A stretch of DNA of 39,837 nucleotides, taken from IMG/VR virus record IMGVR_UViG_3300022751_000027, positions 1 to 39,837 of that record, one strand, 5' to 3'. Below, in pieces: positions 1-39,837 of this stretch (its first letter is position 1; every line of letters starts with the position of its first letter). Source of the stretch: a virus. The notes under the pieces were generated by a model, which searched no databases, was not told the origin of the DNA, and saw only the letters and a list, made by a program, of their open reading frames with translations. The position numbers were made by a program, and so were the translations under genes.

Positions 1-107
1 GTAGGCGTATTAGTAGGTCTTATTTACCAAAACTTAAAAGCGAAATGCTTAGCAATAAGCTAACGGCTAAAGGATTGGAGCTTAAAAAAGCAGAAGCAAT
101 AAACTAA
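1..107 (+). CDS. 3' end of ERF-family recombinase gene (duplicate of 39695-39801)
   Basis: The last 34 codons and the stop of the erf-like gene, cut by the window edge. The same residues end the complete gene at 39070-39801. On the circular genome this is not a second gene. It only marks where the sequence was opened. Confidence 0.9.
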   Translation, partial: RRISRSYLPKLKSEMLSNKLTAKGLELKKAEAIN

Positions 108-116
108 CCCCCCCCC

Positions 117-138
117 GCCCCGTTTTTGGGGCTTTTTT
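117..138 (+). terminator. Rho-independent terminator after erf
   Basis: A GCCCC / GGGGC stem with a GTTTTT loop followed by six T, preceded by a run of nine C. It lies 10 nt after the erf stop codon, so it should end or attenuate the 38439-39801 recombination transcript before the exonuclease gene at 155. Confidence 0.85.
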
Positions 139-154
139 AATATAAGGAAAGAAA

Positions 155-859
155 ATGACACAAGAAATAGCTATTGGTATTGATTTTGAAACTACTGGCA
201 TAGATGCTAATAATTCGGAAGTAATAGAGTACGCATTAGTAACCTACTGCACTGCCTTTAAAAGTATGATTTCTAGCCTTTCAAATTTGGTTAAACCAAC
301 AAAAGAAATAGGCAAAGAAACTGAATTATTGACTGGAATAAATCAATTAATGTTAAATAATTATGGTATAGAGCAAAATGCAATGATTACGCATATTAAC
401 ATGCGTTTTAAAAACGCTAAATATCTAATAGCACATAATGCTGAATTTGAAATTTCATTTTTAGACAAAATGCAAGGCTTGGAATATAAGCATTTAGAAA
501 TTATAGACACAATGAAAGATATTAATTACCCTCCTTTTATGAAAAATAGAGACTTAGAAAGATTATCTCTTTATCATAAATGCCCTAACTTAAATGCACA
601 CAGGGCTTTGCCTGATACATTAACTATGCTAAATATATTAAGTCAATATGAATTTAGCAAAATTTTAGAATATAAAAATATTCCAACAGTTAAGATAATT
701 TCTTTAGCTGGCTTTGATAAAAAAGATTTAGTTAAAGGCTTGGGCTTTTTTTGGGACGCAAATAATAGGTTTTGGTTTATGGATATTAAAATAAATTTTC
801 TAGAAAATATAGAAAACTCTTTAAAAGAAAATGATATTAAATATAGAATACAAAATTAA
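155..859 (+). CDS. DnaQ-like (DEDDh) 3'-5' exonuclease
   Basis: A 234-aa protein with an RNase T/DnaQ exonuclease fold. ExoI is D10-F-E12-T near the N-terminus. ExoII is H94-N-A-E-F-E99, with Glu where Asp is usual. ExoIII is H149-R-A-L-P-D154, the DEDDh signature. A C-terminal segment (about residues 175-234) with GFFWDANNRFWF resembles the short C-terminal extension of ExoX-like nucleases. It follows a good SD (AAGGAAAG before ATG). Its position right after erf and the YqaJ exonuclease suggests a role in phage DNA recombination or replication end-processing. The exonuclease call is firm; the exact substrate is inferred. Confidence 0.85.
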   Translation: MTQEIAIGIDFETTGIDANNSEVIEYALVTYCTAFKSMISSLSNLVKPTKEIGKETELLTGINQLMLNNYGIEQNAMITHINMRFKNAKYLIAHNAEFEISFLDKMQGLEYKHLEIIDTMKDINYPPFMKNRDLERLSLYHKCPNLNAHRALPDTLTMLNILSQYEFSKILEYKNIPTVKIISLAGFDKKDLVKGLGFFWDANNRFWFMDIKINFLENIENSLKENDIKYRIQN

Positions 860-889
860 ATAACAACCAGCCCACTATAAGGAGTGATG

Positions 890-1063
890 ATGAAATTCAT
901 ATTAATAGCGATTTACTTAAATTCTATGGTTCCAGTATCTGAATTTAATAGCCAAGTAGCGTGTACGAATACTTTAATAAAAGTTGCACATGAAACGCTA
1001 AGTGTAGATTATAAAGAATTTGTAAAGCCAAAGTTAATTTGCGTAGAGAAAGGTAAGGAATAA
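890..1063 (+). CDS. Small putative exported protein, 57 aa
   Basis: Starts at the second of two tandem ATGs, which gives the better spacing to the SD AAGGAG. The N-terminus (MKFILIAIYLNSMVPVS) is hydrophobic like a signal peptide, and the mature part has two cysteines that could form a disulfide in the periplasm. The stop overlaps the next start (TAATG), so the two genes are probably translationally coupled. I do not recognise a family. Small periplasmic phage proteins of this form can act in exclusion, but nothing here proves that. Confidence 0.7.
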   Translation: MKFILIAIYLNSMVPVSEFNSQVACTNTLIKVAHETLSVDYKEFVKPKLICVEKGKE

Positions 1064-1380
1064 TGGCAATAATTAAAATTGATGACTATACATGGCATTA
1101 TGTGCTTTTAGGAGGCATGCAACCCATGCCAATTTATAAAATTATTAAAGGCGGTTCGTATTTTCAAATAATGCCTGCTACATATCATGCACTGCAATGC
1201 GTAAGTTCAAATCCATTTCATCAGTTCTACTTTGCAACAGTGGAGGCGTGCGAAGAAGCGATAGATGCACATTTGGATAAATTAGAGCGTGAAAAAAATA
1301 TTATAGAAGTGGAGTACAAAGAACCAAAGCAAACCCTTTGGCAAAAAATTAAACGATTTTTAGGAGTAACTAAATGTTAG
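1063..1380 (+). CDS. Hypothetical protein, 105 aa
   Basis: Unrecognised 105-aa early protein. The N-terminal half is aromatic-rich (DDYTWHYVLL, PIYKIIKGGSYFQI). An acidic helix follows (EACEEAIDAHLDKLEREK), then a basic tail ending WQKIKRFLGVTKC that could be an amphipathic anchor. It is coupled to the preceding 57-aa gene by TAATG, and its 3' end overlaps the following zinc-ribbon gene by 7 nt. Confidence 0.75.
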   Translation: MAIIKIDDYTWHYVLLGGMQPMPIYKIIKGGSYFQIMPATYHALQCVSSNPFHQFYFATVEACEEAIDAHLDKLEREKNIIEVEYKEPKQTLWQKIKRFLGVTKC

Positions 1381-1514
1381 AACTAGAATGCCCGCACTGC
1401 AACCATATGAATTACTGGACTGAAATACTACACCAAGAAACAATAGAATGTGAGGCGTGCAAAAAAGATATATATCACGGCTTAAGCATTTATAACGGCG
1501 ATGAAAAGGAGTAG
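1374..1514 (+). CDS. Zinc-ribbon mini-protein, 46 aa
   Basis: Two CxxC knuckles (CPHC near residue 6 and CEAC near residue 29) spaced like a treble-clef or zinc-ribbon metal site. It has a TAGGAGT SD about 6 nt before the ATG, overlaps the previous gene by 7 nt, and its last codons contain the SD of the next gene. Such single-ribbon peptides are common in phage early operons. The molecular target cannot be read from the sequence. Confidence 0.75.
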   Translation: MLELECPHCNHMNYWTEILHQETIECEACKKDIYHGLSIYNGDEKE

Positions 1515-1518
1515 AGAA

Positions 1519-2085
1519 ATGACAAAGTTTACATGGTATACGGACCTTAATAAAATACAACATACATGTTACGACTATAATCGTATGGTAAAAGTTTGCA
1601 TTAATACAGCAGACAAAGCTGTCACTTACTATAAAGGTGATAGCACGCCATTATTTACACAGATGTATGATGTAGGAAGTGATATAGAGCTTCTTAAAGA
1701 AGAATGCGAAGAATATTTAAGCAGAATACATTTAGATTTTAATTTAAAGGATATAGGAATGAACGAAAACTATATAAAATGCGAATATCCGCTAGTTGGA
1801 AAAACTGGGGGATTATTTGAAAAACCTGCTCAAGAGGAAATTATAGAGCAATTCCAAAATAAAATTAAAGCTGAGCAAATTAACCAAGACATGGACTTCA
1901 TCAACAAAGTAGCTATTGAGGCTATGAAAGAAGCACTAAAAACTTTAAGCATGAAGCAAGGCGAGCCTCAAGACATGATATTTAAAGGCGTATCAACTTA
2001 TTGTTATAGCTTAGGCAAAGCCATGCTAGAACAAAGCAAAAAAGTAAGGGCGGAATTAATAAATAAGGATACACAAAATGACTAA
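1519..2085 (+). CDS. Hypothetical protein, 188 aa
   Basis: The start MTKFTWYTDL was chosen because AGGAG stands 7 nt upstream; an upstream ATG at 1501 lies inside the preceding gene and adds only six residues. The C-terminal half (from about residue 105) is predicted helical and charged (EEIIEQFQNKIKAEQINQDMD). It overlaps the following gene by 8 nt. No family recognised. Early-operon position only. Confidence 0.7.
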   Translation: MTKFTWYTDLNKIQHTCYDYNRMVKVCINTADKAVTYYKGDSTPLFTQMYDVGSDIELLKEECEEYLSRIHLDFNLKDIGMNENYIKCEYPLVGKTGGLFEKPAQEEIIEQFQNKIKAEQINQDMDFINKVAIEAMKEALKTLSMKQGEPQDMIFKGVSTYCYSLGKAMLEQSKKVRAELINKDTQND

Positions 2086-2974
2086 CGAAACAAAAGACTT
2101 AGACCCATGCGAAATAGGCGGAGGGGTTACTGATGTTTGTAGAGGGCAGGAAACAAAAATATTTAATATTCAAGAGGATAACGGCGAAATAGTAAAGGTA
2201 CGTATACCTCAAGATGACATGGGATTTAAAAGACGTAGCGGAATGGAGCTTAACTATCATAGGGGAGGCATGACGGAATTTGAAAAAAACTTTCTTCAAA
2301 CCCCTAAGCAAAATATAGATAACAGCAACGGCAATGCTTTAGAGTTTACGCAAACACAAGGAGAATGGATTATGCCTTACGATGACTTACAAAACACAAT
2401 AAAGGAGAATACACCTTTATTTAAAGAGCTGGGTATATTAGATGAAAATGACAATTTTGATGATAAAAAATATCATGAACTTATAAATGAAAATATTTTC
2501 AATAACGAAAACACAAAAATGGTAACTATACCAAATCGAACACCTAATCAATTAGCTACAACTAATATTTTACGTAAAGAAGCGGAAAGAATGCTTGATA
2601 ATGGAGCAAAATTTTATGGCTATGAAAATTCTAAGGATATGGTAGAAAAAACAAAAGATGATTTACAAGACCTAATAATAACCAAAGACGACCTACAGCA
2701 ACTAAAAGTATTAGACAAACCCACAGATACACAATCTAGGCTAGTATGGATTTTTAGAACCGTAGCTTATGAGTATGACAGAGGTAAAAAAGGGTGTAGA
2801 ATACCATTAAATGAGATAGGCATTAATGGCTTAACATTAAGGAGGCAAGGAGATAAAGAAAGATATAAGTTTGAAAAAGATATATCAAAACCATTAGAAC
2901 AAGCTGGGTACACTGTAAACATGATGTTTAATATGGAACTCATTGGCGACTGCCTAGAAATAGTGTGGGGTTGA
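2078..2974 (+). CDS. Hypothetical early protein, 298 aa
   Basis: The largest unrecognised protein of the early block. It has a low-complexity hydrophilic N-terminus, a central acidic region (residues about 100-150), and a C-terminal 80 residues (LVWIFRTVAYEYDRGKKG onward) that look folded and mixed alpha/beta. No helicase, primase or DnaA-interaction motif is visible, so a replication role would be speculation. The start overlaps the end of the previous gene. Confidence 0.7.
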   Translation: MTNETKDLDPCEIGGGVTDVCRGQETKIFNIQEDNGEIVKVRIPQDDMGFKRRSGMELNYHRGGMTEFEKNFLQTPKQNIDNSNGNALEFTQTQGEWIMPYDDLQNTIKENTPLFKELGILDENDNFDDKKYHELINENIFNNENTKMVTIPNRTPNQLATTNILRKEAERMLDNGAKFYGYENSKDMVEKTKDDLQDLIITKDDLQQLKVLDKPTDTQSRLVWIFRTVAYEYDRGKKGCRIPLNEIGINGLTLRRQGDKERYKFEKDISKPLEQAGYTVNMMFNMELIGDCLEIVWG

Positions 2975-2976
2975 TT

Positions 2977-3219
2977 ATGACACTACAAGAATTAGAGAGC
3001 CTCATAAGAGAATATGCTATTGAAAAATATAGTGTAATTAACTCAATTACTTTACCTACAGACCAATATAGTACATTAATTGAGGATTGTGCATCTAAAA
3101 TATTTGGTTTCCATAATCAAAATGGTATATGTAGTTTAGATATTTGGGGCATAAAAATATATCGCTCAGAACATGGCGAAAAAATCATTGATAGTCAAAG
3201 TCGGAATTATGAAATTTAA
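2977..3219 (+). CDS. Hypothetical protein, 80 aa
   Basis: The ATG at 2977 (MTLQELESLIREYA) is preferred over an in-frame GTG 12 nt upstream that lies inside the preceding gene. SD-like TGGGG precedes it. It begins with an amphipathic helix, and the rest is unrecognised. The 3' end overlaps the YopX-like gene start by 11 nt. Confidence 0.65.
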   Translation: MTLQELESLIREYAIEKYSVINSITLPTDQYSTLIEDCASKIFGFHNQNGICSLDIWGIKIYRSEHGEKIIDSQSRNYEI

Positions 3220-3562
3220 ATTTAAAGTATGGGATAACATAAAAAATACTTGGATTGTAGACCCTAAAATTAATGCTAAAGGTAAATATATAGGGCAAAC
3301 ATCAGAAGCTGGGAGGTTTGAAGTCAGACCCTACATCGGCCTCAAAGACCGCAACGGCAATGAAATTTATTTGAATGATGATGTAAAAATTGAGGGCGTA
3401 GGAATTGTAAAAGTAATATTTCAATTAGGTGCATTCGGATATATTTTCCCTAAAAGTAATAATTTTGTTCCATTTGCAATGGACATCGCAGACGGAAGTT
3501 TTAATATTAATAATAATTCTATACAAGAAATAGAACTAATAGAGGAGGCTGGGAATGAGTAA
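3209..3562 (+). CDS. YopX-family phage protein
   Basis: A 117-aa protein with the YopX-family pattern. The N-terminus is FKFKVWDNIKNTWI. The diagnostic block YIGLKDRNGNEIYLNDDVK follows around residue 55, then a beta-rich segment. YopX-like proteins are widespread in phage and prophage early regions; their function is not settled. The start MKFKFKVWD overlaps the previous gene's last codons and was chosen because family members begin with this motif. Confidence 0.85.
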   Translation: MKFKFKVWDNIKNTWIVDPKINAKGKYIGQTSEAGRFEVRPYIGLKDRNGNEIYLNDDVKIEGVGIVKVIFQLGAFGYIFPKSNNFVPFAMDIADGSFNINNNSIQEIELIEEAGNE

Positions 3563-3812
3563 ATTATATTTAATCTCTCAAGATGTAAATGATGATTATG
3601 ATACGTACGATAGTGCAGTTGTTGTAGCAGAAAATGAGGAAAGGGCTAAGGAAATACACCCTAATAGTGATGATGCTGATGATGAGGGTAATTTTTCTGA
3701 TTTTCATACTTGGGCAAAAAATATATCTCAAGTAAAAGTTAAATACATTGGCGAGGCTAGCAAAGATTTAGAGGCTGGTAGTGTTGTAATTTATAGTTTT
3801 AATGCGGGGTAA
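3555..3812 (+). CDS. Hypothetical acidic protein, 85 aa
   Basis: Strong SD (AGGAGG) 6 nt before the ATG and an 8-nt overlap with the YopX gene. Very acidic in the middle (HPNSDDADDEGNFSDF). The C-terminal half (VKVKYIGEAS...GSVVIYSFNAG) is beta-like. It resembles small phage proteins of about 80 residues that start LYLISQDVNDDYDTYD and are found beside YopX-like genes, but I cannot name a function. Confidence 0.7.
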   Translation: MSKLYLISQDVNDDYDTYDSAVVVAENEERAKEIHPNSDDADDEGNFSDFHTWAKNISQVKVKYIGEASKDLEAGSVVIYSFNAG

Positions 3813-3814
3813 AT

Positions 3815-4135
3815 ATGACTAAAACATACCACGCATCTCAAATAATGTTAATAGAAAACCGAGAGATTAGTTTTACTTATAGAGAAAAGCAAATCCAATT
3901 TGTAAAAGGAGGTAGCTTTATCAAGATAAGGCATGATGAATCTACTACATGCAACCTTAGGCTTGATAGCTTAGAAACAAACGAGAGGTACGCTTTAGAG
4001 AATTTAACCAAAAATAATGAAGCTTACATTATTAGCGTTTTAACTAGGTTTGTTAAAAACTTAAACCATCAAAATAGATTCGATTCTATCGTTCCGCAAT
4101 CGTGGGGTGCAATTTTTCCTAGAGGGGTAAAATGA
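3815..4135 (+). CDS. Hypothetical protein, 106 aa
   Basis: Unrecognised 106-aa protein of mixed composition with no clear motif. SD GGGG lies upstream of the ATG. Its TGA overlaps the ATG of the following 23-aa membrane peptide (ATGA), so that peptide depends on its translation. Confidence 0.65.
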   Translation: MTKTYHASQIMLIENREISFTYREKQIQFVKGGSFIKIRHDESTTCNLRLDSLETNERYALENLTKNNEAYIISVLTRFVKNLNHQNRFDSIVPQSWGAIFPRGVK

Positions 4136-4203
4136 CAATAATTGAAGCCCTAATCTTACTTTTAATCATAGCCTACTTTGTGGGCTTTTTTTATGTCTTG
4201 TAG
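4132..4203 (+). CDS. 23-aa single-span membrane peptide overlapping the terminator
   Basis: ATGA-coupled to the preceding gene. Almost the whole product is a transmembrane helix (MTIIEALILLLIIAYFVGFF). The codons for its last third form the 4170-4192 terminator, so the peptide would be completed only on transcripts that read through. It may be a real small membrane protein or a chance ORF over the terminator. The precise start-stop overlap and perfect hydrophobicity favour the former. Confidence 0.5.
   Translation: MTIIEALILLLIIAYFVGFFYVL
4170..4192 (+). terminator. Terminator of the early rightward operon
   Basis: AGCCTAC / GTGGGCT (7 pairs including one T-G), a TTT loop, followed by a run of seven T. 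It separates the rightward early block from the converging leftward late block that ends at 4207. Confidence 0.85.
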
Positions 4204-4206
4204 ATG

Positions 4207-4686
4207 TTATTTCTTAGTAAGCCATGTTACCGCTAGTGCTAAACCTGCACTAGCTAAAGCAGTCAATCCGCCCCAAACTATTTTAGTTATAGTTGATACT
4301 TCTATAGTAGTAATATTCTTTAACTGCCCCTCAAGCTTTTTTAAATCGTTTTTTATAATTGATGTATCAGTGGTATTTATGCTAAGCTGTATATCCATTA
4401 TAGTTTGTTTTTTTTCAATCTCAGCTTGTTTTTTTTCTACTCGTTCTAGTGCTTCATAAACTGTATTTTTGATAGTGATTAAATCTTTATCCCTCTTTTC
4501 CCGCCAAGCATCAGCCTTAGCCTCCGCCCTTTCAACCGCTAGTCTCACATCTTTAATCAAATCTCGAATATCATCATCACGCTCTCTATATTTTTTGTCG
4601 AGACGTTCCTCTATCTTATCTATAAAATCAAGAGTATCTATCTCTAGTATGTTTTGTGATTTCTTGGCTTGTCTAGTATTTTGCAT
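4207..4686 (-). CDS. Coiled-coil protein with C-terminal membrane span, holin-like candidate
   Basis: The 159-aa form from MQNTRQAKKS. It has a long charged coiled coil (DKIEERLDKKYRERDDDIRDL onward, through VEKKQAEIEKKQ) and one C-terminal transmembrane helix (IVWGGLTALASAGLALAVTWL) ending in KK. This topology resembles XhlA-type hemolysin/holin accessory proteins. Being last in the late operon, near the endolysin, agrees with a lysis role, but this is inference. An in-frame ATG at 4794 would add 36 residues; a strong RNA hairpin (4700-4748) lies in that extension, so I prefer the internal start, though its SD is weak. Confidence 0.6.
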   Translation of the reverse strand: MQNTRQAKKSQNILEIDTLDFIDKIEERLDKKYRERDDDIRDLIKDVRLAVERAEAKADAWREKRDKDLITIKNTVYEALERVEKKQAEIEKKQTIMDIQLSINTTDTSIIKNDLKKLEGQLKNITTIEVSTITKIVWGGLTALASAGLALAVTWLTKK

Positions 4687-4699
4687 AATCTTAATAGGT

Positions 4700-4748
4700 G
4701 TAGCCGTTCGGACGCTTTCTGATGTTTCATCAAAAAAGCAACGGCTAC
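4700..4748 (-). promoter_or_regulatory. Long imperfect hairpin 13 nt upstream of the coiled-coil gene
   Basis: On the minus strand a 9-bp perfect outer stem (GTAGCCGTT/AACGGCTAC) encloses GCTTT/AAAGC and then GATG/CATC with an AAA loop, a near-continuous 18-bp hairpin. It sits just before the preferred start at 4686 and has no T-run, so it is more likely a translational control or processing element than a terminator. Confidence 0.55.
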
Positions 4749-4811
4749 ATAGCGATACAATAAAGCCATAGTCCGATATAGCTAGTTTGTGCATTGATTT
4801 TAGGGTAAATA

Positions 4812-5207
4812 CTAGGGTATGTCAAGGTTAGCAAGTATATTACTTAACAATATATTATATTCTTTATATAAATTAGAATAATCATCAATTATTTTATAAT
4901 TATCAATATAATTACACACATCTGGGCTTTGGTCAGGGTCTGCTATAGAATACCAAATAGAAACAAATATATCACCCAACTGCAATATATATTGTGTTTT
5001 AGTGCTGTATTTGCAGTGTTTAACGAATGGATTTGTAAACACGATAATGCCAGCATAAAGAGAGTCACACTCTATGAGAGTAGACATAAACTGATATAAT
5101 TCATTTAAAAATACATCATCTTGCCTATTTTGCTTAATTGAGCATAAGATTTTTTCCGCTTTATCCCTAAAATGGTATTGATTATCGAGCTTTTCAAGAT
5201 TTGACAT
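4812..5207 (-). CDS. Hypothetical protein, 131 aa
   Basis: Unrecognised late-operon protein, mostly helical by eye, tyrosine- and asparagine-rich, with four cysteines. It has a good SD (AAGGAAAA before the ATG) and starts 10 nt after the end of the Rha gene. No domain seen. Confidence 0.7.
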   Translation of the reverse strand: MSNLEKLDNQYHFRDKAEKILCSIKQNRQDDVFLNELYQFMSTLIECDSLYAGIIVFTNPFVKHCKYSTKTQYILQLGDIFVSIWYSIADPDQSPDVCNYIDNYKIIDDYSNLYKEYNILLSNILANLDIP

Positions 5208-5217
5208 TTACTTTTCC

Positions 5218-5898
5218 TTAGTGCAGTTGTTTGGCTTTATATTTAGCGTCAAAATACTTTTTTAATTGTAATTTGCGGTCATCGTATTCCATGCCTATTT
5301 TTAAAAATGTAGCATTCATAGCCTGCAATTCAATTATAGCTTCGGCTTGTTCGCAAGTTATATATGGACGGATTGATTGCCTTTCTTCTAAATTATGCTT
5401 TTCTCTAAATTTCTTTGCGTTCATTCCTAAAGCAATTACATAAATTAAATTATTTTCTTGTGTAAATCCAAACTTCTTATAATTAGCACTGTCGCTATTT
5501 TCTATTGCATATTTAATTGCGTCTTGATAGGCTGGGTATTCTAATTTTAATGCTTGGCGTGTTTGTAGTTCTTTTGCCATGTTATTAAAAGCATTAATAT
5601 ATGCCTCTTTAAATTTCATAGCTTTTTCGCCCGTGTAACCCATAATTAACATTATTAATCCGTCTTTTGTAAGAAGGTAAAATCTTTCATTTCTAAAACC
5701 ACCATTTGGCATTTTTATTTTGTGAGATGTAAGCGAAAAATTTCGTTGACTAAAATCTATACTTAGAGTTTTTAATATGTCATCAATGCTTTTTAAAACA
5801 TCAGAATGTCTTTTGTCAAAAACCTCTGAAACCTTAATGGAAGATGTTTTTAATTGATTATCTTTAGTTATCATAACTAATTCATTTGAATTTAGCAT
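5218..5898 (-). CDS. rha: Rha-family phage regulatory protein
   Basis: A 226-aa protein. Residues about 5-110 match the phage regulatory protein Rha family: SSIKVSEVFDKRHSDVLKSI, then NFSLTSHKIKMPNGG and YLLTKDGLIMLIMGYTGEKAM. The C-terminal half is a separate basic domain. Rha proteins occur in lambdoid phages as modulators of lysogeny and growth. The start MLNSNELVM was chosen for AGGA 6 nt upstream; a longer frame back to 5961 runs through a structured leader. It sits at the distal end of the late operon, after the endolysin. Confidence 0.85.
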   Translation of the reverse strand: MLNSNELVMITKDNQLKTSSIKVSEVFDKRHSDVLKSIDDILKTLSIDFSQRNFSLTSHKIKMPNGGFRNERFYLLTKDGLIMLIMGYTGEKAMKFKEAYINAFNNMAKELQTRQALKLEYPAYQDAIKYAIENSDSANYKKFGFTQENNLIYVIALGMNAKKFREKHNLEERQSIRPYITCEQAEAIIELQAMNATFLKIGMEYDDRKLQLKKYFDAKYKAKQLH

Positions 5899-5929
5899 AT
5901 ATTTATTCCTAGTAAATATGGCGGATAGG

Positions 5930-5985
5930 TTCGTACGACATCTAGGAATGCCCCTACCCATAGATTTTTTAGATGTAAGTACGAA
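5930..5985 (-). promoter_or_regulatory. Hairpin in the rha leader
   Basis: TTCGTAC/GTACGAA (7 bp) stacked through a GA/TAA internal loop on CATCTA/TAGATG (6 bp), enclosing a 25-nt loop. It ends 31 nt upstream of the rha start. On its far side is a tandem CGTAG motif (around 6001-6015). This could be an mRNA structure controlling rha or a DNA operator; no T-run follows. Confidence 0.5.
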
Positions 5986-6054
5986 TTTACATTTTTAAAT
6001 CGCTACGACTACGATATAGTTAAATTATAACATTTTATTATTTATTTTTCAAAT

Positions 6055-6219
6055 TTAATCATTTACATACTCATCTATTTTTATGCCAACTACACCTTCC
6101 CATAATTGTACATGGGTATGGTCTATAGTAATATGCGTATGTGGGTGTAGAGTGTTTAAAAACTTAACTAATGGTTTAGCTAATTCCTCTAATTCTTTTT
6201 GTTGCTTTTCATTTAACAT
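6055..6219 (-). CDS. Small conserved-looking phage protein, 54 aa
   Basis: A 54-codon ORF with a clear SD (AAAGGAAAA before the ATG) directly after the endolysin gene. It has a charged helical N-terminus (MLNEKQQKELEELAKPLVKF) followed by a histidine-alternating strand (HPHTHITIDHTHVQLWEG). The alternating-His strand is typical of small phage proteins of unknown function. Metal binding is possible but unproven. Confidence 0.75.
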   Translation of the reverse strand: MLNEKQQKELEELAKPLVKFLNTLHPHTHITIDHTHVQLWEGVVGIKIDEYVND

Positions 6220-6230
6220 ATATTTTTCCT

Positions 6231-6686
6231 TTATTTTAAAATAATCCCTTTTGGATAAACTACTTTTTTATTAACAACCATCATTGTCATTACCTGCATT
6301 CTAGGCTTTTTATCTAGCTCATTTAAACCCCAATGTACCCATGAACCCTCATAAATAAGCTGGTCATAAATTAAATTACTAGCTTGTAAAGCCCTGCATA
6401 CCTCATAAGGCGAACCGAAATCAGGGCAAGTGAAATCACATGCTAAAGCTTTTAAATGGTAGCTAGTTCTACTTCCGCCTACTGATTTATTAACCGCTGG
6501 GTTTCTATAGCCACTATTAATTAATATTTTATTATTAAGCAATATAATGCGTACCTTGTCCATGCTTTCAGCTAGCTTAAAAGCATTTGGCATTAAGTGT
6601 TTAGGGATAGAATTATCCAAGCCTAATCTTTCCGCACGTTCTGAGCGGGTAAATTCTGCTAGTGTGAAGTGTGCGGATAGGTTCAT
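6231..6686 (-). CDS. Peptidase M15-type endolysin (peptidoglycan L,D/D,D-peptidase)
   Basis: A 151-aa protein of the Peptidase_M15_3 type: N-terminal FTLAEFTRSERAERLGLDN, SGYRNPAVNKSVGG, then zinc ligands H77 (SYHLKALACDF), D84 and H118 (WVHWG), with E113 as likely general base. It cleaves peptide cross-links or stems in peptidoglycan and is the likely lysis enzyme. No signal peptide, so it needs a holin. It lies with a lipoprotein gene (8232-8414) and a coiled-coil membrane protein (4207-4686) in the late operon. Its start overlaps the stop of the upstream nuclease gene. Confidence 0.9.
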   Translation of the reverse strand: MNLSAHFTLAEFTRSERAERLGLDNSIPKHLMPNAFKLAESMDKVRIILLNNKILINSGYRNPAVNKSVGGSRTSYHLKALACDFTCPDFGSPYEVCRALQASNLIYDQLIYEGSWVHWGLNELDKKPRMQVMTMMVVNKKVVYPKGIILK

Positions 6687-7213
6687 TATTTTGTTATTCC
6701 AAGTCTTTTAAATTCAGTAATAAATTTATACTTATTAAATATATGTTTAGCGTCATCAAGTGCATTATGTGGATTTTCGTTTGTAGGCAATGCTGGTAAT
6801 ATAGCCTTATCTGTTATGAGTTGCTGTATATCTTTTGCTAACCAAGGTATATTACTAGGCTTATCTATTGCCTTACCCCATAACTGGCATAATGCTACAA
6901 AGTCATAAGCACAATATTCGCCCCATAACTCTATATCATCGCCTGTTATAAATTGATTAACTTCGTGTGCTATTTCATGTTTTTGTTTCCAAATATCGGT
7001 ATTATATTTTTCTACAGTAAATCTACCAGATTCTATATCAAACTCTGTTAATTTGGATAAAACATTTTGTTTAAGCCACGTATCAGCAGAATGGAAATTA
7101 AAACCTGAATTTTGCAAATATAATTCCCTGCCGTCTTCGCAAACTATACCTATACTGATTAAATCAATAGTTTTACCATTTTCTAAAAATTCCGTATCAA
7201 AAAAATATCTCAT
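6686..7213 (-). CDS. Rv2179c-like DEDDh 3'-5' exoribonuclease
   Basis: A 175-aa protein beginning MRYFFDTEFLENGKTIDLIS, the ExoI motif D6-x-E8 in the form typical of the Rv2179c-like exoribonuclease family. The C-terminal NPHNALDDA supplies the ExoIII His and Asp. Members trim RNA 3' ends; phage versions may process transcripts. It overlaps neighbours at both ends by single nucleotides, which indicates tight coupling in the late operon. Confidence 0.85.
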   Translation of the reverse strand: MRYFFDTEFLENGKTIDLISIGIVCEDGRELYLQNSGFNFHSADTWLKQNVLSKLTEFDIESGRFTVEKYNTDIWKQKHEIAHEVNQFITGDDIELWGEYCAYDFVALCQLWGKAIDKPSNIPWLAKDIQQLITDKAILPALPTNENPHNALDDAKHIFNKYKFITEFKRLGITK

Positions 7214-7497
7214 TATTTACCCTTAAAAATCTGTTTTAATCTATTCAAAAACGTAACTTTTGGCTTAACATACGGCGTTAATAGGCTATTCAAATACTTA
7301 GTAAACTCTACCGTATTATTGCCACTAAATTCAATTGTTATAGTATTTTCACCTTGAAAAACACTAACTATATTTAAATTTTCTTTACTATGGCTTTTAT
7401 ATAAAGATTGAAAGGCAATTATAGAACTTTGTATAGTTTCATCATAAACTGATATAGCTTTACTTAGTTTATAGGTTAGGGTTAAATTATTCATCAT
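7213..7497 (-). CDS. Hypothetical protein, 94 aa
   Basis: The start MMNNLTLTYK was chosen for AAGGA 9 nt upstream. A further upstream ATG (7518) would extend the protein deeper into the preceding gene. The C-terminus is basic (KVTFLNRLKQIFKGK). No recognised domain. The stop overlaps the exoribonuclease start. Confidence 0.65.
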   Translation of the reverse strand: MMNNLTLTYKLSKAISVYDETIQSSIIAFQSLYKSHSKENLNIVSVFQGENTITIEFSGNNTVEFTKYLNSLLTPYVKPKVTFLNRLKQIFKGK

Positions 7498-7963
7498 CAA
7501 TTTTAATCCTTGCTTCAATTTCTACAATATCCGCTTCTGCCATGTATCTATTACGCAAACCCATAGCCTTTTTTATCTTAGTATTATCATTCCAAGACTT
7601 CCAGCCAAATAATCTAAGGTTATAATATACAGTATAGCACCAGCCCACAGGATTATTAGGATTGCGTAACAAGCCTATTAATAACAATCTATCAGCTTCT
7701 GCTCTTGTGCAAAATTGATGCCAATAATTGTAATCATGCTCCATAAATTTACTATTATTTAGGCTATCTTTTTGTATAAAAAACTCTAAAAGCTTTGGTC
7801 TACTAGCTCCGTCATTAATAAAGCCACGTGCGATAGTACGCTCAATGCCGTATAAATCCTTGTATTTATAATCAGTACATAATACTAGAATGTCATCAGT
7901 GACGCGTTTTAAATCAGGTATTTTGGCTACGTAATAGGGATTGTTGTTAGTGTCGTATGGCAT
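7487..7963 (-). CDS. DUF1353 family protein
   Basis: A 158-aa protein with the DUF1353 signature: ARGFINDGASRPK near residue 45, then FMEHDYNYWHQFCTRAEADRLLLIGLL, and an aromatic YYNLRLFGWKSW block. DUF1353 genes are common in phage lysis or tail regions; the function is unknown, though conserved His/Asp residues hint at an enzyme. It sits between the lysis lipoprotein block and nuclease genes and overlaps the next gene by 11 nt. Confidence 0.85.
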   Translation of the reverse strand: MPYDTNNNPYYVAKIPDLKRVTDDILVLCTDYKYKDLYGIERTIARGFINDGASRPKLLEFFIQKDSLNNSKFMEHDYNYWHQFCTRAEADRLLLIGLLRNPNNPVGWCYTVYYNLRLFGWKSWNDNTKIKKAMGLRNRYMAEADIVEIEARIKIDDE

Positions 7964-8235
7964 TATCTTATCGCCTCAAAGTCTTTGAAAAATGCATCTT
8001 TATTTTCATAAATAAGAAGCCTACCTAAAAATAAAACAAAGTAACTGCCCGCTAAATATTTTGTATGGTCTACCTGCAAATAAGTATTTTTGCTAGTCTC
8101 GCCAAAATTTACAAGACATATATTATGTTTAATACAACAATCTGCATCAAACCATTCAGGGAAATTGCAGTTACTAGAATTGCCTGCTCCATTATATATA
8201 TAAACTTGCGGGGTATGTTTGCATTTATACATCAT
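7963..8235 (-). CDS. Hypothetical protein, 90 aa
   Basis: Cysteine-rich N-terminal half (C4, C23, C33, C34 and C40) with FPEWFDADCCIKHN, and a C-terminal part (VDHTKYLAGSYFVLF) that reads like a small beta fold. It has a strong SD AGGGGG 5 nt before ATG-ATG. The stop overlaps the DUF1353 start. No family named with confidence. Confidence 0.65.
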   Translation of the reverse strand: MMYKCKHTPQVYIYNGAGNSSNCNFPEWFDADCCIKHNICLVNFGETSKNTYLQVDHTKYLAGSYFVLFLGRLLIYENKDAFFKDFEAIR

Positions 8236-8414
8236 ATCAGCCCCCTAGCAATCAAAGCTAAATCATACAGTGCCTTAACTTTAGACACGTTTTGAATTAT
8301 TTTATCAGATAGTGATATTTGGAGTTTATTATCTTGAATAGTTGCTACTTTTTCAAGAGTAGTGCAACCAGTTAAAAGAAGTAAAAAGCAAGTCCGCATT
8401 GCTAATTTTTTCAT
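8232..8414 (-). CDS. Small outer-membrane lipoprotein, possible o-spanin
   Basis: A 60-aa protein with a basic N-terminus, a hydrophobic core and the lipobox LLTGC (Cys17), so a roughly 44-residue mature lipoprotein. A small lipoprotein shortly upstream of the endolysin fits an Rz1-like outer-membrane spanin subunit, but it lacks the usual proline-rich stretch and no i-spanin partner was recognised. A general phage lipoprotein is the alternative. A TATAAT promoter lies upstream. Confidence 0.7.
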   Translation of the reverse strand: MKKLAMRTCFLLLLTGCTTLEKVATIQDNKLQISLSDKIIQNVSKVKALYDLALIARGLI

Positions 8415-8440
8415 ATTTATTTAATTTAATTTGATAATTC

Positions 8441-8470
8441 ATTATATTACATTTTGACACAAATTGCTAA
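8441..8470 (-). promoter_or_regulatory. Candidate sigma70 promoter for the lysis genes
   Basis: On the minus strand TTAGCA, an 18-bp spacer and a perfect TATAAT, 27 nt before the lipoprotein start. The -35 is weak. It would uncouple the lysis genes from the tailspike end of the late operon, since more than 400 bp of non-late sequence lies between them. Confidence 0.5.
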
Positions 8471-8547
8471 AAAATCGACGTGTTTAAATGGCTTGTATTG
8501 CATTATTTTAATGTTAGATATGTGTTTGTACATTTTGATGCTTTAAA

Positions 8548-8685
8548 ATGAAATTAACCGCATTTTCAGCGGTTAAAGTGTACATCATAATTAATATTTT
8601 AGGAATTTTCTATATCGCTACAGTTTTTTATGGAATCACCTACTTTCTACCTTTTGTATTAATTTATTGTAGTAAATGTTTATAA
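8548..8685 (+). CDS. Opposite-strand hydrophobic mini-ORF, 45 aa
   Basis: A 45-codon ORF on the strand opposite all its neighbours, encoding two hydrophobic stretches (VYIIINILGIFYIATVFYG and TYFLPFVLIYC). A perfect 8-bp hairpin (TTAACCGC/GCGGTTAA, 8554-8576) covers codons 3-10. I see no good SD. Size and hydrophobicity resemble type I toxin peptides or small holins, but without an SD this stays a candidate. Confidence 0.35.
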   Translation: MKLTAFSAVKVYIIINILGIFYIATVFYGITYFLPFVLIYCSKCL

Positions 8686-8712
8686 AAAAGTAAAGATGTG
8701 TTGTATTTTTAA

Positions 8713-8828
8713 TTAAATGTAATTTAGAGATTAAACCAGCAGTCCAAAAACTGTTCTGTAGAGGCTCCTTAAAGCCACATGGCTCTCAAATAATCTTATG
8801 GAGTGCAAGGCTACTAAATTACATTTAA
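8713..8828. ncRNA. 116-nt element closed by a 15-bp perfect inverted repeat
   Basis: TTAAATGTAATTTAG (8713) pairs perfectly with its complement at 8814-8828. Inside are AGATTA/TAATCT (8728 and 8791), the hairpin AGCCA/TGGCT around 8772-8783, and GGCT/AGCC alternatives, giving a multi-branched fold. The interior is more GC-rich than its surroundings. It has no T-run and no ORF. It could be a structured RNA (either strand) or a MITE-like insertion; I cannot tell which. With the mini-ORF at 8548 it fills the 434-bp stretch 8415-8848 that lacks a late gene. Confidence 0.5.
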
Positions 8829-8848
8829 ATTATAGCATATATTAAAGC

Positions 8849-9169
8849 CTAGTAATTTAAATGTAGTACAATTTCATCATTCACATTTAAAAAATATTCT
8901 AAGATTAAAGTTTTATTATTTTTATCAATTATTTTAATAAATTTATCATCAATAATTATTTTATCTTTATCAGTTTTTGCGATTAAACTATCCGTGCTTA
9001 TTTTCTTTGGATTGCTCCAAATTATTAACTCACATAAAACTGGTAAATTATTTTTTTTGCACAAAAACTGTACGTTTGTACTATGCACTGTTTCGCTAGT
9101 TTTTTTAAACTCAATATCTTTTACATCTTTTAAATATATCAAAGTATCTTTAGTATTTTCAATTAGCAT
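8849..9169 (-). CDS. Hypothetical protein, 106 aa
   Basis: A lysine- and isoleucine-rich 106-aa protein, probably beta-rich (KDKIIIDDKFIKIIDKNNKTLILEYF). Coupled to the preceding Tad2-like gene by a one-base start-stop overlap, with SD AGGA. The two genes form a small cassette after the tailspike, a common site for accessory or anti-defence genes. No family recognised. Confidence 0.7.
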   Translation of the reverse strand: MLIENTKDTLIYLKDVKDIEFKKTSETVHSTNVQFLCKKNNLPVLCELIIWSNPKKISTDSLIAKTDKDKIIIDDKFIKIIDKNNKTLILEYFLNVNDEIVLHLNY

Positions 9170-9663
9170 TATATTATCCTATAGTCTGTTGCGATTTCAT
9201 CATCTGAATTAAAATTATATATCAAATCTTGATTATTAGAATTTAAATATATTTCACTGCCTATTTTGTGCAAATACATATCACTACCCCAAGCCTTGCG
9301 ATATGCTTTTTTACCACTATTTAAAGCTTCAATCGTTGCGGTATGATGTGTTAAAGCTATTAATTCTATATCAATGTCTATTACATTTCTATCAAATTTA
9401 AACATTAGTTTTTTATTAGGTCTATTTATAAATAATAGTTTTTTTTCAAAACTTAATGTTAATAAATTAGTATATAAAGTATCAATTTTATCAATTAAGC
9501 TAGGCATTTGTTTTATATATAAATCATTTTTATATTCTATTCCATTAATTAGCAAATCAAAAAAAATATAAATTTGATTATCTGATTTATTAAATGGCTC
9601 TATGCTTATATTTATAATACTTCCGCTATTTATATAATTAGCTATTTCTTGTATATCTTTCAT
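9169..9663 (-). CDS. Protein with C-terminal DUF2829/Tad2-like domain (candidate anti-Thoeris)
   Basis: A 164-aa protein. Residues about 107-164 read HTATIEALNSGKKAYRKAWG, then SDMYLHKIGSEIYL, and end DDEIATDYRII. That is the layout of DUF2829/Tad2: EAL-x-x-GKK-x-x-R-x-W near the start and a terminal [DE]W/Y-x-I after an acidic turn. Tad2 proteins bind cyclic ADP-ribose-type signals and block Thoeris. The N-terminal roughly 100 residues are an unrecognised beta-rich domain, so this is a fusion rather than a stand-alone Tad2. The terminal motif has Y where W is common. Domain call moderate; function inferred. Confidence 0.6.
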   Translation of the reverse strand: MKDIQEIANYINSGSIINISIEPFNKSDNQIYIFFDLLINGIEYKNDLYIKQMPSLIDKIDTLYTNLLTLSFEKKLLFINRPNKKLMFKFDRNVIDIDIELIALTHHTATIEALNSGKKAYRKAWGSDMYLHKIGSEIYLNSNNQDLIYNFNSDDEIATDYRII

Positions 9664-9665
9664 TT

Positions 9666-11261
9666 TTAAGTGCCTAGTTTTTTAATTAACCAAATGTTAT
9701 CCGTATCCTGATATTCTACAATAACAGAACTATTATCAACTGGGGTAAATGCCATTGTATTAGTACCATTAGGGAATAAGCTTCCGTCAGTGGTTTTTAT
9801 GCTAAATGTTGGCGTTACACCTAAAAATAATACCTCAACTTCTTGGGTATTTTTAGGGGTTGGCGGTAAATTTACTGTATAATTTTGTGCAGATGCTAAC
9901 GCTAGGGTTAATGTTCCATATAGAAAAACCCTAGACGCACTAGCTGTTATATTAGTAGTTCCTGCCGCAGGGAAATTCGGAGGGACTACTCTTATAGTTT
10001 GCTTAACCTGAACCCTATAAACTCCTGATGTTGTTAAATCTGTAACCCCTACAGAATCAAAGTCAAAGCTATCAGTCTCGCCCTTAATTAAATGTCTATA
10101 AGTAGAATCTCCTAATCCAATCTCCGCTTTTGAAGCATCTAAATAATTTAAAAATCTTGTAATACCTCTATTACTTGCATCTGCCTGTAATACTTCGATA
10201 GATTTAGTTCCGCCAGCACTCATGTTTTGCAAAGATATGCGATTATCTGCCCCGCTGGCTATCCATCTATAATGTCCGCCGATAGTTAAGTTCCCAGCAC
10301 TACCACTAAATAAATCTAAATATGCATCTCCACCTAATAATGTACTCTCAGCTTTAAACCTCGCACCATTAAAAGAGGATATTATATCGCCTCTTGAAAT
10401 TGCCCCATAATCGTATTTTGCAGACATTTGAAAGCCTGCCCCGTCTGTTTCAAATAAGCCCAGTCCTACAGTAGACAATGGTAAAAAATAAAATCCCTCA
10501 TCAAAGCCAGTATTAGCACCGCTTGGACTTAAAGGGCTACGGCGTGGGCACCATGCAATATATCCGTCTCTATGAAGTGCATCGCCTGTGGTTCTACCGC
10601 AAGTAGTGTGAACCTCATATTTACCATTCCATGTACTAACTAAAGAATTATTACTTATAAGCTCCACATCACACTGAAAATCTGATGTAGTGGTTATTCC
10701 TGTACCGCCTATATTTTGACATACTATTAAAGCCCCATTCCCAAGCGTCCCAGTAGCTCGCTTATTTCTAAATGATGCTACAGGCTGGTTATTATCCTGC
10801 CCTGTATTATCAAATAAGACAGTACCACTACCGTATGGATCAAGATTACTATATACATTACTATGTATAAATTTAATGGGATATTGCTGATTAGCTGTTC
10901 CAAATGTGCTAGTACTGTTAAAAGTAAATGCACCACTTCCTGTATCTCCTGTACGTGCAAAATTATCGCTAAAAACCTCCAAAGAGCCATTAACTATTGC
11001 ATTATTTTTATTACGGATTGTATAGCTATAACTATCTACATTTATATATAATTTGCCTATTATTCCATTTCTTGAGGGGAAGCCGTTTAATGTATTAATC
11101 GGCTGGCTTGCTGGTATTGTTCCTGCTTTATCCCAATATACTACTATAGGATTAGTTTCAGCATTTGTATTTGCAACACCAAACCAAATTCTACCATTAT
11201 TTAATGGCAGTCCGTTATTATCATAAAATATTAAAAACGGTGTTTCTAAACTTCTTGCCAT
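9666..11261 (-). CDS. Tailspike/tail fibre with P22-type head-binding domain
   Basis: A 531-aa protein. Residues about 1-100 match the P22 tailspike head-binding domain: TPFLIFYDNNGLPLNNGRIW, then FGVANTNAETNPIVVYWD, LNGFPSRNGIIGKLYINVD and YSYTIRNKNNAIVNGS. The remainder is beta-rich with Gly/Ser/Thr repeats and no recognisable endorhamnosidase catalytic motif, so the receptor-binding part has been exchanged. It attaches to the tail hub and recognises the host surface. It is the last gene of the virion module, as in P22. Confidence 0.88.
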   Translation of the reverse strand: MARSLETPFLIFYDNNGLPLNNGRIWFGVANTNAETNPIVVYWDKAGTIPASQPINTLNGFPSRNGIIGKLYINVDSYSYTIRNKNNAIVNGSLEVFSDNFARTGDTGSGAFTFNSTSTFGTANQQYPIKFIHSNVYSNLDPYGSGTVLFDNTGQDNNQPVASFRNKRATGTLGNGALIVCQNIGGTGITTTSDFQCDVELISNNSLVSTWNGKYEVHTTCGRTTGDALHRDGYIAWCPRRSPLSPSGANTGFDEGFYFLPLSTVGLGLFETDGAGFQMSAKYDYGAISRGDIISSFNGARFKAESTLLGGDAYLDLFSGSAGNLTIGGHYRWIASGADNRISLQNMSAGGTKSIEVLQADASNRGITRFLNYLDASKAEIGLGDSTYRHLIKGETDSFDFDSVGVTDLTTSGVYRVQVKQTIRVVPPNFPAAGTTNITASASRVFLYGTLTLALASAQNYTVNLPPTPKNTQEVEVLFLGVTPTFSIKTTDGSLFPNGTNTMAFTPVDNSSVIVEYQDTDNIWLIKKLGT

Positions 11262-14053
11262 TATTGTTTATCCTTATTATTGTTATTTATGGCATTACTG
11301 CCTAAAATTAGTTGCCTAGCATATTTAATTTTTTTAGCAAGAATGTCTTTAGCAGTTTTTGCTGTCTTTTTAAATTCTTTAAATTTACCATTAGATTTTA
11401 CAAATTTATCAAAAGCTTTAGACTTGGCTATTTGCTCAATGCCTTTTTCTGCCTCGCCTTTGCCAATAGTTTTAATCCCTTGCAAAAATTCAGGACTGGA
11501 TAATAATTTATCTGCTAAAGCTATAGCATTGCCTTTTTCTTTACTTAAAATAGAGGTAACCGCTCCTGCAATGCCTCCTCCCAAACCGCTGGGAATAATT
11601 TTACCAACGATTGCACCAGTCGCTATTTTTTTACCAGCATCTACAATTCTACTTACAAAACTAGCATTATTTAACTGCTTTGTAATTTCAGCTGTTAAGC
11701 CTGTATAAGAGCGTGCATTTAAAGCCCTATCAATGTTTTTAGATACAGTATATAAATCTTTTAATGGCTGTCTTGCTTCTTTAGGTAAATTACTCATTAA
11801 GGCTGCATAACTTCTTTTATTTTTTTGCAAACCCTCGTAAAAATCTATATAATTTTTAAAACTTAAATCTCCGCCTACTTCTTTTTTAGTAAATGATTTA
11901 GCTAAACTACTAGCCACAACTTCTTGTTTTTGTTCTTGCGGAATAGATTTTATTATTTTTATAAAATCCTCAGGCTGTCCTTTAGCTAATTTAGTAACTG
12001 AGCTAGTTAATTTATTAGTAAAGCTACCCTCTAAGTTTCTACCAAATAAATCTTTACTGCTAGCTTCTAATGCTTTTCTTTGAATAGTTAAGCCTTGAGC
12101 CTGTTCAAATTGTGATACTAATTCAGGATTAATTTTATTAATATGAGCTACTTGGTCACGTCTTAAGGCATTAATTAAATTATCACGAACTACATCACTG
12201 CCATTAGTACTAAATGCTTCGGTTGCTTTACCATATTTACTAGCATTTAAATTCGTACGTAAATCATTAATCAAAGCATAATTTGCAGTAGTATTTACTA
12301 TGCCATTTTTAGTATTATTAATTTTACTTAATACTGTTTGTTCTGCTGGGCTTAAGTTTTTAAATCCTCCTAATTCTTCTGCTCTAGTTTGTATAAAGTT
12401 TTTTGTATTATCAAAACTAGCTTTACTTGTAGCAGGTATTGCTTTATCTATATTATCCCTAATAGATTTTTCTTGAGATTTTAATTCGTCTCTTGTTGCT
12501 AATGCTGTTTTTTTAACACTTTCATTTAGTGTACTAAAATCTTTGCTTCCGCCTAAGTCCTCAATTATCTTATTCGCTCTATCTCTAACTTCTGATATTG
12601 CTTCTTTTTCAATCTGATAGCCTTGACTGCCCTTGTTTTTAATAGCTTGAGATATTTCTGTAAACTGTGGATTAGCACTTAAAAATTCAGGCGTTAAAGT
12701 ATTATCTAATCCTAATCTTTTTGAGGCTTCTAAAACATCAGGATTGGCTCTTGCTGTTTCTTGTAATTTCTCTAATGCTTTTTTATCGCCGTTACTAGCC
12801 TTTTGAATTAAATCAATTATAGGATTAGCATCGCCTTTAGTTGTATTTTCTGCTGTATTAGCAATATTAGACGCTTCATTCACTGCACTTTGTGCTACTT
12901 TTTCAGACTTACCAATCCCTACTTTATTGCCTACTGCTTTTATACCTTTACCTACAACGCCTAAAGCTTGAGGGCTTAATACCCCGCCTAAAACTGCACT
13001 TTGTGCTACATCTCCAGTATCAAAATTACCGCCTGTTGCTTTTTTTACTGCTTGATTAGCACCTTCCGCCCCTGCACCTAAAGCTATTCCGCCCGCTATA
13101 CTTTCAGGAGCTAGTAAAGCATATGGCACGGCTTTTAAAGCCCCCCCTGCTATATCTCCTATCTCTACTTTACCTTTGTTTATCCCGTAATATTTACCGT
13201 CTGTCGGCGATTGAAAAAATGCCGAACCGTCTTTGGTTTTAGTAAATTTAATATCAGGAAAATTATTTTCAAGTATCTTTACTTTTTCATCAATATCACT
13301 AGCTAAAATTGAGCCAAAAAACCCCTTAATAGTATTAATATTACTTGAATTTATATCTGTTGAATTGGCTATTTTATTAAATTCAGGAGCATTTATATAA
13401 TCTTGAATATCATTTTTAAATACTTTAGAGTTTATTTTCTCCTCGCCTTGAGCCTGCATTCTATCATTTTTATCTGAATTATCTGCAATAGTAAAGCCTT
13501 GAGGCAATTTTACTTGCCCTGCTTTTAGAGCTTGAGTTAACTGCTCTTTATCGCCTGCCTCCATAGTTCCATTGCTATATGCCGTTGCTACACTCAAAGG
13601 CAATTCTTGACCGCCTTTATTGTTAAATATTGGCTTTTGTACTTCTTGGGCTTGTGCTTCACTTATTAAGCTAAAATTATTGCTTGTCTGCTGTGGTTGA
13701 CTATTATTAGTATATGGTAATTTTATACTTCCCTCTTGTACTCCTTGCTCAAAAGCTAAAGCGTCTTGCGGTGTCATCTGCCCATTAATATAAGCATTAA
13801 ATAATTTACTATTAACATCAGAACTTACAGAAATTGATTGCGTTTCTTGCTTAGGCTCTAGCTCGGGCATAAATGGCTTGTTTACAGGCATATTTACATT
13901 GCTGCTCGCTATTGGAGTATTTGCAATAGCTAAATTATTGCCTATTTGATTGCTAAAGGGATTGGGAGGCAAGCCCTGTAAATTTAAGGCTACCTTAGAT
14001 TGGCTTGTATCTACGCCGTTTTGCCATGAGAATGGGCTGTTATTAGTTGGCAT
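11261..14053 (-). CDS. Large ejection (internal virion) protein, gp16-like position
   Basis: A 930-aa protein between the gp20-like gene and the tailspike, where P22 encodes ejection protein gp16 (609 aa). Q/N-rich disordered N-terminus (residues 1-190), a glycine/alanine hydrophobic segment near residues 300-360 that could span a membrane, long helical and coiled regions, then a second Gly/Ala-rich stretch (about 800-840). Such composition suits a protein injected into the cell envelope to form a DNA conduit. No lytic transglycosylase motif was seen. Identification is mainly by synteny. Confidence 0.7.
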   Translation of the reverse strand: MPTNNSPFSWQNGVDTSQSKVALNLQGLPPNPFSNQIGNNLAIANTPIASSNVNMPVNKPFMPELEPKQETQSISVSSDVNSKLFNAYINGQMTPQDALAFEQGVQEGSIKLPYTNNSQPQQTSNNFSLISEAQAQEVQKPIFNNKGGQELPLSVATAYSNGTMEAGDKEQLTQALKAGQVKLPQGFTIADNSDKNDRMQAQGEEKINSKVFKNDIQDYINAPEFNKIANSTDINSSNINTIKGFFGSILASDIDEKVKILENNFPDIKFTKTKDGSAFFQSPTDGKYYGINKGKVEIGDIAGGALKAVPYALLAPESIAGGIALGAGAEGANQAVKKATGGNFDTGDVAQSAVLGGVLSPQALGVVGKGIKAVGNKVGIGKSEKVAQSAVNEASNIANTAENTTKGDANPIIDLIQKASNGDKKALEKLQETARANPDVLEASKRLGLDNTLTPEFLSANPQFTEISQAIKNKGSQGYQIEKEAISEVRDRANKIIEDLGGSKDFSTLNESVKKTALATRDELKSQEKSIRDNIDKAIPATSKASFDNTKNFIQTRAEELGGFKNLSPAEQTVLSKINNTKNGIVNTTANYALINDLRTNLNASKYGKATEAFSTNGSDVVRDNLINALRRDQVAHINKINPELVSQFEQAQGLTIQRKALEASSKDLFGRNLEGSFTNKLTSSVTKLAKGQPEDFIKIIKSIPQEQKQEVVASSLAKSFTKKEVGGDLSFKNYIDFYEGLQKNKRSYAALMSNLPKEARQPLKDLYTVSKNIDRALNARSYTGLTAEITKQLNNASFVSRIVDAGKKIATGAIVGKIIPSGLGGGIAGAVTSILSKEKGNAIALADKLLSSPEFLQGIKTIGKGEAEKGIEQIAKSKAFDKFVKSNGKFKEFKKTAKTAKDILAKKIKYARQLILGSNAINNNNKDKQ

Positions 14054-15383
14054 ATTTATTTATTAAAGATTGTATATTATTAGTTGGTGCATGTGTAATA
14101 TATTGCTTAAAGGTTGTACCTTTTGGAATAACTACTCCGTTAATTTCTACAGGTCTATTGGCTGTGCCTAAACTACCTACTTGACTTGTCCAATCTGCTT
14201 TTTGTTGCTCCAATTCTGCCTTTAATTCTAAACCTTTTCTAGCAGCGATAAAATATTTTTCTATTTGTTCGGGTGATGAATTTTCATCAATACTACCCTT
14301 TAATTGCCTAGCAACATCTTGATTAGTTGATGTGCTATCTAACTTTGTAGCAATTAAATAATCATTTTTAAATGATGCTATTTGGCGTTTAATATCCTCA
14401 ATTTCTCCGCCTAAACCTAAACCGCTTTTTATTGCACTTACACCTTTTGTCCATAATCCGCCTTGTCTTAATTGAGGAATGCCTGCCAGTATATTATCTA
14501 CTTTTGATATTGTAGTTTGTGCCTGCTGTCCATTTTCAACATAGCTATTAACCGCTTTCATTGTTGTAGGATTATTAGCAAATGGGCTATTTATTTCATT
14601 TGCTCTTTTTTGTATTTCACTTTCTGTATTAGCAATATCAGCCGTGTTTTTATTTATAGTGCTTTGTGTATTTTGTAAGTCTAATGCTGTTTTTTGTGGA
14701 GCGTATAAATTAGATATATTTTGCCCTACAGTATCTGCTTTTGTTTTTGCGGTTGTAGCATTCGCTTGGTTAATCTGTGCTTCGGTTTGTGCAATATCTG
14801 TTTGGGGCTTACCTAAAATTTGCCCTACTATCTTATCGCCTCCGTCTATCTGCATAAGAGAATTTAATACACCTGCCAAAGCTAAATCGGGGTGTTCCTC
14901 AATAGTCTTTTTTAAAACTCCAAGCACCCCAGCGTTTTGCGTATCGCCTGAATTAGTAAATGCTTCAATACTATTATTTACAGTATCTAAAGCTAATTGA
15001 GTATTCCCAGCCTTTAAAGCTACGCCTATTTGTGATGCTGGTTGTACTATTGCTAGTTTTTGGTCTTTATCTTTGGTTTCCCATATTTTTTGAGCATTAG
15101 GATTACTTGGATTAATTAAAGCGAATTGCTTATAATCATCTAATGTTGCGGTAGGACTAACTAATTTTTGTATCAATGCTTGGTTTTGTGCTTGTTGTTG
15201 AGCTTCCGCTTGTGCTTTTAAATTATCCGCTATAGATTTTTGTTGATATGCTTCGGTTTGTGCATTAGCTTGGTTAGTCTGTGCCTTTGATAAATCAAGC
15301 TTTGCCCTATCCTGTATACCCTGCAAATATCCGTCAATTGGATTAGCAGTATTAATACCTAAATTAATTGGTGTATATTCCAT
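14043..15383 (-). CDS. Ejection protein, gp20-like position
   Basis: A 446-aa, glutamine- and alanine-rich, helical protein with repeated coiled-coil segments (KAQTNQANAQTEAYQQKSIA, and ADTVGQNISNLYAPQKTALDLQ). Size and composition match P22 DNA-transfer protein gp20 (471 aa), and it lies between gp7- and gp16-like genes. It is expected inside the capsid and ejected with the DNA. It overlaps the next gene by 11 nt. Confidence 0.72.
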   Translation of the reverse strand: MEYTPINLGINTANPIDGYLQGIQDRAKLDLSKAQTNQANAQTEAYQQKSIADNLKAQAEAQQQAQNQALIQKLVSPTATLDDYKQFALINPSNPNAQKIWETKDKDQKLAIVQPASQIGVALKAGNTQLALDTVNNSIEAFTNSGDTQNAGVLGVLKKTIEEHPDLALAGVLNSLMQIDGGDKIVGQILGKPQTDIAQTEAQINQANATTAKTKADTVGQNISNLYAPQKTALDLQNTQSTINKNTADIANTESEIQKRANEINSPFANNPTTMKAVNSYVENGQQAQTTISKVDNILAGIPQLRQGGLWTKGVSAIKSGLGLGGEIEDIKRQIASFKNDYLIATKLDSTSTNQDVARQLKGSIDENSSPEQIEKYFIAARKGLELKAELEQQKADWTSQVGSLGTANRPVEINGVVIPKGTTFKQYITHAPTNNIQSLINKYAN

Positions 15384-15392
15384 AGTTTATCC

Positions 15393-16118
15393 TTAAAATA
15401 ATCCAAAAGCTAAATCAGCACCAAAAGTTCCCATTGGACTACTGCCTATGCCAGCCCCAAATATTGAGCCTGCATTACCAGCACTTCCACCCATTCCACC
15501 GCCTCCGCCAAAGATATTACCTACGCCTTGACCTATAGAATTAAGTAATCCGCCTTGATTGTTGGCTTGAGATACTGCTCCGCCTGCATTTAATCGACCT
15601 TGACCTACTAATAAATCTGCATTAATTCCGCCAAAGTTTTGCACGGCATTTGCATTTGCACCGCTTGCATTAAAGCCTAAATTAGTTAAGCCTTGTAAGC
15701 CCTGTAATTTTTGCTGTAATAATGTATTTAGTAAATTAGGGCTAAACTGGCTTAATGCTTTTTGTGTATTTCCGCCACGTAAGCCTCCTGTTGCACTTGC
15801 ATTTTGCAATATGCTATCTTCGCCTTGAGCCATTAAACCTTGAAATATAGGCGAACTTTGAATGCTATTTAAGCTATTTTGCTGTGCATTATTACCGTTT
15901 AAGCCTAGTATATTTTGCTGTCCTGTTAATGCTCCAGTTCCTGCCTGCATATATGGCTTAAACATAGCTTCAATATCAGCTAAACTTTTACGGTTGCTAG
16001 CCATAGCATTATTTATGCCTTGATTTCCTGCACTTACTGCACTTTCTGTTCCATCATCTTTAAATATCGAACTGCCAATACTTAAAGCAGCACCTATTCC
16101 TGTACCAATATCGGGCAT
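15393..16118 (-). CDS. Ejection protein, gp7-like
   Basis: A 241-aa protein beginning PDIGTGIGAALSIGSSIF, a Gly/Ala-rich hydrophobic start typical of P22 gp7 (229 aa). The central ADIEAMFKPYMQAGTGALTGQ block is common in phage DNA-transfer proteins, and there is a low-complexity Gly-Asn-rich C-terminus. P22 gp7 is an internal protein required for infection and is trimmed at its N-terminus; no cleavage site is evident here. AGGAG SD. Confidence 0.78.
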   Translation of the reverse strand: MPDIGTGIGAALSIGSSIFKDDGTESAVSAGNQGINNAMASNRKSLADIEAMFKPYMQAGTGALTGQQNILGLNGNNAQQNSLNSIQSSPIFQGLMAQGEDSILQNASATGGLRGGNTQKALSQFSPNLLNTLLQQKLQGLQGLTNLGFNASGANANAVQNFGGINADLLVGQGRLNAGGAVSQANNQGGLLNSIGQGVGNIFGGGGGMGGSAGNAGSIFGAGIGSSPMGTFGADLAFGLF

Positions 16119-16555
16119 AATTCGAACTCCTTTAAATAATCCTCTAATTTTTCGCCATAAATAGATAAAACTAAATGTGCATTTTCTTTTGCAAAATTAA
16201 AACCTTTACATAAAAAAACTACATGTAAAACTATATCAAAATATCCCGCTCGCCACATAAAACTATGCGTATTAGCTTGGTTAACCTGTTCTAAATTATT
16301 ACTTGCTATCCATTTTAATATCTGCAAATTAACTAAATGTGATAATGCTACAATATTAGCTAAATAAAATGTATTAGTAGGCATAGCAACCATTGAGCTA
16401 AATATTAGCTCATAAAGTTGTTTATCTTCTAATTTGCCATTATCTTTTACATCATCAAAGCTTTGTATGACATCATAAAGAGAAATAAGCCAAACCATAG
16501 CATCTTGTGGAAGCTCTAAAAGAGTTAATTGTTCTTTTAAAATATCATTGTTCAT
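16094..16555 (-). CDS. Conserved virion-region protein, gp14-like position
   Basis: A 153-aa helical protein. The block WRAGYFDIVLHVVFLCKG followed by NAHLVLSIYGEKLEDYLKEFE is a recurrent pattern in P22-type phages between the tail needle and gp7-like genes, the position of P22 gene 14, which acts in assembly of the ejection apparatus. Its 3' end overlaps the gp7-like start by 25 nt. The assignment is positional; the fold is unknown. Confidence 0.65.
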   Translation of the reverse strand: MNNDILKEQLTLLELPQDAMVWLISLYDVIQSFDDVKDNGKLEDKQLYELIFSSMVAMPTNTFYLANIVALSHLVNLQILKWIASNNLEQVNQANTHSFMWRAGYFDIVLHVVFLCKGFNFAKENAHLVLSIYGEKLEDYLKEFELCPILVQE

Positions 16556-16562
16556 TATTTGC

Positions 16563-17072
16563 CTAAAATAAAGCTAAAAATCTATCTGTACCATTATCAT
16601 TTATTTTTACCCACTTAGTAGGGTTTCCAGCACTTGGAGCATTAGTCAAAGTACCAATACTAACACCGCTATAATCATTTAAGCTTATATCTGTACTGAT
16701 AAAGTCCGCATTATGTATTGTTAATGTATCTATTATAGCAGTTCCGCCTGTTATTGCTACGGAATTAGCATCTTGTGTTGACATTGTGCCTAATGTTGCT
16801 AAAACCGCTTGAATGCTAGTTATATTGCCTTGAATTGTAGTAATATTACTTTGAACTACTGCTAAATCTGCATTTATATCGGCTACACTTACTTGTAAAG
16901 CTGTAATACTCGCAGTAAAGCTATCCGTTAAAGCTTGCACGCTTTCAAAATCTGCTGGTATTTCTGTATTAACTTGCTTTATCAAATCCTCAAAAGCCTT
17001 AATCATTCTAGCATTATTATTAAATACTTCTGCTAATAAATTACGTGGGATTGTATTTGGTAAATTAGACAT
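16563..17072 (-). CDS. Tail needle, gp26-like
   Basis: A 169-aa protein directly after the gp10-like gene. The N-terminus contains PNTIPRNLLAEVFNNNARM, comparable to the P22 gp26 tip that plugs the tail hub. Residues about 45-95 are a heptad-like repeat (VSVADINADLAVVQSNITTI) typical of the trimeric coiled-coil needle shaft. A small C-terminal beta knob follows. It is shorter than P22 gp26 (233 aa). It seals the portal channel and pierces the outer membrane at infection. Confidence 0.78.
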   Translation of the reverse strand: MSNLPNTIPRNLLAEVFNNNARMIKAFEDLIKQVNTEIPADFESVQALTDSFTASITALQVSVADINADLAVVQSNITTIQGNITSIQAVLATLGTMSTQDANSVAITGGTAIIDTLTIHNADFISTDISLNDYSGVSIGTLTNAPSAGNPTKWVKINDNGTDRFLALF

Positions 17073-18495
17073 TTAATGCCTCTAACCTTGCCTCTAGTCT
17101 TGCCACTGATATAAAAGCATCGCTATTACCTCTAAACTTTTGAATCCGCCAACGCTTCATATATCCTTGCTGTAGCCATGCTACTTTACGTATAGTATCG
17201 CCTATTTGCCCTACTACTGCCGTTTTTTCTAAACTCCAATTCAAACCGTCATTACTGTAGCTAGTCCAAATAACTGGTTTAGTATTGTTCGCAACACGCC
17301 CAGTTAAACATAATAGTTCTAGTTCATGGAATATTACGCCTGTACTAGCATTATATGTAATACCCGTGCTAAATTCCCAACGACAATCGTTGCCCCAATG
17401 TGAACTAATATTACTAACTAAATAGCCAATTCTTTCTTCGGTTTTATGTATGCAAAGCCATTTATCATATATATATGTAAAATTGTTAGCTAGATATTTG
17501 CCTGTAGCATTAAGTCCGCTTTGTAATATATGCCAAGTAAATACACCAAATATTTTACTAGCGTATGCATCAAATACTAATGTTCTATCAGGCAAATGCA
17601 CTAATAAAAACTCTTGGTTGCCGTCTATTTTTTGCTCTAACTGAACATCTGATAATTGAGTATCAGGATAGCTTTTAATAATTTGATTAATGCCCTCAGT
17701 AGCTATCATCACGGCTTGTCCATTACTAGCTAAATATATACTTGGCGTTTCATTTTTACCGCTACCAATAAAGGCGATAGCTTCCTTGAAAAAACATACA
17801 CAGTTTAAACCTAAAGCACCTTTTTGAATTTGCGCACCCTCAATGCGTGCAAATGGGAATAAATCCCCTCCCACATTGTCAAAAGTTTCAATTGTGTATC
17901 TGTTTACTGCACTTATTTCATTTCTAATTTTGATTAACCTATAAATAGGGTCGGGGTCTGCCTCACTACTTCCGTATTTCAAGGGATTAATAGCGTATGG
18001 GTCGTTTAAATCTGTAACTATTAAATACTGTCCGTCTGTGAACATAAAATAACCGTCTACCCAAACAGTATCCCTAATTGAACCTAAATCCGTGTCTGTA
18101 AGCTGTGTTAAGGTAAATGTATCATAATAATATACCCTACTTCCTGAATTAATTGCCAGCCTATCCACACCATAAGTAAATCTAGCTGTTAATCCTCCGC
18201 CCACATCTCCAAGCAAAGTAAAGGTAAAATCTGCATTTATCCTTACAAAATTAGAGCCAAAAACACCATATAGGACATTATCCCATACAGTTAAACCTCT
18301 ACAACTTCCATACTCGTGCGTACCGCCCTCTACTATTCCATAAGCTTGGCGTAAATAACCATTACTTAAATTATTAGCCGTGCTTGCTCCTAATCCTGCC
18401 TCCATAGCTACAGGTATTAGATTAATAGGGTAAGCAGTTCTAAAATCAGCGTTAGAATCGGTATAAATGCCTTTAAGGATTAATATTTGTGTCAT
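17065..18495 (-). CDS. Packaged-DNA stabilisation protein, gp10-like tail hub
   Basis: A 476-aa protein, close to P22 gp10 (472 aa). Family-typical start: LKGIYTDSNADFRTAYPINLIPV, then YLRQAYGIVEGG, and internal beta-propeller-like repeats (GSGKNETPSIYLASNGQAV). It forms the hexameric hub below the gp4 ring, where tailspikes and needle attach. It overlaps both neighbours by one to eight nucleotides. Confidence 0.9.
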   Translation of the reverse strand: MTQILILKGIYTDSNADFRTAYPINLIPVAMEAGLGASTANNLSNGYLRQAYGIVEGGTHEYGSCRGLTVWDNVLYGVFGSNFVRINADFTFTLLGDVGGGLTARFTYGVDRLAINSGSRVYYYDTFTLTQLTDTDLGSIRDTVWVDGYFMFTDGQYLIVTDLNDPYAINPLKYGSSEADPDPIYRLIKIRNEISAVNRYTIETFDNVGGDLFPFARIEGAQIQKGALGLNCVCFFKEAIAFIGSGKNETPSIYLASNGQAVMIATEGINQIIKSYPDTQLSDVQLEQKIDGNQEFLLVHLPDRTLVFDAYASKIFGVFTWHILQSGLNATGKYLANNFTYIYDKWLCIHKTEERIGYLVSNISSHWGNDCRWEFSTGITYNASTGVIFHELELLCLTGRVANNTKPVIWTSYSNDGLNWSLEKTAVVGQIGDTIRKVAWLQQGYMKRWRIQKFRGNSDAFISVARLEARLEALNV

Positions 18496-19430
18496 TATGG
18501 TGCAGTGTAGCCTTGTGCATTTACAAATACACCACCAGTTACAGCCGTCAAAAGTGCTACCTCAAGTAATGTGTTAGCAGTGCTTTTAATTGGCGAGGGT
18601 AAAGTTATATTAGTTATTGATAAAGGTGTTATTTGTAGTTTCATACGCCAAATAACAGTTCCGCCCGCCCCGTCTCTTATGACAATTTCGGTAGTTCCGC
18701 CTAAAGTATCGCTGGCTAACTGCAATGCTGTAATGTAATTTCTTATGCCTGCACCTGCCGCCGCCTTAATCGTTACTGCTGTAGTAGTATTTGCTATTCC
18801 TCCGCTGGCAGATACATACGACCAATCTAACTCAGGTATAGAATAAGATTTCATTATTAAAGCACCCACAGTGCTAGTAACTAAATCCGCAGTGTCGTTA
18901 TCCGCTACCGCTGTATAATTCGATGTTTTCGCCCTACCTGATACTCTTACAGGATTGCCTGAAACCGCCGCATCATGTGCAGCTTGACCGCCTGTAATTG
19001 TAGCGGTTGCTGTAGTAGTAGTTGCTGGTAAATATGATATGGGTTCATATTGCGGTTTAATATACCATGTTGTAGAACCGCTTGTAACTGATGTACATCT
19101 AACTCTAAACCAGCGATAGCCTAAAGTTGTAACCCAAGCATACGCAACATCGGCATTAATTGTTAATGTACTTTCAACAGTCGCACCATTCGAGCGTTGA
19201 ACTGATAAAGTTTTCCAATTTCCGCTAGTGCCGTCCCAAGCTCCTGTTTCGTCTTGTCCTGCATCATTTGAAACCTCAAATATAACAGCCAATGCACTAG
19301 CACTATTGCTTACCATTTCAATACTACATGATGAGTAACCATCAACAAATACGGCTATATAACTTCCTGCACCACTAGCAGTACTTATTACTCCGCTGGT
19401 TAGTACAGGAACTCTACGTAATCCACTCAT
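18495..19430 (-). CDS. Structural protein, probable head fibre/decoration
   Basis: A 311-aa, Thr/Ser/Ala-rich beta protein. The N-terminal half resembles an adhesion-type beta sandwich (SGVISTASGAGSYIAVFVDG). The C-terminal half (SITNITLPSPIKSTANTLLE and onwards, ending GGVFVNAQGYTAP) resembles TNF-like receptor-binding domains found in virion proteins. It is inserted between the gp4- and gp10-like genes, where P22 has none, so it is an accessory surface component. Confidence 0.65.
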   Translation of the reverse strand: MSGLRRVPVLTSGVISTASGAGSYIAVFVDGYSSCSIEMVSNSASALAVIFEVSNDAGQDETGAWDGTSGNWKTLSVQRSNGATVESTLTINADVAYAWVTTLGYRWFRVRCTSVTSGSTTWYIKPQYEPISYLPATTTTATATITGGQAAHDAAVSGNPVRVSGRAKTSNYTAVADNDTADLVTSTVGALIMKSYSIPELDWSYVSASGGIANTTTAVTIKAAAGAGIRNYITALQLASDTLGGTTEIVIRDGAGGTVIWRMKLQITPLSITNITLPSPIKSTANTLLEVALLTAVTGGVFVNAQGYTAP

Positions 19431-19432
19431 AA

Positions 19433-19903
19433 TTAAATCCTATAAATATTATTAGTTTGCTGGTCGTATCTTAATCTAAATACCCCATTAGCTAATATTG
19501 TAGTTGGCAAACCCACACCAGCAGTTACACCGTTTAATGTAAAACTTAAGGCTGTTATGGTTTGAGTGCTGTTTACTAAAAATTCTTGCTGGTCTACTAA
19601 AAAAGCTACAGGAGGCAATACAAGCGTGCCAGATGCTAAAGTTCCAGCTGGTGTAATTATCAGCCATATATTATCTGAATAGCTTTGAACAGTACCAATT
19701 AAACCAATTTGTATACTAAATCCAGTTGCTGGACTTGCATATTGCTTAGTATTTAAATTGCTAGGCGATGCATTTTCATTAATAAATGTAAGTAGACTAT
19801 TTAAACTTGTTCGCCGTTCATCGCCGTTGGCGGTACTATAAAGCAATAATTGGTCTGCTGTGCTTAGAGTATCAACACTAGCTAATTGGTTAATTGTTGT
19901 CAT
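19433..19903 (-). CDS. Structural protein, 156 aa
   Basis: Starts MTTINQLASVDTLSTADQLL followed by YSTANGDERRTSLNSLLTFI, a phrase common at the N-terminus of small phage virion/tail-associated proteins. The rest is a beta-rich jelly-roll-like domain. It overlaps the gp4-like gene by 4 nt. It may be a fibre or decoration partner of the 311-aa protein next to it. Confidence 0.65.
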   Translation of the reverse strand: MTTINQLASVDTLSTADQLLLYSTANGDERRTSLNSLLTFINENASPSNLNTKQYASPATGFSIQIGLIGTVQSYSDNIWLIITPAGTLASGTLVLPPVAFLVDQQEFLVNSTQTITALSFTLNGVTAGVGLPTTILANGVFRLRYDQQTNNIYRI

Positions 19904-20382
19904 GATTTTTCTATAGTTAAATTGGTTGAATTAGAAATCTCTAAGCCATCAACTGGGTTAGGTAAAAATAGATTATTATTGCCATAATGCCTATTACCAG
20001 CCCCTGCAGGAGTAAAATAATCTCTTTGCATTGGTACAGGTTTAACAAGTTTGTTTAAGGCTTGGTTATAAGCCTGCCTAGCATTTATTTTAGTTTCAGG
20101 CATTACCATTTTACCAAAGCTAGGGGCTAGCCTTATAGCTAAATTTAAGTAGATTGCTTCATTCATAAAATCAGGAACTCCACTATTTTGGTTAATATCA
20201 TTAGTATTAATATCAGATAAATTATAGCCAATATTAATACCTGTGCTATTCCATAAAGCAATCATAGCATCAAGTTTATTTAATGCTATCTCAAACTGCT
20301 CGGGCATCATGTCATATGTATAACTACTAAGCCCAAGCTCATTAAAAGCATAATCGATTAACTGCTTTTTAGTCCAACTCAT
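19900..20382 (-). CDS. Tail accessory factor, P22 gp4-like
   Basis: A 160-aa protein (P22 gp4: 166 aa). It starts SWTKKQLIDYAFNELGLSSY, and FEIALNKLDAMIALWNSTGI and LNLAIRLAPSFGKMVMPETK are family landmarks. It forms the ring that extends the portal after packaging. In P22, gp4 also has murein-hydrolase activity; no catalytic site can be assigned here. Confidence 0.88.
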   Translation of the reverse strand: MSWTKKQLIDYAFNELGLSSYTYDMMPEQFEIALNKLDAMIALWNSTGINIGYNLSDINTNDINQNSGVPDFMNEAIYLNLAIRLAPSFGKMVMPETKINARQAYNQALNKLVKPVPMQRDYFTPAGAGNRHYGNNNLFLPNPVDGLEISNSTNLTIEKS

Positions 20383-20645
20383 AGGTTATCTTCGCTTACT
20401 TCTTTTGCTTTGTTCTTGGTAGATTGCTTATTCGTCTCAACCTCTAGTGGTGCATGTATAATTACCTCTTTAGGCTTTTTACTGTCTAAATACATTTGTG
20501 TTGGATTTAAACCCCAGCCCTCAGCTACATAACTAGATACTTCGCTTTCATCAACTATAATATAATCATAATCAATATATCCAATTCTAGGCTCGTAATG
20601 TTTATGTACGCCACCTAATTTATAAAGCATTGTTGCATTTTGCAT
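20379..20645 (-). CDS. Small head-region protein, 88 aa
   Basis: The start MQNATMLYKLGG was chosen for AAGGA 8 nt upstream; an ATG seven codons earlier overlaps the preceding gene and has no SD. It contains YIIVDESEVSSYVAEGWGLN, a phrase frequent in small proteins encoded just after phage coat genes, and a lysine-rich disordered tail. Function unknown. Confidence 0.7.
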   Translation of the reverse strand: MQNATMLYKLGGVHKHYEPRIGYIDYDYIIVDESEVSSYVAEGWGLNPTQMYLDSKKPKEVIIHAPLEVETNKQSTKNKAKEVSEDNL

Positions 20646-20658
20646 AATAATATCCTTT

Positions 20659-21246
20659 TTAAGCACCTAAAGCCACATTCCATAAGCCAGTTGCAACACA
20701 TTCAAATACGCAACCTTTTGCGGCCGCAACTGCAAAACCTGCATTCGCTGCCCCAGTTCCTATACTTTCGCCTGTTTGTGGGTATATTGTAGTGCTGTTA
20801 GCTGTAGCATTATATACAGATACTCGCTTGCCAACCGTTCCAGCTGGTAATAATGCACTATCCGCAGCAGTTGCAACTGTAGTAATACGATTAATATTTC
20901 CTGTTAGTTTTGTTGCTCCAGTTTGCCCGCCACCAGCCAATGCGGTTAAGCCTGTTGCTACTGCATAAGGTCTAGCGGTTAAAGTTGGTTGTGTACCAAA
21001 ATCATACTCAATATCTCCAGCATTGCTGGCTTCAATACGTAAATTAGTTGCTACTGCATATGTGGTATAAACCGAACCACCACTAATAGTAGTAGTTAAG
21101 GCTAATTGTTGCCCTTGCGTACCACTTGGAGACGGCGAAGTTATTATATAAACCTTAGTATCTCCGCCACAAAACGAACCAATAACCAAAGATTGTCCAG
21201 CAGTTAAACTAATATCTACTGTGCCTAAACGTGCTAAAAATGCCAT
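20659..21246 (-). CDS. Structural protein next to coat gene, probable head decoration
   Basis: A 195-aa Ala/Thr/Gly-rich beta protein with no charged domain. The C-terminal half (NINRITTVATAADSALLPAG and following, ending FECVATGLWNVALGA) matches a repetitive beta-sandwich type often encoded beside phage coat genes. It lies 10 nt after the coat gene, so high expression is expected. The decoration role is inferred from position and composition. Confidence 0.65.
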   Translation of the reverse strand: MAFLARLGTVDISLTAGQSLVIGSFCGGDTKVYIITSPSPSGTQGQQLALTTTISGGSVYTTYAVATNLRIEASNAGDIEYDFGTQPTLTARPYAVATGLTALAGGGQTGATKLTGNINRITTVATAADSALLPAGTVGKRVSVYNATANSTTIYPQTGESIGTGAANAGFAVAAAKGCVFECVATGLWNVALGA

Positions 21247-21256
21247 GATAAAATCC

Positions 21257-22528
21257 TTAAACTTGGTTAAATAAAATGATACCCGACATTTCAGGCTGTA
21301 AATTAACTACACCAAAAAAAGTGTCCCAGCGATATTTAGTTTTCATTGTATTAATATCGTAAAACTTCTGCATAGTTAATTCTATACCATTGTCTGTCAT
21401 ACCAGTCTTAACCGCTGCACCTGCCTCCATTGGAATAGCATATCTGCCCGGCAATAATTCAATGCTTTTATCTAACCAAAATGGGTTAACTTGTGTTGCA
21501 GCAGTATTTAAGAATGTAACCACCGCAGTTGTTGCTGGTGTTGCTGTAACATTTTGGTACGCTAATTCCGCATCTGTTCCGCCTTGTCCACTAATAATAG
21601 GAGGGCTTATTGTGTAAGTTCCTGCTCCACCAGTAGCACCTGAAACTTGAGCTATAATACGGAATGTTTTTAACTGTCCTGTATCTTGCTTGGTAATATG
21701 ATGCACTGCATTAACACCTGCAATAGTAAATGCGTCGCCCACCCTTACTGTACCACTAGACACGCCCAAAACAATATTTTGATAGCGGTTGTCTTTTAGT
21801 GATGTTTCGCCAGTGGCTGCTGTAGTCATCGCAACTGGCGTGTAGTATTGGTTAGAACCATTAATTGTTACAGTAACTCCAGCCGCTGCTAATAATCTTG
21901 TACTGTAATCTAATAAATACGTGTCAAATTTAGAAACTCTACCAATAAAACTTTCTTCATAAGCAGTTAAAGATTTGCTATTATCTAAAGTTCTTGCACC
22001 TAAATTGCTAGCCATGCCTGCATAATCTCGGCTGTTTAGGGCTAGTTTTCTACCTAAAGATTGAATGCCCTGCTCATTCATGATTGTATTAGCGAGTGCC
22101 ACATCATCAAAGCCAGTCGCTGCAACAGTACGCTTTACTACTAAAGTAGATTGATTACAAATTACCGCAGTTACTGCCAAATTAATATCACTAGCCAATT
22201 TTTCCGCAGCTGCTTCACCTAAACGCCCTTCTTGCATTTGGTCTCTAAGCTCTGTAGCACTTAAAACTGCCGTGCTGTGTTTTTGATAACCTAAAGTTGA
22301 TGGCACAGATAGCTGTGTAGCATCATCAAAGTTGGCGGTAGCATCTGTACCGTCATGCGACTGTGCAATATACGGCATTGGTCGCCATATTGTATTATTT
22401 GCACGTTCCGCCTGTACATCAGGCATGTTATATTTTTTAACTAATTTTGAAAGGACTAACTGGTCGTTAAACTTTTCTAAAATATCCTCAAACGCTACAA
22501 TTTCCTCTTTACTAAAACTATTTGACAT
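21257..22528 (-). CDS. Major capsid protein, P22 coat-like
   Basis: A 423-aa protein (P22 gp5: 430 aa). N-terminal helix SFSKEEIVAFEDILEKFNDQ, then WRPMPYIAQSHDGTDATANF and TQLSVPSTLGYQKHSTAVLS, which are P22-coat landmarks. The middle (about 225-325) is Thr/Gly-rich and could correspond to the insertion domain. It forms the T=7 shell with the scaffold protein encoded just upstream. Confidence 0.92.
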   Translation of the reverse strand: MSNSFSKEEIVAFEDILEKFNDQLVLSKLVKKYNMPDVQAERANNTIWRPMPYIAQSHDGTDATANFDDATQLSVPSTLGYQKHSTAVLSATELRDQMQEGRLGEAAAEKLASDINLAVTAVICNQSTLVVKRTVAATGFDDVALANTIMNEQGIQSLGRKLALNSRDYAGMASNLGARTLDNSKSLTAYEESFIGRVSKFDTYLLDYSTRLLAAAGVTVTINGSNQYYTPVAMTTAATGETSLKDNRYQNIVLGVSSGTVRVGDAFTIAGVNAVHHITKQDTGQLKTFRIIAQVSGATGGAGTYTISPPIISGQGGTDAELAYQNVTATPATTAVVTFLNTAATQVNPFWLDKSIELLPGRYAIPMEAGAAVKTGMTDNGIELTMQKFYDINTMKTKYRWDTFFGVVNLQPEMSGIILFNQV

Positions 22529-22530
22529 AG

Positions 22531-23358
22531 TTATTTACCTTTTAATGTTTTTTTGTACGCAAACAGTTCTGTATAATTGCCTGTCTGTTCTGCTTTAGCA
22601 CGTAACTGCTCTAATTTCTTATCTGCACTTACTGCCTTAACATTTGGACTAGCATTTACTTTACGTTCTGCTGGCGGTACTGTTTTTGTTGTTTTCATTT
22701 TTATTTTTTCCTCGTGTTTAGCAATTGCAACTAGAAACTTAGCTTTGTCGGTAATGCTTGCCAATTCTTCGGCTACATCTTCATCACGACCTAATGCATA
22801 AATTAATTTCGTTGGATTATCAGCATATAAAAGCACCATATTCAACTGTTCAAGGTTAAATACCTCTTTTGCAACGGTTTCAGCCTCATTAAATTTTGCC
22901 CTATCTACATTTAATTTGGGTATATTTTCATTGTAAACCTGCAATTTATTATTAAACTCCGCCTTTTGCTGGTCTAACTGCTGTTGCTGTGTTTGCTTAA
23001 CACTTTCTATTTTATGTTTTTGACTATGCCAATTATCAAGTGCTTTTTCGTAAGCGTCATCATCGTAATCAAATTCCGCTAGTTTTGGCTTAGTTGGTAG
23101 CTCAAGATTTTCATCAGTTGGATTATCTTTGCTTAACTTCGCCTCTAACTCTCTAATCCTTTTATCTTTCTCACGCTCACGCTTTCTAAAATCCTTTAAA
23201 AGGCTTTTCTTTTCTTCTGAATTTTCCTGTTCTTGTTCTTCGCTTTCTTCTTCGGCTTCCTCTTGTTCAGTTTCTGCCTCCGCTTCTTGCTCATTCTCAA
23301 GCTCAGTATTTTCAGTTTCAAACTCTTGCATTTCTTGCTCTTGATTTTCTATTGTCAT
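22531..23358 (-). CDS. Scaffolding protein
   Basis: A 275-aa protein between the portal and coat genes. Extremely acidic N-terminus (glutamate runs, residues 1-55), a lysine/arginine helix (KSLLKDFRKREREKDKRIRE), long coiled coils, and a basic C-terminus (LRAKAEQTGNYTELFAYKKT), which in P22 gp8 carries the coat-binding helix-turn-helix. The start MTIENQEQEM was chosen for GAGG 5 nt upstream; a longer frame overlaps the portal gene. Confidence 0.82.
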   Translation of the reverse strand: MTIENQEQEMQEFETENTELENEQEAEAETEQEEAEEESEEQEQENSEEKKSLLKDFRKREREKDKRIRELEAKLSKDNPTDENLELPTKPKLAEFDYDDDAYEKALDNWHSQKHKIESVKQTQQQQLDQQKAEFNNKLQVYNENIPKLNVDRAKFNEAETVAKEVFNLEQLNMVLLYADNPTKLIYALGRDEDVAEELASITDKAKFLVAIAKHEEKIKMKTTKTVPPAERKVNASPNVKAVSADKKLEQLRAKAEQTGNYTELFAYKKTLKGK

Positions 23359-23368
23359 ATAGTCCTCG

Positions 23369-25450
23369 TTATTGTAATGCCACGGCTGGCGGTTGTTGTG
23401 CATTTGCTGGAATTTGCTCGGCATTTGCGGTTGATTGTTGTTGCTGTAAATGCTGTAATACAGTATCTACAACGCTTATTTGTGTGTTTATATTACTGTT
23501 ATCTATATCAGATATTGTTTTAGCAGTATCTGCTTTTGTTTTATCAATATCTGCTAATGTTTTTTGTGCTTGTATTATATTTTTCTCGGTTTCAGATTGC
23601 AAATATTGTGCTTGTGGTTCAGGCTGTTGATTTTGTAATAACTCCTGCTCTTCCTCATTAGGCTCTATAACCTGCATTTTTACTAATGTTTTTCTAAAGT
23701 ATTTGCGTGCCTCTTCTAAGCCCTCGCCCTGCATATTCATTAGAATTAAGTTGCTTACTACTTGCTGTGTAGTAGGGTCTGCTATCATTGGCAACATTTG
23801 GCTTAAGGCTCTAACAGTAGCACCTCGCTTGCTATCGCTTGTTGCACCAATAATTACTTTAACATCTAATTTTGCGGTTGATATATCATTACGTAATATA
23901 GCTAAGTCATCATTTACATATGGTTCATTAAGTGTAAAGTAAGCAATATTGCCCTCTTTATCCATACTCTTAAGTTTTCTACCCTCTTGAACATATATTT
24001 CTTTTGCCATTTCAAGCCATATTTCAGCAGTTCGTTTACGTGCTTTAGCCATATTTGACATATAGTTATATGTCATCATATCTAACCTAGATTGTTGTAA
24101 CTCTATAGCTAAACCGCTAGTATTAGATTGCACTTCATTAGCTTGTTCAGGGTTGCCCAGTATATCCTGCATATCCTGTTCGCTAACTTGCATTAATCCT
24201 GCCATTGCTGGCGAAATGCTTGGCGGTTTGGTATATGAAAGTGGAACGGCTGGCATTGGATTGCCGTTTATATCTAACTCTTGATTGATTAATAAATATG
24301 GATTATTTGTTACATTGTCATTCGCCCACATCTCCTCATGCCCTGCTATTTGTTGAGGTGTAAGAATAGGTTTTTCAATAGAACTATAACTAGCAATATC
24401 AACTAACTTACTAATCTCTACATTTTTAATTACCTGTGCATCTCTAGCTAATCTAACATGCCCCTCTATTCTTTCTATTCCGTCAATATAGCAACGCTTG
24501 CCAAAATATGGAATAATAGGAATAGATTTACCAGCAACATATCCGCAATCTTCAAGAATAGAGCTACCACCTAATAAGTATTTATGTACCTTAGTTTTTT
24601 TAATATCTTTTTTCTTGATTTCTTTATAGCCTAACTGCTTTAATTCTTTTTTGTATTTATTTAAATCTGTTTTTTCTTTGTAGTCTGATTTATAAAGTTT
24701 TTTAATATCTTGTTCACCCGCTAAGCCTTGATAAAAGAATACTGTGTCTTTTGCTTCTTCTTTTACATAATATTCAACTACTGTAACAGTGTCATCATCT
24801 GCCCAATCCCAATTAGGAACTGTTATAGCATTTTCGCCCCAATTTGCTGGGTCATCGTCAAACTCTTCTATATACTCATCTCTAGCCATTTTATTTACGA
24901 CCATGCAAGCTTTAGCATCGCTTTTATCAGCTCGTACTGAATGACTAAAAAAGATAGATTTATCAGCATCAACAATAGGTTCAAATACTATTCGTTGTGC
25001 TTCGTCATCTTCGTCCTCATCATCTAAGTATTGAGTAGTTAAACGCCAGCCTCCCATACCGCCCGTTACACCCTCCCATAAAGCATTATCAAAGCTTTCA
25101 GGAGCATTGCTATCGTTTTCATCAGCCCGCATTATTGAAGTACAGGCATCTGCTAGCTTATCGTTGCTATCACGTGGAATAAATGTAGTATCAATTGTAT
25201 TGTTAAAATACTCATTGATAATTTTCATGCATGAAATTTGTATCTTATTTATTTCTAATTTAGGGCGATTGGCGAACTGTTGACTTAACCAACCCTCCCA
25301 TTGCGCACCTTTTACACTAACAAAACGTCTGTCAGATAGGCAGTTTTCCCGCTCTTCTTGGCATGATGATACAGCCACAGTAAATTGCTTACGTGCAGTG
25401 TTAAATATATCATCTAAATTACTATCGCTTTGCTCTATATCATCACTCAT
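23369..25450 (-). CDS. Portal protein, P22-like
   Basis: A 693-aa protein (P22 gp1: 725 aa). Family landmarks: FTVAVSSCQEERENCLSDRR, then WEGWLSQQFANRPKLEINKI, WEGVTGGMGGWRL, and PIIPYFGKRCYIDGIERIEG. The C-terminal about 100 residues are helical and Q-rich, matching the P22 portal barrel. The 12-subunit ring docks the terminase and later gp4. The ATG at 25450 was preferred over 25468 because GGA precedes it. Confidence 0.92.
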   Translation of the reverse strand: MSDDIEQSDSNLDDIFNTARKQFTVAVSSCQEERENCLSDRRFVSVKGAQWEGWLSQQFANRPKLEINKIQISCMKIINEYFNNTIDTTFIPRDSNDKLADACTSIMRADENDSNAPESFDNALWEGVTGGMGGWRLTTQYLDDEDEDDEAQRIVFEPIVDADKSIFFSHSVRADKSDAKACMVVNKMARDEYIEEFDDDPANWGENAITVPNWDWADDDTVTVVEYYVKEEAKDTVFFYQGLAGEQDIKKLYKSDYKEKTDLNKYKKELKQLGYKEIKKKDIKKTKVHKYLLGGSSILEDCGYVAGKSIPIIPYFGKRCYIDGIERIEGHVRLARDAQVIKNVEISKLVDIASYSSIEKPILTPQQIAGHEEMWANDNVTNNPYLLINQELDINGNPMPAVPLSYTKPPSISPAMAGLMQVSEQDMQDILGNPEQANEVQSNTSGLAIELQQSRLDMMTYNYMSNMAKARKRTAEIWLEMAKEIYVQEGRKLKSMDKEGNIAYFTLNEPYVNDDLAILRNDISTAKLDVKVIIGATSDSKRGATVRALSQMLPMIADPTTQQVVSNLILMNMQGEGLEEARKYFRKTLVKMQVIEPNEEEQELLQNQQPEPQAQYLQSETEKNIIQAQKTLADIDKTKADTAKTISDIDNSNINTQISVVDTVLQHLQQQQSTANAEQIPANAQQPPAVALQ

Positions 25451-25515
25451 TGTTACATTTCCATACATTTAAGTACATTTTAGCACATTTGTAAAAAAAG
25501 AATAGTATTTTTTAT

Positions 25516-26874
25516 TTATCTATTAAAATGGTTGACAATTGGTACAGGTCTTACGATTACAGGTTCTTTTTTGTTGGTTGCTTGAGGCATTAAGCTACTA
25601 ATCGCCCATATTAAAGCATCGGCTCTATTTGGCGAACCGCTACCAATGTAGCCATACCTAGTAAATGCACACAATTCATCTTCAAGCTTAGTAAAGTACC
25701 CAACATGTCGAACCTTGCCAAGCTCATATAGTGAACTAATTGGCTCGGCTCTAACGTGCTTACCTCGACTTGCGGTTACTGCTTGAAATGGCGTTCTTGG
25801 CCTTGCTACTTGTATTGTTTGTTTAACCATTGCCCCGCCGTAATTAATTTCGCCTACAATGCAGTCAGCTTGATGTCTATCAAATGCCGTAGTAGCAACG
25901 CTACCCCAAACCGCTGGACTGCCATTGACTGTACAATCTTCAAGAACGTATAAATTACCGTCCTTACCTAATCCAACAACAGCAATTCCTATATCATCAG
26001 CACCAACACTATTTTCATCTGCTCCGCTTGGGTCTACTCCTACAATTATTCTAATTAACTGTGGCACTTGGTCGTTTACACATCGCCATGCATCAATATT
26101 ATCATAATTAAACATTGCATCAGGGTTAGCGTCTGCAAATTGTCCGAATAAGAAGCGTTGCTTATTGTGTCCGCTTAGTCCCTCTAAAGTTTTAATATAA
26201 TTCTCGTCTAAATTTTCTAAATTGTCGGCTGGATTCATGAGTATAGAGGCGTAATCATCTTGCTCTAATACTTGCTCTTTATTAACTGGGTGTTGTTTTT
26301 TAATAAATAACTTATATGTCCAATGTGCATTATTTGGAGGGTTGCAGTCAAAATACATGCGATTTTTAAGTAATCCTGCTTGTTTACCATTAATTACTTT
26401 ATAAACTTTTTGTGCGAGCCTTGTTTTTACAATCTCGACGCTTTCCCATGAAATTTGCGAACACTCATTTAAAAAAATAGTACAAAATTCTTTACCAAGT
26501 ATTTTTTCTACGCGTTGCTTATCATCTAAGCCACCGAACCAAATTTCACTACCGTTTGGTAAAGTTGCATAATAATCTGTTTTGTTTATGTTATATTCAA
26601 CGCTGGGAAAAAATAAAGACATTACTTTAGGAAAAGTATCTAATACTATACTTTCTTTAACGTGATTAAATCGTAATCTTAAAATAACATGACGGCTTTT
26701 AGGGGCTAAAATAGCGCGCACTACTATATTTCTAACTATTAATGTGGTTTTAGCAGACCTAGAGCCTCCGAATGCCATTATATATGTAGAGTCTGAAACA
26801 AATATTTGTTGAGCCTCTATCTGTTTTGCGGTTAATACTGCCTTTGGCTTAAACGGTACATCTTGAATTTGCAT
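25516..26874 (-). CDS. terL: Terminase large subunit
   Basis: A 452-aa protein. ATPase: Walker A GGSRSAKT at residues 36-43 and Walker B-like TIFLNEC at 132-138, with Asn-Glu rather than Asp-Glu. RNase H-like nuclease: D281 (VGVDPSG), E342 (GEINYGG) and D419 (NRADALIWA). Start-stop coupled to the small subunit. Relatives are headful-type terminases, which agrees with a circularly permuted genome. Confidence 0.93.
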   Translation of the reverse strand: MQIQDVPFKPKAVLTAKQIEAQQIFVSDSTYIMAFGGSRSAKTTLIVRNIVVRAILAPKSRHVILRLRFNHVKESIVLDTFPKVMSLFFPSVEYNINKTDYYATLPNGSEIWFGGLDDKQRVEKILGKEFCTIFLNECSQISWESVEIVKTRLAQKVYKVINGKQAGLLKNRMYFDCNPPNNAHWTYKLFIKKQHPVNKEQVLEQDDYASILMNPADNLENLDENYIKTLEGLSGHNKQRFLFGQFADANPDAMFNYDNIDAWRCVNDQVPQLIRIIVGVDPSGADENSVGADDIGIAVVGLGKDGNLYVLEDCTVNGSPAVWGSVATTAFDRHQADCIVGEINYGGAMVKQTIQVARPRTPFQAVTASRGKHVRAEPISSLYELGKVRHVGYFTKLEDELCAFTRYGYIGSGSPNRADALIWAISSLMPQATNKKEPVIVRPVPIVNHFNR

Positions 26875-27386
26875 TAAAGCTTATTGTCGTTTTCTTGAAT
26901 TTCAACGGGGATATTGGATTTATTTGATTTATCATTATCAGGTAAAGGAATTTCACGAATATTTAGTCTATGCGCCAATAACAATTTAAGTATTACTGTG
27001 TTGGGTTTTATCCATTTGTCTTGATACCCAGTTTGGTTGCCCTCAATGTCATAAGTAGGCTCTTTAATATGGTATCCGTTGGCTTCTTGCCAAGCCGTAC
27101 CCTCAATTTCACTATTCAAAACATCGATATTAAAAGTCAGCGCTTCCGAAACTTCTAAATGTTTTTTCTTCCAATCATTAAACCTACCGCCACTTATCCC
27201 CAGTGCTTCTGCTATTTCTGCCTCTGTTGAACCCTTAGAAGCCATTACCATGATTATTTTAGGGTGTCTAACTGGATTGTATTCGGTAGGTCTACCTGTT
27301 TTTACAGTGTAATTGTATTTCTTTTTCTCTTTAATTTCAGGCTCTTGTTTATCTTTAAGAGCTTTTACAGCCTTACTTTTAGTCAT
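26874..27386 (-). CDS. terS: Terminase small subunit
   Basis: A 170-aa protein with a basic N-terminus, a helix-turn-helix region (MVMASKGSTEAEIAEALGIS, residues about 47-66, then GRFNDWKKKH), a helical oligomerisation part and a hydrophilic tail. It recognises the packaging start site and regulates TerL. Its last base overlaps the terL start. No SD is visible before the ATG; a TATAAT promoter lies just upstream. Confidence 0.85.
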   Translation of the reverse strand: MTKSKAVKALKDKQEPEIKEKKKYNYTVKTGRPTEYNPVRHPKIIMVMASKGSTEAEIAEALGISGGRFNDWKKKHLEVSEALTFNIDVLNSEIEGTAWQEANGYHIKEPTYDIEGNQTGYQDKWIKPNTVILKLLLAHRLNIREIPLPDNDKSNKSNIPVEIQENDNKL

Positions 27387-27413
27387 ATTTAATAAATAAT
27401 TAATATTAATTAA

Positions 27414-27441
27414 ATTATACTTAAATTATGACTAAATGCAA
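27414..27441 (-). promoter_or_regulatory. Candidate sigma70 promoter for terminase/late genes
   Basis: On the minus strand TTGCAT, 16 bp, TATAAT. The -10 ends about 27 nt before the terS start. It lies between terS and the upstream 264-aa gene, where a late promoter would be expected in a P22-type module. Confidence 0.55.
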
Positions 27442-27445
27442 GTGT

Positions 27446-28240
27446 TTAAGTTGTATATATAATAGATATGGGTATATTATTATTTGTAATCACTAAATTA
27501 TTGTTTAATTTAGAGTTGGGCGGGATAGGTACAACTATTGGATTATTAATTGAGTAAGGTACAGAATTAATTTGCACTGATGATGTATTTAATGTGGTAA
27601 TCAATAATACAGGCTGTGCAACAATTACAGCAGATTTAACATTACTATATGTTTTATTACCATTAATAGCGATAGCCTCAACATTTAATTGAGCTGTTGC
27701 AAAAGCCGTGCCAAGTGTATTACTTATTTGACTTAGATAGGTATTGCCTGCTGTTGGCGTTCCTATTCCCGCTATACCACTACTGACTTGACCTAATAAA
27801 GCATTGCTAGAGCTAATAGCGTTACTAATAGAACTTATACCCGTATTATTTAAAGTATTTAAATTAATAATACTGCTTAAATTATTACTGACATTACTAA
27901 TTAATACATTTGTACTATTATTTAAAGTGCTTAAACTACTGCTAACTTTATTTACTGCATTGATTATATCCACACTGCCATTACTTCCAGCACTAACAAA
28001 TGTTAAGTTGCTCAAGGAAATAGCTCCAATATCAAACACTTGACCTGTATTATGATTCTGCCAACACTGAAAGAATGGGTCAACTTCTGCACCGCCTCCG
28101 CCATTTAAAGTGGATATAAAATTTATCCTTACAAATATATCGCCAAGAGTAGCTCCTGTAAATGCTGTATTTACTTGATAATAAGATGTAGTAAATAGAA
28201 TAGGCGGAACTGTATTAAAAGAATTTGGAGCATGTGACAT
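27446..28240 (-). CDS. Repetitive putative virion protein, 264 aa
   Basis: Acidic, Asn/Ser/Ile/Leu-rich. Residues about 85-170 are a repetitive helical-fibre pattern (SSSLSTLNNSTNVLISNVSN, and NTGISSISNAISSSNALLG). The N-terminal about 75 residues and C-terminal 90 look like beta domains. Composition suits a trimeric fibre or spike. It precedes terS, an unusual place for a fibre gene. No homologue recognised. Confidence 0.6.
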   Translation of the reverse strand: MSHAPNSFNTVPPILFTTSYYQVNTAFTGATLGDIFVRINFISTLNGGGGAEVDPFFQCWQNHNTGQVFDIGAISLSNLTFVSAGSNGSVDIINAVNKVSSSLSTLNNSTNVLISNVSNNLSSIINLNTLNNTGISSISNAISSSNALLGQVSSGIAGIGTPTAGNTYLSQISNTLGTAFATAQLNVEAIAINGNKTYSNVKSAVIVAQPVLLITTLNTSSVQINSVPYSINNPIVVPIPPNSKLNNNLVITNNNIPISIIYTT

Positions 28241-28344
28241 AGTTTATCTCTAGTAGTTATAGTACTTAAAGTTTAAATTAGCTATTAATAAAGTTCTATT
28301 TAAATAAATAAATTGTTGTATTTTTAAATTACATCTTGAATTAT

Positions 28345-28465
28345 GCACAAAACGCATAGTTCACAGTTTTACATAGTCATAAAATAGAATTATGTGTACA
28401 TGTCTATATAAATATGTACACGTTTTAGCGTTTTGCGTACACTTCAACTAGTGACAATTTGTCAC
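28345..28465. promoter_or_regulatory. Cluster of palindromes upstream of the late block
   Basis: This is the densest part of a 229-bp non-coding stretch (28241-28469). It holds a perfect 15-bp palindrome GTGACAATTTGTCAC (28451-28465), the inverted pair GTGTACAT/ATGTACAC (28394 and 28414, centres 20 bp or two helical turns apart), and an inverted pair built on GCGTTTTG (28428-28438 and 28345-28357). The arrangement suggests operators for a repressor or activator controlling the leftward late genes. Confidence 0.55.
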
Positions 28466-28469
28466 CACT

Positions 28470-28820
28470 TCAAATCTTAAACTTAGTAATGCTAAAAAAT
28501 CCATTAAATTTATTTCTATGCCCTCTAAATCTATCTGTTAAATTAGTTTTTTCTAATGAAGATATATTATAGTTTTTATCCTGAACATAGGTATAGCAAC
28601 TAGCAACTAATGCGTAACTTAGTGCTAAATCATCGTTTGAAGCTATTAACTCTATATTATGGTTTTTAAATTTAATCAATGCATTATACTTATCTGAATA
28701 TCTATCAAAAAGTCCTGAACATTTACTCTTTAAACTAGATTTTTCATGTATATGTTCATGGCTATAATAATCATGAATTTGTGGTACTGGTAATGCACCT
28801 GACATCATATAACTTGGCAT
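28470..28820 (-). CDS. Hypothetical protein, 116 aa
   Basis: A His/Tyr-rich N-terminus (VPQIHDYYSHEHIHEKSS) followed by a helical part with DDLALSYALVASCYTYVQDK. SD AAGGAA upstream. It is the last gene of the leftward accessory block and is followed by the palindrome cluster. No family recognised. Confidence 0.65.
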   Translation of the reverse strand: MPSYMMSGALPVPQIHDYYSHEHIHEKSSLKSKCSGLFDRYSDKYNALIKFKNHNIELIASNDDLALSYALVASCYTYVQDKNYNISSLEKTNLTDRFRGHRNKFNGFFSITKFKI

Positions 28821-28838
28821 AAACTATTCCTTAAAAAC

Positions 28839-29132
28839 TTACTTACTTAAATTATTACAAAAATTAACCGCTTCATCAATCGATTTTATCACTATAGCTT
28901 GTCCGTTCCATTCCCTAAACCATTTCTCTTGCAATTCATTTAACTTTGACTTGCTGGGCGGTTTAGAACCGTCTTTTATCTCTACAAGGTAGTTTACGCC
29001 AGCCTTACCAATCATTAAATCTGGACACCCTGATGCCATTGTATGTAGATGTTGGACACTAAACCCCATTTGTCTAAATACTTTAACAATTGAGGCTTGG
29101 TTAGCGTCTACTTTTTTGGCGTACTTAGTCAT
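28839..29132 (-). CDS. VRR-NUC-like PD-(D/E)xK nuclease
   Basis: A 97-aa single-domain protein with the VRR-NUC layout: an N-terminal helix, GCPDLMIG (D38), YLVEIKDG (E51-x-K53), then a helix LNELQEKWFREW and a final strand VIKSIDEA. Stand-alone phage VRR-NUC proteins are thought to resolve branched DNA (Holliday-junction-like). It overlaps the upstream gene by one base. The nuclease fold is confident; the substrate is inferred. Confidence 0.85.
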   Translation of the reverse strand: MTKYAKKVDANQASIVKVFRQMGFSVQHLHTMASGCPDLMIGKAGVNYLVEIKDGSKPPSKSKLNELQEKWFREWNGQAIVIKSIDEAVNFCNNLSK

Positions 29133-29338
29133 TAATTAAATGTTCTATAGGCACTAACTAATGCATTTAAATATTCCGCATGGCAATGTAGCAGTTCAGG
29201 TACGTTGTTTGAGGCACTGGCTATATTATCTTTGATAGCCTGTTTTATTAGCTCTACCAATTCAGTATTAACTTTTTTAGTATTAAGCCCTATTGCTCCT
29301 GCTGTAATTGGTGTTCCTAACTGTTCAACTTCACTCAT
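29132..29338 (-). CDS. Hypothetical protein, 68 aa
   Basis: Unrecognised small helical protein (ELVELIKQAIKDNIASASNN, then LLHCHAEYLNALVSAYRTF). It is sandwiched two bases after the Acb2-like gene and fused by a one-base overlap to the VRR-NUC gene, so all three are co-translated. It could be a second small accessory or counter-defence protein; there is no direct evidence. Confidence 0.7.
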   Translation of the reverse strand: MSEVEQLGTPITAGAIGLNTKKVNTELVELIKQAIKDNIASASNNVPELLHCHAEYLNALVSAYRTFN

Positions 29339-29340
29339 AT

Positions 29341-29592
29341 TTACTCGCTTTCTTTTTGTATTGGAGGAAAATCAAACGTTAAGCATTTTACAACTGCCAT
29401 TTGTGCTATCAAACATTGTTGAATAGCAAAATTTTTAATTACTTCCGTCTCATAGGTAGCAGTACCATAATTTAGACTGTCAATAATATCAGCAAAAGTA
29501 CGTTTAATTTTATCAACACTTGATAATTCGCTAGGGTTAAATTTAATACCTACTATCTTTTCGCCTAAACTCAATTCTTTATTTTCTGACAT
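29341..29592 (-). CDS. Acb2/Tad1-domain-like small protein (candidate cyclic-oligonucleotide sponge)
   Basis: An 83-aa protein. VGIKFNPSELSSVDKIKRTF at residues 14-33, then ADIIDSLN, and a C-terminal helix NFAIQQCLIAQMAVVKCLTF (residues 54-73). This follows the pattern of phage proteins assigned to the Acb2/Tad1 domain (DUF7681): a V-G-x-x-FNPS start, a first helix with repeated Lys, and a last helix ending M-x-x-VK-x-x-T. Acb2 hexamers bind CBASS signal nucleotides. Match made by eye. SD AAAGGT. A tRNA-like RNA lies directly upstream. Confidence 0.6.
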   Translation of the reverse strand: MSENKELSLGEKIVGIKFNPSELSSVDKIKRTFADIIDSLNYGTATYETEVIKNFAIQQCLIAQMAVVKCLTFDFPPIQKESE

Positions 29593-29611
29593 ATTTTACC
29601 TTTAAAATTTT

Positions 29612-29702
29612 TGATGTGTAAGGCTAGGAATTGAACCTAGCAATAATCACAACCTTTACGTTCTGATTTAGTTATCTCTTATACCTTTTGAATACTTACA
29701 CA
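29612..29702 (-). ncRNA. tRNA-like RNA with non-canonical anticodon arm
   Basis: On the minus strand an 8-bp acceptor-like stem (TGTGTAAG/CTTACACA) encloses a D-arm-like segment with GG (AAAAGGTATAA), a weak TAACT/GGTTG stem with a 15-nt loop instead of 7, and a perfect T-arm (CTAGG-TTCAATT-CCTAG, extendable to 6 bp). After the acceptor comes TCA rather than N-CCA. Total length is 88 nt. The T-loop is exactly tRNA-type, but the stacked acceptor plus T-stem is 14 bp, not 12, and no T33-anticodon is evident. It is a degenerate tRNA or a tRNA mimic, not a clear functional tRNA. Confidence 0.5.
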
Positions 29703-29749
29703 TAGCTGTGGGCCACTCCATAAAAATAGTAATATTTATAAAAACCCAC

Positions 29750-29787
29750 AATAAAAACGGCTCTAAAAAGGGAAAACCGTTTTTATT
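29750..29787 (-). terminator. Bidirectional-type terminator between rep operon and accessory block
   Basis: An 11-bp perfect stem, AATAAAAACGG/CCGTTTTTATT, with a 16-nt loop. On the minus strand the 3' arm is T-rich (CCGTTTTTATT). It separates the rep operon (ending 29944) from the tRNA-like RNA and acb2-like gene. The 351-bp stretch 29593-29943 holds this, the tRNA-like element, a small TGCTAG/CTAGCA hairpin (29793-29811) and the hairpin at 29867. Confidence 0.65.
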
Positions 29788-29866
29788 TTAGGTGCTAGTC
29801 TATTCCTAGCAGTCATTATACTTCATAACGCATCTATTAAATTATACTAAATATCAATACATAAAA

Positions 29867-29927
29867 CCAGCCAAGCTACCTTATAAAATTTCAAGTCTTA
29901 GATTGTTAAAAAATTAAACTTGGCTGG
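29867..29927 (-). terminator. CCAGCCAAG hairpin after the rep operon
   Basis: A 9-bp perfect stem, CCAGCCAAG/CTTGGCTGG, with a 43-nt AT-rich loop. On the minus strand it is followed by TTTTAT and begins 17 nt after the last rep-operon gene. It is likely the first, weaker transcription terminator or an RNA 3'-end stabiliser for the rep operon. Confidence 0.5.
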
Positions 29928-29943
29928 CTTAATATACTAACTT

Positions 29944-30093
29944 TTACTCTTGTTTTATAACCTCCAACTCTTTTAAAATACTAAAATTTCGCTCCTCTAG
30001 GTTTCTAGCTTCATCTTTTGCAAACCCTTGACACTCTTTTATACGAACCTTATTAAAGACATATTCAGTCATCAATTCGTACTTGGTTGGCAT
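29944..30093 (-). CDS. Small rep-operon protein, 49 aa
   Basis: Starts MPTKYELMTEYVFNKVRIKE and is helical and highly charged throughout (DEARNLEERNFSILKELEVI). Its start lies 21 nt inside the 3' end of the preceding mini-gene. It is the last of four mini-genes after rep, each overlapping the next, so expression follows rep. Its function, and whether it acts in plasmid maintenance, are unknown. Confidence 0.6.
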   Translation of the reverse strand: MPTKYELMTEYVFNKVRIKECQGFAKDEARNLEERNFSILKELEVIKQE

Positions 30094-30203
30094 GATTTAC
30101 CCTCTTTTAGTTTTTGACACTGCTGGCAAGGATTTTTAGGCTGTTGTAAAGGCTTATTATACTCAAGCTCCTTAGCTACTTTATCCATAAATTTATTATC
30201 CAT
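30072..30203 (-). CDS. Small rep-operon protein with Cys motif, 43 aa
   Basis: A 43-aa peptide with KNPCQQCQKLKEGKSC near the C-terminus (CxxC plus a third Cys), a possible partial zinc site that could be completed by dimerisation. The N-terminus is helical (MDNKFMDKVAKELEYNK). It overlaps neighbours on both sides (8 nt and 22 nt). Confidence 0.6.
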   Translation of the reverse strand: MDNKFMDKVAKELEYNKPLQQPKNPCQQCQKLKEGKSCQPSTN

Positions 30204-30303
30204 TTTCTGCCTCTAACTGTTTTAAATATAGTCTAACCTGCTCTCTAGGTAAATCAAGCGTGCAATGCTCTATGAAATACTTGCATAGTTCTATTTGATT
30301 CAT
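30196..30303 (-). CDS. Small rep-operon protein, 35 aa
   Basis: A 35-codon ORF joined to its upstream gene by ATGA. It encodes MNQIELCKYFIEHCTLDLPR followed by a helix ending LKQLEAENG. Its last codons carry a GAGG-type SD for the next gene. No recognised family; support is mainly the unbroken chain of coupled starts. Confidence 0.55.
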   Translation of the reverse strand: MNQIELCKYFIEHCTLDLPREQVRLYLKQLEAENG

Positions 30304-30518
30304 GCAAACCCCCTTAATAAATTTTTACATTCTTTTAAAGAGTTTTCAATTTTTGGAAAGCCAATTTTTGTCATTCCTAGCTCATAACAAAACTTTTGAA
30401 AACTTACGGCATTGAAAAATAAAATATTTCTTTTTAAGCAGTGGCTATATAAATAAATTAGTAATATTTTGCTTAGTAAACCCATTTTTTTAACTAATTT
30501 TTGATGATAGGTATTCAT
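30300..30518 (-). CDS. Small protein translationally coupled to rep, 72 aa
   Basis: The start MNTYHQKLVKK overlaps the rep stop as ATGA; an earlier in-frame ATG lies inside rep. It has a hydrophobic helix GLLSKILLIYLYSH, then a basic, aromatic-rich domain (VSFQKFCYELGMTKIGFPKI) that reads like a degenerate helix-turn-helix. This could be a DNA-binding copy-control partner of Rep. Not recognised. Confidence 0.65.
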   Translation of the reverse strand: MNTYHQKLVKKMGLLSKILLIYLYSHCLKRNILFFNAVSFQKFCYELGMTKIGFPKIENSLKECKNLLRGFA

Positions 30519-32089
30519 AAAGCCAATTCCCCCGTCCAAGTACCACAGTTCAAATCCCTTAATCCGCCCTCTATTAGTTCAAGCATGGGCTTTGCGGCGG
30601 CTTTATTGGGGTTTTGGAGTAAGGAATTTGTACAAACCTCTTTCAATTTATCTGTTTTTACATTTACTCTATTGCTGAAAAATCCAAAAAATTGTACATT
30701 GGAACTTAAATAATTAAAATCTAATTTTTTATGTTCAATTGCCTGTTTAGCCAAAGTAATTATACTTTTAGGCATATTCTCACCTTTAGCTAGTGAATTT
30801 AAAACATCAATTTTTTCATTTTCTGCCAATACCTCCCATCTATTTTTTACTTGCTCTTTTAGACTCTCAAAATTAGCCTTATCTTCCTCTGTTGGCTTAG
30901 TAGACTCACTATATTCTTGGGCTGTTTGGTATTTTTGCCCTAAAGAATTTTCACAATTATTTTTGTGTATTCCAGCATATTTATCGTTTTGATAAATGTA
31001 AGAGGCTTTCGGGTCTTGTGTTTTTGGCTCAAGCACTTGTTCTACCGGCAATATTATTTCATCTTTTATTGTATTTTGAACCTCTAAAAAACCTTTATAG
31101 TTTGCATTTTTTTTCATTAAACTTGTAAAGTAAGCACCATTTGATTCTGGTTTATTTTTAATCGTTTCATTCATATTATCTAAAATTTGTTGCCTGCGGT
31201 TAATATCTGAACTATCCCAATACTCAAGCAATAAATCCTTGTTTTTATAACCCCAGCCTAATATTGTTTGTATTGGTTTAGGGTAAGAATTATCTATTGT
31301 TTTTATTATTTCATAACTATTATTGTCCTGTATATCAGATATTTTTTGAACAATATTTTTACATTCTTTTTCTTTAACTAAATAAAAATTTATAGATTGG
31401 ATAGTATTTTTATATTTTACTAACTCTATTTTTACATCAAAATCAGCAGAATTATTTATTTCTTGCTCCACTACTTTGATTGAACGCTTATAAAGGTTTT
31501 GAAATGATGAGTATTTATCTACAGTATTTGTAATTTCTCTATACTTTTCTACTGTAATATTAATCTGTTTTTGCGGTCTTTTTTGTTTATTTTTGGCATA
31601 CTCCATTTGACAATAAAGCATAGCTATATATTCGTAAACAGCACATGTATGCTTGCTCTTAAACCTAGATGTTATCAATAAATTATTCTTAGTAAATCCG
31701 TTAGATAGATTTTTTTCTTTATCTAAATTTAAAGCGTCCATAAGTTTTATAGAAAATTCTATTTCCACATAGTCATCTATGACTTCAAATGACGCTATAA
31801 AACAACTTTCTTTTGAATTTGCTAGCAAATTTGTTTTTATAAACTCAATGCTTTTAGTCTGTAAGCCATTTATGGACTTTTTTATAAGGCTTTGGCTTTG
31901 TTGGATACCTGAACCAATTACCTCAAATAAACTTACTAAAGGCACTTTAACAATATTGTTATTCCACTTTATTTTTTGTAATTCAAGCAAAAAAATATTA
32001 TAAAACTTGTGTTCTATTAGGTCTAAATTTTGGCTTCTTTCAATAATGAAATTTGGCTTTCTTAGTATAAACAATGAATTATCAGACAT
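30515..32089 (-). CDS. rep: Plasmid replication initiator, Rep_3-like, with long C-terminal extension
   Basis: A 524-aa protein. The N-terminal about 235 residues follow the Rep_3 initiator pattern of tandem winged helices: LDLIEHKFYNIFLLELQKIK, IKKSINGLQTKSIEFI, then TCAVYEYIAMLYCQM and NITVEKYREITNTVDKYSS, with YKRSIKVVEQEINNSADFDV. The C-terminal about 290 residues are extra, hydrophilic and partly helical, so it is much longer than usual Rep_3 proteins. It binds iterons to open the origin. SD AGAGG overlaps a predicted pseudoknot site. Upstream lie a leader ORF, antisense RNA and iterons. Confidence 0.85.
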   Translation of the reverse strand: MSDNSLFILRKPNFIIERSQNLDLIEHKFYNIFLLELQKIKWNNNIVKVPLVSLFEVIGSGIQQSQSLIKKSINGLQTKSIEFIKTNLLANSKESCFIASFEVIDDYVEIEFSIKLMDALNLDKEKNLSNGFTKNNLLITSRFKSKHTCAVYEYIAMLYCQMEYAKNKQKRPQKQINITVEKYREITNTVDKYSSFQNLYKRSIKVVEQEINNSADFDVKIELVKYKNTIQSINFYLVKEKECKNIVQKISDIQDNNSYEIIKTIDNSYPKPIQTILGWGYKNKDLLLEYWDSSDINRRQQILDNMNETIKNKPESNGAYFTSLMKKNANYKGFLEVQNTIKDEIILPVEQVLEPKTQDPKASYIYQNDKYAGIHKNNCENSLGQKYQTAQEYSESTKPTEEDKANFESLKEQVKNRWEVLAENEKIDVLNSLAKGENMPKSIITLAKQAIEHKKLDFNYLSSNVQFFGFFSNRVNVKTDKLKEVCTNSLLQNPNKAAAKPMLELIEGGLRDLNCGTWTGELAL

Positions 32090-32228
32090 AGCTAACCTCT
32101 ATTTGGCTAGACTTTAATTTATTCTCAAATGATATTTTTGTAAATTGATTTTTGATTAACGTAGCGTTTTGGCTACATTCTTTTGTAAATTGGTATTTAT
32201 CCGAACTTGATATTTTTGTCTTTTGCAT
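32082..32228 (-). CDS. Leader ORF upstream of and coupled to rep, 48 aa
   Basis: Starts MQKTKISSSDKYQFTKECSQ and ends in VSYV; its TGA overlaps the rep start by 8 nt, so ribosomes finishing it terminate at the rep RBS. SD AGGGA lies 9 nt upstream, beside the base of the antisense-target hairpin. It contains two QFTK repeats encoded by iteron-like half-sites, and an internal hairpin GTAGC/GCTAC (32161-32176). The layout copies leader peptides (RepY-type) of antisense-controlled plasmids, which act by being translated rather than through their product. Confidence 0.65.
   Translation of the reverse strand: MQKTKISSSDKYQFTKECSQNATLIKNQFTKISFENKLKSSQIEVSYV
32136..32192. repeat. Two iteron-like half-sites in inverted orientation inside the rep leader
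   Basis: TTTTGTAAATTG occurs at 32136-32147 and 32181-32192. It shares TGTAAATT with the complement of the four iterons at 32581. The pair therefore lies inverted relative to the origin repeats, 45 bp apart. In iteron plasmids inverted iteron-like sites near the rep start are commonly the autorepression operator bound by Rep dimers. Confidence 0.55.
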
Positions 32229-32235
32229 TTATAAT
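32207..32235 (+). promoter_or_regulatory. Antisense RNA promoter
   Basis: TTGATA (32207-32212), exactly 17 bp, TATAAT (32230-32235), one mismatch from the sigma70 consensus. It points against rep. Transcription would begin around 32242, at the base of the first hairpin. Confidence 0.75.
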
Positions 32236-32241
32236 TTTCCC

Positions 32242-32323
32242 TGTGCATAGGTGGTTAAGCTCTCGTATGCACAGATGTTCATTTCTTATATAAAAGCCAA
32301 TCTTTCCTGTTGGCTTTTTCTTT
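32242..32323 (+). ncRNA. Antisense (counter-transcribed) RNA controlling rep
   Basis: An approximately 80-nt RNA. Hairpin 1 is CTGTGCATA/TATGCACAG (9 bp, 16-nt loop, 32241-32274). A short spacer follows, then terminator hairpin AAAAGCCAA/TTGGCTTTT (32292-32318) running into TTTTTCTTT. It is fully complementary to the rep leader mRNA just upstream of the leader-ORF SD. Its loop contains GGTTAAGCT, nearly the GGTTAGCT that overlaps the rep SD and start, so the antisense RNA competes for the same leader loop. Classical copy-number RNA architecture. Confidence 0.75.
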
Positions 32324-32358
32324 GTCTAGAAACAAACAATTCTTAATGCATCTCTAAA

Positions 32359-32387
32359 ATTATATTCCTAGTTAGAAATAAAATCAA
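32359..32387 (-). promoter_or_regulatory. rep promoter
   Basis: On the minus strand TTGATT, exactly 17 bp, TATAAT. The transcript would start near 32352 and have a leader of about 125 nt before the leader ORF, spanning the antisense target. It lies between rep and the iterons. An A/T-rich stretch (32420-32560) between this promoter and the iterons may include the DNA-unwinding element. The gene-free stretch 32229-32686 is filled by these control elements. Confidence 0.7.
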
Positions 32388-32580
32388 TAGCTTGTTAGTA
32401 CTTTCTTAAACTCTTTTTATCTAAAAAAACAAACAAACAAAAACATGTTTATTGGTCGCCTGTATGTTCAATTAATCGAGATTTTGTTTAATGTCTCTTG
32501 TTTGTTATGGTTTATAATAGTTTCTTATGGTTAAGAAAGGCTACATTGTTTGTTTATGCGGTATTTGACTATACCTATAG

Positions 32581-32658
32581 GTACAAATTTACAGACAATG
32601 AGTACAAATTTACAGACAATGAGTACAAATTTACAGACAATGAGTACAAATTTACAGA
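32581..32658. repeat. Replication origin iterons, 3.7 copies of a 21-bp repeat
   Basis: Perfect direct repeats with a 21-bp period start at 32581, 32602, 32623 and 32644; the fourth diverges after GTACAAATTTACAGA. The period of two helical turns puts all sites on one face of the DNA, as for Rep-binding iterons. They lie upstream of the rep promoter, with AT-rich DNA between. One forward frame through them reads YKFTDNE repeats, which is a by-product. Confidence 0.9.
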
Positions 32659-32686
32659 GACTTTTTATCCCTGCACACGTAAAAAA

Positions 32687-32980
32687 CTACTTATATAATT
32701 CAGGATTTTTATCTTTGAAATTGGAAATATGCTTAATTACAATTTGTACTTCTTTGTCAATTTCTAATGGCGAAATATTAATCTCATTTAATTTTAGATG
32801 TTCGTGTAAATCGTAAATACTTGTACTTATAGAAGTCTGTCCTTTTTTATGATTACTGAACTTCTCCATAAAATGCATAAAAATAATTTTTTGAGTACGA
32901 TTTTCTAGTTGCTCCATTGATTTTTGTATTACATTTTTCATTCTTTTAATATTCTGTTTTAAACTACTCGCTTTCCCCAT
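32687..32980 (-). CDS. Hypothetical plasmid-module protein, 97 aa
   Basis: A basic, helical 97-aa protein (GKASSLKQNIKRMKNVIQKS) with a central coiled coil and an acidic, isoleucine-rich end. Its stop is 29 bp from the iterons, and it is transcribed toward them. Copy-control, partition or stability roles are possible by position only. SD AGGG. Divergent from the 33051 gene. Confidence 0.65.
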   Translation of the reverse strand: MGKASSLKQNIKRMKNVIQKSMEQLENRTQKIIFMHFMEKFSNHKKGQTSISTSIYDLHEHLKLNEINISPLEIDKEVQIVIKHISNFKDKNPELYK

Positions 32981-33050
32981 GATTTACCCTAATTAAATAA
33001 AAGATAATTATATATTATAATAATTAAAATTTTTATAAAAAGGGTATAAA

Positions 33051-33266
33051 ATGACTAATAACAACGATTTAAACGATTTCGTAATCGACACGATTGTAAA
33101 ATCTCACAATGTAATTCAATCATGTAAATTTGTAATCGATAGGATTAATGCCAAAACCAATAATAATCCTAATGATGAACAAAAAAAGACCATTGCTGAA
33201 ATGGAAAGGTATATAGCTACTGCTGAACAACAGATTGATAAATTGACTGGCGAGAAGTCTAATTAG
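33051..33266 (+). CDS. Hypothetical protein, 71 aa
   Basis: A small acidic helical protein (NDLNDFVIDTIVKSHNVIQS, then EQKKTIAEMERYIATAEQQI) with SD AAAGGG before the ATG. It is divergently arranged from the 97-aa plasmid-module gene across about 70 bp of almost pure A/T DNA likely to hold promoters for both. No family recognised. Confidence 0.65.
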   Translation: MTNNNDLNDFVIDTIVKSHNVIQSCKFVIDRINAKTNNNPNDEQKKTIAEMERYIATAEQQIDKLTGEKSN

Positions 33267-33350
33267 TTGTATTTGAAAAACAAACGCTTGCAATGTTTTA
33301 AGCTTTTTGCTAATATAATTAAAACGTCTGGAAGCGTTAAAAAGTAGAGA

Positions 33351-33379
33351 TTGTTAATATTTCGTGATATACTTATAAA
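33351..33379 (+). promoter_or_regulatory. Promoter for the 33383 RNA / membrane-protein operon
   Basis: TTGTTA, exactly 17 bp, TATAAA. The predicted start (about 33384) coincides with the first stem base of the self-terminating RNA. A second weaker candidate lies upstream: TTGCAA, 17 bp, then TAATAT with an extended TG, starting near 33287. Confidence 0.55.
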
Positions 33380-33382
33380 AGA

Positions 33383-33445
33383 AAGTGACGGAATATTTAA
33401 TTATTCACAATGTTTTACTTCATTGTTTCCAGCGTCACTTTTTTT
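33383..33445 (+). ncRNA. Short self-terminating RNA / attenuator
   Basis: The outer stem AAAGTGACG/CGTCACTTT (9 bp, 33382-33441) encloses an inner hairpin ACAATG/CATTGT and ends in seven T. With the promoter at 33351 this defines a roughly 60-nt RNA that would stop before the membrane-protein gene at 33477. It could be a trans-acting sRNA or an attenuator. CAATGTTTTA in its inner loop also occurs about 116 bp upstream. Confidence 0.6.
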
Positions 33446-33476
33446 AATTAAAAACCACTGGAAAGGTAAAAGTAAA

Positions 33477-34091
33477 ATGTCAAAACAAATTCATTCAAGC
33501 GTAGATACCTACGTAAAAGCACCAAGCAAAGCAACCACAATACTCAATACGGCAGTCATAGCAGGCTTTAGCGGTATAGCAATATTCTGTGTGATAGCAA
33601 CTGCTACATTTGATAAGCGTGTTAATACCGTTGATAATAAGGTAGACAATGGGCAGATATTAAAACCGAATGAGTCTCAAGCAATTTTAAAAGAAGTTAG
33701 GTCAAAACTCAAAACTTACTATAAATCGGCAGAAAATAGCTTCACAGACGGCAAGGCTGATATGTACGCAATGCGTGATGTTGAACATCTAAGAGTAAAT
33801 TACAATAACAGCTATAGCCAACAACAAAACTACCTTAATCAAGAGAACTTAGCTTACTACTGCAAATATAACGCTGATGATAAAAATTGCGGTAGGAAAG
33901 CCAATCCATTACAATTAGTACAAAATGCTTACCATGAGCCTAAAAAGCATGTTAAAACGCCTAATAATCCTTTTAGCTGGCAGGCAAAGAAAGCACCGCC
34001 TGCTTTAAAGAAACCTAAACAGGAACATGACGGCATAGGCTCGATTGTAGCAGAAAATAATTTGAAAAACATGATAAAGGCGGGGTATTAA
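33477..34091 (+). CDS. Membrane-anchored protein with periplasmic domain, 204 aa
   Basis: The start MSKQIHSSVDTYVK was chosen for GGAAAGG 12 nt upstream; the longer frame runs through the terminator hairpin. One transmembrane helix (TAVIAGFSGIAIFCVIATAT) near residue 30, then a soluble helical region and a basic, proline-rich C-terminus. It is first of a cluster with a lipoprotein and a 33-aa membrane peptide, suggesting an envelope function such as superinfection exclusion; inferred only. Confidence 0.7.
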   Translation: MSKQIHSSVDTYVKAPSKATTILNTAVIAGFSGIAIFCVIATATFDKRVNTVDNKVDNGQILKPNESQAILKEVRSKLKTYYKSAENSFTDGKADMYAMRDVEHLRVNYNNSYSQQQNYLNQENLAYYCKYNADDKNCGRKANPLQLVQNAYHEPKKHVKTPNNPFSWQAKKAPPALKKPKQEHDGIGSIVAENNLKNMIKAGY

Positions 34092-34297
34092 TGAAAAAAA
34101 TATTATTTGTAATGTTTATTTTATTGGCTGGGTGTTCAAATGAAAGTGAATACGAAAATCTGTATAAGGCTAAATGTGTACAAACCAATGAAAGTAAAAC
34201 TGAATACAATTTAATTAGAAAACTCTTTGAGACTAAATATAAGTATATTTGTGATGGTAAAGAGTATTGGACAACAACAAACAGCAAGCAAAATTAA
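34091..34297 (+). CDS. Small lipoprotein, 68 aa
   Basis: Signal sequence with lipobox LLAGC (Cys15), then a roughly 53-residue mature part with two further cysteines (KCVQTN and YICDGK). Start-stop coupled to the membrane protein upstream (TAATG) and to the next gene. Phage-encoded lipoproteins expressed outside the late operon often protect lysogens against superinfection. That would fit a plasmid prophage but is not shown. Confidence 0.8.
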   Translation: MKKILFVMFILLAGCSNESEYENLYKAKCVQTNESKTEYNLIRKLFETKYKYICDGKEYWTTTNSKQN

Positions 34298-34398
34298 TGC
34301 TTAACTTACTAAACAAACTAGGCTATATCCTAATCGCTATTTCAATAACTGGGTTAGTTTATAGCTTAATTAAAAATAAATTTAGGGGTAGGAAATGA
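34297..34398 (+). CDS. 33-aa membrane peptide
   Basis: Overlaps the lipoprotein stop (TAATG) and the next start (ATGA). MLNLLNKLGYILIAISITGL then VYSLIKNK: one transmembrane helix with a basic tail. Both boundaries are start-stop junctions, which supports it being translated. Function unknown. Confidence 0.6.
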   Translation: MLNLLNKLGYILIAISITGLVYSLIKNKFRGRK

Positions 34399-34697
34399 CA
34401 CAAAATAAACAGAATGGATTTCTATCTAATTTAGCTGATTTTCTTGCAAATGAAATATCTAAAGAAAATCAACAAGTTTATGAAAAAGCATATATTGAGG
34501 CAGTAGATAATGGTACAAGCAAGCTAAGGGTAAAAATGAACAAAAAAGCTAGTGCATTACTACCATTATTAGCTATGGGATTATCTACTATAGATTTAAG
34601 CAAATTTATAAAAACTAAAAAAGACTATTCAAAAGTAGAGCATAAAACCAAAGCACAAAGAAAATTAGAAAGGAAAGCCCGTGAACAAAATACCTGA
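34395..34697 (+). CDS. Hypothetical basic protein, 100 aa
   Basis: Lysine-rich, with the phrase KMNKKASALLPLLAMGLSTI (a possible amphipathic or membrane-associated helix) and a highly charged C-terminal helix (KTKAQRKLERKAREQ). It overlaps neighbours at both ends. No family recognised. Confidence 0.65.
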   Translation: MTQNKQNGFLSNLADFLANEISKENQQVYEKAYIEAVDNGTSKLRVKMNKKASALLPLLAMGLSTIDLSKFIKTKKDYSKVEHKTKAQRKLERKAREQNT

Positions 34698-35076
34698 ACT
34701 AACGCAAGAACAATTTAATCAATTAAAAGATATTATTAGCGATTTTAAACATAGAAATATAACATATACAGAGCTTTATTTAGAAATATTAAAAATAGCC
34801 GACGCACAAGGTCTTTTAACCAAAGAGGCTAGTTTAGCGTTGAAGCCTGAAAATTGGATAGAATGGGATAATACCAGCACTACCTGCCATTCTTATGGTA
34901 AAACTAAAGTAAACGTAAGTTTTATTATATTTTATAATGCTGAAACTGGCTATACAGTAAATAGCCTTGCTGATAATAAAGGGCATAAAAAAATAGGTGT
35001 ATTTGATACTGGGCAAGAATGTATAGATTGTTGCCAAAAATACTTAGATGAATATTTAAAGGGCTGTAATGGATAA
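34681..35076 (+). CDS. Hypothetical protein, 131 aa, GTG start
   Basis: A GTG start preceded by AGGAAAGCCC, inside the 3' end of the previous gene. Acidic N-terminal helices, then a beta region (VNVSFIIFYNAETGYTVNSL) and a cysteine-bearing C-terminus (ECIDCCQKYLDEYLKGC). Unrecognised. The next gene starts 8 nt inside its end. Confidence 0.65.
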   Translation: MNKIPELTQEQFNQLKDIISDFKHRNITYTELYLEILKIADAQGLLTKEASLALKPENWIEWDNTSTTCHSYGKTKVNVSFIIFYNAETGYTVNSLADNKGHKKIGVFDTGQECIDCCQKYLDEYLKGCNG

Positions 35077-35317
35077 TATAGAGCAAATACACAGAAATGA
35101 ATATGGCATTACGTTTAAAAATAAAGACTTTTTCTTTTATTTATGTTTAGCGGGAGAACATTATGGATATAAGTTACAAATAACTAAAAATATTAATGGC
35201 GAATATGACGGCTCGCTGAATAAAAAAATTATTCATGAAGTCAGTTATAAAAATGAAAGCGAAGCATTACGTCTATTTAGAATAGATATTGATAAATTTT
35301 TAAAGGAAGTAAAATAA
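35069..35317 (+). CDS. Hypothetical protein, 82 aa
   Basis: A small alpha/beta protein (YGITFKNKDFFFYLCLAGEH, with a C-terminal helix SEALRLFRIDIDKFLKEV). It shares size and layout with the next gene (strands, then a last helix), so the two may be distant paralogues. One-base overlap with that gene. Confidence 0.65.
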   Translation: MDNIEQIHRNEYGITFKNKDFFFYLCLAGEHYGYKLQITKNINGEYDGSLNKKIIHEVSYKNESEALRLFRIDIDKFLKEVK

Positions 35318-35559
35318 TGTTTGCAAAAATATTTAATGATGTAAAATGCGGTCAAATTTTAGTATTGAAAAATAATTCTAACGATGAATTAGGCGTTTCT
35401 ATAATTTTTGAGCGTGAGAATGCTATGATACATAGTGTTATGGGCGTATATGATGAATCGACAATCGATATAATTTTTAATAGTATAACCGAAGAAAAGG
35501 CTATCGCATTTGTTACTAAATGCATTGATAAATTATTGCTAGATGAAATAGGGATTTAA
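35317..35559 (+). CDS. Hypothetical protein, 80 aa
   Basis: Alternating beta strands (CGQILVLKNNSNDELGVSII) and a C-terminal helix (EEKAIAFVTKCIDKLLLDEI), the same gross layout as the 82-aa product before it. Co-translated with it through a one-base overlap and SD GGAAG. No family recognised. Confidence 0.65.
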   Translation: MFAKIFNDVKCGQILVLKNNSNDELGVSIIFERENAMIHSVMGVYDESTIDIIFNSITEEKAIAFVTKCIDKLLLDEIGI

Positions 35560-35561
35560 AG

Positions 35562-35723
35562 ATGAGTGATGAATTTATCATTAAACTATCTAGTGGAGGG
35601 GCGGAAAGCCTCTTACGTTCTACTTATGGTGAAATACCAACAAAGCTTAAAATCAATGATATAGTTTATAAGATAAAAAAGATTGATGTAGAAAATAACC
35701 AAGTTATTTGCACTAAAGAATAA
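35562..35723 (+). CDS. Hypothetical protein, 53 aa
   Basis: Two bases after the previous stop. A compact beta-like protein (IPTKLKINDIVYKIKKIDVE, NNQVICTKE) with a glycine turn LSSGGAESLL. Last gene of the rightward accessory block and followed by a terminator. Not recognised. Confidence 0.65.
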   Translation: MSDEFIIKLSSGGAESLLRSTYGEIPTKLKINDIVYKIKKIDVENNQVICTKE

Positions 35724-35730
35724 ACCAGCA

Positions 35731-35747
35731 AACCCACAATGTGGGTT
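35731..35747. terminator. Hairpin between convergent genes
   Basis: AACCCAC/GTGGGTT (7 bp, AAT loop), eight bases after the 53-aa gene and six before the end of the leftward 63-aa gene. It is followed on the plus strand by ATTCTTTATTT. It probably terminates both directions. Confidence 0.65.
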
Positions 35748-35752
35748 ATTCT

Positions 35753-35944
35753 TTATTTATCCAAATATTGACAAATTGTTACAAAACCAGCTAAAAAAAT
35801 AGCAAATATTCCAAAAACTGATATTAAGCCTAAAAGCCCATTATCAAACTTAGAAAATACCCAGCCAGCTAATAATGCAACGCCTAATAGACTTCCAATC
35901 GCAACCAGTGCTATCAGTAAATTCACGCCAAATATTAGTAACAT
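35753..35944 (-). CDS. Two-span membrane protein, 63 aa
   Basis: Two long hydrophobic helices (LLIFGVNLLIALVAIGSLLG, and GLLGLISVFGIFAIFLAGFV) separated by SKFDNG. SD AAAGG. Co-transcribed with a regulator, so probably expressed in the plasmid-prophage state; an exclusion or immunity role is plausible. A holin is the alternative, but its position outside the late operon argues against that. Confidence 0.7.
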   Translation of the reverse strand: MLLIFGVNLLIALVAIGSLLGVALLAGWVFSKFDNGLLGLISVFGIFAIFLAGFVTICQYLDK

Positions 35945-35945
35945 T

Positions 35946-36170
35946 TTAATCCTTTCTAATTTTATCTAAACTATTAAGACATGCCTCACGCTTTGGCTCA
36001 TCTTGTTTTTGTTGCCACTCGAACATATGTCTTTGCATTTCAATATCGGTCTTTAAAATATCAATTATTTTTGTATCATTGGTATTATCATTATTAAATA
36101 ACTCTATATTTGGAATATAACAAATAATAACACCAATTAATATGCCTAAAGATATTCCTAGAATGAACAT
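35946..36170 (-). CDS. Membrane-anchored protein, 74 aa
   Basis: The start MFILGISLGILIGVIICYI was chosen for AAGGA 6 nt upstream; the longer frame overlaps the regulator gene. One N-terminal transmembrane helix and a charged cytoplasmic or periplasmic helix (TDIEMQRHMFEWQQKQDEPK). Middle gene of a three-gene leftward operon beginning with the winged-helix regulator. Confidence 0.7.
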   Translation of the reverse strand: MFILGISLGILIGVIICYIPNIELFNNDNTNDTKIIDILKTDIEMQRHMFEWQQKQDEPKREACLNSLDKIRKD

Positions 36171-36171
36171 A

Positions 36172-36390
36172 TTAATCCTTTTTCGTAATCTGATATTGCA
36201 CCACAATACCAATTCTTGATTTTTCCTTTATCCACTTTCTACGTTCTAACTCTTTTACGGCTCTAAAAACAGTAGCTACTCCTATGCTTAAAATTTTAGC
36301 AATAGTTTCTTTTGACGCTCCATTATCTGATTTTAGCAAGTCAAATATTTTAATAATTTTTTCCTCACTAACTCGGTATTCTCTTTGCAT
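36172..36390 (-). CDS. Winged helix-turn-helix regulator, candidate immunity repressor
   Basis: A 72-aa protein: KIIKIFDLLKSDNGASKETI, then AKILSIGVATVFRAVKELER (recognition helix) and a wing GIVVQYQITKK, the MarR/replication-terminator-like wHTH layout. It is transcribed divergently from the early operon. Its start codon lies inside the near-palindrome GCATTG-TG-CAATGC, and CCCTAT motifs flank both promoters, so autoregulation and control of the early promoter are likely. It is much smaller than CI-type repressors and has no dimerisation or cleavage domain. Confidence 0.75.
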   Translation of the reverse strand: MQREYRVSEEKIIKIFDLLKSDNGASKETIAKILSIGVATVFRAVKELERRKWIKEKSRIGIVVQYQITKKD

Positions 36391-36476
36391 TGTGCAATGC
36401 CCTATTGTTATTTAATGCAAGTATACAACATTTATATATATTTTACAATAAAGTATTGACTTATATTGTGATAGGG
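36387..36476. promoter_or_regulatory. Divergent control region: regulator promoter and operators
   Basis: The leftward promoter is TTGTAA (36443-36448), 17 bp, TATACT (36420-36425, minus strand). Candidate operators: GCATTGTGCAATGC (36387-36400, inverted 6-bp arms), CCCTATTG (36400) and its inverted counterpart CAC/GTGATAGGG ending at 36476. The last lies within the spacer of the rightward promoter, where a bound repressor would block it. Confidence 0.6.
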
Positions 36477-36484
36477 TATATCAT
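36456..36484 (+). promoter_or_regulatory. Early rightward promoter
   Basis: TTGACT (36456-36461), exactly 17 bp, TATCAT (36479-36484). The transcript begins near 36491 and reads into a roughly 150-nt leader containing a boxA-like site before the first gene at 36642. A GATAGGG operator-like motif sits in the spacer. Confidence 0.7.
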
Positions 36485-36499
36485 ATAAATATAGAAAAC

Positions 36500-36580
36500 G
36501 TTCTTTAACAATTTATCAAAAAACATAAAGTTTTTGCTAGCTAAAAGTTACCATAAAATAATCCTTTTAGTTAGATTTTT
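36500..36580 (+). promoter_or_regulatory. boxA-like antitermination site plus leader hairpin
   Basis: GTTCTTTAACAATTTATCA (36500-36518) is nearly identical to the boxA region of enterobacterial rRNA leaders. It is followed by a near-palindrome around GCTAGC (36528-36548) and an inverted pair CTAAAAG/CTTTTAG (36541-36570), then TTAGATTTTT, which could be a weak leader terminator. Promoter, boxA, hairpin and terminator in this order suggest NusB/S10-assisted antitermination of the long early operon. Confidence 0.6.
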
Positions 36581-36641
36581 GCTTATTTAAGCACATGTAA
36601 ATTAATTGTAGTTTACAGGTTTTTAAATAAAGGAAAACATC

Positions 36642-36848
36642 ATGGAAAAAGAAATACTAAGCAATTCTATTAATGAAAAAATTAAACAATTATTGCCTGC
36701 TAAAGACGTTCTAGCAGAATTGTTAGATATATTTGAAAAAGATAATTTGCAAAACCATTTGGGAAATAGGCAAGATAGACAAGCCTATGAGAATATTTGG
36801 AATGCATTTAAATGCATAAGAGATTTACAAAACTTTGAACTATCTTAG
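36642..36848 (+). CDS. First early gene, hypothetical, 68 aa
   Basis: A helical acidic protein (NEKIKQLLPAKDVLAELLDI, then NRQDRQAYENIWNAFKCIRD). SD AAAGGAAAA. Being first after a boxA-containing leader, it is where N-like antiterminators occur in lambdoid phages, but it is not arginine-rich, so I do not assign that role. Confidence 0.65.
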   Translation: MEKEILSNSINEKIKQLLPAKDVLAELLDIFEKDNLQNHLGNRQDRQAYENIWNAFKCIRDLQNFELS

Positions 36849-36854
36849 TTTACA

Positions 36855-36868
36855 GCTGGTTCGCCAGC
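36855..36868 (+). promoter_or_regulatory. GCTGG-TTCG-CCAGC hairpin
   Basis: A 5-bp GC-rich stem with a TTCG tetraloop, 6 nt after the first early gene. It is followed by an imperfect stem CAAGCAC/GTGTTTG running into TTTTT (36872-36906). Possible RNA processing or attenuation site between the first two early genes. Confidence 0.5.
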
Positions 36869-36919
36869 ATTCAAGCACAAGCACGCAATGGTGTGTGTTT
36901 GTTTTTGAGTGAGGGAAGT

Positions 36920-37078
36920 ATGAAAGTAAAATCACATTTTACAATAAATGGATATGAAGATAATGTAATTTTTGAGGCTGATACTCTTGAAGAAATAAGA
37001 GAGGAAAATAAAAATTTTATGCAAGAAAGAGGGTTAGATGCAGAAAAAAACCATATGTGGAGCGAAGAAATAAAATAA
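36920..37078 (+). CDS. Hypothetical protein, 52 aa
   Basis: The start MKVKSHFTINGYEDN was chosen over an upstream in-frame codon because GAGGGA precedes it and the upstream part overlaps a hairpin. Beta start, then a charged helix (EADTLEEIREENKNFMQERG). Resembles small phage early proteins of about 50 residues; function unknown. Followed by a T-rich terminator-like hairpin. Confidence 0.65.
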   Translation: MKVKSHFTINGYEDNVIFEADTLEEIREENKNFMQERGLDAEKNHMWSEEIK

Positions 37079-37087
37079 CCGTACCAA

Positions 37088-37125
37088 AAAAGCAAAATGA
37101 ATAAAATTGTTTTGCTTTTGTTTTT
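37088..37125 (+). terminator. Terminator/attenuator AAAAGCAAAA
   Basis: A perfect 10-bp stem, AAAAGCAAAA/TTTTGCTTTT, with a 12-nt loop, followed by GTTTTT. It is AT-rich and so probably leaky. In a boxA-controlled operon it may act as a passable terminator between the immediate-early and the delayed-early genes. Confidence 0.6.
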
Positions 37126-37155
37126 AAATTGTATATAAAATAATAAGGAGATAAT

Positions 37156-37527
37156 ATGTATCCAAGTTTTTTAAAGCCTGAGGAAATAAAAGAATTAGAC
37201 GAAATAAAGCAATGGGCTTTAGAGTTTAGAGAGGGTATGTTAGAGGATAGAAAAAGTAATAACTGGTGCTATATGATTTCAGCACCGCTACAAGGATTGC
37301 TAGCTTTAGAATTTTCAAAGCATAAATTTAGCTTGTGTTCTATTAATTTAAAAAATTGTAAGCACTGGATTATTGGGGTAGATGATTATTTAATTTTAGA
37401 TGCTACAGCAGACCAATTAAATGTATGGGATAAAGAAGCTAATTTACCGCCTGTTTATTTAGGTGTATTACCAGATATATACCAAAAATGGGCAATAGAA
37501 GCCCAAGAACTAGATTTGCAAGATTAA
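37156..37527 (+). CDS. Putative papain/transglutaminase-like cysteine hydrolase, 123 aa
   Basis: C38 (NNWCYMISAPLQGLLA) opens a helix. H70 (CKHWIIGVDDYLI) and D82 (LDATADQLNVW) follow, and the phrase D-x-TADQ after an HxW strand is a known pattern in small papain-like phage and bacterial proteins. This would give a Cys-His-Asp triad. The domain is small but complete in order. Target unknown. SD AAGGAG. Recognition is by motif only, so it remains a candidate. Confidence 0.5.
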   Translation: MYPSFLKPEEIKELDEIKQWALEFREGMLEDRKSNNWCYMISAPLQGLLALEFSKHKFSLCSINLKNCKHWIIGVDDYLILDATADQLNVWDKEANLPPVYLGVLPDIYQKWAIEAQELDLQD

Positions 37528-37536
37528 GGAGCATAT

Positions 37537-37671
37537 ATGTATAAACAGTTCCGCAATAAATGCCAAGCTACAGGCAGAACTAGAAACCCGCAGTATATCT
37601 ACTTTAAAGCCCATACTAAGTTATGGAACTCTACAGGTAAATTTGAAAGGGTAAGCCATGAACAAATTTGA
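37537..37671 (+). CDS. Hypothetical basic protein, 44 aa
   Basis: A 44-aa, strongly basic peptide (MYKQFRNKCQATGRTRNPQY) with AAGGAG upstream. It overlaps the next mini-gene by 14 nt. It could bind nucleic acid; no family recognised. Confidence 0.6.
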   Translation: MYKQFRNKCQATGRTRNPQYIYFKAHTKLWNSTGKFERVSHEQI

Positions 37672-37744
37672 ATTTATCCGCTTAATCACTAAGCAAAACG
37701 ACAAGGTGCAAGAAACTGCTAAACAAATGGAGGGTAAACAATGA
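37658..37744 (+). CDS. Hypothetical peptide, 28 aa
   Basis: MNKFEFIRLITKQNDKVQET plus eight residues. Begins inside the previous gene after an AAAGGG SD and ends in an ATGA overlap with the next gene, so ribosomes are passed along. Plausible but very short. Confidence 0.45.
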   Translation: MNKFEFIRLITKQNDKVQETAKQMEGKQ

Positions 37745-38022
37745 GATTCTTTAAAAGAAAGCTCAAAGAGTTAAAAGCAACAATAACAAACCGTTGTATG
37801 TATCAGGAAATTCTAAAAGATGAAAGCTTGAACAACAAACAACTGCATGAACTAAGCAGAAACGCCGACCCATACATAAGAATTGGCGTTATACATCACA
37901 AAAACACTACTCTAGCAATCTTAACTAATCTACTAAATGATAGTGATATTAATGTTAGAGAAACTGCCAGCGATAAAATGCATGCAATGCTTAAAGGCGT
38001 TGGCAAGCTTTACTACAAATAA
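37741..38022 (+). CDS. HEAT-repeat-like protein, 93 aa
   Basis: A basic N-terminus followed by two helical repeats of HEAT type: NKQLHELSRNADPYIRIGVI and AILTNLLNDSDINVRETASD, both with the D/N-x-x-V/I-R turn. This suggests a protein-binding adaptor. SD GGAGG before the ATGA start overlap. Followed by a 10-bp hairpin at 38024. Confidence 0.65.
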   Translation: MRFFKRKLKELKATITNRCMYQEILKDESLNNKQLHELSRNADPYIRIGVIHHKNTTLAILTNLLNDSDINVRETASDKMHAMLKGVGKLYYK

Positions 38023-38023
38023 A

Positions 38024-38049
38024 AATAGGCTATCGCAAAATAGCCTATT
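38024..38049 (+). promoter_or_regulatory. 10-bp perfect hairpin without T-run
   Basis: AATAGGCTAT/ATAGCCTATT with a CGCAAA loop, two nucleotides after the HEAT-like gene's stop. There is no T-run on either strand. It may stabilise the mRNA 3' end or mark a processing site in the early operon. Confidence 0.5.
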
Positions 38050-38107
38050 CCGTAAATAGCGAGGACAGACAAACGTAACTAGCTATTAATCTAGAAACAA
38101 AATTATA

Positions 38108-38128
38108 GCCTTAATTTAATTTTAAGGC
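38108..38128 (+). promoter_or_regulatory. Hairpin just before the SD of the 38140 gene
   Basis: GCCTTAA/TTAAGGC with a 7-nt loop ends 2 nt before the SD AAGGAG. A stem that close could pace ribosome access to the 96-aa gene. Confidence 0.45.
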
Positions 38129-38139
38129 AAGGAGCATTT

Positions 38140-38430
38140 ATGCCTACATTTGCACAAATGATTACACATCTATTCAATATCGATACAAAATCATTACATT
38201 TAAACACAGAATGGTATGGCGAGGAACAAGCAGTTTGGGGCTTGAATTTAGAACTAAGCCTAAATCATGATTTAGTTGTAAACGACTTTGAGCGTCAATT
38301 AACCAAAGATGATGCTTTAATCAAATTCGAGCAAACCCACTTTGATTATATTTGGGATTTATATATGGAAAACACAGACCATATACACCAAATGACTAGC
38401 TTTGAATATTTTAATGAGCTTTGTGCTTAA
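38140..38430 (+). CDS. Hypothetical acidic protein, 96 aa
   Basis: An acidic, His/Trp-containing 96-aa protein (HLNTEWYGEEQAVWGLNLEL; FEQTHFDYIWDLYMENTDHI). Strong SD AAGGAG. It directly precedes the recombination pair, so a recombination accessory or a host-nuclease inhibitor is conceivable. No match recognised. Confidence 0.65.
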   Translation: MPTFAQMITHLFNIDTKSLHLNTEWYGEEQAVWGLNLELSLNHDLVVNDFERQLTKDDALIKFEQTHFDYIWDLYMENTDHIHQMTSFEYFNELCA

Positions 38431-38438
38431 GGAGTAAT

Positions 38439-39068
38439 ATGCATAATATAATAATACATCAGGTAGAGCAAGGTAGTATAGAATGGTTTAACTTACGTGT
38501 AGGCATGGTTACCGCCTCTAAGTTCTCAGACATCATTAAAAACGGTAAAGGCGGACAAGAAAGCCAGTGTAAATTAACTTTGATTGAGGCTTTAACCGCT
38601 GAAATTTTAATCAATAAAAAATTAGACTTTGGACAAAGTTTTTCAATGAAGCAAGGTGTTGAACGTGAACCATTAGCTAAAATAGCATACGAACAAAAAA
38701 CCTTTAATAGAGTTGATAGCGTAGGCTTAATTCAAATAGAGGATTATTACATAGGTTGTAGTCCTGACGGTTTAATTAACGACAATGGCGGTATTGAAAT
38801 AAAATGCCCTGAGCCTAAAAAACATCTTGAGTATTTAAAGTCTGAAACTATGCCAAGCGAATACATCGCACAGGTTCAAGGCTGTATGTGGGTAAGTAAT
38901 CGTAAATACTGGGATTTTGTTAGCTATAATCCTGATTTTCCCGAACATTTACAATTAAAAATTATTAGAGTAAATAGGAATGAAGAAGTTATCGCCAAAA
39001 TAGAAAAAAATGCATATGAAGTTGAGCAAGCAGTTCGCAGTCAAGTATCAAAATTATTAAAGGTATAA
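38439..39068 (+). CDS. YqaJ-family (lambda exonuclease-like) recombinase exonuclease
   Basis: A 209-aa protein: IEWFNLRVGMVTASKFSDII is the YqaJ N-terminal signature. Catalytic residues of the PD-(D/E)xK fold are D in GCSPDGLI, E and K in GGIEIKCP, and Q in IAQVQGCMW. It resects DNA ends to 3' single strands for the annealing protein encoded next, as Red-alpha does for Red-beta. The start MHNIIIHQVEQ was chosen for AAGGAG 5 nt upstream. Confidence 0.92.
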   Translation: MHNIIIHQVEQGSIEWFNLRVGMVTASKFSDIIKNGKGGQESQCKLTLIEALTAEILINKKLDFGQSFSMKQGVEREPLAKIAYEQKTFNRVDSVGLIQIEDYYIGCSPDGLINDNGGIEIKCPEPKKHLEYLKSETMPSEYIAQVQGCMWVSNRKYWDFVSYNPDFPEHLQLKIIRVNRNEEVIAKIEKNAYEVEQAVRSQVSKLLKV

Positions 39069-39069
39069 A

Positions 39070-39801
39070 ATGAGCCAAGAAAAAGAAACAAAAATAAAAG
39101 AAAGTAAAGTTAGTCATAGTATAGATGATGTTAAAAAAATGAACATCTACGAAAAATTAACCCTAGTTCAAGCTAAATTACAATCCAAAAAAGATTTAAC
39201 TAACGGTCAATTCAAGTCTAAATATAGAACAATTGAGGGAATTTTAAGCGGTTTAAAATCTTTATTGATAGAATATAGATTAAATCTTACGTTTAGCGAT
39301 GAAGTTATTGCTATAGGAGAAATGGATTTCAAAGAAATTAAAGATAATAATGAGATAAACGAAAAAGGCAATCGTTTTTATATTAAAGCTAATTTAATTC
39401 TAGTAAATATTGATAGTATGGATCAAACCATTAGCGGTTATGGTTTAAGCCGTGAAGCACAAATTAAAAAAGGTGTGCAAGTAGAAATGCTAACAGGCAT
39501 GGCTAGTACTTACGCTAGAAAAAAAGGGCTTGAGGGATTATTCCTAATAGCTGATAATGACGCTTTAGACCCTGATAGTATAATTGATGAACAAGCTAAT
39601 TTTGAAGAAAAGAAAGAAGACCAAGAGAGGATTTATCAAGCCTTAATACAGGATATAGATAATCTAGATAATCTAGATAATGTACAGGCTATTGGTAGGC
39701 GTATTAGTAGGTCTTATTTACCAAAACTTAAAAGCGAAATGCTTAGCAATAAGCTAACGGCTAAAGGATTGGAGCTTAAAAAAGCAGAAGCAATAAACTA
39801 A
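39070..39801 (+). CDS. erf: ERF-family single-strand annealing protein
   Basis: A 243-aa protein with IYEKLTLVQAKLQSKKDLTN at the N-terminus and the ERF signature GMASTYARKKGLEGLFLIAD around residues 143-162, followed by an acidic DPDS. ERF proteins form rings that anneal single strands; in P22, Erf circularises the terminally redundant genome after injection. It sits one base after the exonuclease gene, the usual pairing. A 9-bp tandem repeat (GATAATCTA, about 39657-39682) encodes DNLDNLDN in the linker. Confidence 0.92.
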   Translation: MSQEKETKIKESKVSHSIDDVKKMNIYEKLTLVQAKLQSKKDLTNGQFKSKYRTIEGILSGLKSLLIEYRLNLTFSDEVIAIGEMDFKEIKDNNEINEKGNRFYIKANLILVNIDSMDQTISGYGLSREAQIKKGVQVEMLTGMASTYARKKGLEGLFLIADNDALDPDSIIDEQANFEEKKEDQERIYQALIQDIDNLDNLDNVQAIGRRISRSYLPKLKSEMLSNKLTAKGLELKKAEAIN

Positions 39802-39837
39802 CCCCCCCCCGCCCCGTTTTGGGGCTTTTTTAATATA
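39695..39837. repeat. Terminal overlap, copy 2
   Basis: Same sequence as 1-144 apart from a missing T at the terminator loop. Base 39695 corresponds to base 1. Confidence 0.9.
39811..39831 (+). terminator. Terminator after erf (second copy)
   Basis: GCCCC/GGGGC stem with a GTTTT loop and six T; the same terminator as at 117-138, seen again because the circle was opened here. Confidence 0.85.

Follow-up and report, generated by a model that had tools for sequence, protein, structure and literature searches.

A candidate leader-coupled antisense RNA control module common to two phages with different Rep_3 initiators

Directly upstream of a Rep_3 initiator gene in a phage genome lie two convergent promoter sequences, a predicted antisense RNA, a translatable leader ORF whose end overlaps the start of rep, and an mRNA hairpin over the rep Shine-Dalgarno (SD) sequence. 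We read these parts jointly, with a probability of roughly two in three, as the copy-control module of the initiator, in which the antisense RNA would block translation of the leader, ribosomes on the leader would open the SD hairpin, and Rep would be made by translational coupling. The window analyzed here is the whole of IMG/VR record IMGVR_UViG_3300022751_000027 (39,837 nucleotides), and the features of the region are collected in Table 1.

Table 1. Replication genes, control signals and RNA helices, in window coordinates.
Feature	Position	Strand	Details
rep, Rep_3 initiator	30515..32089	-	524 aa; WH1+WH2 N-terminal region, C-terminal ~173 aa common to the relative
Leader ORF	32082..32228	-	48 codons; stop overlaps rep ATG by 8 nt
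Control module as a unit	32090..32506	-	borders: rep start; just before iterons
Rep/leader promoter TTGATT-17-TATAAT	32387-32359	-	10/12 consensus match
Antisense promoter TTGATA-17-TATAAT	32207-32235	+	11/12 consensus match
Predicted antisense RNA	32241 to about 32323-32326	+	target hairpin + terminator hairpin; 5' end inferred from -10 box
Helix A, rep mRNA, encloses helix T	32276..32338 (32328-32338 with 32276-32286)	-	all 11 pairs present in each phage
Helix T, antisense terminator, also mRNA stem	32292..32318		terminator scan; A-U to C-G double change in the relative
Helix I, kissing/target hairpin	32241..32274		mRNA loop UUAACC at 32258-32253; z -4.5
Helix IV, hairpin inside leader ORF	32159..32178	-	two one-sided changes, pairing kept
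Helix III, CUAGCC/GGUUAG	32092..32110	-	masks part of rep SD AGAGG (32100-32096); in consensus fold
Iterons	32581..32658		3.7 copies of 21 bp (GTACAAATTTACAGACAATGA); presumed ori

In the proposed mechanism, the rep mRNA would start near 32352 and form stems A, T and I; the leader ORF comes next, with its ribosome binding site (RBS) immediately abutting the base of hairpin I. Hairpin III, with the end of the leader ORF as its 5' arm, would partly mask the rep SD until ribosomes reaching the leader stop, 8 nt inside rep, open it and allow rep to be translated. An antisense RNA made constitutively would kiss the loop of hairpin I and pair into a duplex beside the leader RBS, blocking leader translation, and hence Rep synthesis, in proportion to copy number; the iterons and Rep would then act as in other iteron replicons. 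Transcription of the module, antisense inhibition, coupling and copy control are what we infer from the sequence, and the RNA switch so formed would probably set how often the circular DNA of these phages replicates.

The window, a phage record, encodes a terminase, a portal and head proteins, and its large terminase subunit (25516-26874) is closest to those of Synechococcus phages Ssp-JY42 and Yong-M4-211 (49%). Positions 1-143 and 39695-39837 are identical apart from one base in a T-run, and because of this end overlap of about 143 nt the genome, although the record is classed as linear, is probably a complete circle of about 39.7 kb. A search for a tyrosine integrase (PF00589) found none in this record or in that of the relative described below, and no partition gene was present in the ORFs scanned. 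Virion genes together with a plasmid replicon (Rep_3 with iterons) and no integrase are the gene content of a phage-plasmid, which the window genome plausibly is; its apparent circularity and lack of a tyrosine integrase fit that form. The genome also carries a RecE-like exonuclease paired with an Erf-like single-stranded DNA annealing protein (38421-39801). One of the 38 small proteins scanned matches the Pfam Tad2-like family (anti-Thoeris 2, E=4e-4), and by sequence this is probably the product of 9169-9663.

The rep product matches PF01051 (E=9e-12, 46 bits, cut-off 22.4) and PF21205 (E=4e-9, 36.9 bits, cut-off 21.1). With WH1 above the curated cut-off, WH2 present and iterons near the gene, it belongs to Rep_3, and it has no Pfam match to IncFII RepA. 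Between the iterons and the rep promoter, a 62-nt non-coding box (32430-32491) is identical in both phages and has differing flanks; it is a possible origin or operator element.

A second phage, IMGVR_UViG_3300022930_000015, was the sole relative detected. The antisense RNA and leader ORF ahead of an iteron/Rep_3 initiator, which the initial annotation had proposed from the window, and the SD-sequestering hairpin are all found again there as sequence, with both promoters and the same hairpins, with pairs preserved and with the leader in the same register with rep; the conservation case for the module is thus one of two sequences. Homology detected by blastn covers window positions 32506-32113 and, when aligned directly, continues as far as the rep start, so that the module is homologous between the phages and the flanking iterons and the DNA-binding domain of Rep are not. 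The relative has 4.9 copies of a 22-bp iteron unit unrelated to that of the window. The N-terminal halves of the two Rep proteins are unrelated in sequence, yet both match PF01051 and PF21205 (27.2 and 29.5 bits in the relative), and their C-terminal ~173 aa are 95-96% identical (window 30515-31036; positions 5001-5522 of the examined piece of the relative). As an observation on Rep itself, the initiator was exchanged at a domain border, together with its iterons. Because the relative joins the module to another Rep_3 DNA-binding domain and to iterons of unrelated sequence, the module is portable, and on this comparison the predicted control module has, as one unit, come to serve two kinds of Rep and iteron. 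Most structural genes of the two phages differ, and the portal of the window was not found in the relative. Beside the iterons, the window has a 97-aa ORF without clear family (32687-32980), where the relative instead has a DnaB-like helicase gene (6553-7389 of a second examined piece; phrog_19, E=1e-37).

Scans of viral contigs with the leader peptide, the leader start plus peptide, the N- and C-termini of Rep, the portal, the hairpin and a neighboring gene found no relative beyond this one; the remaining contig matches were rejected as chance. A scan of genome contigs gave chance matches only, DNA searches of phage and plasmid collections gave no useful match, and a search of 398 genomes belonging to the same phylum as a Pelagibacteraceae genome did not find Rep. 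In the same genome sample, none of 28 Rep_3 genes was preceded by an ATG-initiated leader ORF of at least 40 codons overlapping rep by 4-10 nt, and one had a 26-codon ATG ORF with an 8-nt overlap; this survey is rough because start codons were guessed.

The TGA stop codon of the leader falls inside the first codons of rep (ATGTCTGA). Hairpin III, which covers part of the rep SD, has a modest predicted energy (-6.1 kcal/mol, z -1.2, in the window; -7.9 kcal/mol, z -2.1, in the relative), and its arms are identical in both phages, leaving no variable pair, with changes in the loop and flanks. The initial annotation had gone further and proposed RNA pseudoknot control. In such a switch, of the IncI-alpha/IncB type, a pseudoknot between UUAACC in the loop of hairpin I and GGUUAG at the rep RBS would be needed for, or limit, Rep translation, and the antisense RNA would compete for the loop. 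The loop sequence AGCTTAACC is indeed complementary, with one bulge, to GGTTAGCT (32097-32090), but this stretch takes in only the GG of the SD, runs on through the spacer and stops immediately ahead of the rep ATG, so that the SD part of the claimed complementarity stands and the start codon is not covered. Both UUAACC and GGUUAG are kept in the relative even though most of the loop has changed, the loop contains a U-turn-like YUNR stretch (read from the sequence), and the leader, antisense RNA and SD hairpin are placed as in IncI-alpha/IncB plasmids. Against this, the loop-RBS duplex is at chance level compared with shuffled sequences (P 0.08-0.12 in the window, 0.48-0.66 in the relative), and 17 of 67 other RBS-like sites in the same genome pair with the window loop over at least 6 bp, 14 of the 67 pairing with the loops of both phages and four with UUAACC itself. 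The loop has a stronger partner elsewhere on the same mRNA than at the rep SD. The conservation of GGUUAG has an explanation within hairpin III, where it is the 3' arm and pairs with CUAGCC. In replicons of the IncI-alpha/IncB type the activating pseudoknot lies upstream of the SD; the pairing considered here would instead cover the SD. The loop-SD pseudoknot is therefore not supported by the sequences, and we regard control by it as unlikely. A portable phage cassette in which a true loop-SD pseudoknot joins the antisense RNA and a translated leader, and which serves different iteron/Rep_3 initiators, would be, if anything, slightly more doubtful.

Coupling through the leader, the reading we prefer, places the weight on translation of the leader ORF, and the way this ORF has changed between the phages is consistent with that. 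The counterpart in the relative has 52 codons and keeps the frame, the start and the stop/start register through 34 substitutions and one in-frame 12-nt indel. Since the frame stays open in 17% of random-change simulations, in which the indel and the stop register are left out, its survival alone is weak evidence; the kept register and the multiple-of-three indel add to it. The leader could also encode a functional small protein, for example a Cop-like repressor, with the overlap with rep as ordinary gene packing, and a length of 48 and 52 codons, an RBS and start of its own, and a common stretch, YQFTKECSQ, would suit such a product. Nonsynonymous and synonymous differences, however, are nearly equally frequent (pN 0.233, pS 0.248; pN/pS about 0.94), no Pfam or PHROG match was found for the leader, and YQFTKECSQ lacks synonymous changes and lies beside a hairpin whose pairs are kept, which fits an RNA constraint. 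The peptide is under no clear selection, which fits a role of its translation rather than of its product; because it is not conserved as a protein, translation itself probably matters, and we consider a functional leader protein improbable.

Transcription attenuation of the pT181/pIP501 type is common among other antisense-controlled replicons, and the several stems of the leader RNA could be taken to point the same way, with binding of the antisense RNA favoring a terminator in the rep leader. On the rep strand, however, the terminator scan detected nothing resembling an intrinsic terminator from the promoter to the rep start, and attenuation would not account for the conservation of the leader ORF and of its register with rep, so we think it quite unlikely that the antisense RNA works in this way.

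The two convergent near-consensus promoters and the two-hairpin rightward RNA ending in a terminator, both described in the initial annotation, held up, as did its 48-codon leader with a stop overlapping the rep start. In shuffled sequences, an 11/12 promoter match occurred within the 360-nt module in 2% of cases and two matches of at least 10/12 in 7%. In the relative, the aligned place of the leader promoter reads TTGATT, then TACAAT, and the counterpart of the antisense promoter is TTGATT-17-TATAAT (read from the sequence). The rightward RNA (32241-32326) has a predicted fold of -25.3 kcal/mol (z -4.5), which none of 200 shuffles equaled, and consists of two hairpins, the 3' one terminator-like with a tail in the terminator scan.

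Comparison of the two phages shows that pairing has been preserved on the mRNA strand. In hairpin I, the lower stem is identical, except that the outermost pair has changed from U-G to G-C; two loop-end pairs are lost in the relative, and the loop has mostly changed except for UUAACCA. Helix A, which was absent from the initial annotation's reading of the rep mRNA, is in the minimum free energy folds of both phages and keeps its pairing through four one-sided changes. All eight pairs that vary in helices A, T, I and IV are still paired, with a probability of 2e-4 to 3e-3 when one new base is drawn per changed side, in a test of two sequences for which the helices were delimited with both in view. 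When read on the antisense strand, just four to five of the same eight are standard pairs, indicating that selection acts on the rep mRNA. For the mRNA strand, the two-sequence consensus fold has a z score of -8.4, compared with -5.4 for the opposite strand (both versus column shuffles). Computed from the alignment alone, in which a gap in stem A is misplaced, a consensus fold independently recovers T, I, III and IV. That the hairpins and promoters are chance in AT-rich DNA, where the wider region has about as many promoter-like sites as chance predicts (16 seen, 15.9 expected), or that the region acts only as DNA (origin, operator), is hardly credible given the antisense and consensus fold scores and the strand-specific, pair-preserving changes.

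Several known replicons have parts of this arrangement. The IncI-alpha, IncB and IncL/M plasmids (RepY leader, Inc RNA/RNAI) share with the window an antisense RNA, a leader ORF terminating at rep and an SD-masking hairpin, and differ in their loop pseudoknot, which is unsupported in the phage, their IncFII/RepZ-class initiator and their iterons; in the window, neither an initiator of that class nor a pseudoknot upstream of the SD was found. In the CopA-CopT and Tap system of IncFII plasmid R1, leader translation opens the rep RBS by coupling. The arrangement in R1 fits the one described here, with the antisense RNA beside the leader RBS, although R1 has an IncFII RepA initiator and different gene sequences and the phage module has Rep_3 and iterons (on R1 control, see Blomberg 1992, as cited in PMC5304414).

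The RepB theta plasmids of lactococci and enterococci are alike in having a Rep_3 initiator (PF01051, PF21205), 22-bp iterons upstream and an antisense RNA whose hairpin immediately precedes the first RBS. In pCD4, pIL105, pHP003 and pEF123, matches to RF00238 (ctRNA_pND324) of 82-88 bits lie directly upstream of rep, the Rep proteins of the three tested (pCD4, pIL105 and pEF123) are PF01051, and 22-bp iterons are present in pCD4 and pIL105. The ctRNA of pND324 is reported to control replication (Duan et al. 1998, as cited in PMC5812246). Unlike in the phages, however, the ctRNA of these plasmids lies at the rep RBS itself, and three of the four have no leader ORF of at least 15 aa ending near the rep start, the fourth having one of 18 codons. 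RF00238 had no match in the window at the gathering score and none up to E 10 in 32000-32520; weak matches to other Rfam families (a tmRNA fragment, E 0.008, and STnc430) were far below gathering scores and were rejected.

The REx-C and REx-R modules of Pseudomonas plasmids contain a putative antisense RNA, stem-loops and a leader ORF (Bardaji et al. 2017, PMC5304414), and the REx-C modules are exchanged among unrelated initiators (PMC5304414). Like the phage module, REx-C modules end at the first rep codons and move between initiators. They differ in being on plasmids rather than phages and in serving RepA-PFP and three initiator families without known domains, whereas both phage initiators are Rep_3, with different iterons. 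As to a sequence relation to REx-C or plasmids, there was no plasmid match at E 1e-5, and matches at E up to 10 were short and spurious.

The initial annotation's view that RNA pseudoknot control of an iteron/Rep_3 replicon was not known to be described claimed too much novelty, as Rep_3, iterons and an antisense RNA are already known together. What is new is the predicted leader-coupled antisense control on Rep_3, in phages, and common to different initiators; no prior description of this arrangement was found in a search of open-access papers. Textbooks divide theta plasmids into iteron-controlled and antisense-RNA-controlled replicons. Both control types would be present together here, as in the lactococcal RepB plasmids, but with a leader-coupled RNA module, and the two phages provide a testable case for phages exchanging RNA modules of copy control without regard to the initiator, a kind of exchange already demonstrated in Pseudomonas plasmids.
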